NCBI RefSeq assembly: GCF_009765775.1 | Contig: NZ_LMUU01000193.1 | Coordinates: 21,186 to 58,701, forward strand | Source: Beijerinckia sp. L45 | GTDB taxonomy: Bacteria; Pseudomonadota; Alphaproteobacteria; Rhizobiales; Beijerinckiaceae | Length of the DNA stretch: 37,516 nucleotides | Direction of reading: 5' to 3' | Part shown: positions 1 to 37,516 of the stretch, piece by piece | Layout: each line of letters begins with the position of its first letter | How positions within the stretch are numbered: the first letter of the stretch is position 1 | Made by a program: the position numbers and the translations under genes | Notes under the pieces: generated by a model | Told to the model about the DNA's origin: nothing | Databases searched by the model: none | What the model saw: the letters and a program-made list of their open reading frames with translations, nothing else

Positions 1-592
1 AAATCGGATAGTTCTGACGTTCCTCGCCGTTGAGGATTGTGCGCACGGATAAAGCTGCGGGATCGAGATCGGTGGCGATGGCCGGACCGAACGGGCCGAA
101 GCCATCGAAACCCTTGGCGCGGGTCCACTGCGCGAAGGTCGGGTCCTTGTTGAGGATGTCGATGGCGGTGATATCGTTGACGCAGGTGTAGCCGAAGATC
201 GCCGCTGCGGCTTCCTCGTCTGAAGCGTTCAGGCAGGTCTTGCCGATGACGATGCCGAGCTCACCTTCATAGACCACTTTTCCGGCGTAGGATGCGGGCT
301 TGCAGATCGTGGTGCCTGGATCCGCGAAGGACGCAGGGTTCTTGAGAAAATACAGCGGCTCCGGCGGAACCGGCGAACTAATTTTTTCAGCCAGTTTATA
401 AAAATTGTTCCAGAGCCCGATCATCTTGCTCGGTTCGGCGGGCCGCAACAACGTCACCGAGGAAAGCGGCAGTTTCTGCGATGTTGCTTCGGGCGCCGAG
501 AACATCGAGCCGCGATGCACGGTAATCGTCGCGCTCTCGAGAGTTCCGAAACCCGTCTCGCCTTCATGCTCAAACCGAATCCAAAGCGTCAT
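1..592 (-). CDS. Fumarylacetoacetate hydrolase (FAH) family protein, 3' end cut by window
   Basis: The first 197 codons of a minus-strand gene are visible, starting at an ATG (592-590) preceded by an AAGGGGAT ribosome binding site. The protein has a short N-terminal domain followed by the FAH-family core. That core shows the acidic metal-binding segment around VVYEGELGIVIGK, then VNDITAID, then a QWTRAKGFDGFGPFGP block that is characteristic of the family (COG0179). Members hydrolyse or isomerise 2,4-diketo or hydroxymuconate-type acids using a divalent metal in the cytoplasm. The particular substrate cannot be read from the sequence. It is transcribed away from the frc operon, from which a roughly 300-bp region separates it. 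The C-terminal part lies outside the window. Confidence 0.87.
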   Translation of the reverse strand, partial: MTLWIRFEHEGETGFGTLESATITVHRGSMFSAPEATSQKLPLSSVTLLRPAEPSKMIGLWNNFYKLAEKISSPVPPEPLYFLKNPASFADPGTTICKPASYAGKVVYEGELGIVIGKTCLNASDEEAAAAIFGYTCVNDITAIDILNKDPTFAQWTRAKGFDGFGPFGPAIATDLDPAALSVRTILNGEERQNYPI

Positions 593-890
593 CTCATCCC
601 CTTGCGCTGCTCTTATCGGCATTGCTTGCCGTATCGTCGTTAAGTCTACCCGCCGGGAGGCACAGGACAGCCTCCGGATCAATTGACTTTTTAGTGAGGT
701 ACATGGCACCAACACGCATGCCTGTCAGCTCATTTGCGTATACCTGCTGAAGCTCTCCGCTAAAAGTTGGTCCACGCGGCGGCGTCGCTTGCGGTGAAAC
801 GCGTGCGGTCGCCTTAAGCGCTGACGGCTCGGTCAAGACCGCTTCGCTGCGGGAAAAAACGATGGTCCAAGAGGACCTTGGGAGACGACG
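593..890. other. Divergent intergenic region between FAH gene and frc
   Basis: About 298 bp with no supported gene. It must hold both divergent promoters, but I could not assign convincing -35/-10 pairs. Visible structure includes an inverted repeat GGAGGC (656-661) with GCCTCC (670-675), and a hairpin GGTCC-AAGA-GGACC at 864-877 just upstream of the frc ribosome binding site (GGGAG, about 880-884). The hairpin sits in what would be the frc leader, so an effect on translation is possible but unproven. Confidence 0.5.
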
Positions 891-2168
891 ATGAGTAAGG
901 CGCTGGACGGGGTCCGCATTCTCGATTTCACGCATGTGCAGTCGGGTCCGACCTGCACGCAGCTGCTCGGGTGGTTCGGCGCCGACGTCATCAAAGTCGA
1001 GCGCCCCGGCGTCGGCGATATCACGCGCGGCCAGCTGCGCGACATCCCGAAGGTCGACAGCCTCTATTTCACGATGCTGAACCACAACAAGCGCTCCATC
1101 ACGCTCGACACCAAGAACCCGAAGGGCAAGGACGTGCTCGAAGGCCTGATCAAGGCCTGCGACGTCCTCGTCGAAAACTTTGGGCCCGGCGTGCTCGACC
1201 GCATGGGCTTCAGCTGGACGAAAATCCAGGCGTTGAACCCCCGTTTGATCGTCGCCTCGATCAAAGGCTTTGGCCCTGGTCCGTACGAAGACTGCAAGGT
1301 CTACGAAAACGTCGCGCAATGCGCCGGCGGCGCGGCATCGACCACGGGCTTCGAGGAAGGCCCGCCGGTCGTCACCGGCGCGCAGATCGGCGACTCCGGC
1401 TCGGGGCTGCACCTCGCGCTCGGCATCGTCACCGCCCTGTTCCAACGCACCAGCACCGGCCGCGGCCAGCGCGTCAGCGTCTCGATGCAGGACGGCGTGC
1501 TCAACCTTTGCCGGGTCAAGCTGCGCGACCAGCAGCGCATGGCGCATGGGCCGATGAAAGAATATCCGCAGTTCGGCGAGGGCAAACCCTTCGGCGAGGC
1601 CGTGCCGCGCGCCGGCAACGCGTCCGGCGGCGGCCAGCCCGGCTGGATCCTGAAGTGCAAGGGCTACGAGCACGACCACAACGCCTACATCTACTTCATC
1701 ACCCAGGCGCCGGTGTGGACGAAGATCTGCGACGTGATCGACAAGCCGGAATGGAAGACCGATCCGAACTTCGCTACGCCCGAAGCGCGCCTCGACAAGC
1801 TGACCTTCATCTTCGACACGATCGAGGGCTGGACCAAGACCAAGACCAAGTTCGAGGTCATGGCGATCTGCAATCCGCTCGACATTCCCTGCGGCCCGAT
1901 CCTGTCGATGAAGGAACTCGCCGAAGAGCCCGCGCTGCGCGCGACGGGCACCGTGGTCGAGGTCGATCATCCCGAGCGCGGCGCCTATCTCACCGTCGGC
2001 AATCCGATCAAGATGTCGGACAGCAAGACCGAGGTGACGCGTTCGCCGCTGCTCGGCGAGCACACCGACGAGATCCTGAGCGACGTTCTCAAGTACGACG
2101 CCAAGGAAATCGCCGCGATCCACGATTCCGGAGCGCTTGCACCACCGCTCCGCCAGGCTGCCGAATAG
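891..2168 (+). CDS. frc: Formyl-CoA:oxalate CoA-transferase (class III)
   Basis: 425 residues, the length of Oxalobacter formigenes Frc, and colinear with it as I recall that sequence ([20 protein letters not shown] start, [49 protein letters not shown] near the end). The enzyme moves CoA from formyl-CoA to oxalate, giving oxalyl-CoA for decarboxylation and releasing formate. D168 in [13 protein letters not shown] matches the catalytic aspartate (Asp169 in Frc). The mobile glycine loop reads SGGGQPG (residues 245-251), with Ser where I recall Gly. The start ATG follows GGGAG. An OxlT-like antiporter follows 57 bp downstream, which supports an oxalate role. The partner oxalyl-CoA decarboxylase is not in the window. 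Confidence 0.93.
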
Positions 2169-2184
2169 TTTTATGCCACACTGA

Positions 2185-2208
2185 ACCGCGCCGCTCAACG
2201 AGCGCGGT
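2185..2208 (+). other. Intercistronic hairpin between frc and the OxlT-like gene
   Basis: ACCGCGC (2185-2191) and GCGCGGT (2202-2208) form a 7-bp GC-rich stem with a 10-nt loop. There is no T-tract, and the next gene's GGGAGAG ribosome binding site follows directly. It could modulate mRNA stability or partial read-through; it does not look like a full terminator. Confidence 0.45.
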
Positions 2209-2225
2209 CAAAGGGAGAGCAACGC

Positions 2226-3536
2226 ATGCGCGACGCGGTCCTTCCGCCCGACGTCCAACCTGTGTCCAGCGTCCGCTGGGTGCAGCTCGTCATCGGCATC
2301 GTCTGCATGGCGATGATCGCCAACCTGCAGTACGGCTGGACCTTGTTCGTCGATCCGATCGGGGCCCGTCATGGCTGGACGCGTGAGGCGATCCAGCTCG
2401 CCTTCACAATTTTTGTGGTGACGGAGACGTGGCTGGTGCCGATCGAGGCCTGGTTCGTCGACCGTTATGGCCCGCGTGTCGTACTGGTGTTCGGCGCTGT
2501 GATGATCGCGCTCGCCTGGGTCATCAATGCGAAAGCCGGCTCCCTGGGGATGTTGTATTTCGGTGCCGTCGTCGGCGGCATCGGGGCGGGCTCGGTCTAC
2601 GGGACCTGCGTCGGCAACGCGCTGAAATGGTTTCCCGACCGCCGCGGCCTCGCCGCAGGCGCGACGGCGGCGGGCTTCGGCGCCGGCGCCGCGCTGACCG
2701 TCGTCCCGATCGCCGCGATGATCAAGGCCAGCGGGTACGAGCAGGCGTTCCTCACCTTCGGTCTCGGCCAGGGCGCCGTCGTGCTGGTGCTGTCGATGTT
2801 CCTGAGACGCCCGACGCACACGGTCAAGGCCGCGAAGAAGCGCCTTGCCATTCCGCAGACGTCAGGCGCTTTCGAGCCGAAGTTCGTCATCCGCCAGCCG
2901 GTCTTCTGGGTGATGTACGCCACCTTCGTGATGGTCGCCGCCGGCGGCCTGATGACCGCGGCGCAGATCGCCCCGATCGCCAAGGACTTCAAGATCGCCG
3001 GCGCGCCGGTCAGCCTGCTCGGCTTCGAGATGGCGGCATTGACCTTCGCGATCTCGCTCGACCGCATTCTCGACGGTTTTGGGCGCCCCTTCTTCGGTTT
3101 CGTCTCCGACAAGATCGGCCGCGAGCATACGATGTTCATCGCCTTCACCATCGCGGCGCTGATGCTGATGACGCTCGCCATGTACGGACGCGAGCCCATC
3201 GTCTTCGTGCTGGCCTCGGCGGTATTCTTCGGCGTCTTCGGCGAGATTTACAGCCTGTTTCCCGCGACCTGCGGCGACACGTTTGGCGCCAAATATGCCG
3301 CCACCAATGCCGGCATGCTGTACACCGCCAAGGGCACGGCGGCGTTGCTCGTTCCGCTCGCCAGCGTTTTGGCGGCAGCCCAGGGGTGGTATGCCGTGTT
3401 CCTGGTTGCAGTATGCCTCAACATCGGCGCTGCCTTGACGGCTCTGATCGTGCTGAAGCCAATGCGGCTTGCCTTCATCAATCGCACGCAGCCCGCCGCG
3501 GCTGCGCTGCCCGTCGGGACGACCGAACTCGCCTGA
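2226..3536 (+). CDS. MFS transporter, oxalate:formate antiporter (OxlT) type
   Basis: 436 residues with about 12 hydrophobic segments. The first follows a short cytoplasmic N-terminus (WVQLVIGIVCMAMIANLQYGWTL pattern, from residue 18), as in the OFA/OxlT branch of the major facilitator superfamily. The loop 2-3 motif VDRYGPR (residues 78-84), NALKWFPDRRGLAAG (131-145) and SDKIGR (294-299) are present. K369 in NAGMLYTAKG matches the substrate-binding Lys355 of OxlT, and R287 in GFGRPFFG is the probable counterpart of Arg272. OxlT exchanges external oxalate for internal formate across the inner membrane, so this protein likely supplies the Frc substrate. The gene lies 57 bp after frc with a good GGGAGAG ribosome binding site. 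Exact substrate is inferred from context. Confidence 0.85.
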   Translation: MRDAVLPPDVQPVSSVRWVQLVIGIVCMAMIANLQYGWTLFVDPIGARHGWTREAIQLAFTIFVVTETWLVPIEAWFVDRYGPRVVLVFGAVMIALAWVINAKAGSLGMLYFGAVVGGIGAGSVYGTCVGNALKWFPDRRGLAAGATAAGFGAGAALTVVPIAAMIKASGYEQAFLTFGLGQGAVVLVLSMFLRRPTHTVKAAKKRLAIPQTSGAFEPKFVIRQPVFWVMYATFVMVAAGGLMTAAQIAPIAKDFKIAGAPVSLLGFEMAALTFAISLDRILDGFGRPFFGFVSDKIGREHTMFIAFTIAALMLMTLAMYGREPIVFVLASAVFFGVFGEIYSLFPATCGDTFGAKYAATNAGMLYTAKGTAALLVPLASVLAAAQGWYAVFLVAVCLNIGAALTALIVLKPMRLAFINRTQPAAAALPVGTTELA

Positions 3537-3580
3537 CACTGTTTTTTCCGGCGGCTCTTCCGCCTTCCATAGGATCGGTG

Positions 3581-4600
3581 ATGAAAATCTGCATCTACGG
3601 CGCCGGCGCGATCGGCGGCTACATGGCTGTCATGCTGAAGCGCGGCGGCGCCGACGTCTCCTTGATCGCGCGCGGGGCGCACCTCGCGGCGATCCAGAAA
3701 GACGGGCTACAGCTCAAGATCGGCGCCGAGACGCTGCAGGCGAACGTCCGCGCCTCAAACGATCCGAAGGAACTGGGCCCGCAGGACTGCGTCATCATCG
3801 GTCTCAAGGCCTACCAGGCCTGGGAGATGGCGGAGGCGATGCAACCGCTGCTCGGGCCGGAGACGATGGTGGTCACCGCACAGAACGGCGTACCATGGTG
3901 GTATTTTTACGGCCTCGAAGGCGCCAACAAGAACCGCCGCCTCGCCAGCGTCGATCCCGGCGACCGGCAGTGGAATGCCATCGGCCCGGAGCGTGTCATC
4001 GGCTGCACCGTCTATCCTGCGACCGAACTCGTCGGCCCCGGCGTGATCCAGCACACCTATGGCGACCAGTTCGGCCTCGGCGAGCCGAACAACCAGAAGA
4101 CCGAACGTCTCGCGCGTCTCGTCGACGTGTTCACCACAGGCAATCTCAAGCCGCGCCTGTTCGACGATATCCGCGACGACATCTGGGTCAAACTGTGGGG
4201 CAACCTCAGCTTCAACCCGATCTCCGCGCTCACCCGCGCGACGCTCGACATCGTCGCCACCGATCCCGGCACCCGCGCTTTGTCGCGGCTGATGATGCTG
4301 GAGGCGCAGACCATCGGCGAACGCTTGGGCGTCAAATTCCGCGTCGACGTCGACCGCCGCATCAACGGCGCCGCCAAGGTCGGCGCGCACAAGACCTCGA
4401 TGCTGCAGGACCTGGAGCGCGGGCGCCCGCTGGAGATCGACGCGCTGGTCACCGCGGTGCAGGAGCTCGGCCGCGCCGTCGACGTGGCGACGCCGCATAT
4501 CGACAGCGTGCTCGGCCTCGTTCAGCAGCTCGGCCGCAGCCAAAAGCTGTATCCGACCTTTCCGGACGCGATGCCCGAGCCGATCGCCAAGGCGTCGTAG
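3581..4600 (+). CDS. Ketopantoate reductase family protein (2-dehydropantoate 2-reductase)
   Basis: 339 residues. The N-terminal Rossmann motif GAGAIGGY (7-14) binds NADPH; GLKAYQ (K76) and QNG (101-103) are typical of the family; K204 in DDIWVKLWGN is the expected catalytic lysine; and the all-alpha C-terminal domain carries RGRPLEIDAL. PanE reduces 2-dehydropantoate to pantoate for CoA synthesis. Many genomes hold several PanE-like paralogues acting on other 2-keto acids. Its place 44 bp after the OxlT-like gene, in an operon starting with a CoA-transferase, suggests either CoA supply or reduction of a C2/C3 keto acid such as glyoxylate. I therefore give the family rather than panE. Confidence 0.85.
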   Translation: MKICIYGAGAIGGYMAVMLKRGGADVSLIARGAHLAAIQKDGLQLKIGAETLQANVRASNDPKELGPQDCVIIGLKAYQAWEMAEAMQPLLGPETMVVTAQNGVPWWYFYGLEGANKNRRLASVDPGDRQWNAIGPERVIGCTVYPATELVGPGVIQHTYGDQFGLGEPNNQKTERLARLVDVFTTGNLKPRLFDDIRDDIWVKLWGNLSFNPISALTRATLDIVATDPGTRALSRLMMLEAQTIGERLGVKFRVDVDRRINGAAKVGAHKTSMLQDLERGRPLEIDALVTAVQELGRAVDVATPHIDSVLGLVQQLGRSQKLYPTFPDAMPEPIAKAS

Positions 4601-4755
4601 CATTGCCGCAACGGCACTGTCGTTTCGCAGCAACGCTGACTCCGGAACGAAGCGGGTGCCAATAATGCAACCGTGAATAGATGGATTGCACGCGATATTC
4701 CGGCTGAAGCTGGGGACGGCGCCGAGCCTGTCGCAACCGCGCCGCGTGGTGTTGC

Positions 4756-5562
4756 GTGTGGCGTTTTTGTTTCCCGCTCGTGTGGAGCGCGGCCACGGCC
4801 ACGCTCGGCATGTCTGCGCCACCGGCATCGGCCGGCGGCTTCCTGATGCCCGAGGGTCAGGGCCAGATCATTGCCGGCGGCGGCTACATCGAGGCGTCGC
4901 GCTCGTTCAACCAATTCGGCAAAAGCGTTCCGACACCAACGTACCGCAAAGCCGCGATCAGCGGTTTCGCGGAATACGGTTTGACGCCCTCGCTGACGAT
5001 CATCGCGGCGCCGACGGCAGCCCGGATGCAAGCGGGATCGTCCGGCAACGCCTATAGCGGATCCGATGAAAGTGCATTCGGCGCCCGCTTGAAGCTCTGG
5101 GGCACGGCGACGCGAACGCTCGCGTTCCAGGCTTTGGTGGAGCCACCCCTGGGGCGAAGCAATCCGGCGACGGAGGTTTCGCTCGGCGGTCCGCATGCGT
5201 TCGCCGCCGATCTTCGCCTTCAGTGGGGTGAAAGCCTGTCCGTGTTTGGCACGCCCGGGTTTCTGTCGCTTGAGCCCGGCGCCCGGCTTCGCGGCGGCGG
5301 CTGGCCCGACGAAGCCCGCTTCGATATCGGCTTCGGCCTCCGCCCCACGCCACGCAGCCTGATCCTCCTGCAAGGCTTTGCCAGTTCGGCCGCAAGCGCC
5401 GGACCGCTGATCCCGCGCACCGCCTATGCCAAGCTTCAGCTGAGCTACGTCTACGACCTCTCGCCCAAATGGTCGGTGCAGGTCGGCGCGCTGCGAACGC
5501 TGGCCGGCACCGACGCCGCGCGGGAAACCGGCCCCTTCGTCGGGCTCTGGTATCGCTTCTGA
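4756..5562 (+). CDS. Predicted outer-membrane beta-barrel protein (hypothetical)
   Basis: 268 residues starting at GTG, the furthest usable start I see; upstream in-frame codons give no credible extension. Residues 1-26 form a signal peptide with an Ala-X-Ala site (APPASA before GG). The mature part has alternating hydrophobic and polar residues with many Gly and aromatic residues, and ends PFVGLWYRF. A C-terminal Phe is the usual signature of BAM-inserted outer-membrane barrels. No named domain is recognised. It lies 155 bp after the ketopantoate reductase gene and may be a separate unit. A short inverted repeat ACGGAC-GCC-GTCCGT (5562-5576) overlaps the stop codon. A porin or secreted-metabolite channel role is only a guess. 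Confidence 0.65.
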   Translation: MWRFCFPLVWSAATATLGMSAPPASAGGFLMPEGQGQIIAGGGYIEASRSFNQFGKSVPTPTYRKAAISGFAEYGLTPSLTIIAAPTAARMQAGSSGNAYSGSDESAFGARLKLWGTATRTLAFQALVEPPLGRSNPATEVSLGGPHAFAADLRLQWGESLSVFGTPGFLSLEPGARLRGGGWPDEARFDIGFGLRPTPRSLILLQGFASSAASAGPLIPRTAYAKLQLSYVYDLSPKWSVQVGALRTLAGTDAARETGPFVGLWYRF

Positions 5563-5639
5563 CGGACGCCGTCCGTTCGTCCGGGCCTCCACCCGATCAA
5601 TAGTCATGTCACTCTGCTATCATGATCCTGGAGGCGTCG

Positions 5640-5658
5640 CCCCGCTCGTGCGGCGGGG
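5640..5658 (+). other. Hairpin in the mobA leader
   Basis: CCCCGC (5640-5645), loop TCGTGCG, GCGGGG (5653-5658), located 28 nt before the mobA ATG. It has no U-tract. I compared it by eye with the Moco riboswitch pattern and found no convincing match, so it is recorded only as a leader structure. Confidence 0.35.
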
Positions 5659-5686
5659 AGACCAACGGAAAGAGCGAGGTCATCCC

Positions 5687-6295
5687 ATGATCGGCATCAT
5701 TCTCGCGGGCGGCCTCGCCAGCCGCATGGGCGGCGGCGACAAGGGCCTGAGAACGGTCGGCGGCGTGCCGATCCTCGATCGCGTCATCGCGACGATGCGG
5801 CTGCAGTGCGACAAGCTCGTCATCAATGCCAACGGCGACACCGATCGCCTGGCGCATTATGGATTGCCGGTGATCTCCGACGACCTTGCCGACAACCCGG
5901 GACCGCTGGCCGGCGTGCTCGCCGGGCTCGACTGGGTCGCCAAAACCTATCCCAACAAGCCCTTCGCCGTGACCGCACCCACCGACACGCCGTTCCTGCC
6001 GAAGGATTTCGTGGCCCGCCTGCAGGATGTCCGCGTCGAGGACCGTGCGCTGATCGTCTGCGCCCGCTCCGGCGGATCGAGCCATCCGGTGGCGACGCTG
6101 TGGTCGGTGTCGCTGCGCCACGATCTGCGCAAGGCGCTGGCGGTCGAAGGCCTGCGCAAGGTCGGCGCCTTCCTCGATCGCCACCCCGTCGCCTATGCGG
6201 ACTGGCCGGTGCATCCCTACGACCCGTTCTTCAACGCCAACGCGCCGGATGATCTGGTGGCGGCGGAGGCAATCGCGGGCCAAGGGCACCGCTAG
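5687..6295 (+). CDS. mobA: Molybdenum cofactor guanylyltransferase
   Basis: 202 residues. The N-terminus has the nucleotidyltransferase signature LAGGLASRMGGGDKGL (residues 6-21), where MobA binds GTP; NPGPLAGVLAGLDW and TAPTDTPFLP (acidic metal-binding segment) follow in the family order, and FFNANAPDDL lies near the end as in MobA. The enzyme attaches GMP to molybdopterin, giving the MGD cofactor of DMSO-reductase-family enzymes such as formate dehydrogenases. I chose the ATG at 5687 over an upstream in-frame start at 5606 because the protein then begins MIGIILAGG and a GAGG site precedes it. The stop codon overlaps the convergent tusA-like stop (shared CTAG at 6292-6295). Confidence 0.92.
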   Translation: MIGIILAGGLASRMGGGDKGLRTVGGVPILDRVIATMRLQCDKLVINANGDTDRLAHYGLPVISDDLADNPGPLAGVLAGLDWVAKTYPNKPFAVTAPTDTPFLPKDFVARLQDVRVEDRALIVCARSGGSSHPVATLWSVSLRHDLRKALAVEGLRKVGAFLDRHPVAYADWPVHPYDPFFNANAPDDLVAAEAIAGQGHR

Positions 6296-6552
6296 GGCTC
6301 GGGATCGCCTTTTCGTATCACGAAGCGCAGCATGTCCGCCTCGACGCCCTGCGCCTCCAACACATCGCCGCTCTCGCGCAGGCAATGCGGGATGTCGATC
6401 GCGGCGAGCGGGTCGGTGCACAGCACTTCCAGCCGCGCGCCGGGCGCCATGCCGCGTAGGGCCTTGCGCGTGCGCAGCACCGGCATCGGGCATTTGAGGC
6501 CGCGCAGGTCGAGCGTCGGAATCGGGCTTTCCGGCGGGGGTGCGAAGGCCAT
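6292..6552 (-). CDS. TusA-family sulfurtransferase / sulfur carrier
   Basis: 86 residues. The motif LDLRGLKCPMPVLRTRKAL carries the family's reactive cysteine (C21) in the CPxP element, followed by a small alpha/beta fold with VLCTDPLAAIDIPHCL. TusA-like proteins carry persulfide sulfur to tRNA thiolation or, in other cases, to molybdenum cofactor maturation. Here the gene is wedged between mobA (convergent, 4-bp overlap) and a divergent methyltransferase-mobB pair, which favours a role in molybdoenzyme sulfur transfer. That role is inferred from position only. The ATG at 6552 gives a normal-length protein. Confidence 0.87.
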   Translation of the reverse strand: MAFAPPPESPIPTLDLRGLKCPMPVLRTRKALRGMAPGARLEVLCTDPLAAIDIPHCLRESGDVLEAQGVEADMLRFVIRKGDPEP

Positions 6553-6624
6553 GCACAGGCTGCTATAGACCCGGGATCGCAAGAGCAAGACTCCGGCGCG
6601 CGACGTCCGGAGCGAGGGATATCG

Positions 6625-7398
6625 ATGACCCGATCGCACGAGAGTCTCGTGGCCGCGCAGTTCGGCGCCCACGCGCAGGCCTATGTCGAAAGCAAAGACC
6701 ATGCGCAAGGCGCCGACCTCGAGCGGCTGGCGGCTCTCGTCGCGGCGCGGCCGCCCGGCCGCGTGCTGGACCTCGGCTGCGGCGGCGGCCATGTCAGCTT
6801 CACGCTCGCGCCACACGCCCGCGAGATTGTGGCCTATGATCTGTCGCCGGACATGCTTGCCGCCGTGGCCGGCGTCGCCGCCGACCGCGGGCTGCGCAAC
6901 ATCGTCACCGAATGCGGTGCGGCTGAGGCCCTGCCCTTTCCCGACGAAAGCTTCGATGTCGTGGCGAGCCGCTACAGCGCCCATCATTGGCGTGATCTCG
7001 CGGCCGGCCTCGCCGGCATCCGACGGGTGTTGAAGCCGGATGGTATGGCGATCATCATGGATGTCGTGTCGCCCGGCGAGGCGCTGCGCGATACGTTCCT
7101 GCAGAGCGTCGAGCTGCTGCGCGATCCGACCCACGTCCGCGACTATGCGCCGGACGAGTGGATCCGCGCCCTGCGCGCAGCGGGCCTGCATCCGATGGCG
7201 CCCGTACCGGCAAGGCTTCGCCTGCATTTTGCCACCTGGATCGCCCGCAGCGGGACCCCCGACGTCCAGGTCCAGGCGATCCTTGCTCTGCAGGGGCACA
7301 TGCCGAAACCGGTCACCGACCATTTCGCGTTCGAGCCGGATGGCACCATGACCGTCGACACGATGATGATCGAGGCCACGCGCGAGGCCGTCGCATGA
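6625..7398 (+). CDS. Class I SAM-dependent methyltransferase (UbiE/Methyltransf_11 type)
   Basis: 257 residues. Motif I VLDLGCGGG (47-55) binds S-adenosylmethionine; an acidic residue follows at the end of beta-2 (IVAYDLSPDML); then come GAAEALPFPDESFDVV and RVLKPDGMAIIMDV, the standard order for the UbiE-like subfamily. The substrate is not evident. The stop codon TGA lies inside ATGA with the mobB start, so the two are translationally coupled. The function may therefore be tied to molybdenum cofactor or to the metabolite handled by this region, but nothing in the sequence proves it. Confidence 0.84.
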   Translation: MTRSHESLVAAQFGAHAQAYVESKDHAQGADLERLAALVAARPPGRVLDLGCGGGHVSFTLAPHAREIVAYDLSPDMLAAVAGVAADRGLRNIVTECGAAEALPFPDESFDVVASRYSAHHWRDLAAGLAGIRRVLKPDGMAIIMDVVSPGEALRDTFLQSVELLRDPTHVRDYAPDEWIRALRAAGLHPMAPVPARLRLHFATWIARSGTPDVQVQAILALQGHMPKPVTDHFAFEPDGTMTVDTMMIEATREAVA

Positions 7399-7946
7399 AG
7401 GTCATCGGGCTCTCCGGCTGGAGCGGTGCCGGCAAGACGACGCTGATCGTCAAGCTGATTCCGGTGCTGAAGGCACGCGGCCTGAGCGTCTCGACGATCA
7501 AGCATGCGCATCACAACTTCGACGTGGACAAGCCGGGCAAGGACAGTTTCGAGCACCGCCAATCCGGCGCCCAGGAGGTGCTGATTTCCTCGGCCAATCG
7601 CTGGGCCTTGATGCACGAGTTGCGCGGCGATCCCGAGCCCGACCTCGACGGCCTGCTTCAGCATCTGTCCCTGGTCGATCTCGTGCTTGTCGAGGGCTTC
7701 AAGCACGACCGGCACGCGAAAATCGAGATTCATCGTGTCGGCAACGGCAAACCGTTCCTGTTTCCCGACGATCCGAGCATCGCCGCCTTGGTGAGCGACG
7801 CGCCGCCGCCCTTCATCACGCTGCCGACAGCGTACCTCGATGATGTGGCGAGCGTCGCGGATCTGATCGTGGCTCAGGCTCTCCCGGTCGCCGAGACGCG
7901 GGACCGGCTAGCGCACGGCATCGAAGCGCAACGTTCGAAGGTTTGA
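7395..7946 (+). CDS. mobB: Molybdopterin-guanine dinucleotide biosynthesis protein B
   Basis: 183 residues. The P-loop GWSGAGKTT (8-16) is followed by STIKHAHHNFDVDKPGKDS (including the HxxHxxxxD-like segment usual in MobB), SGAQEVLISSANRWAL, and LVDLVLVEGFKHDRHAKIEI (DxxxVEGFK signature). MobB is a GTP-binding adaptor that assists MobA in guanylating molybdopterin. It overlaps the methyltransferase stop by 4 nt (ATGA). A C-terminal stretch of about 15 residues beyond the usual domain looks unstructured. The convergent LysR gene ends 10 bp downstream. Confidence 0.92.
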   Translation: MKVIGLSGWSGAGKTTLIVKLIPVLKARGLSVSTIKHAHHNFDVDKPGKDSFEHRQSGAQEVLISSANRWALMHELRGDPEPDLDGLLQHLSLVDLVLVEGFKHDRHAKIEIHRVGNGKPFLFPDDPSIAALVSDAPPPFITLPTAYLDDVASVADLIVAQALPVAETRDRLAHGIEAQRSKV

Positions 7947-7955
7947 AGCCTACCT

Positions 7956-8828
7956 TTATTCGACCGACGTCAAACGACTTCCGAAGTGCCGGCCCTTCGC
8001 GATGATCGCTGCGCTCAGTTCCGCCACCGGGGCCCGCGAGGCGCCTCCGCCGCGTAACAGGATGAAATCCACTTCCCCCAGGGGCGGCAGGCGATTGCTT
8101 CCCTCGATCTCCACCAGACCATCCGGAATAAGCGAGCGCGACAGCGGCGTGATGCCGAGGCCGGCCTTGGCGGCGGACACTAGGCCTGTCAGGCTGTCGC
8201 TGGTGCAAGCGATGCGCCACGGCACATTGGCGTGCTGCAGGGCCGACAAGGCGATGGAGCGGGTAATGCTCGGCGGCGGATAGAGGATGAGCTGGATCGG
8301 TTCGTTCTGCAACTGATCGGCCCCGCGTGCGGCAGCCCATGCCATGCGATCGCGCCACACCACCTGACCGCGTTCTTCCCCCGACCAGCGCTTGCACAGC
8401 ACGACATCGAGATCGCCGGCCTCGTAGCGGCTGATCAGGGTGCTGCTCAGCGCGATGGTGAATTCGAGGTCGATCTCGGGATGATCCTGGGTAAAACCCT
8501 TGAGGACGGACGGCAGCCAGCTCACGACGAGATCTTCGGATGCGCCGAAGCGCACCTTGCCGCGCAGCTTGGTCCCGGCAAAAAAACGCTCCGCCCGCTC
8601 GCTGGTCTCGATGATCGAGCGCGCGAAGTCGACGAGCGCCTCGCCTTCCGGGGTCATCACGACGGAATGGGTGTCGCGCACGAACAGCTGACGCCCCAGG
8701 CATTGCTCCAGACGGCGGATATGGTCGCTCACCGTCGACTGACGCAGTTCCAGCTTCCGGCTCGTCTCGGAAAAGCTATTGCCTTGAGATACCAGAAGAA
8801 AGGTTCGTAACAGAACGGGATCTAGCAT
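7956..8828 (-). CDS. LysR-family transcriptional regulator
   Basis: 290 residues. The N-terminal winged helix-turn-helix starts MLDPVLLRTFLLVSQGNSF and includes RKLELRQSTVSDHIRRLE (about 25-42) and VVMTPEGEAL, as in LysR proteins. The rest is a periplasmic-binding-like effector domain (KVRFGASEDLV, then AAKAGLGITPLSRSL). The gene is divergent from the large OFA-type transporter at 9243, so that transporter is its probable target and an oxalate- or formate-like acid its probable effector; both are inferences. Inverted CGAAAGG repeats lie about 54-110 bp upstream of its start and may be its operator. Confidence 0.88.
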   Translation of the reverse strand: MLDPVLLRTFLLVSQGNSFSETSRKLELRQSTVSDHIRRLEQCLGRQLFVRDTHSVVMTPEGEALVDFARSIIETSERAERFFAGTKLRGKVRFGASEDLVVSWLPSVLKGFTQDHPEIDLEFTIALSSTLISRYEAGDLDVVLCKRWSGEERGQVVWRDRMAWAAARGADQLQNEPIQLILYPPPSITRSIALSALQHANVPWRIACTSDSLTGLVSAAKAGLGITPLSRSLIPDGLVEIEGSNRLPPLGEVDFILLRGGGASRAPVAELSAAIIAKGRHFGSRLTSVE

Positions 8829-9242
8829 TGCGGCCTATCGGCTAGGGCGATCGCAGTCATCGGCACGCAGGACGTACCAAGCGAAAGGGCAAACGATCAT
8901 ACTGGCCTTTAGCATGCCCTTTCGATCCAACGAAAGGTGCGGGGATATACAGGGGAGGTTGCCTGACCGCGTAAACTCCGGTCGCACACTCGGCGGGACG
9001 GCCAAGATGCCGACGTTGCAACCCTGGGCAACAACTTGAGACTTTCCCGCACGACGAATAAGTCGGCGGGATTTGGCGCAGCATTGCGTAACGTTCGCTG
9101 CTTATGCACGCGAGGACAAGCGGCGAGCCAGGCTTATATGCCTTAAGGACAATAGTATCTTCGGCAGAAAGCCCTCTATCTTCTTTGCGCGGCCAATATT
9201 CTATGGTGTTGGTGAATTTTTTAGCAGACGAGTGGGGCGTTG
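8829..9242. promoter_or_regulatory. Divergent LysR / OFA-transporter intergenic region
   Basis: 414 bp with no credible gene. Nearest the LysR gene are three CGAAAGG elements in alternating orientation (8882-8888 forward, 8918-8924 reverse, 8931-8937 forward). The middle pair forms an exact 7-6-7 inverted repeat at 8918-8937, and the first and second form a 9-bp inverted repeat (CGAAAGGGC with GCCCTTTCG). A further imperfect palindrome around AACGTT lies at 9078-9101. The transporter ATG (9243) follows GAGTGGGG. No clear sigma-70 or sigma-54 promoter was found by eye. Confidence 0.55.
8882..8937. promoter_or_regulatory. Candidate operator: three alternating CGAAAGG elements
   Basis: CGAAAGGGC (8882-8890) pairs with GCCCTTTCG (8916-8924), and CCTTTCG (8918-8924) pairs with CGAAAGG (8931-8937) around ATCCAA. 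LysR-type proteins bind as tetramers to paired inverted sites upstream of their own divergent gene, which this layout fits. Binding by the adjacent LysR is inferred. Confidence 0.5.
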
Positions 9243-10901
9243 ATGGAGACGGCGATCAATAAGGTGCCGAGCCAAGGCACCGGGGGGCTGGGCCTGTTCG
9301 ATCGGACTCGCACCGTGGCGGGGCCGGGCTTCAATCGGTGGTTCGTGCCACCGGCGGCTCTCGCCATCCATCTCTCGATCGGCATGGCCTACGGGCTGAG
9401 CGTGTTCTGGCTTCCGCTCAACAAGGCCATCGGGCTGACCAAGCCGATGGCCTGCCCGAATCTCGGCTTTTTCGACTCGCTGACCACCACGACCTGCGAC
9501 TGGCCAATCAGCAGTCTGCTTCTCACCTTTGAAATCGGCATCGTCTTTCTCGGCCTGTCGGCAGCCGTGTTCGGCGGCTGGCTGGAGCGTGCCGGGCCGC
9601 GCAAGGCGGGCGTCGTGTCGGCGCTCTGCTGGGGCGGCGGCTTTCTCATCGGCGCTTACGCCATTTCCATCCATCAGCTCTGGCTACTGTGGCTGGGGCT
9701 TGGCGTCATCGGCGGCATCGGGCTCGGCCTCGGTTATATCTCGCCGGTGTCGACGCTGATCAAATGGTTTCCCGACCGCCGCGGCATGGCGACCGGCATG
9801 GCGATCATGGGCTTCGGCGGCGGCGCGATGATCGGCTCGCCGCTGGCGAATCTCCTCATCAACAATTTCAAGACGGCCGACGGCGTCGGTGTCTGGCAGT
9901 CCTTCGTCGTGCTCGGCCTCATCTATCTCGTCGTCATGCTGATCGGGGCCTTCGGTTACCGGGTGCCGCCGGATGGATGGGAACCGGAGGGCTGGACGGC
10001 CACGACGCATAAGAGCGCACTGGTGACGTCGGGCGCCGTGCATCTCAACGACGCGCACAAGACGCTGTCCTTCTGGATGATCTGGGGCGTGCTGTTCCTC
10101 AACGTTTCGGCGGGCATCGCGGTGCTGTCGATGGCCTCGCCGATGCTGCAGGAGATCTTTGCCGGCAAGCTGATCGGGGCGCCGGACCTCATCTTCAGCC
10201 AGCTCAACGCCGATCAGCTGAAGAGCGTCGCCGGCATTGCCGCCGGCTTCGTCGGCCTGCTCTCTCTGTTCAACATCGGCGGCCGGTTCTTCTGGGCCTC
10301 GCTGTCCGACAGGATCGGCCGCAAGGCGACATACTTCGCCTTCTTCGGCCTCGGCATCGCGCTCTACGCCTCGGCCCCGACCTTCGCGCACATGGGCTCC
10401 AAGGCCCTGTTCGTCGGCGCCTTCTGCATCATCCTGTCGATGTACGGCGGCGGCTTCGCGACAGTGCCGGCCTACCTCGCCGACATCTTCGGCACCAAGT
10501 TCGTCGGCGCCATTCATGGCCGGCTGCTCACCGCATGGTCGGCGGCAGGCATCGTTGGCGCGGAGGTGATCGGGCGAGTCCGCGACGCGCAGATCGCGGC
10601 CGGCGTTCCGAAAGCGCAGGTCTACGACAAGACGATGTATATCGTCACGACCTTCCTCATCGTCGGCTTCATCTGCAACGCTTTGGTGCGGCCGGTCCAT
10701 GCGAAGTGGCTGATGAACGAGGCGGGCGCGCGGCCCGGCGCCGTCGCGGCCCCCGCCGTCAAGCTTAGCGTTGCCGGGAACTATGGGATCGGCAAGGGTT
10801 CGCTCAGCGGGGCCGCACTCATTCCCTGGGTGCTGATCGCGATCCCAATCGTCTGGGGCGTGTGGAAGACGCTCGAAGGTGCGGTCCGCATCTTCAGCTG
10901 A
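9243..10901 (+). CDS. OFA-family MFS transporter (oxalate/formate antiporter family) with C-terminal small-subunit-like extension
   Basis: 552 residues, long for the family. A start ATG at 9243 is preferred over the TTG directly before it. The first helix follows FNRWFVPPAALAIHLSIG; VSTLIKWFPDRRGMATG and SLSDRIGRKAT are the MFS loop motifs, and the first closely resembles the OxlT-like protein at 2226. An inserted segment between helices 1 and 2 (about residues 60-85, two Cys) is typical of longer OFA members. After the twelfth helix and an Ala/Pro linker, the last 38 residues contain one more hydrophobic helix, ALIPWVLIAIPIVWGVWKTL, resembling the separate 'MFS transporter small subunit' I know from other proteobacteria. 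Substrate is probably a small carboxylate. Divergent from the LysR gene. Confidence 0.83.
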   Translation: METAINKVPSQGTGGLGLFDRTRTVAGPGFNRWFVPPAALAIHLSIGMAYGLSVFWLPLNKAIGLTKPMACPNLGFFDSLTTTTCDWPISSLLLTFEIGIVFLGLSAAVFGGWLERAGPRKAGVVSALCWGGGFLIGAYAISIHQLWLLWLGLGVIGGIGLGLGYISPVSTLIKWFPDRRGMATGMAIMGFGGGAMIGSPLANLLINNFKTADGVGVWQSFVVLGLIYLVVMLIGAFGYRVPPDGWEPEGWTATTHKSALVTSGAVHLNDAHKTLSFWMIWGVLFLNVSAGIAVLSMASPMLQEIFAGKLIGAPDLIFSQLNADQLKSVAGIAAGFVGLLSLFNIGGRFFWASLSDRIGRKATYFAFFGLGIALYASAPTFAHMGSKALFVGAFCIILSMYGGGFATVPAYLADIFGTKFVGAIHGRLLTAWSAAGIVGAEVIGRVRDAQIAAGVPKAQVYDKTMYIVTTFLIVGFICNALVRPVHAKWLMNEAGARPGAVAAPAVKLSVAGNYGIGKGSLSGAALIPWVLIAIPIVWGVWKTLEGAVRIFS

Positions 10902-10932
10902 GGCCTGCAGTCCCGACGGCTATCAATCGTCA

Positions 10933-10963
10933 GGAAGAGCGTGCGGGGCACGCTCTTCCTTTT
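10933..10963. terminator. Rho-independent terminator after the OFA transporter
   Basis: A perfect 12-bp stem, GGAAGAGCGTGC (10933-10944) with GCACGCTCTTCC (10948-10959), a GGG loop and a TTTT run (10960-10963). It lies between two convergent genes and may act mainly on the plus strand. Confidence 0.87.
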
Positions 10964-10999
10964 GGCCCAGCCTCGCGGCATCGGCCTGCATCAAAGGGT

Positions 11000-11605
11000 T
11001 TAGATCAGCGCCGCAATCTGGTCTTGAGCCGCGTTGATCGCCGCTGCGCGCGCGTCGGGACCGTAGGCGACGCCTTCGGCGCGGATCACGTCGATGGCAT
11101 CGATACCCAGGAACCCGAAGACAGCCTTGAGATAGGCCTCCTGGAAATCCCGCGACGCATTCGGCGATCCCGGACCGTACAAGCCGCCGCGCGCCGAGAC
11201 GATGACGACCCGCTTGCCGTGGCACAGGCCCTCCGGGCCCGCCTCGCCGTACTTGAACGTCTTCCCCGCGACGCAGATCAGGTCGACCCAGGCTTTCAGC
11301 TGGCTCGGGACGCTGAAATTGTACATGGGCGCGCCGATGACGATGACATCGGACGCGAAGAACTCAGCCAGCAGGGCTTCGCCCGTCTCGAGTTCAAGCT
11401 TCTGCGCTGCGGTCGCCACCTCAGGCGTCGCCCCATGCAGGCGCAGCACGGCCGTGTAGTGCTGCAGCGGGGCTTCGACGAGGTTGCGGTAGGCTAGAGT
11501 CGCACCGGCATTCGCCGCCAGCAGCTTCTCCGCGACTTGCGCGGTGAGCGGACGCGTGATGGAGGCCTCGCCCGTCACGCTGGAATCAAGATGGAGTATC
11601 TTCAT
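11000..11605 (-). CDS. azoR: FMN-dependent NADH-azoreductase / quinone reductase (AzoR type)
   Basis: 201 residues, the usual AzoR length. The flavodoxin-like fold begins MKILHLDSSV; APMYNFSVPSQLKAWVD (FMN-binding loop and helix) and SARGGLYGPGSP are highly typical. The enzyme reduces quinones and azo compounds with NADH through bound FMN and protects against thiol-reactive quinones. The ATG at 11605 is preceded by AGGAG. It is divergent from an HxlR-family gene; in Bacillus the HxlR-type regulator YodB controls an azoreductase, so the same logic is likely here. Confidence 0.91.
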   Translation of the reverse strand: MKILHLDSSVTGEASITRPLTAQVAEKLLAANAGATLAYRNLVEAPLQHYTAVLRLHGATPEVATAAQKLELETGEALLAEFFASDVIVIGAPMYNFSVPSQLKAWVDLICVAGKTFKYGEAGPEGLCHGKRVVIVSARGGLYGPGSPNASRDFQEAYLKAVFGFLGIDAIDVIRAEGVAYGPDARAAAINAAQDQIAALI

Positions 11606-11677
11606 GCATTCTCCTCGCGCAGCATTGGGTCTGCTGCAAAGGACTCTATGCACGGCTCGTGACAACCCGTAAGTAGG

Positions 11678-11689
11678 TACTTTAAAGTA
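11678..11689. promoter_or_regulatory. Perfect palindrome TACTTTAAAGTA: candidate HxlR operator
   Basis: A perfect 12-bp palindrome, with partly symmetric flanks (GG on the left, ACC on the right), lies in the 100-bp gap between azoR and the HxlR gene. It ends 16 bp before the HxlR start, so a bound regulator would block its own promoter or translation start region. TACT...AGTA half-sites recall those reported for YodB-type HxlR regulators. Confidence 0.6.
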
Positions 11690-11705
11690 ACCGTGAGAGG
11701 CAACG

Positions 11706-12086
11706 TTGCGGCTCGACCAGACCATCGACTCGGGCTGTGCCATGGGCGGCCTGCTCATCACGCTGACCCACCCGTGGACGCTCCACATCATGTGGCTCCT
11801 CCACAGCAACGGCCCAATGCGCTTCGGCGCCCTGCGCCGCGGGGTAGCGGGGATCTCGGCCCGGGTGCTGACCGTCCGGCTCCGCACCTTGGAAAAACAC
11901 GGCTTTGTTACGAGGAGCGTCGCCTCGACGAGCCCACCGGAAGTCACATACAGCCCGACCTCCCGAATCGAGGAGATGGGTGCCATCATGGAACAATTGG
12001 GTCAGCTTGCCGCTCGCTGGCAGCGCGACGACGCGCTTCGCGAGCGGCCCGGCACGCCTGCAGGCGAGGCCGCGAGCACCCGCTGA
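11706..12086 (+). CDS. HxlR-family transcriptional regulator
   Basis: 126 residues from a TTG start with GAGAGG upstream. The wHTH core is clear: HPWTLHIMWLLHSNGPMRFGAL, GISARVLTVRLRTLEKHGFV and SPPEVTYSPTSRIEEM. C11, just before the core, matches the conserved N-terminal cysteine that senses quinones and electrophiles in YodB/QorR-type members. Starting at the internal ATG (11742) would remove this cysteine, so I keep the TTG. It is divergent from azoR and probably represses it until quinones modify C11. The recognition part is slightly divergent (LTHPWT in place of the usual GGKWT). Confidence 0.86.
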   Translation: MRLDQTIDSGCAMGGLLITLTHPWTLHIMWLLHSNGPMRFGALRRGVAGISARVLTVRLRTLEKHGFVTRSVASTSPPEVTYSPTSRIEEMGAIMEQLGQLAARWQRDDALRERPGTPAGEAASTR

Positions 12087-12090
12087 AGAG

Positions 12091-12348
12091 CTAGTCGGAC
12101 GAGGCGGGCGCTGGCGCCCGAAAAAACGGCTCCACCCTGCCCTTCAGCTTGACCGTCATGAGATTGCCGGCGCGATCCTTGGCAACGCCCGCGACCAGGC
12201 GCACCCAGCCCTCGCTGACGCAATATTCATCGACGTTGGTCTTTTCGACGCCCTCGAAAATGATGCCGATGCCGCGTTCCAGCATCGCCTCGTCATAGAA
12301 CGGGCTTTTCGGGTTCGTGGCCAAGCGGTCCGGCGGCGTATCGGTCAT
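12091..12348 (-). CDS. DUF3297 family protein
   Basis: 85 residues: begins MTDTPPDRLATNPKSPFYDE and continues LERGIGIIFEGVEKTNVDEY, CVSEGWVRLVAG and TVKLKGRVEPFF, a close match to the DUF3297 pattern common in proteobacteria. No function is known to me. No signal peptide or membrane segment, so cytoplasmic. It follows the L,D-transpeptidase gene by 94 bp on the same strand and its end abuts the convergent HxlR gene. Confidence 0.85.
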   Translation of the reverse strand: MTDTPPDRLATNPKSPFYDEAMLERGIGIIFEGVEKTNVDEYCVSEGWVRLVAGVAKDRAGNLMTVKLKGRVEPFFRAPAPASSD

Positions 12349-12442
12349 CGTCGTGGTTCCAGTGAAGGGCGCTGCGGCTGACAGGCCAGAAGCGGCAAGC
12401 GGCTCGTATAGAGCGGGTTGCCCGTCCGGCGCAAATTCGCGC

Positions 12443-13603
12443 TTAGTTGGCGAGGACGGCGGCCCGCATCGGCATCGCGCCGGCGATCAGGGTCTGCGTC
12501 ACCGGCGGCTTGTACAGTCTGTAGCGCAGCAACTGCGGCATCAGGGCGACGGGCTCGATCGTATCAGGGAGCGGCGTCGCGTGCGCATTCACGATCTCGG
12601 CAACCAGCGGCATGGCTTTCGCGGGCTCCGCGTCGGCCACGACCGGTGTCGTCGGGCGACGATGCCGCCGCGCCGGCACCAAGGTCACGTCGAGACCGGC
12701 GAAGGCCAGCGCCTCCGGCCGGCTGACATCGCCGAGCGACACGCCCTTCTTCATCAGGGCGGCGAAGATCGCGTTCTGCCCGCCGTCGGAATAGGTGGTG
12801 CGCACGGCCGCGCTGCCGTCGGCGACGAGTTCGGTGATCTTCGCCTGCTCGGCGTCGTGGAATGCCTTGGCCACGGCTTCTTTGGCCGGGTCGCTCGACG
12901 CCGCAAACGCATATTTTCCGGCGACGACGCTGGTCTGCAAAAGCTCGCCGGTCGATTCGAAACGGTCCGAGCCCTCCTTCAGCTGGGTCCAGAACGCGAT
13001 GTTCGCATCCGAGCGGTAGAGTGCCATGTTCTTGGCGGTCATGTGGAACGGATAGGCCTGCATCTGGAACGCCGGCTGGCCGCCCTTCAGCGCGTCACGG
13101 GCGATGGCGTAGATCTCGCCGACTTCCTTGTCGGTCATCGCGAAACAGCCCATCGACGAGCAGGTGCCATGCACCATGACCGCCGAGCCGGTGGCGCCAT
13201 GCGCCTTGTCGTAGGCATTGGGAAAACCGGTATCGAACGAGAGATAGTAGTGCGAGTTCGGGTTCATCTGCTTGGGGCCGATGGGATAGAACCCCTCCGG
13301 CGTCTGGCGATCACCCGAATGATGCTTTGGGCCAAGCTGGCCGGACCAACGGCAGATCGGAAACGTCTTGATGTAGACGTAGCGGCCCTCGGCGCTGAGC
13401 TTCCAGACTTCGAGCTCCGCCTCCTTTTTGTAGGTGCGGATGACGAGCGGCGCAGCTGGCGTCGTATGCTTGGCAGCCATCAGGGCGACGGTCGCGGGCG
13501 GGATCGGCGCCAGGCTTTTGGCGACATCGGCGCGGGCGAACGACAGGCCGAGCAGCATCATCGCCGGAAGCAGCGCCGCTCTCGATCCCACCTTCACCCG
13601 CAT
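12443..13603 (-). CDS. YafK-type L,D-transpeptidase (YkuD domain)
   Basis: 386 residues from ATG 13603. An N-terminal signal sequence (residues 1 to about 25, ending SFARA) sends it to the periplasm. The YkuD domain (about 50-180) contains DRQTPEGFYPIGP and the catalytic block VMVHGTCSSMGCFAM, with H145 and nucleophile C153. This form, with SMGCFAM, is the YafK/DpaA branch rather than the ErfK branch; some members cut rather than form peptidoglycan bonds to Braun-type lipoprotein. The C-terminal half (about 180-386) is a poorly conserved extension. It lies downstream of an MltB-type transglycosylase on the same strand, consistent with cell-wall remodelling. Confidence 0.87.
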   Translation of the reverse strand: MRVKVGSRAALLPAMMLLGLSFARADVAKSLAPIPPATVALMAAKHTTPAAPLVIRTYKKEAELEVWKLSAEGRYVYIKTFPICRWSGQLGPKHHSGDRQTPEGFYPIGPKQMNPNSHYYLSFDTGFPNAYDKAHGATGSAVMVHGTCSSMGCFAMTDKEVGEIYAIARDALKGGQPAFQMQAYPFHMTAKNMALYRSDANIAFWTQLKEGSDRFESTGELLQTSVVAGKYAFAASSDPAKEAVAKAFHDAEQAKITELVADGSAAVRTTYSDGGQNAIFAALMKKGVSLGDVSRPEALAFAGLDVTLVPARRHRRPTTPVVADAEPAKAMPLVAEIVNAHATPLPDTIEPVALMPQLLRYRLYKPPVTQTLIAGAMPMRAAVLAN

Positions 13604-13713
13604 GACCGTCGCGTCCCAGACAGCTGCACCACGCACGAGTTCATGCGTCCCAGCACCATGATCATAACGGCTTGGCCGTCTTGAGGCGAGTCCACCCGGA
13701 GCCGACGCGCTGG

Positions 13714-14799
13714 CTAACGGCTGGCGACCGGCCAGGCCGCACGAAGCGGCGGCGAGCCCGCGATGCGCTCGCCGAGGAGCGCAACCCCCAGCGCGTAGGC
13801 CGTCGAGTTGTTATAGCTCTTGATGACCTTGAAGTTGTGGGTCACCAGGAAATGCGGGCCGTCGGGACCGGCCGGCACCAGCAGCGACGCCTCGCCATGC
13901 TCCGGCATCGGACCGCCGTCGGCGCGGCGAAAGCCTTCCCGCGCCCAGGCGGAAAACGGCCGCAGCCTGGCGTTGGTCCCGTCGCCCTCGCGTGGCGCGA
14001 CGACTTCGTAACCCCAGGTCTCCCCGGCGATCCAGCCGTGTTTCTTCAGAAAATAAGCCGTCGAGCCGAGCGCCGTCGGAATGCTGCGCCAGATGTCCTT
14101 GCGACCGCTGCCCTCGAAATCGATGGCGTAGCGCTTGAACGCCGAAGGCATGAACTGCGTCTGCCCCATCGCGCCGGCCCAGGATCCCTGCATCGCCTGC
14201 GCGGTGATGTGCCCCTGCTGCAGGATATCGAGGGCATCCAGCAGTTCCTTGCGGAAATAGTCGCCGCGGTAGCGGGCGTAGGCCAGGGTCGCGAGGCAGC
14301 GGATGGTCGAGAGGTCGCCGGGGTTCTTGCCGAAGTTGGTTTCAAGGCCCCAGACGCCAAGGACGATGTAGGGATCGACGCCAAAGCTTGCGTCTGCCTT
14401 TTCGAGGGTCGCCTTCCAGTCTTTCGCCCGCGCCTGTCCCGTCTCGATGCGGCTCGCCGACACGGCGCTGGCGAGGTAGACGGCAATCGGCTTGACGAAT
14501 TCGGCCTGCTTCTTGGTCTTGGCGAGCACGGCATCGTCCGGCGTCACGTCGGCGAAGGCGCGGTCGAAAGTGTCCCGACTGACGCCGCGCTTGTGCGCCT
14601 GGCTCCAGAGTCCGTCGACGAAGCCGCGAAAGCCTTCGGCGGCGTGGCCTGAGGTCGGGCGCATCACCCAGAAGCTCGCCGCCGCAAAAATCGCGACGAT
14701 CACGAGAACCCGGAAGATCTGGCCCAGGTCGGCTGCAGGCCGCCGCAGCCGGTCGTCCGTGGTCACGAGGCTGAGGCGAGAAAGCGATATCGTGCTCAT
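13714..14799 (-). CDS. Lytic murein transglycosylase, MltB family (SLT_2)
   Basis: 361 residues from ATG 14799, with a GGAG site upstream. Residues about 28-45 form a membrane anchor or uncleaved signal. The catalytic domain contains GVDPYIVLGVWGLETNFGK, with the acid E153, then GSWAGAMGQTQFMPSAF and DIWRSIPTALGSTAYFL, typical of MltB. A C-terminal segment TYNFKVI-like (THNFKVIKSYNNSTAYALGV) also fits. These enzymes cleave the MurNAc-GlcNAc bond with formation of 1,6-anhydroMurNAc in the periplasm. The protein is probably inner-membrane anchored, unlike the lipoprotein MltB of E. coli, since no lipobox is visible. Confidence 0.88.
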   Translation of the reverse strand: MSTISLSRLSLVTTDDRLRRPAADLGQIFRVLVIVAIFAAASFWVMRPTSGHAAEGFRGFVDGLWSQAHKRGVSRDTFDRAFADVTPDDAVLAKTKKQAEFVKPIAVYLASAVSASRIETGQARAKDWKATLEKADASFGVDPYIVLGVWGLETNFGKNPGDLSTIRCLATLAYARYRGDYFRKELLDALDILQQGHITAQAMQGSWAGAMGQTQFMPSAFKRYAIDFEGSGRKDIWRSIPTALGSTAYFLKKHGWIAGETWGYEVVAPREGDGTNARLRPFSAWAREGFRRADGGPMPEHGEASLLVPAGPDGPHFLVTHNFKVIKSYNNSTAYALGVALLGERIAGSPPLRAAWPVASR

Positions 14800-15123
14800 C
14801 AAGGCTCCACGCGATGTCCTGACGGCAGCGGTCAAGTCCTGCCGCAAATCGGACGTCGCACAAGGCTAGGACGCAAACCTTTCAGAAGCATTAACCTTTA
14901 CATTTTGTTAAAGTGGCTGGGTCGTGCGATTGGCGGCTCCGGGCCGTGGCACGGCGCCCGGGCGGCATGTTCAACCTCTGTCGATCGGGCCGCGATCAAA
15001 GAGCTTCCTTGATCGTTGGACCGGTGTAGTGAGGGGGCGTGCTAAGCGATGGCCTGCCGCTTGCTTCGTTTGAGGCAGGCGGTCCGCAGGATCGGCGAAC
15101 GGCACGATAGAGGAGCAGCCAGG

Positions 15124-16647
15124 TTGGCACGAGCGCGCGGTTACGACGAGATGACCCTCGATGACGGCGCAATCCGCACCGCCTACGAGCGGATCGCCAA
15201 GTGGCTTGCCGAAGCGCCGAAGGATCTGCTGGCCTCCCGCCACAGCCATGCCGAGCTGATGTTCCGCCGCATCGGCATCACCTTCAACGTCTACGGTGAC
15301 AAGGATGCCTCCGAGCGTCTCATCCCGTTCGACATCATTCCACGGGTGATCCAGCGCACCGAGTGGGTGCAACTCGAAGCCGGCCTGGTCCAGCGCGTCA
15401 ACGCGCTCAACCGCTTCCTCTGCGACATTTACGGCGCGCAGGAGATCGTCAGAGCCGGCATCCTGCCGCGCGATATCGTCGAGACAAACCCCTATTACAA
15501 CAAGGCGATGATCGGCCAGAAGGTGCCGCACGACGTCTACGTGCATATCGCCGGCATCGACGTGGTGCGCATCGACGCCAATGATTTCTACGTGCTCGAG
15601 GACAACGTGCGCACGCCGTCCGGCGTGTCCTACATGCTCGAGAATCGCGAAGTGATGATGCGGCTGGCGCCGGACCTCTTCGCCGATCACCGCGTCGCGC
15701 CCGTCGAAAACTATCCCGACGCGCTGCTGGCGGCCTTGCGCTCGGTCACCCCGACCGACGGCCATGAACCGGCGTGCGCCCTGCTGACGCCGGGGCCGTT
15801 CAACAGCGCCTATTACGAGCACTCGTTTCTCGCCGACAAGCTCGGGATCGAACTGGTCGAGGGTCGCGATCTCATCGTCGAGAACGACACGGTCTTCATG
15901 CGCACCACCGAGGGACCGCGCCGCGTCGACGTGATCTACCGCCGCATCGACGATGATTTCATCGACCCCGAAGCCTTCAACCCGACGAGCATGCTCGGCG
16001 TGCCCGGCCTGATGCGCGCCTACAAGGCCGGCAACGTCACCATCGCCAACGCGGTCGGCACCGGCATCGCCGACGACAAGGCGATCTACACCTACATGCC
16101 CGAGATCATCGAGTTCTACCTCGGGGAAAAGCCGCTTTTGAAGAACGTCCCGACGTGGCGCTGCCGCGACCCGGACTCGCTGAAATACGTGCTCGAGCAC
16201 CTGCCCGAACTGGTGGTGAAAGAGGTCAACGGCTCCGGCGGCTACGGCATGCTGGTCGGGCCGCATGCGAGCAGCGCGCAGATCGCGGAATTCGCCGCCA
16301 AGCTGAAGGACGATCCGGGCAACTTCATCGCCCAGCCGACGCTGGCGCTGTCGACCTGCCCGACCTTCTTCGACACCGGCATCGGCCCGCGCCATGTCGA
16401 CCTGCGTCCCTTCGTGTTGTCGGGCGCCAACGGGGTGCGGGTGGTGCCGGGCGGTCTCACCCGCGTCGCCCTCAAGGAGGGGTCGCTGGTGGTGAATTCC
16501 AGCCAGGGCGGCGGCACCAAGGATACCTGGATCGTCGACGACGGCTACACCAACGGCAACGGCTTCCAGACCCAGAGCCAATCGCAGGGATTGGGCTTCG
16601 GTCAGAGCCAGTCCCAAAGTTTTGGCCAAAACCAGCGCCAGTCCTGA
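15124..16647 (+). CDS. Circularly permuted ATP-grasp protein (COG2308; DUF404/DUF407)
   Basis: 507 residues. I place the start at the TTG at 15124 because AGAGGAG precedes it at 8 nt and the YDEM motif common at the start of the family is retained; an ATG at 15151 would lose it. Features in order: DVYVHIAGIDVVRID, DFYVLEDNVRTPSGVSYMLENR, MPEIIEFYLGEKPLLKNVPTW-type block and VVKEVNGSGGYGMLVGP, all diagnostic. Family members are predicted peptide or amide ligases. The end is a Gln/Ser/Gly-rich tail of about 28 residues. The alpha-E gene follows after 21 bp, the standard partner. Substrate unknown. Confidence 0.9.
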   Translation: MARARGYDEMTLDDGAIRTAYERIAKWLAEAPKDLLASRHSHAELMFRRIGITFNVYGDKDASERLIPFDIIPRVIQRTEWVQLEAGLVQRVNALNRFLCDIYGAQEIVRAGILPRDIVETNPYYNKAMIGQKVPHDVYVHIAGIDVVRIDANDFYVLEDNVRTPSGVSYMLENREVMMRLAPDLFADHRVAPVENYPDALLAALRSVTPTDGHEPACALLTPGPFNSAYYEHSFLADKLGIELVEGRDLIVENDTVFMRTTEGPRRVDVIYRRIDDDFIDPEAFNPTSMLGVPGLMRAYKAGNVTIANAVGTGIADDKAIYTYMPEIIEFYLGEKPLLKNVPTWRCRDPDSLKYVLEHLPELVVKEVNGSGGYGMLVGPHASSAQIAEFAAKLKDDPGNFIAQPTLALSTCPTFFDTGIGPRHVDLRPFVLSGANGVRVVPGGLTRVALKEGSLVVNSSQGGGTKDTWIVDDGYTNGNGFQTQSQSQGLGFGQSQSQSFGQNQRQS

Positions 16648-16668
16648 TCACATCCCAAGAGGATCGCA

Positions 16669-17634
16669 ATGCTCTCTCGCACCGCCGACAACCTCTACTG
16701 GCTGTCGCGCTACATGGAACGCGCCGATTTTCTCGCGCGCATCGTTCAAGCCACGCAGCGCCTGACCAGCCTGCCCGTCGATTACGGCCAACCGCGCCAA
16801 GGCACGGAATGGGAGAGTGCGCTTGCCTCGGCAGGCGTCGAAGAGGCCTTCCTCAAGACCGGCGCGCCGATGGACGAGGCCAGCGTCGTGGAATATCTGA
16901 CCTTCTCGGTCGATAATCCCTCGTCGATCCGCAACTGCATCGAATATGCCCGCGCCAATGCTCGTTCGGTGCGCACCGCGCTCACCATCGAGATGTGGGA
17001 GGCGATCAACTCAGCCTGGTTCGAACTCAAACGGTTCGAGCAGATCAACATCGGCCGCAGCCGCTTCGATCGCGAGGAACTCACCCGCTTCCTCGACTTC
17101 GTGAAGAAGATGTCGCTGGATTTCGACGGCTGCGCCTACCGCACCATGCTGCGCAACGATGCCTATTGGTTCTCGCGGCTCGGCGTCTACCTAGAGCGCG
17201 CCGACAACACTGCGCGTATCCTCGACGTGAAGTACCATGTGCTGTTGCCGGAGAGCGAAGCCATCGGCGGTTCGCTCGACTATTTTCAATGGACCGCCAT
17301 TTTGCGTGCGGTGTCGGCGCATACCGCCTACCACTGGGTCTATCGCCAGAGCATCAAGCCCTGGCTCGTCGCGGACCTGCTGATTTTGAAGATGGAAATG
17401 CCGCGCTCGCTCATCGCCTGCTACGACAACATCGTCTACTTCCTCGATGCGCTCGGCCGGGCTTACGGCATACAGGGCGCCTCGCAGCGCCACGCCCGCA
17501 ACGTGATGGAGCGGCTGCAGACGGCGACCACAAGGGAAATCTTCCAGAGCGGCCTGCACGAGTTCATCACCACATTCGTGGAAGACAATAGTCGGCTGGG
17601 CGAGACGATCAGCGCGCAGTATCTGGTAATTTGA
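16669..17634 (+). CDS. Alpha-E domain protein (COG2307, DUF403)
   Basis: 321 residues, almost entirely helical. It starts MLSRTADNLYWLSRYMERAD, a signature of the family, and repeats the same pattern internally (NDAYWFSRLGVYLERADNTA, about 165-184), showing the internal duplication. It is always found beside the circularly permuted ATP-grasp protein and is thought to act with it in a predicted peptide-ligase or peptide-modification system, often also with a transglutaminase-like protein and an Anbu proteasome-like peptidase. Those extra partners are absent here. AGAGGA precedes the ATG. Confidence 0.92.
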   Translation: MLSRTADNLYWLSRYMERADFLARIVQATQRLTSLPVDYGQPRQGTEWESALASAGVEEAFLKTGAPMDEASVVEYLTFSVDNPSSIRNCIEYARANARSVRTALTIEMWEAINSAWFELKRFEQINIGRSRFDREELTRFLDFVKKMSLDFDGCAYRTMLRNDAYWFSRLGVYLERADNTARILDVKYHVLLPESEAIGGSLDYFQWTAILRAVSAHTAYHWVYRQSIKPWLVADLLILKMEMPRSLIACYDNIVYFLDALGRAYGIQGASQRHARNVMERLQTATTREIFQSGLHEFITTFVEDNSRLGETISAQYLVI

Positions 17635-17649
17635 GCAACGAGTTCATCC

Positions 17650-17752
17650 GGCCGGCTTCGCGAGCGCAGCGAAGCCATCCCAGGACAGCGTGACACCGTG
17701 CCGGAAGAAACAACGGCTCTGGATTGCTTTGCTGCGCCTGCAACGACCGGCC
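17650..17752. repeat. Palindromic intergenic repeat (REP/RPE-like, degenerate copy)
   Basis: Two about 34-bp arms (17650-17683 and 17719-17752) are imperfect inverted copies of each other: GGCCGG at the outer ends and GCGCAGC(G/A)AAGC(C/A)ATCC(C)AG at the inner ends. The left arm itself holds a perfect 8-bp hairpin, GGCTTCGC/GCGAAGCC (17654-17676). The GCAGCGAAGCAATCCAG pattern is one I associate with dispersed repeats in Bradyrhizobium-like genomes. It may also help end the alpha-E transcript. Confidence 0.65.
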
Positions 17753-17903
17753 ACTATCGAATAATTAACTCTGATTTTCATGACTTCGTTTACCAAGCAA
17801 TCGGCGTTATCAAGTCCATAACCATGCCAAAGTTTTAAAGGTTACACTTAAAAAATATGCTTTATCATGGCTCCATTGCAGTACGGTGCGTGGGGCGTTG
17901 GTG

Positions 17904-18929
17904 ATGTCAGCTCGGTTGCTTACTCGTGTGTCGCTCATCATGCTCGGCGTCGCGGCGATGCCCTATGCGGCTTACGCCGACGGTCTGGTCATCCCAGGCT
18001 ACGGCCAGCGCGAAGCCGATCGCGACCAGGCCCTCCCTTATCGCGCCGCGGTGTTTCCGCCGCAGCAGCACGGCATTCTCGGCCAGCCCGTGCCGCCGCC
18101 GGATCTCTACGCCCGGCCGACCTATCGCCAAACGCCCTTCCCGCCGGAGCCCGGCCGCTATGGCGGCGGCTTCATCGAGATGCTAATGACGGGCGAAACC
18201 GATGGCCCGCCGCGGCGTGCCCCGGCGCCGGTTTATGCTCCGGCCGCCTACGCGCAGCCTGCGCCGGCCCTCGTCTACGCGCCGCAGAGGGCCAACCTGC
18301 CGCAGGCCGGGCTGCCCGACTATACGCCGCAGCCGCCGGCCTATTACGGTTCGCATCCCGAAGCGCAGGCGGTGCCGCAGCAGCAGGCCTATGCCCAGCA
18401 AGCTTACGCGCAACAGACCTATGCGCCGCAGAACGCGGCCTACGATCCGCTCGCCAACGATCCGGGACTCGCAAGCCGGCCGATCAACCCGATCTACCAG
18501 CGCCAGGACGTCGCCTATGAGGGTCACGAACGGCCCGGCACGATCATCATCGATACGCCCGAAAAATTCCTGTTTCTGGTGCAGCCCGGCGGCCGCGCGC
18601 TGCGCTACGGCATCGGCGTCGGCCGGCCGGGCTTCGCCTGGGCCGGCGTCAAGACGATCAGCCGTAAGGCCGAATGGCCCGGCTGGACGCCACCGCCGGA
18701 AATGGTCCTGCGCCGCCCCGACCTGCCGCGCCACATGGACGGCGGCCCGGCCAACCCGCTGGGCGCCCGGGCGCTGTATCTCGGCTCGTCGCTATACCGG
18801 ATCCACGGCACCAACGAGCCCTACACGATCGGCACCAACGTCTCGTCGGGCTGCATCCGGATGATGAACGAGGATGTCGTCGACCTCTACGGCCGTGTCG
18901 GCGTCGGCACCCGCGTCATCGTGATGTAG
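17904..18929 (+). CDS. L,D-transpeptidase (YkuD/ErfK type) with Pro/Gln/Ala-rich linker
   Basis: 341 residues from ATG 17904. Residues 1-25 form a signal peptide ending AAYA. Residues about 45-190 are rich in Pro, Gln, Ala and Tyr, with repeated short AYAQQ-type units, and probably span the periplasm or bind the wall. The C-terminal YkuD domain (about 205-341) has RIHGTNEPYTIGTNVSSGCI, with H301 and the nucleophile C317. These enzymes make 3-3 crosslinks or attach proteins to peptidoglycan; Hyphomicrobiales have many and rely on them for polar growth. The upstream 120 bp are AT-rich and likely hold its promoter. Confidence 0.9.
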   Translation: MSARLLTRVSLIMLGVAAMPYAAYADGLVIPGYGQREADRDQALPYRAAVFPPQQHGILGQPVPPPDLYARPTYRQTPFPPEPGRYGGGFIEMLMTGETDGPPRRAPAPVYAPAAYAQPAPALVYAPQRANLPQAGLPDYTPQPPAYYGSHPEAQAVPQQQAYAQQAYAQQTYAPQNAAYDPLANDPGLASRPINPIYQRQDVAYEGHERPGTIIIDTPEKFLFLVQPGGRALRYGIGVGRPGFAWAGVKTISRKAEWPGWTPPPEMVLRRPDLPRHMDGGPANPLGARALYLGSSLYRIHGTNEPYTIGTNVSSGCIRMMNEDVVDLYGRVGVGTRVIVM

Positions 18930-18959
18930 CGCCCCCTCATTGCGAGGCGGACGACAACG

Positions 18960-18995
18960 AAAAGCCGGCAACTCGCGAGAGCCGCCGGCTTTTTT
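18960..18995. terminator. Rho-independent terminator after the L,D-transpeptidase
   Basis: AAAAGCCGGC (18960-18969) pairs with GCCGGCTTTT, ending in a T6 run (18990-18995). The A-run on the other side means it could serve the convergent DUF2076 gene as well. Confidence 0.85.
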
Positions 18996-19010
18996 CTAGA
19001 AGATCGCCGG

Positions 19011-19724
19011 TTAGACGTCGGAGCTGTAGTCGCCCGCGTCCTGGGCGTCGTCCTGGTCCTGGTCGGCATCCTGCTGATAGTCGGCGGCCGTGCCGCCGCC
19101 ACCGGCGTCCGATCCATAATAATTGTTGGTGATCGTCTCGCCGCCACCGCCGAAACCGCCACCCATGCCCGGCACGCCGGAGGCGATGCCGAGGCCGTTA
19201 TTGCTGCCGCCGAACAATCCCTTGATCGAGTCCGCCAGGAGCACACCGCCGGCAACGCCCGCCGCCGCGCCGAGCGCGCCATGCAAGAAGCCGCCGCCGC
19301 TCGCCTGCTGCGGCTGGCCGCCCCAGGGGCCGCCCTGCTGCGGCTGCGGCGCATAACCACCCTGAGGCGGATAACCCTGCTGCTGGCCGCCCTGGTTCCA
19401 CGGGCTCCGCTGCTGTGGCTGTGCACCGCCACCGCCGAACAGCGAGCCGATGCCGGACAGAAAGCCGCCGCTGCCGGGCTGCTGCGCGGAACCGCCCTGC
19501 TGCATTTGCTGAAGCTCGGACTCGAGCTGCTGCAGCCTGTCGTTGGCGGCGCGCAGCGCCTGATCCTGGACGATCACGGTCTGCGAGAGGAGGTACGGCG
19601 CATAGGGCTGCTGACGGACGTTGTCGTTGATGAAGGCCTCCGCCTCGCGATCCCGGGTGTTGCCGGACGCGCTGCGCATGCGATCGAACAGGCCTTGCAG
19701 AAGCTGGCGCTCTTCGGGGGACAT
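19011..19724 (-). CDS. DUF2076 domain-containing protein
   Basis: 237 residues from ATG 19724 (GGAG upstream). The N-terminal part, MSPEERQLLQGLFDRMR...EAEAFINDNVRQQPYAPYLL..., is the DUF2076 helical domain, followed by a coiled coil (DRLQQLESELQQMQQG). Then come a long Gly/Gln/Pro-rich region, a hydrophobic glycine-rich segment (ALGAAAGVAGGVLLADSI) that could insert in a membrane, an asparagine-tyrosine patch and an acidic Asp/Gln tail. It is a periplasmic-ligand-like or membrane-associated protein of unknown role; no signal peptide is visible. Divergent from hisS. Confidence 0.84.
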   Translation of the reverse strand: MSPEERQLLQGLFDRMRSASGNTRDREAEAFINDNVRQQPYAPYLLSQTVIVQDQALRAANDRLQQLESELQQMQQGGSAQQPGSGGFLSGIGSLFGGGGAQPQQRSPWNQGGQQQGYPPQGGYAPQPQQGGPWGGQPQQASGGGFLHGALGAAAGVAGGVLLADSIKGLFGGSNNGLGIASGVPGMGGGFGGGGETITNNYYGSDAGGGGTAADYQQDADQDQDDAQDAGDYSSDV

Positions 19725-19851
19725 GGTCTTCTCCAGAAATAAACGCGGATTGGTCCGCGCCAAAGATATGGGGCGCCGTTTGCGGCGTTGAAAGGGCGCA
19801 ACCTTGCGTCCAGCCCCCCGCCACTCGTAAGACACGCCCGGAAACGAGGCG

Positions 19852-21348
19852 ATGATGACTGACATAGAGACGAAACGGGCCGAAGCGCGATTGCCGCGCG
19901 GTCTTGGCGACCGCGGCCCGGAAGACATTGCCGCCACCCACCGCATGCTGGAGGCGATCCGCCAGACCTACGAACTCTACGGGTTCGAAGCGGTGGAGAC
20001 GCCGCTCATCGAGTTCACCGACGCGCTCGGCAAGTTTCTGCCCGACCTCGACCGGCCCAACGAAGGCGTCTTCTCCTTCAAGGACGACGACGAACAGTGG
20101 CTGAGCCTGCGCTACGATCTCACCGCCCCACTCGCCCGCTATGTCGCGGAAAACTTCGACAGGCTCCCGAAGCCGTACCGCTCGTTCCGCGCCGGCATGG
20201 TGTTCCGCAACGAAAAGCCCGGCCCCGGCCGCTTCCGCCAATTCATGCAGTTCGATGCCGACACCGTCGGCTCGGCCAGCGTCGCGGCGGATGCCGAGAT
20301 GTGCATGATGGCAGCGGACACGCTGGAAGCGCTCGGCATCAAGCGCGGCGACTATGTCATCAAGGTCAACAACCGCAAGGTGTTGGACGGTGTGATGGAA
20401 GCCATCGGCCTTGGCGGGCCGGAGAATGCCGGGCGGCGGCTGATCGTGCTGCGGGCGATGGACAAGTTCGACAAGTTCGGCGTCGACGGCGTGCGACTGC
20501 TGCTCGGCACCGGCCGCAAGGACGAGTCGGGCGATTTCACCAAGGGCGCGGGGCTGGATGCGGCGCAGGCCGACAAGGTGCTGGCGATCCTCGACGCCAA
20601 GGGCGCGGACAACCACGCCACCGTCGACAAGCTGGCCGCGGCGTTCGGTGACTCGCCACGTGGCCATGAGGGCACCGAGGAGCTGCGCGCGATCGCCGAT
20701 CTCGTCGCCGGCTACGGCGCCCGCATCAGCATCGATCCCGCGATCGTCCGCGGGTTGGAATATTACACCGGCCCGGTCTTCGAGGCCGAACTGACCTTCG
20801 AGGTCACCGGCGACGACGGCAAGCCGATCCGCTTCGGCTCGGTCGGCGGCGGCGGCCGCTACGACGGGCTCGTCGGCCGCTTCCGCGGCGAAGACGTCCC
20901 GGCAACCGGCTTCTCCATCGGCGTCAGCCGGCTGTTTTCGGCGCTGAAGGCGATCAAGTCGCCCCTCGTCGCCGGCAGCGCCCATCGCGGGCCGGTGGTC
21001 GTGCTGGTCTTGGACAAGCCCGAAATCGCCCGCTACCAAGCTTTGGTCACGCAGCTGCGCTCCGCCGGTATCGCCGCCGAACTCTACCTCGGCCAGTCCG
21101 GCATGAACGCGCAGCTGAAATATGCCGACAAGCGCAAGGCGATCTGCGCGGTGATCCAGGGCTCCAACGAGCGCGACCATGCCGACGGCCCGCAGGTGGT
21201 GGTGCGCGACCTCGTGCTCGGCCTGGAGCTGGCGAAATCGACCAAGGACCGCGCCGACTACATCGAGTTGCGCGCCAAGGCGCAGAGCGCGGTGGCGGAG
21301 ACCGATCTGGTCGCCAAAGTCCGAGAGGTGCTGGGACGGCATACGTAG
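19852..21348 (+). CDS. hisS: Histidyl-tRNA synthetase
   Basis: 498 residues if the first of two tandem ATGs is used (the second, 19855, gives 497; a GAGG site fits either). Class II core: motif 2 [20 protein letters not shown] (about 109-127) and the histidine-specific block [14 protein letters not shown] (from about 301). [14 protein letters not shown] follows, and a C-terminal anticodon-binding domain ([10 protein letters not shown] onward). It charges tRNA-His. This is the longer alphaproteobacterial form. hisZ and hisG follow, so charging and biosynthesis of histidine are grouped, though a 220-bp gap with a palindromic element separates hisS from hisZ. Confidence 0.96.
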
Positions 21349-21360
21349 CCATCTCAATAG

Positions 21361-21465
21361 CCCTCATGGTGAGGAGCACCCGCAGGGTGCGTCTCGAACC
21401 ACGAGGGCGGTCCCAAATCCCTCGTCCTTCGATACGCAGGCTGCGCCTGCTCCTCAGGATGAGGG
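21361..21465. repeat. Paired palindromic repeat (two inverted 47-bp hairpin units) between hisS and hisZ
   Basis: Unit A at 21361-21407 and unit B at 21419-21465 each start CCCTC and end GAGGG and each can fold into a hairpin. Unit B is the inverted copy of unit A (about 38 of 47 positions identical by hand). Eight of the nine differences form four compensatory base-pair changes. It resembles REP/BIME-type elements of Bradyrhizobium-like genomes. Confidence 0.8.
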
Positions 21466-21569
21466 CGTTGTGGTGCGGTCGATCCCGCCCTCTTCACCCT
21501 CTCATCCGAATCCCGTCGCACTGCGGCGCCGCTCTTGATAAAGACAGCGCCACCAACGGAGTGTTTCGC

Positions 21570-22697
21570 GTGCCCCTGCCCTTCGCCGACGACCGCCAGC
21601 GCCAGGAGGCGCTGATCGCGCATCTCGTCACTGCCGGTTACATCCGCTGCGAGCCGCCGATCCTGCAGCCGGCGTCGGCCTTCTTCGACTCCGGCGAGGA
21701 CATGCGCGGGCGGCTGTATCTCACAAGCGACATGGCGGGCGCCGACTTCTGCCTGCGGCCGGAATATACGATCCCGGTCTGCTTGCAGTATCTGGCCTCA
21801 CCGAGCTTCGGCAGCCCCGCGGCCTACTCCTATTGTGGCCCGGTGTTCCGCTTCCGCAAGGACGGCCCCGGCGAATTCATCCAGGCCGGCGTCGAGAGCC
21901 TGGGGCGGACGGATCGCGAGGCCGCCGACGCCGAGATTTTGGCGCTGTCCCTTGACGCCGCCCGTCTCGCCACCGGTACGAATCTCACCACCAAGATCGG
22001 CGATGCCGGCCTGTTCTCCGACCTGCTCGACGCGACCGCGATCTCGGCGCAGTGGCGCCGCCGCATCGTTCGCGGCCTGGCGCAAGGCAAGACGCTTGCT
22101 GCCATTCTCGATGCCGCGCCCAACGGCGGCAACGGTCACGACCACTCGGGCGTCCTCGCGGCGCTGGAGAATGTCGACCGCAAGGGGGCGCGAGCGCTGG
22201 TGGAAGACCTGCTTTCCATCGCCGGCATCGCCACCGTCGGCGGCCGCAGCGCCACCGAGATCGCCGAGCGCTTCCTCGAGCAGGCGGCGCTCAAAGGCCG
22301 ATCCGGCTTTCCCGACGAGACGCGCGCCGTGATCGAGCGCTTTCTCGCCATCGAGGGCGACCCTGATGCCGCCGCCTCGGCGCTACGGACCCTCGCCACC
22401 GACGCCAAGCTCGACCTCGAACCAGCGCTGGAGCGCTTCGACCAGCGCCTCGGCTTCATCGCGGCGCAGGGCATCGCCGTCGGCGAGCTGCATTTTTCGG
22501 CGCGCTTCATCCGCAACCTCGATTATTACACCGGCTTCATTTTCGAGGGCCGCGAGACGGAACGCCCCAACGACCTGCCGTTGGTCGGCGGCGGACGCTA
22601 CGATCGCCTGCTGACAACGCTTGGCGCCAAGAGCGAAGTCCCCGCCGTCGGCGCGGCGCTGTGGGCCGACCGACGCGCCAAAGGAGAAGCGGCATGA
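21570..22697 (+). CDS. hisZ: ATP phosphoribosyltransferase regulatory subunit
   Basis: 375 residues from GTG 21570, with GGAG 8 nt upstream; a second GTG at 21561 is less well placed. It is a catalytically inactive paralogue of HisRS: class II fold with [14 protein letters not shown] and [16 protein letters not shown] (motif-2 like), and [16 protein letters not shown] near the C-terminus, but without an anticodon-binding domain. HisZ forms a hetero-octamer with short HisG and gives histidine feedback control of the first step of histidine synthesis. It overlaps hisG by 4 nt (ATGA). Confidence 0.93.
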
Positions 22698-23680
22698 GTT
22701 CCGAGCCCTTCGTCCTCGCCGTGCCCTCCAAGGGTCGGCTGCAGGAGAACGCTTTCGCCTTCTTCGGCCGCGCCGGCCTCAAGCTCGCGCAGGGCCGCGG
22801 CGCCCGCGATTACCGCGGCACGCTCGACGGCGTCGACGGTGTCGAAGTCGCCTTCGTGTCAGCGAGCGAGATCGTCGGCCTGCTGGCCTCGGGCCAGGCC
22901 CATATGGGCATTACCGGCGAGGACCTCGTCCGCGAAACGCTCGACGCCGCCGACAGCAAGGTTGCCCTGCTGACCAAGCTGGGATTCGGCTCGGCCAACG
23001 TCGTCGTCGCCGTGCCGCAGGCGTGGATCGACGTCAAGACGATGGCCGATCTCGAGGATGTCGCGGCAGCGTTCTACGCTCGGCGTGGCGAGCGGATGCG
23101 GGTGGCGACGAAATACGTCAACCTTACCCGCCGTTACTTCGCCGAGAGCCACGTCACGGATTACCGCATCGTCGAGAGCCTCGGCGCCACCGAAGGCGCG
23201 CCGGCCGCCGGCCAGGCCGAACTCATCGTCGACATCACCACGACCGGCGCGACGCTCGCCGCCAATGCGCTGAAAGTGCTCGACGATGGCGTGATGCTGC
23301 GCTCCGAGGCCAACCTCGTTGCAGCCCTCTCGGCGCGATGGGACGATCGCAGCAAGGAGCAGGCGCGGCAAATTCTCGCTCGCATCGCAGCGGAGGAAGA
23401 GGCCCGGCTGACTCGCGACGTCGTCGCCCAATTCGCCGAAAAGCACGAGGGCCTGATCGACCAGGCCGCTGCCCTGTTCGGTGCCAAGCGCCGCTCGGAA
23501 AACGTGGCCGGGCGCTTGACGCTGACGTGCCTGCGCGACAAGGTCGCGCCGCTCGCCGACTGGCTCGTCACGCAAGGCGCCGAGCATGTGACGGTTGCCG
23601 CGCACGACTATGTCTTCTCCGCGGCCAATCCGCTGTACGAGACGCTTCTCGCGCGGCTGGCCCTCCGGGACAACGCCTGA
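22694..23680 (+). CDS. hisG: ATP phosphoribosyltransferase (catalytic subunit)
   Basis: 328 residues. The enzyme joins ATP and PRPP, committing to histidine synthesis. Features: [20 protein letters not shown] at the start, [13 protein letters not shown], and the PRPP-binding loop [15 protein letters not shown]. It pairs with HisZ, as short-form HisG does, yet it is about 100 residues longer than a minimal short form; the extra C-terminal part ([16 protein letters not shown] onward) looks like an alphaproteobacterial extension rather than the long-form regulatory domain, though I cannot exclude similarity. The start codon overlaps the hisZ stop. Confidence 0.94.
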
Positions 23681-23731
23681 ACGGCCTTTGAACCGGATGC
23701 GGTTCCGTCCATTGACGGTGGAGTTTTGACG

Positions 23732-24880
23732 ATGGAAGTCGACGCCTCCCTAGAAGGCGGGACGAGAGGGAATCCTTTGGCTCTGCCTGGTACGAGCGAG
23801 ACCGCAAGCGCGGGGCGGGAGCATCCCGCTCGCAGGCTGACGACCAGGCTTCTCAACGCCGTCATTCCCGACAGCGTGGAGAACAAGAAGGAAGCGCGCC
23901 ACAAGATCGGCCGCACGATCCTGATCGCGTTGAGCGTCGGCATCTTCATCCTCGCCATCGTGGTGGTGGCTCGGACGTTTTCGCAGATCAGTCTCGGCGA
24001 TCTCCGCAGCGCGGTCGCGGCGACCAGCGGCGAGCAGATCGCCACCGCCTTCTTGTTGACCACCATCTCCTTCACCGCATTGACCGGCTACGATGCCCTG
24101 GCACTGCGCCAGCTCAAGCTTCGCGTGCCCTACCCGACCACGGCACTCGCCTCTTTCGCGAGCTACGCGATTTCCTTTACCCTCGGCTTCCCGCTGTTTA
24201 CCGCGGGCACGGTGCGCTACTGGATCTATTCCGGGAAGGGACTGTCGGCCGGCAAGGTCGCGAGCCTGACCGTCATCGCCGGCCTGACCTTCTGGCTCGG
24301 CATGGCGCTGCTGATCGGCATCGGCTTCACCGTTCGCGCCGGCGGCGTCTCCCACCTCGACCATCTCGATCCGATGCTCAACCGGGTGATCGGCATCGCC
24401 ATCATCCTGGTGCTCGGCGCCTATCTCGTCTGGACCTCGCAGGGCCACCGCCATGCGACGATCCAGGGCTACAAGCTCGAACTGCCGGGATTCTGGCTGA
24501 CGTTCGGCCAGATCTGCCTCGGGTTGGTGGATCTCTGCGCGGCCGCCGGCGTGCTGTTCGTGCTGCTGACGCCGCCGCGCGCCATCGACTACCTGACCTT
24601 CGTGACCGTCTACGTCTTCGGCTCGCTGCTCGGCATCGCTTCCAACGCCCCAGGCGGCATCGGCGTCTTCGAAGCCACCATGCTGAAGACGGTGCCGGCG
24701 CATTCCGAGGCGGCGCTGTTCGCCTCGCTGCTGCTGTTCCGCATCATCTATTACCTCGTGCCCTTCGTGCTGGGCCTGGCCCTGCTGGGCGCCCATGAGA
24801 GCATCAAGCGCTGGAAGACCCTGCGCGACGCGATGACCGGCAACAATGATGACGATCCCGACGGGGACACGACGGGGTAG
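23732..24880 (+). CDS. YbhN/UPF0104-family membrane protein (LPG synthase transmembrane domain type)
   Basis: 382 residues from ATG 23732, with GGTGGAG 8 nt upstream. After a roughly 60-residue basic cytoplasmic N-terminus there are about 8 hydrophobic segments, including YAISFTLGFPLFTAGTVRYW and SNAPGGIGVFEATML, the glycine-rich block typical of the MprF flippase half and the YbhN family. It lacks the cytoplasmic transferase domain of MprF, so it may only move lipids. Ends in an acidic Asp tail. It lies 51 bp after hisG, possibly in the same transcript. Confidence 0.83.
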   Translation: MEVDASLEGGTRGNPLALPGTSETASAGREHPARRLTTRLLNAVIPDSVENKKEARHKIGRTILIALSVGIFILAIVVVARTFSQISLGDLRSAVAATSGEQIATAFLLTTISFTALTGYDALALRQLKLRVPYPTTALASFASYAISFTLGFPLFTAGTVRYWIYSGKGLSAGKVASLTVIAGLTFWLGMALLIGIGFTVRAGGVSHLDHLDPMLNRVIGIAIILVLGAYLVWTSQGHRHATIQGYKLELPGFWLTFGQICLGLVDLCAAAGVLFVLLTPPRAIDYLTFVTVYVFGSLLGIASNAPGGIGVFEATMLKTVPAHSEAALFASLLLFRIIYYLVPFVLGLALLGAHESIKRWKTLRDAMTGNNDDDPDGDTTG

Positions 24881-25139
24881 CACCGTAAGCGGGCGCTACG
24901 TCCCCTTCCGTTGTCTGTCAGACCTCGGGGTCTGGCGTTCACCGGGTTTGAGTAGCCGAGGAACAGAAAACCTACATAAGCCGTGCGTAATTGCTTTTGA
25001 CGCTGACGTAAGGGAAGTGTTCAGAGACGGTCAATCGCCGCTGATCGCGGCGAAGTTGGCTCGCCCCGTATAACTTCACGAGGACCGACGCTTGGCCTGC
25101 CCAACTTCGCGCGCCACGCCGGCAGGAGGGTGCTCCAAG
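24881..25139. other. Intergenic region with a small hairpin
   Basis: 259 bp with no supported gene. A hairpin CAGACC-TCGG-GGTCTG (24919-24934) lies 39 bp after the YbhN-like stop; no T-run follows. No promoter or known RNA recognised. Confidence 0.4.
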
Positions 25140-25532
25140 TCATTCCAGGACCACGGGCGGGGCTAGCTCCCCGTTCGCAAAGGAGCTGCTGGTGCGATCA
25201 ATTTCGCCGAAAAACATCATGACGTCATTGCCGTCGACCCCAACGGCGTCGAGTCCGGCGAGCAGCGCGGCGAGTAGCTCATGTTTTCGCTTGGTCAGCG
25301 TCCCCGATGACACCACGACCTCGATCATCAGCAACTCGTCGGTGCGCGGCTTCGGTAATCCAGGATAGGTCGGATCAATCCGCAGATCGTCAGCCTCCAG
25401 GCTAAAGAAACGCTGGAAGATGTCGTTGTGTGGATAGCCGGCGGCGACGCTTGCGGCATGGATCGCGGCGGAGAGCGTGGCCTTGTCGGGGCCCCGTCGG
25501 CTCGATCGCATCGTGATGGTGAACAGGGGCAT
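25140..25532 (-). CDS. Tautomerase-superfamily protein
   Basis: 130 residues starting MPLFTITMRSSRRGPDKATL. Pro2, which becomes the N-terminal residue after Met removal, is the catalytic base of the 4-oxalocrotonate tautomerase/MIF superfamily. Length and the RFFSLEADDLRIDPTYPG and LLMIEVVVSSGTLTKRKHEL segments match the two-unit tautomerase family (Tautomerase_2). The substrate is unknown. The gene stands alone with 114 bp to the DUF1345 gene upstream. Confidence 0.83.
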   Translation of the reverse strand: MPLFTITMRSSRRGPDKATLSAAIHAASVAAGYPHNDIFQRFFSLEADDLRIDPTYPGLPKPRTDELLMIEVVVSSGTLTKRKHELLAALLAGLDAVGVDGNDVMMFFGEIDRTSSSFANGELAPPVVLE

Positions 25533-25646
25533 GGGTTTGTCTCCGAGGTGTCGGCGGCAAGATCCGAAAGCCGGAAAAGATTCGCACCGCCGCTGACATT
25601 TCACACGGCATGGCCTTGCTGCTCGCAAAGACCGCCGCCGCGCCGC

Positions 25647-26348
25647 TCAGATCAGGCTCGCCGCGATGTTGATCGTCAGCGCCAAAATCGCGCTGTTGAA
25701 GAAGAACGCCAGGATCGAATGCACCAGCGACGTGCGCCGGATGACCTTCGAGCCGATCGACACGTCGGCGGTCTGCGACGCCACGCCGATGATGAAGGAG
25801 AAATAGAGAAAGTCCCAGTAATCCGGGTCGTCGCAATCCGGAAAATTGATGCCGCCGCGCAGCTTCGGCGTTTCGCCCTCGACGGCTTTGGTCTCGTCGA
25901 AATATTCATGCGCATAATGCAGCGCGAAGGTCAGATGGATGAAGAACCAGGCGCTGACGATCGTCGCGCCGGCCAGCATGAGATGCCAGTCCTTCTCGAA
26001 TCCCTTCATGTCCTTGGTGATGCTCAGCTCGGCAAAGATCGCCGCCATCGACGCCATGGCGGCGACGCTGGTCAGGATCAGAATCACGAACTGGCCCTCG
26101 TCGGTGATGCTGGCGCGCCAGCGGATCACCTTCTCGTCCGAGGTCGCGATCATGTAGAGATAAAGCGCGAGATAGAGCCAGGTGCCGACGTTCCAGGCGA
26201 GCAGCAGCCGCGTCACCAGAGGCAAGGCGGCGGGCACGAAGAAATAACTGACGACGGCGACGCCGATCGCCACGAAGAGCCGTGGCCGGGCAACGAACAT
26301 CCGCGCGATATAAAGGTTCGGGCGGCCGTGCGTCGGAAATAGCGCCAC
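25647..26348 (-). CDS. DUF1345 family membrane protein
   Basis: 233 residues from a GTG start 2 nt after the polyprenyl synthase stop, so the two are one operon. Five or so hydrophobic segments, with DEGQFVILILTSVAAMASM, HLTFALHYAHEYFDET and DYWDFLYFSFIIGVASQTAD, the last being the clearest DUF1345 block. Inner-membrane protein of unknown function. An internal ATG at residue 17 is a possible alternative start. Confidence 0.85.
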   Translation of the reverse strand: MALFPTHGRPNLYIARMFVARPRLFVAIGVAVVSYFFVPAALPLVTRLLLAWNVGTWLYLALYLYMIATSDEKVIRWRASITDEGQFVILILTSVAAMASMAAIFAELSITKDMKGFEKDWHLMLAGATIVSAWFFIHLTFALHYAHEYFDETKAVEGETPKLRGGINFPDCDDPDYWDFLYFSFIIGVASQTADVSIGSKVIRRTSLVHSILAFFFNSAILALTINIAASLI

Positions 26349-26350
26349 GC

Positions 26351-27283
26351 TCAGCTCTTTCTTTCGACGGCGAAGCGCGCGGCCTCTTTCAAAATCTCGG
26401 CGTGAGCGCCTTGCGGGATCGTGTCGAGCGCGGCGATCGCCTCGTCGGCCAGCCGGTCGCGGCGCTGGCGGGCGCCTTCGAGGCCGAGCGCGGCGACGAG
26501 CGTCGCCTTGTTGCGATCGGCGTCCTTGCCGGCCTTCTTGCCGAGCGCGACCTCGTCGGCCTCGACGTCCAGAATGTCGTCCGCCACCTGGAAGGCGGCG
26601 CCGATGGCGTGGCCGTAGCGCGAGATCGCCTTGGTCGCTGCTTCGTCCGCCTGGGCGAACATAGCCCCGGCAACGACGGCGTAGTGCAGCAGTGCGCCGG
26701 TCTTCATCGACTGCAGACGGATGACGTCCTCCGCCTGATGCGGCGTGGTCGAGATTTCCGCCTCGATGTCGAGCACCTGGCCACCGACCATGCCGCCGAT
26801 GCCGGCGTGACGCGCGAGTGCCAGCACGAGCGCCGCGCGCACGGCGGGATCGGGATGGGTCGCGGGATCGGCAGTGACGTCGAAGGCATAGGTCAGCAAC
26901 CCGTCGCCGACGAGGATCGCGGTGGCTTCGTCATAGGCCTTGTGCGTAGTCGGGCGGCCGCGACGCAGGTCGTCGTTGTCGAGCGCCGGCAGATCGTCGT
27001 GCACCAACGAGTAGCAATGGATCATCTCCAGCGCCGCGGCGGCCCGGAGCACGCCCTCGCCTTCGACGCCGAACAGTCGCGCGGTCTCGACCATCAGGAA
27101 CGGCCGCAGCCGCTTGCCGCCGCCGAGGCTGGCATAGCGCATCGCCTCCATGAAGCGGGCCGGACGGGCGGTCTCGCCCGGCAGAGGCGTGGACGACAGC
27201 AGCGACTCGAGCATCCGCTCCGTCGCGTCGGCGACGGCAGTCAGACGTTCTTGAAAGTCACTGGATTCAGCCCAACGCGTCAT
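26351..27283 (-). CDS. ispA: Polyprenyl synthase, FPP/GGPP synthase type (IspA-like)
   Basis: 310 residues. The first Asp-rich motif, HCYSLVHDDLPALDNDDLRR, has D96 and D97 and the E. coli IspA-like spacing; the second is FQVADDILD (DDILD 235-239). GGGKRLRP (54-61) binds isopentenyl diphosphate. The enzyme elongates DMAPP/GPP to farnesyl or geranylgeranyl diphosphate in the cytoplasm. The residues just before the first motif (Tyr-Ser) resemble FPP synthases, but bacterial chain length is hard to predict. The gene is divergent from mtgA, and DUF1345 follows. Confidence 0.91.
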   Translation of the reverse strand: MTRWAESSDFQERLTAVADATERMLESLLSSTPLPGETARPARFMEAMRYASLGGGKRLRPFLMVETARLFGVEGEGVLRAAAALEMIHCYSLVHDDLPALDNDDLRRGRPTTHKAYDEATAILVGDGLLTYAFDVTADPATHPDPAVRAALVLALARHAGIGGMVGGQVLDIEAEISTTPHQAEDVIRLQSMKTGALLHYAVVAGAMFAQADEAATKAISRYGHAIGAAFQVADDILDVEADEVALGKKAGKDADRNKATLVAALGLEGARQRRDRLADEAIAALDTIPQGAHAEILKEAARFAVERKS

Positions 27284-27366
27284 GCTTCACTCGATTTAGA
27301 ACAGATCAATCTTGAATAATTCTCGCCCGGCTTGCCCGATCAGGTTTGATCGGTCAAGGCTGCGCC

Positions 27367-28071
27367 ATGGCAATCAAGGGTCGAAGGCGCGGAGTCATCG
27401 GAAAACTCGTCCGCTGCGCCTTTTACGGCGCGCTGCTCGTCGCCCTGATCCTGGTCGGCCTCGTTCTCCTCGAGGCGATCGTCCCGCCCGTCTCGACCTT
27501 GATGCTCGCCCGCACCGTGCAGGGCGAAAGCTATGAGCGGGATTATGTCCCGCTCGCCGCCATCGCGCCGGTGGCAGTGGCCTCGGTCATCGCCTCGGAA
27601 GACGCCCGTTTTTGCCGCCATCACGGAGTCGACTGGGACGCCCTGCACGACGTCATGGCCGATGCCGACGAGGACGGTCCGTCGCGCGGCGCCTCGACCA
27701 TCACCATGCAGACGGCGAAGAACCTGTTCCTGTGGCCCTGGCATTCGGCGATCCGCAAGGGGCTTGAAATCGTCGTCGCGCTCGGCCTGGATCAGGTCTG
27801 GCCGAAGACGCGGATCATCGAGGTCTACCTGAACATCGCGGAATGGGGCGACGGCATCTTCGGCATCGAGGCCGCCGCGCGGCATTATTTCGGCAAGAGC
27901 GCCAGCCACCTCGACGCCCGCGAAGGCGCCCTGCTCGCCACCGCCCTGCCGAACCCGATCCGCCGCAATCCCGCGCATCCAAGCGCGATCCAGCGGCGGC
28001 TGGCGGCAAACCTGATGGGCCGCGCCCGCGATAGCGCGCCTTGGCTGGACTGTTTGCCGGGAACGCGTTAA
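27367..28071 (+). CDS. mtgA: Monofunctional biosynthetic peptidoglycan transglycosylase (GT51)
   Basis: 234 residues from ATG 27367. One N-terminal membrane helix (about 18-38), then the GT51 domain: ASEDARFCRHHGVDWDAL with catalytic E78, GASTITMQTAKNLFLWP, and RIIEVYLNIAEWGDGIFGIE. It polymerises lipid II into glycan strands in the periplasm, with no transpeptidase domain. The ispA-mtgA-rpmF neighbourhood is common in Bradyrhizobium-like genomes. An upstream in-frame TTG at 27346 is less likely as the start. Confidence 0.93.
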   Translation: MAIKGRRRGVIGKLVRCAFYGALLVALILVGLVLLEAIVPPVSTLMLARTVQGESYERDYVPLAAIAPVAVASVIASEDARFCRHHGVDWDALHDVMADADEDGPSRGASTITMQTAKNLFLWPWHSAIRKGLEIVVALGLDQVWPKTRIIEVYLNIAEWGDGIFGIEAAARHYFGKSASHLDAREGALLATALPNPIRRNPAHPSAIQRRLAANLMGRARDSAPWLDCLPGTR

Positions 28072-28176
28072 ACGGATGGGGCTAGCCAGCGTCGCCGGAT
28101 CGGTGTATGCGGTGCTCCTTCAAATTTGCCGTTCGTGGATGCCGCAAGGCTGAAGCGCGGCGTCAAGCTTTCCCTC

Positions 28177-28198
28177 CTTGGGACAAGCATTTCCCAAG
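28177..28198 (+). promoter_or_regulatory. Hairpin over the rpmF ribosome binding region
   Basis: CTTGGGA (28177-28183) pairs perfectly with TCCCAAG (28192-28198) around an 8-nt loop. Its 3' arm contains the start of the AAGAG that serves as ribosome binding site for the ATG at 28211, so folding could limit translation. Confidence 0.5.
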
Positions 28199-28210
28199 AG
28201 ACTGTGTGTC

Positions 28211-28405
28211 ATGGCCGTTCCGAAGCGCAAAACCTCACCGATGAAGCGCGGCTTCCGCCGCTCCGCCGATGCCCTCAAGAAGCCCACCTACATCGAAGAC
28301 AAGGACTCCGGCGAGCTGCGCCGTCCGCATCACATCGATCTGAAGACCGGCATGTACAATGGCCGCCAGGTTCTGACGATGAAGACCGCGGACGCCGACG
28401 CGTAA
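28211..28405 (+). CDS. rpmF: 50S ribosomal protein L32
   Basis: 64 residues starting [20 protein letters not shown], the canonical L32 N-terminus, and continuing [16 protein letters not shown] as in alphaproteobacteria. It lacks the four zinc-binding cysteines found in some L32 forms. Part of the large ribosomal subunit near the exit of the peptidyl transferase region. The gene is followed by a strong terminator. Confidence 0.97.
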
Positions 28406-28437
28406 ACTTAGCCTCTTTGCCGGCCTGATCGATGACG

Positions 28438-28461
28438 AAGGCCCGCTTTGCGGGCCTTTTT
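28438..28461 (+). terminator. Rho-independent terminator after rpmF
   Basis: GGCCCGC (28440-28446), TTT loop, GCGGGCC (28450-28456), then a T5 run (28457-28461), with AA before the stem. A classic intrinsic terminator 32 bp after rpmF. Confidence 0.93.
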
Positions 28462-28494
28462 CGTTGCGCTCGCGAGCCGGCACCCCGCCGAACC

Positions 28495-29877
28495 TTAGAG
28501 GAAGGTCGACACGAGTTCCGGCGCTTCCGTCAGCGCGTGGGCCATAAAATCCAAGGCGCTAGCGATCTGTTCGCGCGTCGCCGGGCCGCCGAGGCAGACG
28601 CGCACCGATTCGCCGGGCTCCCCCAGCACCGTGAACGCATCGCTGGCGACGATGCCGATACGCGTCGAGCGCATGTGGCCGATGAAAGCCGAGCGCGTCC
28701 ACGGCCTGGGCAGCGGCACCCACAGATTGAAGCTGAGCGGATCGGCACGAAAGCTGCCCACCGGCAGCAGAGCCGTGGCAAGCTTCTGCCGGGCTTCCGT
28801 CTCGCGTCGGATGAAGCGAAGGATCGAATCGGCGGTGCCGTCCTCGATCCAGCGGGTGGCGAGCGCCACCGTCAGCGGCGAGGCCATCACATTGTTGGCG
28901 CGCAGCGCCGCTGCGAACGGCCAGCCCGATCGGGCGTCGGGCGCCACCACATAGGCCGCGCGCAGCCCGGCCCCGATGCATTTCGCCAGACCGGCGATGT
29001 GCCAGGTGATGTCGGGCGCGATCGAGGCGAGCGGCGGCGGCCCGTGCGCCGGGATGAAGCCATAGGCGTCGTCCTCGATGATCGGCACGCCGTGACGCCT
29101 GGCGACGGCGACGATCGAAGCCCGGCGTTCGGGCGGGATCGTCAAGGTGGTGGGGTTCTGCAGCGTCGGATTGAGATAGAGCGCCTTCGGGCGAAGCGCG
29201 CCGCAAGCCTCGGCGAGGGCGTCGGGATCGATGCCGTGCTTGTCCATCGGCAGGCCGACGAGTTTCAACCCCTGCTGCGCGGCGATGGAGCGAACGCCGG
29301 GATAGGTCAGCGCCTCGCAGAGGATCGCGTCGCCCGGCTTGGCGAGCAGCGCCAGGATGCCGGCGATCGCCGGGTGCGCGCCGGGCGTTACGAAGATGCG
29401 CTCCTGCGACGGCACCATGGCACGCCGACTGAGCCAGGCCGACGCCGCATCCTTGTCGGCGCGAGAGCCGCCAAACCCCTGGTATCGCAGCAAGGCGACG
29501 AGGTCGCGACTGACCTCGGCAAGCCCGGCGTTCATCCGTTCGATCAGATCGGGATCGGTCGGCTCCGGCGGCAGGTTCATCGAGAGGTCGACGGCCTCCG
29601 TGCGGGCCGGACGCGGGACGACGGGCTCGCGGGCCGGGCCACGCACAAACGTGCCCTGGCCGACGCGGGATTCGACGAGCCCGCGCCGCTGCGCCTCGAC
29701 GTAGCCGCGCGCCACGGTGGTGAAATCGATGGCGAGGCGCAGCGCCAGCTTACGCTGCGGCGGCAGCCGATCGCCGCGCGAGAGACGGCCCGTCTTGATG
29801 TCGTCGGCGATCACATCGGCAATCGCGAGATAGCGCGGCTTGTCGTTGTGAGAGAGATCGGGTGTCCAGTCGCGCAT
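28495..29877 (-). CDS. MocR/PdxR-family transcriptional regulator (GntR wHTH fused to class I aminotransferase fold)
   Basis: 460 residues. The N-terminal GntR-type winged helix (about 13-80) has IADDIKTGRLSRGDRLPPQR, ALRLAIDFTTVARGY and GLVESRVGQGTFV. The rest (about 105-460) is an aminotransferase fold binding pyridoxal phosphate: TPGAHPAIAGIL, LNPTLQNPT, EDDAYG (D270) and K299 in HIAGLAKCIGAGLR. MocR proteins sense PLP or amino compounds and usually activate or repress a divergent gene. Here the divergent neighbour, across 352 bp with repeated ATTGA(A/T)TGCA motifs, is the nitrilase cluster. That it controls this cluster is inferred from position and motif layout. Confidence 0.9.
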   Translation of the reverse strand: MRDWTPDLSHNDKPRYLAIADVIADDIKTGRLSRGDRLPPQRKLALRLAIDFTTVARGYVEAQRRGLVESRVGQGTFVRGPAREPVVPRPARTEAVDLSMNLPPEPTDPDLIERMNAGLAEVSRDLVALLRYQGFGGSRADKDAASAWLSRRAMVPSQERIFVTPGAHPAIAGILALLAKPGDAILCEALTYPGVRSIAAQQGLKLVGLPMDKHGIDPDALAEACGALRPKALYLNPTLQNPTTLTIPPERRASIVAVARRHGVPIIEDDAYGFIPAHGPPPLASIAPDITWHIAGLAKCIGAGLRAAYVVAPDARSGWPFAAALRANNVMASPLTVALATRWIEDGTADSILRFIRRETEARQKLATALLPVGSFRADPLSFNLWVPLPRPWTRSAFIGHMRSTRIGIVASDAFTVLGEPGESVRVCLGGPATREQIASALDFMAHALTEAPELVSTFL

Positions 29878-30229
29878 GGTCCTGCCATCGAGAGAAACGC
29901 GTCACGACGATAATTGAATGCAGTCAAATCGCCATGAACCTGCGGTCAGTCTTGCATTGCCTGCGGATCATTCCAACCGATTTCTTATCTCGGCTGTAAC
30001 CGATACTCAGCGTGATTGCAGTTCTGCATGCTGCCTGTTTTGCCGCCTTCGTGCGCGCAAAGCAGGCACATCGAACGGATCAGAGGCGGCCGTAATTGAT
30101 TGCATATTGAATGCATCCACTCGTTTAATGGTGAGAAATCAAAGGCAGCATACGGGTGGCACAGCCGTTGCGAAACGACCCCTGTCCACGGCGAGGCCGG
30201 GGCCCGGAAAATCCATTGAGGAGTGCGCG
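29878..30229. promoter_or_regulatory. Divergent MocR / nitB regulatory region
   Basis: 352 bp without a gene; markedly more AT-rich than its surroundings. It contains ATTGAATGCA at 29913-29922 near the MocR start, TGATTGCA at 30013-30020, and a tandem pair ATTGATTGCA (30095-30104) and ATTGAATGCA (30106-30115), 11 bp apart. nitB starts at ATG 30230 after GAGGAG. I see no certain -35/-10 pair. Confidence 0.6.
30095..30115. promoter_or_regulatory. Tandem direct repeat, candidate MocR operator
   Basis: ATTGATTGCA and ATTGAATGCA start 11 bp apart, so they face the same side of the helix. MocR/GabR-type regulators are known to bind direct repeats in their divergent promoters. A further exact copy (29913-29922) and a shorter one (30013-30020) occur closer to the regulator gene. 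Confidence 0.6.
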
Positions 30230-30712
30230 ATGCCAGCCGTAACGAAGCCAGCCAATCAGAAGGGCGACTTCCTGGTCGATTACGAACAGAAGGTTTTTGA
30301 GGACGTCAAAGCGCTTCCCGGCGAGAAAGCCCTCGTCACCTTCCACACGGTCGCGTTCGAAGGGTCGATCGGGCTCGTCAACCTACTGCAGGCCACGCGC
30401 ATCCTGCGCAAGGGCTTCGAGACCAGCATTCTGCTCTATGGCCCCGGCGTCACGCTCGGTCTGCAGCGCGGTTTTCCGACGCTCGGCGACGAGGCGTTCC
30501 CCGGCCATCTCGCGATGAACAAGCAGATCGAAAAGTTCATGACCGAAGGCGGCAAGGTTTTTGCCTGCCGCTTCGCCTTGCAGGCGCTCTACGGTCATGG
30601 CGAGGGAGCTCTCATCCCCGGCATCACCCCGATCAGCCCGCTCGACGTGCTGGATCTCATCCTGATCCATCGTCGCGAGAACTCGTTCATGCTCCACACG
30701 TGGACGCTCTAA
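30230..30712 (+). CDS. nitB: MSMEG_0572-family protein, NitB of the Nit1C nitrilase cluster
   Basis: 160 residues from ATG 30230 after GAGGAG. It begins [25 protein letters not shown] (given here by position, residues 1-25) and has [20 protein letters not shown] and [17 protein letters not shown], the DsrE-like fold pattern of the MSMEG_0572 'nitrogen starvation response' family as I recall it. It ends in [15 protein letters not shown]. No signal peptide. First gene of the plus-strand nitB-nitH cluster. Function unknown; present in all known clusters of this type. Confidence 0.84.
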
Positions 30713-30818
30713 CAGTTTGACGCCGATCTTTCGGCGCTCGTGCCGCCAGTTGTTGGCGCCTGATACTGCGGAACGCGGCCGGTGGCCGCGCTCCTCCCCT
30801 GAAACAAGGGAGAGGACC

Positions 30819-31898
30819 ATGACGGAAAAGATCATCATCAGGGCGGCAGCGGCGCAGATCGCGCCGGTTCTCGACACGCCCGGGGCCACCCTCGATAAGG
30901 TTTTGCAGGCGATCGCAGAAGCCGCCGACCGTGGCGTGTGCTTCATCGTGTTCCCCGAAACCTTCGTCCCCTATTATCCCTATTTTTCCTTCGTCGAGCC
31001 GCCCGTGATTCAGGGCGCCGCGCATCTGAGGCTGTACGAGGAAGCGCCGACCGTGCCCGGCCCGGTGACCGAGGCCATTGCGGCGGCGGCGAAGCGACAC
31101 GCGATGGTCATCGTGCTCGGCGTCAACGAGCGCGACGGCGGTACGCTGTACAACGCCCAGCTCGTCTTCGACGCCGATGGAACGATGGTTCTCAAACGGC
31201 GCAAGATCACGCCGACCTATCACGAGCGGATGATCTGGGGGCAAGGCGACGGCTCGGGCCTCAAGGTGGTCGACACCGCGGTGGGCCGCGTCGGCGCGCT
31301 GGCCTGTTGGGAGCACTACAATCCGCTCGCCCGCTACGCGCTGATGGCGCAGAGCGAAGAAATCCACGCCGCGCAGTTTCCCGGCTCGCTGGTCGGCCAG
31401 ATCTTTGCCGACCAGATGGAAGTCACCATCCGTCATCACGCGCTGGAAGCCGGGTGCTTTGTCGTCAACGCCACGGGCTGGCTCAGCGACGCGCAGATCG
31501 AGTCGATCGCGCCTGACCCGAAAATGCAGAAGGGCCTGCGCGGCGGCAACTGCACGGCGATCGTCTCGCCGGAGGGCCGTCACGTCGTGCCGCCGATGAC
31601 CTCTGGCGAAGGCCTGCTGGTGGCGGATCTCGACATGGCGCTGATCACCAAGCGCAAGCGGATGATGGATTCCATTGGCCATTACGCCCGGCCGGAGCTG
31701 CTGCAGCTCCATCTCGATGCGCGGCCGACGAGCCCGATGGTGCGGCACGGGGCCGAGCCCCTTTCATATCCGACACCGGCCGCCCCGACCCTTCCTTTCA
31801 CCGCGGCAACCAAGAAGACCGAGGCCCATGACAACGACGCTTCTCCCGACGGAACAGCTGATCAACGAGTTGCAGTCCTTCGGGGTGCGGCTGGCTGA
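30819..31898 (+). CDS. nitC: Aliphatic nitrilase, NitC of the Nit1C cluster (Nit6803-like)
   Basis: 359 residues from ATG 30819 (AGAGG upstream). The carbon-nitrogen hydrolase triad is complete: E47 in [14 protein letters not shown]129 in [13 protein letters not shown]163 in [12 protein letters not shown]. Nitrilases of this branch (Synechocystis Nit6803) convert nitriles to carboxylic acid and ammonia; in Pseudomonas fluorescens the NitC homologue is linked to growth on cyanide. Cytoplasmic. The last 71 nt overlap the nitD reading frame. The C-terminal tail past about residue 325 (APTLPF onward) is low-complexity and may not belong to the fold. Confidence 0.92.
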
Positions 31899-32934
31899 TT
31901 CCAAGGTCGGGGCGGCAAGTCGGCGCGGTGGCGCCGGGCCCTCCGACCACAAGGCTGTCACCATCAACGGGCGCACCGTGATGGTGCCGATCCATACCGC
32001 CGCCTCGTTCGAGTCGCCGTATCGCTCGCTGGCGCCGGATGCCGATGGCTCGAGCATCATCGAGCGCGACGGCGTCACCGTCGGGCGCATCAGCTTTCCC
32101 AACCAGCCGCGTTTTTATGCGCTGCAGACGTTCGACGGCATTCCCTATTCCAAGATCGCGGTGCTGCACTCGAAGGACGTGCTGGCGACGACGGTGCTGC
32201 AGACCTGCATCCGCTATCAAAGCCGGACGAAAACCTGCCAGTTCTGCGCCATCGGCCAGTCGCTCGCCGCCGGACGGACCATCGCCCACAAGAGCCCCGA
32301 GCAGCTTGCCGAAGTCGCCCGCGCAGCGGTGCTGCTCGACGGCGTCAAGCACATGGTGATGACGACCGGCACGCCGAACGCCACCGATCGCGGTGCCGCC
32401 GTGCTGTGTGAAAGCGCCTTCGCGGTGAAAGCCGCCGTCGATCTGCCGATCCAGGCGCAATGCGAGCCGCCGGACAGCGACCGCTGGTTCGAGCGGATGA
32501 AGGCATCGGGCATCGACACGCTCGGCATGCATATCGAGGCGGTGACGCCAGCGATCCGCGAACGCATCATGCCCGGCAAGGCCAGCGTGCCGCTCGAGCG
32601 CTACATGGCGGCGTTTGAAGCCGCGGTGCCGGTGTTCGGCTGGGGCCAGGTCTCGACCTACATTCTCGCCGGGCTCGGCGACACCCGCGAGGCGCTGCTC
32701 GAAATGTGCAGCCAGCTGATCGCGCGCGGCGTCTACCCGTTCGTCGTTCCCTTCGTGCCGATCTCCGGCACGCCGATGGAAGATCACCCGACGCCGTCGC
32801 CGCTGTTCATGCACGAGGTCCTGTATCCGCTGTCACGCATGCTCAAGGCCGCCGGGATGAGCTCCGGCACGGCCAAGGCCGGCTGCGGCAAGTGCGGCGC
32901 CTGCTCGGCGCTGTCGTCCTACGAGAAGGCCTGA
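31828..32934 (+). CDS. nitD: Radical SAM protein, NitD of the Nit1C cluster (MSMEG_0568 family)
   Basis: 368 residues from ATG 31828, inside the nitC end. Biotin-synthase-like region: [14 protein letters not shown] (C127, C137, C140), which gives a C-X9-C-X2-C pattern instead of the usual C-X3-C-X2-[36 protein letters not shown] and [16 protein letters not shown] follow, typical of radical SAM TIM barrels. A second Cys group, GCGKCGACS (C353, C356, C359), lies at the C-terminus. These enzymes use a [4Fe-4S] cluster to make a 5'-deoxyadenosyl radical. The substrate is unknown. It belongs to the cluster by order and by family. Confidence 0.88.
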
Positions 32935-32938
32935 AGCC

Positions 32939-33487
32939 ATGGTCGCCGACCCGTTCAATCCCTTCGCCGCCTGCCACTTCCGCCTGAAATACGCGACGGA
33001 CCCGTGGGAGACGGCGGGCGCCGCGGCGCTGCGCCGACAGGTGTTCTGCGACGAACAGCAAATTTTTGAAGGCGATGATCGCGACGCCGTCGACGAGACG
33101 GCGATCCATCTCGTCGCGCTCTCGACCATGGCGGTGCTGGCCGACGAGGTCGTCGGCACGGTGCGCATCCATCAATCCGAGCCCGGCATCTGGTACGGCT
33201 CGCGGCTCGCCGTCGACGCGCGCTATCGCCGGGTGGGCGCGCTCGGTGCCGCGCTGATCAAGCTGGCAGTGTCATCCGCCAATGCGCTCGGCTGCATCCG
33301 TTTCTATGCCAACGTTCAGGCACAAAACGAGCTGATGTTCCGCCGTCTCAACTGGCAGCGCGTCGAAGAGGTGACGCTGCACGGCATGCCGCATGTGTTC
33401 ATGCAGGCGGACCTCGCCGCCTATCCCGCGCTCGACAACGCCCCCGAAGGCTTTCACGCGTTGGCCGGCAAGAAGGCGGCCGCTTGA
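32939..33487 (+). CDS. nitE: GNAT acetyltransferase, NitE of the Nit1C cluster (MSMEG_0567/Sll0787 N-terminal type)
   Basis: 182 residues from ATG 32939, four bases after the nitD stop. GNAT motif A is visible as GSRLAVDARYRRVGALGAAL (R-R-V-G-A-L-G binds acetyl-CoA), preceded by VVGTVRIHQ and followed by IRFYANVQAQNELMFRRLNW. N-terminal FRLKYATDPWETAGAAALRR is shared by the family. In cyanobacteria it is fused to the AIR-synthase-like protein (Sll0787); here the two are separate but overlap by one base (TGATG). Substrate unknown. Confidence 0.88.
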   Translation: MVADPFNPFAACHFRLKYATDPWETAGAAALRRQVFCDEQQIFEGDDRDAVDETAIHLVALSTMAVLADEVVGTVRIHQSEPGIWYGSRLAVDARYRRVGALGAALIKLAVSSANALGCIRFYANVQAQNELMFRRLNWQRVEEVTLHGMPHVFMQADLAAYPALDNAPEGFHALAGKKAAA

Positions 33488-34482
33488 TGTCCGGCCGCCC
33501 CGCGCCCGAGCTCAGCCTCGACGATCTCGCCGCACACCTGCTGGCGGCGCGCGGCATGGCGCATAAGACGGATATCGCCGATGTCGTGGCGTCGCTGGGT
33601 CTCGCGCAGAGCGCCGTACCGGTCGGCGACGACTGCGCGGCGATCCCCGACGGCGACGGGTTTCTGCTGTTCGCCATCGAAGGCTTCGTCAACGATTTTG
33701 TCGCCGCCGAGCCGCGCTTTGCCGGCTACTGCGGGGTGATGGTCAACCTGAGCGACATCGCGGCGATGGGCGGTCGGCCGATCGCCGTCGTCGACGCGCT
33801 GTGGAGCGACGGCGCCGAGAAAGCCGCGCCGGTGCTGGAAGGCCTGCGCGAGGCGGCAGCGCTTTATGGTGTCCCAATCGTCGGGGGCCACACCAATACG
33901 CGCAACAGCCATGGCCAGCTTGCGGTCGCCGTCTTGGGGCGGGCCGAAAAACTCATCACCAGTTTCGACGCGCAAGACGGCGACGTGCTGATCGCCGCCG
34001 TCGACCTGCGCGGCGGGTTTCGCGGCCAGAGCCTGAACTGGGACGCGAGCAGCGGCGCACCCGGCGATCGCCTGCGCGGCGATCTCGCGATCCTGCCGGA
34101 GCTGGCGGAGGCCGGTCTCGTTACCGCGGGCAAGGACATCAGCATGGCCGGTCTCGTCGGCTCGGCAATGATGCTGCTGGAATCCTCAGCCTGCGGCGCG
34201 CGCATCGACGTCGATGCGGTACCCTGCCCCGCCGGCATCGCGCTCGAGCGCTTCCTGCTGGCGTTCCCCAGCTTCGGTTTCGTGCTCACCGCCAGGCCGG
34301 ACAACGCCGGAGCCGTGCTGGAAAAATTTGCGTCCCGCGGCATCGCTTGCGCCGTCGTCGGTCACGTCGACGCGACGCGGAAAACAAAACTGTGGCGCGA
34401 CGGCGCCGAGGTCGAGATCTGGGATTTCGATCGCCCCTTCATCGGCTGTGCGCCAACGTCCGCGAGGTCGCTCCATGCCTGA
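33487..34482 (+). CDS. nitF: AIR synthase-like protein, NitF of the Nit1C cluster (Sll0787 C-terminal type)
   Basis: 331 residues from ATG 33487 (its A is the last base of the nitE stop). PurM-type ATP-binding fold: VGDDCAAIPDGDGFLLFAIE, GVMVNLSDIAAMGGRP, VGGHTNTRNSHGQLAVAVLG and the C-terminal lobe GKDISMAGLVGSAMML. These proteins phosphorylate or activate a carbonyl oxygen with ATP. It is not the purine enzyme; its job in the cluster is unknown. nitG starts 8 nt inside its end, so translation is likely coupled. Confidence 0.88.
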   Translation: MSGRPAPELSLDDLAAHLLAARGMAHKTDIADVVASLGLAQSAVPVGDDCAAIPDGDGFLLFAIEGFVNDFVAAEPRFAGYCGVMVNLSDIAAMGGRPIAVVDALWSDGAEKAAPVLEGLREAAALYGVPIVGGHTNTRNSHGQLAVAVLGRAEKLITSFDAQDGDVLIAAVDLRGGFRGQSLNWDASSGAPGDRLRGDLAILPELAEAGLVTAGKDISMAGLVGSAMMLLESSACGARIDVDAVPCPAGIALERFLLAFPSFGFVLTARPDNAGAVLEKFASRGIACAVVGHVDATRKTKLWRDGAEVEIWDFDRPFIGCAPTSARSLHA

Positions 34483-34759
34483 GGTTCATTTCCGCGTGCG
34501 CTGGCCCGATGGCGGCCTCGACACCTGCTATTCGCCCTCGACCGTCATCAAGGACTTTTTCGTCGCCGGGCAGGCCTATCCGCTCGACGAATTCCTGCAG
34601 CGCAGCCGCTCCGGCCTCAATGCCGCCAGCGAGCGCGTTCGCGCGCTCTACGGCATGAGCTGTTCGCGCGCGCTCGGTCAACTCGCCGCGATCGAAGCCA
34701 AAGCCAAGAGCCAACCGACCGAAGGCGCATCGGTGCTCGTCGAAGCCTTCAGCGCCTGA
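34475..34759 (+). CDS. nitG: MSMEG_0570-family nitrogen starvation response protein, NitG
   Basis: 94 residues from ATG 34475. Starts MPEVHFRVRWPDGGLDTCYS and continues SPSTVIKDFFVAGQAYPLDE, SLNAASERVRALYG-type segments (here SGLNAASERVRALYGMSCSR), matching the small MSMEG_0570 family. Cytoplasmic, no known domain; function unknown. It overlaps nitF by 8 nt and lies 26 bp before nitH. Confidence 0.87.
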   Translation: MPEVHFRVRWPDGGLDTCYSPSTVIKDFFVAGQAYPLDEFLQRSRSGLNAASERVRALYGMSCSRALGQLAAIEAKAKSQPTEGASVLVEAFSA

Positions 34760-34785
34760 CACCGCCACTCGTAGGAGATCCCACC

Positions 34786-36096
34786 ATGATCGTCGAAGGC
34801 GCGCCGGACAAAGCCCCGGCCCAGCAGTTCAAGGGCCACGTTCCCGTCCTCATCGTCGGCGGCGGCCAGGCTGGTCTTTCCGTCAGCTACCATCTCAAGC
34901 AGGCCGGCATCGAGCATGTGCTGCTGGAGAAAAACCGCATTGGCTTCAGCTGGCGTTCGGAGCGCTGGGACAGCTTTTGTCTGGTGACGCCGAACTGGCA
35001 GTGTGCGCTGCCGGACTTTCCCTATCAGGGCACCGATCCCGATGGGTTCATGCTGAAGGACCAGATCGTCGACTACGTCGAAGCCTTCGCCAAGAAAGTC
35101 GACGCGCCGATCCACGAGGGCGTCGCCGTCACCGCGGTGCGTCGCAACGAAGACGGCCTGTTCGAGATCGAGAGCACGATGGGCGCCTGGACCGCCGATC
35201 AGGTGGTGATGGCGATCAGCGGCTACCACCATCCTTCGATCCCGCGTCAGGCGGAACGGCTACCGCTGGCGACGAAGCAGCTGCATTCGCGGGACTACAA
35301 GAATTCCGCGCAAATCCCGAAGGGTGAGATCCTCATCATCGGGACCGGCCAGTCCGGCTGCCAGATCGCCGAGGATCTGCACCTTGCAGGCCGTAAGGTG
35401 CACATCGCCGTTGGCAGCGCCCCGCGCTCTCCGCGCTTCTATCGCGGCAAGGACGCGATCAAGTGGCTCGACGAGATGGGTTATTACAAGACCACCGTCG
35501 CGACGCATCCCCTCAAGGAGAAGGTCCGCAAGAAGGCCAACCACTACCTAACCGGCCGCGAAGGGGGACGCGAAATCGATCTGCGCCGCTTTGCCGCCGA
35601 GGGCATGAAGGTCTACGGGCATCTCGAGACGGTGGATGGGCCGGCCCTGACCTTCAAGCCGGACCTGGCGAAAATGCTGGAGTCGGCGGACAGGACCTAC
35701 AATGGCATCCGCGCGATGATCGATGATTACATCGCGGAACACGGGATCGAGGCGCCGGCCGAGCCGGCCTACGTGCCGCCGTGGACGGTCACCACGGAGC
35801 CGACCGCCCTCGATCTCGACGCCGCCAATATCAAGACGGTGATCTGGGGCACAGGCTTCCGCGCCGATTTCTCGATGGTCGACATCCCGGTCTTCGACGG
35901 CAAGGGCTATCCCGGCCATGTCCGCGGCGTCACGCCGGTACCGGGCCTCTATTTCATCGGTCTGGGCTGGTTGTGGACCTGGGGCTCGGGGCGCTTTTCC
36001 GGCATCGCCGAGGATGCCCGCCATATCAGCGCTACGATCGGGACCAGATATTGGGCGGCGGATCTGGCTGGCGCACCGCGGACGCGGGTGGCGTAG
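34786..36096 (+). CDS. nitH: Flavin-dependent oxidoreductase, NitH of the Nit1C cluster (MSMEG_0569 family)
   Basis: 436 residues from ATG 34786 after AGGAG. FAD-binding VLIVGGGQAGLSVSYHL (about 20-36) and a second Rossmann motif, ILIIGTGQSGCQIAEDL, for NAD(P)H; NWQCALPDFPYQG and the late VIWGTGFRADFSMVD and GLYFIGLGWLWTWGSGRFSG blocks (FAD-binding end) fit class B monooxygenase-like enzymes. The predicted role is oxidation or hydroxylation of the cluster's metabolite using NADPH and oxygen. Last gene of the cluster. Confidence 0.9.
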   Translation: MIVEGAPDKAPAQQFKGHVPVLIVGGGQAGLSVSYHLKQAGIEHVLLEKNRIGFSWRSERWDSFCLVTPNWQCALPDFPYQGTDPDGFMLKDQIVDYVEAFAKKVDAPIHEGVAVTAVRRNEDGLFEIESTMGAWTADQVVMAISGYHHPSIPRQAERLPLATKQLHSRDYKNSAQIPKGEILIIGTGQSGCQIAEDLHLAGRKVHIAVGSAPRSPRFYRGKDAIKWLDEMGYYKTTVATHPLKEKVRKKANHYLTGREGGREIDLRRFAAEGMKVYGHLETVDGPALTFKPDLAKMLESADRTYNGIRAMIDDYIAEHGIEAPAEPAYVPPWTVTTEPTALDLDAANIKTVIWGTGFRADFSMVDIPVFDGKGYPGHVRGVTPVPGLYFIGLGWLWTWGSGRFSGIAEDARHISATIGTRYWAADLAGAPRTRVA

Positions 36097-36104
36097 TTCG
36101 AAGC

Positions 36105-36123
36105 TCCGGCCCGCCGGGCCGGA
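36105..36123. terminator. GC-rich hairpin between nitH and the convergent small gene
   Basis: Perfect 8-bp stem TCCGGCCC (36105-36112) with GGGCCGGA (36116-36123) and a 3-nt GCC loop, 9 bp after the nitH stop. No T-run, so termination is likely but not certain. Confidence 0.6.
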
Positions 36124-36129
36124 CGCGAC

Positions 36130-36423
36130 CTACTTAGCCGAGGTGCGCTTGCGCTTGAGCCGATCGGCGAGTTCGAGCGCCGCCAGAATGGCAAACAGGG
36201 ACAAAGTCCCGAGGATCGCGCCGACGACTTCGTCGCTGCCGCGCAAATCGCCATCGAATGTCGACAGGACGATCACCACGCCCGCAAGGCACAGGCCGGC
36301 CAGCAGAACGGTGCCGAGATCGGCGAAAACGCCGGGAACTTCGGCTTTCACCGCAAAGGAAAAACGCTTCAGGCTGCGCGGTGCTTTGCGCCGGGGGCCA
36401 GCGTGATCCGTAGAAATGCTCAT
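36130..36423 (-). CDS. Small predicted inner-membrane protein (hypothetical)
   Basis: 97 residues. A basic N-terminal tail (about 1-25) is followed by two hydrophobic helices, GTVLLAGLCLAGVVIVL (about 38-54) and VVGAILGTLSLFAILAALEL (about 66-85), and a Lys/Arg-rich end (RLKRKRTSAK). The positive ends suggest both termini face the cytoplasm. No family recognised. It reads toward the nitrilase cluster and appears unconnected with it. Confidence 0.62.
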   Translation of the reverse strand: MSISTDHAGPRRKAPRSLKRFSFAVKAEVPGVFADLGTVLLAGLCLAGVVIVLSTFDGDLRGSDEVVGAILGTLSLFAILAALELADRLKRKRTSAK

Positions 36424-36486
36424 GAACGCTCCGGCGCCGATTGCGATGAAGGGGTCATATCGAATCGAAGACCTTCTGTCAAATTT

Positions 36487-36505
36487 TGTGGGAATTTATC
36501 CCACA
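36487..36505. promoter_or_regulatory. Inverted repeat TGTGGGA-N5-TCCCACA in a promoter region
   Basis: A perfect 7-bp inverted repeat, 5-bp AT spacer ATTTA, in an AT-rich stretch between two divergent genes (36424-36702). It could be an operator for a dimeric regulator; no regulator can be named. Confidence 0.45.
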
Positions 36506-36702
36506 GGAAAGCTTTGCCGCGGCCTGTGGCACTGCACGCCTGCCGCGATGTTGCCATGTTTAAACTCTCTCCGAGTCGATGCGAACTCACGTTTTTCTGA
36601 ATTGCCACGCTGGACGATTTGCGGGGGCTGATGCGCCGTTTGCGTTTCCCCGAAACTCTGGCGATGGTCGCGGCGCATCGCCAAAAGCCCTCAGGATCTC
36701 CC

Positions 36703-37516
36703 ATGACGCCTGCTTTCGTCCTGCCGTTCCACGACATCGTTCCGCGCTTCGCCGGCCCGCTGCGTCATGCCGGGGCGCGGTCCGCCGTGCTCGGCCGGGC
36801 GACCATCGGCGCGTCGGCAAGCCTCGGCGAAGACAGCGTGGTGCGCGCCGACGGACAGGAGGTGCATATCGGCGACGGCGTGTTTCTCGGCCATCGCGCG
36901 ACGGTGCATATCGTCCACGACATTCTACCGGCGATCATCGGGCACAACGTGACGGTCGGCGCCAATTCCATCGTCCACGCCTGCACGGTCGGCGACAATT
37001 GCGTGATCGAGGATGACGTCACCATCCTCGACGCGGCCGTTGTCGAGGACAACGTGCTGATCGAGGCGGGATCCACCGTGTTTCCGCGCAAGGTGCTGAC
37101 GAGCGGGTCGGTCTATGCCGGCAGCCCGGCCGTGCCGGTGCGGCCACTACGCGATGGCGAACTCGCCGAACGCGCCGCGCTTTTGCGCGCGACGCGCACG
37201 AGCGTCGCTGCGCTCCCGCCGAGCGCGGACACTTTCGGCGATGCCGTCTTCATCGCCGGTACGGCGCAGCGCGCCGGGCGCCTCACCTTCGCGCCGGGCT
37301 CCAGCCTGTTCTTCAGCTGCGTCGCCGATGCCGGCAGCGGCTCGATCAGCGTCGGCGAAAATACCAACATCCAGGACAACACGATTCTTTCCGCGGGTTC
37401 GGGTGAGCTGGTGATCGGCCGAGACACGACCGTCGGCCACCACGTGCGGATGGCGGCCGTCCACGTCGGGGCACGGGCGCTCGTCGGCATGGGGGCGGTG
37501 CTGAGCGAAGGCACGA
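36703..37516 (+). CDS. Gamma-carbonic-anhydrase-like protein with two left-handed beta-helix lobes, 3' end cut by window
   Basis: 271 codons visible from ATG 36703. Residues about 28-148 form one hexapeptide-repeat lobe (IGDGVFLGHRATVHIVH, VGANSIVHACTVGDNCVIED, AGSPAVPVRPL), and residues about 185-271 form a second (SISVGENTNIQDNTILSAG, IGRDTTVGHHVRMAAVHVG, LVGMGAVLSEGT). Each resembles gamma-carbonic anhydrase or acyltransferases of that fold. Typical proteins of this type have one lobe. Metal-ligand histidines are only partly kept (H present in IVHAC; GH replaced by GA in lobe 1). Catalytic activity is therefore uncertain. The end of the gene is outside the window. Confidence 0.8.
   Translation, partial: MTPAFVLPFHDIVPRFAGPLRHAGARSAVLGRATIGASASLGEDSVVRADGQEVHIGDGVFLGHRATVHIVHDILPAIIGHNVTVGANSIVHACTVGDNCVIEDDVTILDAAVVEDNVLIEAGSTVFPRKVLTSGSVYAGSPAVPVRPLRDGELAERAALLRATRTSVAALPPSADTFGDAVFIAGTAQRAGRLTFAPGSSLFFSCVADAGSGSISVGENTNIQDNTILSAGSGELVIGRDTTVGHHVRMAAVHVGARALVGMGAVLSEGT

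Follow-up and report, generated by a model that had tools for sequence, protein, structure and literature searches.

Direct repeats in the mocR-nitB gap of Beijerinckia sp. L45 as probable MocR operators phased on a predicted sigma-54 promoter

Results

A nit1C cluster with a divergent MocR-type regulator

The window, that is, the whole stretch of DNA that was analysed (37,516 nucleotides of Beijerinckia sp. L45, contig NZ_LMUU01000193.1 of assembly GCF_009765775.1), contains the following genes around a gap of 352 bp that separates the divergent mocR (minus strand) and nitB (plus strand):

28495-29877, minus strand: mocR, 460 amino acids, GntR-type winged helix followed by a class-I aminotransferase domain
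30230-30712, plus strand: nitB, MSMEG_0572/Sll0783 family, first nit1C gene (TIGR04044, 275.2 bits; cut-off 109.85)
30819-31898, plus strand: nitC, Nit6803-family nitrilase (TIGR04048, 557.7 bits, above cut-off)
31828-32934, plus strand: nitD, MSMEG_0568 family radical SAM protein (TIGR04043, above cut-off)
32939-33487, plus strand: nitE, MSMEG_0567/Sll0786 family N-acetyltransferase (TIGR04045, above cut-off)
33484-34482, plus strand: nitF, sll0787 family AIR-synthase-like protein (TIGR04049, above cut-off)
34786-36096, plus strand: nitH-like gene, MSMEG_0569 family flavin-dependent oxidoreductase (TIGR04046, above cut-off)

With six NCBIfam models above their cut-offs, the gene order matches the nit1C order nitB-nitC-nitD-nitE-nitF-nitH, and no nitG was identified in the cluster in the window. 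The nit1C cluster is here a gene cluster for the handling of nitriles and cyanide.

Both domains of MocR score above the Pfam cut-offs (PF00392 at residues 16-78, PF00155 at 95-440), an architecture that fits the MocR subfamily of GntR regulators. In an alignment with the PLP enzyme MppQ, Lys299 (within the sequence GLAKCIGAG) pairs with the SxSK lysine, and by this alignment the PLP-binding lysine is retained. The protein has no AAA+ domain detectable with Pfam and could therefore not open a sigma-54 promoter alone. The closest NCBIfam model is NF052286 (EhuR), with 445.6 bits against a cut-off of 480, and the same model is the best one for six further MocR relatives (394.8-466.7 bits). Membership in the EnuR/EhuR family was rejected, since the score falls below the cut-off and the operator layout described below differs; moreover, mocR adjoins nit1C and not ectoine catabolism genes.

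Repeated boxes in the mocR-nitB gap

The preliminary description of this DNA had reported a repeated ATTGA(A/T)TGCA motif in the gap. This is borne out by three exact copies, two of which form a tandem with a step of 11 bp:

29913-29922, plus strand: MocR box ATTGAATGCA, exact; mocR side, candidate autoregulatory site
30013-30020, plus strand: partial copy TGATTGCA; probably no site
30095-30104, plus strand: first of the two tandem MocR boxes before nitB, ATTGATTGCA, exact; offset -62 relative to TGG in the sigma-54 element
30106-30115, plus strand: second of the two tandem MocR boxes, ATTGAATGCA, exact; offset -51 from the same TGG
30157-30171, plus strand: sigma-54 type -24/-12 element TGGCACAGCCGTTGC (TGGCAC-AGCCG-TTGC) of the nitB promoter, exact match

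The partial copy, also part of the earlier account, is present as a sequence. It was rejected as a site, because its box-frame start, 146 bp before the sigma-54 element, is not among the offsets that are strongly conserved in relatives. Part of it is included in a terminator-like stem, GCAGTTCTGCATGCTGC, at 30018-30034 within the gap (one such stem, against a shuffle mean of 0.3), and no Rfam family was found between 28000 and 31000.

In the 5.67-Mb assembly, ATTGAWTGCA occurs exactly seven times, three of them inside the mocR-nitB gap, and the reversed pattern occurs once; with one mismatch allowed there are six matches in the window, against a shuffle mean of 2.7 (four of 100 shuffles reached as many). 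As the motif was derived from this same gap, both rarity figures were obtained after the fact. None of the four exact copies elsewhere in the genome has a second copy adjacent to it within the 140 bp examined.

Sampling of related loci

A search with MocR of 298 genomes of the family returned relatives in 95 at E <= 1e-60, and nitB is divergent and adjacent to mocR in 34 of the 50 loci examined from these family genomes. In a named genome collection the same arrangement was found in 61 of 80 loci, these being the best 80 of at least 561 relatives. The resulting 95 mocR-nitB gaps were reduced to 82 by dereplication (8-mer overlap below 0.5); related rows remain, and the gaps share ancestry, so box counts across them are not independent. 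Boxes in relatives were defined as ATTGAHTGYA with at most one mismatch, and 60 dinucleotide-keeping shuffles of the gaps served as control. One of the mocR frames (locus L025, G132:C91:47160-48533) contains one internal TGA, which may mean that the gene is defective or the sequence misread.

At the level of the phylum, the nitB cut-off was passed in 16 of 398 genomes. In 11 of the 12 loci examined from these, a MocR (42-76% identical) lies divergent beside nitB, and the twelfth has a sigma-54 activator; the sigma-54 element is exact in nine and has one mismatch in two more, and L188 gave none in the exact scan. In addition, 515 plasmid records carry nitB, with Klebsiella accounting for 374, indicating that nit1C travels on plasmids. 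Five plasmid loci of the 515 were examined: L201 and L203 (Rhodococcus) have neither a MocR box nor a sigma-54 match, and L204, with a 57% identical MocR, has a single one-mismatch box and no sigma-54 match. In L201, an Acetobacter pasteurianus plasmid, a 38% identical MocR is encoded on the same strand as nitB, upstream of it.

A conserved sigma-54 element in front of nitB

An exact TGGCAYN5TTGC lies 62 to 116 bp before nitB in 77 of the 82 dereplicated gaps, while in shuffles of those 77 gaps the pattern appears in a mean of 0.18 gaps and in at most two. The nitB promoter is accordingly assigned to sigma-54 on the strength of conservation across relatives and not from the single genome, and on this comparison it is very probably of that type. 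The source genome alone is not convincing, since the extended sigma-54 pattern gives four matches against three for its reversed control, and the one-mismatch element gives two matches in the window against 2.4 expected. These last figures are what one would expect should the TGGCAC-N5-TTGC match be fortuitous and nitB be served by a sigma-70 promoter. Such a reading is nonetheless very improbable given the conserved position of the element in relatives and the tight offsets of the boxes to it, and the gap in the window contains no match to a sigma-70 promoter, for nitB or for mocR.

No sigma-54 match with up to one mismatch was found in the remaining five of the 82 gaps (L024, L025, L081, L084, L086). 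These five retain MocR boxes, which raises the possibility of a switch in promoter type.

Opening of a promoter by sigma-54 polymerase requires an ATPase activator. The source genome gives one match for RpoN and seven for PF00158, five strong and two weak, and NtrC scores above its cut-off. No NitA orthologue was seen among these activators, two NitA-like proteins aligning only from about residue 297 onward. An NtrC consensus is not enriched in the gaps (present in 10, 6 and 13, where 7.3, 9.9 and 9.0 are expected), and neither a conserved activator site nor a conserved palindrome other than that of MocR was found among them, the enriched dyads between the box regions being mostly the mocR promoter.

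Boxes are phased on the sigma-54 element

The 77 gaps that carry the element, the window included, contain 260 boxes on one strand; the shuffles average 9.1 and never exceed 16. Measured from the TGG of the element, plus-strand boxes fall at -61 (33 gaps), -62 (14), -49 (30), -50 (14), -51 (6) and +6 (29), the largest count at any single offset in the shuffles being 2. Boxes are few on the minus strand, with at most eight of the 77 gaps sharing any one offset; the conserved pattern is thus one of direct repeats. The ranges -66 to -60 and -54 to -48 together hold a box in 71 of the 77 gaps, with both slots filled in 45, and conservation of the motif upstream of orthologous nitB genes, on which the preliminary description had made its case depend, is thereby upheld by footprinting in relatives. 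The offsets are fixed although the distance from the element to nitB ranges from 62 to 116 bp. The strongest period among the boxes is 11.25 bp (R 0.84, a value calculated without a shuffle control), and steps of 11-12 bp are as expected of MocR-subfamily operators built from repeats spaced by helical turns.

In 26 of the 77 gaps the spacer between -24 and -12 is ATTGA, which is expected by chance in about one gap in 1024 and which completes a box on the -12 element itself; in 25 of these 26 the box is an exact ATTGATTGCA. The spacer in the window is AGCCG, so that the third box, on -12, is absent and only the upstream pair is present. Offsets remain tight among the 51 gaps whose spacer is not ATTGA. 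A paired inverted box over -24/-12 was also considered and found no support, an immediate 5' CAAT being present in 11 of the 26 gaps with the -12 box versus 25 of the 51 without. Outside the class to which the window belongs, five of six loci have a relaxed box at exactly -27, and the sixth, L182, has boxes only at +6 and +19 (counts made without a shuffle control).

These data bear on the simplest alternative, that the repeats are due to chance or to an AT-rich promoter feature with no regulator involved. The motif was indeed picked after reading the gap, and its one-mismatch excess in the window is mild. Against this stand the number of boxes in relatives, far above any shuffle, and the fixity of their offsets. 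Furthermore, the exact tandem box occurs only four times in the 298 family genomes, each time in a mocR-nitB gap, and the reversed control is not found at all. The probability of a chance origin is consequently put close to nil. Most genomes with a mocR-nitB gap do not have the exact tandem, which is uncommon even there because the boxes vary.

The box follows mocR

The position of the boxes beside a sigma-54 element in most gaps, in the upstream zone typical of sigma-54 activators, would also be consistent with their being the enhancer sites of such an activator rather than sites of MocR. The distribution of the box across loci argues for MocR. Where no nitB lies beside mocR and the MocR is at least 60% identical, 24 of 25 distinct loci have a box with at most one mismatch no further than 150 bp from mocR (exact in 16), and the box thus precedes mocR where neither nitB nor a sigma-54 element adjoins. 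Where the MocR is less than 56% identical, one of nine distinct loci has the box. Here "no nitB" refers to the stretches examined, such genomes being free to carry nit1C elsewhere, and the 25 and nine distinct loci remain after removal of duplicates by hand from 33 and 18 rows. Conversely, two loci in which nit1C has a divergent sigma-54 activator in the place of MocR (L190 and L202) lack the box and carry a sigma-54 element with one mismatch, and the five gaps lacking a detectable sigma-54 element still have boxes. As the box follows mocR, and not nitB or the sigma-54 element, the enhancer reading was rejected as very unlikely. In a tree of MocR sequences, rows lacking nitB are interspersed with rows that have it, requiring six changes (the starred branches force five) where shuffled labels require a mean of 30.1; the tree was made by a quick method and carries long-branch warnings.

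Because nitB-less loci retain the box and the exact tandem is confined to mocR-nitB gaps, and because loci of the NitA type lack the box and gaps without the sigma-54 element keep it, the box is assigned to MocR. It is very probably the operator of the adjacent regulator, to which, judging from this comparison of sequences, MocR binds with high likelihood. The proposal of the preliminary description that the repeats are sites of the neighbouring MocR thus agrees with the wider sample, and copies upstream of both genes are as expected for its suggestion of autoregulation together with control of nitB. It had also invoked the binding mode of MocR/GabR regulators, of which a MocR operator finds support; the likeness to GabR itself is loose, EhuR/EnuR being the closest named model.

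Among the nitB-less mocR loci L058-L064, five of seven (L059-L063) have further boxes 80-140 bp past the end of mocR, and in L059 an amino-acid-type ABC transporter flanks the gene. In loci with boxes downstream of mocR, the regulator may have a second target.

Discussion

A model for control of mocR and nitB

The preliminary description overlooked the sigma-54 promoter of nitB, and its account, being incomplete in this respect, implied a different mechanism. When the element is included, two control systems appear to meet at the nitB promoter. We consider it moderately probable, as a whole, that MocR represses its own gene and gates the sigma-54 promoter at nitB. In this model, a PLP-binding MocR related to the ectoine repressor EnuR/EhuR would have the boxes as its operators. 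Bound on or beside its own promoter, it would block polymerase there, and autorepression is likely: 71 of the 82 dereplicated gaps have a box with at most one mismatch no further than 140 bp from mocR, and a sigma-70 promoter resembling TGACR-N15..19-TATRCR overlaps this mocR-side box in 28 of the 82 (counted without a shuffle control), as exemplified by GTGACA-N17-TATACG in L141.

At nitB, a MocR dimer would occupy the abutting pair of boxes, 62 and 51 bp before the -24 element, a position estimated at approximately -87 to -67 relative to the start point. The promoter would then be closed by two locks. The first would be the sigma-54 RNA polymerase itself, to be opened by a separate ATPase activator, for which NtrC would fit a role in nitrogen scavenging; the second would be MocR, which would keep the promoter shut until its PLP reacts with an amino or nitrile compound that the pathway produces or consumes. 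A nitrogen signal would thus arrive via sigma-54 and its activator, and a substrate signal via MocR. In relatives with the -12 box, the MocR site would cover the site of polymerase itself.

On balance, MocR is slightly more likely than not to be a net repressor at nitB. Repression is favoured because of the -12 box in relatives and because EnuR, itself a repressor, has its operators on elements of the core promoter; for the window, it is argued from relatives, since the -12 box is absent there and no sigma-70 promoter was found for mocR.

There is one principal alternative, namely that MocR co-activates nitB, its phased upstream site aiding the sigma-54 activator or the polymerase while self-repression is kept, as for GabR and the rhizopine MocR at divergent targets. 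The offset is kept within a few bp even in the gaps without an ATTGA spacer, the box at -27 outside the class lies approximately 22-23 bp nearer and suggests protein contact, and strict phasing also fits an activator that touches polymerase. The rhizopine MocR, moreover, activates the divergent mocB promoter, as far as described in the portion of the report considered here (PMC10107442). The box on the -12 element in a third of the gaps (26 of 77) suggests blocking instead, and EnuR, the closest studied relative, is a repressor according to the part of PMC8739950 drawn on. Co-activation is therefore regarded as possible but not probable, and repression by MocR is retained as the preferred reading.

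If the preferred model is true, the locus would allow the action of a PLP-dependent MocR on a sigma-54 promoter to be tested, with a signal of nitrogen limitation and a signal of substrate joined at one promoter. It would also predict an operator for the regulator of nitrile and cyanide nitrogen use in many soil bacteria, and the natural variants, with or without the -12 box, with MocR or NitA, and with or without sigma-54, would lend themselves to a comparison of mechanisms.

Comparison with known systems

The nearest named system is that of EnuR/EhuR/EutR. In the sections of PMC8739950 considered, EnuR is described as repressing transcription from operators that overlap elements of the core promoter, and the EnuR/EhuR consensus as an inverted repeat, ATTGT-N6-ACAAT. 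The two systems share the best NCBIfam model, a half-site (ATTGT) that resembles the ATTGA found here, and operators over elements of the core promoter. They differ in that the boxes studied here are direct repeats with a step of 11-12 bp, the target is nit1C and the promoter is of the sigma-54 type, whereas the available account of EnuR has an inverted N6 repeat and sigma-70.

More generally, most MocR sites consist of direct and/or inverted repeats set one or several helical turns apart, according to the parts of PMC5320631 that were available. GabR, TauR, PdxR and the rhizopine MocR resemble the present case in their divergent targets, same-face direct repeats and helical-turn spacing (PMC5320631, PMC10107442, both as available in part). 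Their boxes are different, being CTGGACYTAA for TauR and AAAGYGGYTCT for the rhizopine MocR in the same portions of these sources, and those accounts, as far as they were available, contain no sigma-54 element phased to the sites. For the rhizopine promoters, the authors saw no clear consensus for either sigma factor, in the available part of PMC10107442. The word nitrilase is absent from the main text of PMC5320631. In the open-access literature on MocR, nitrilase, sigma54, RpoN and nit1C, judged largely by title and abstract and including the portions of PMC5333837, PMC1199592 and PMC6677901 at hand, no description of a MocR operator on a sigma-54 promoter was found.

Control by nitrogen starvation has counterparts elsewhere for nit1C-like genes, the TIGR04044 family being named a nitrogen starvation response protein. 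The literature on MSMEG_0572 and sll0783, as far as it was available, includes papers on GlnR and NtcA, different global regulators in other phyla, and the available part of PMC3901256 states no NtcA control of the sll0783-type operon.

A further parallel is the NitA-controlled nit1C of Pseudomonas, which has the same operon, a divergent regulator and a sigma-54-type regulator in the portion of PMC11049912 considered. The sigma-54 element with one mismatch that precedes nitB in L190 and L202 extends the likeness to the promoter. Unlike MocR, which has no ATPase domain, NitA is itself a sigma-54 ATPase activator, and the NitA loci lack the box. Tentatively, and with more doubt than attaches to the model itself, the comparison may be taken one step further: across many Pseudomonadota, MocR might sit in the divergent seat that the ATPase NitA holds in Pseudomonas and Acinetobacter, and act directly on the sigma-54 machinery, with helically phased boxes that extend from upstream into the -24/-12 element, so that a PLP-adduct sensor would gate a sigma-54 polymerase opened by a general activator with no conserved dedicated enhancer.
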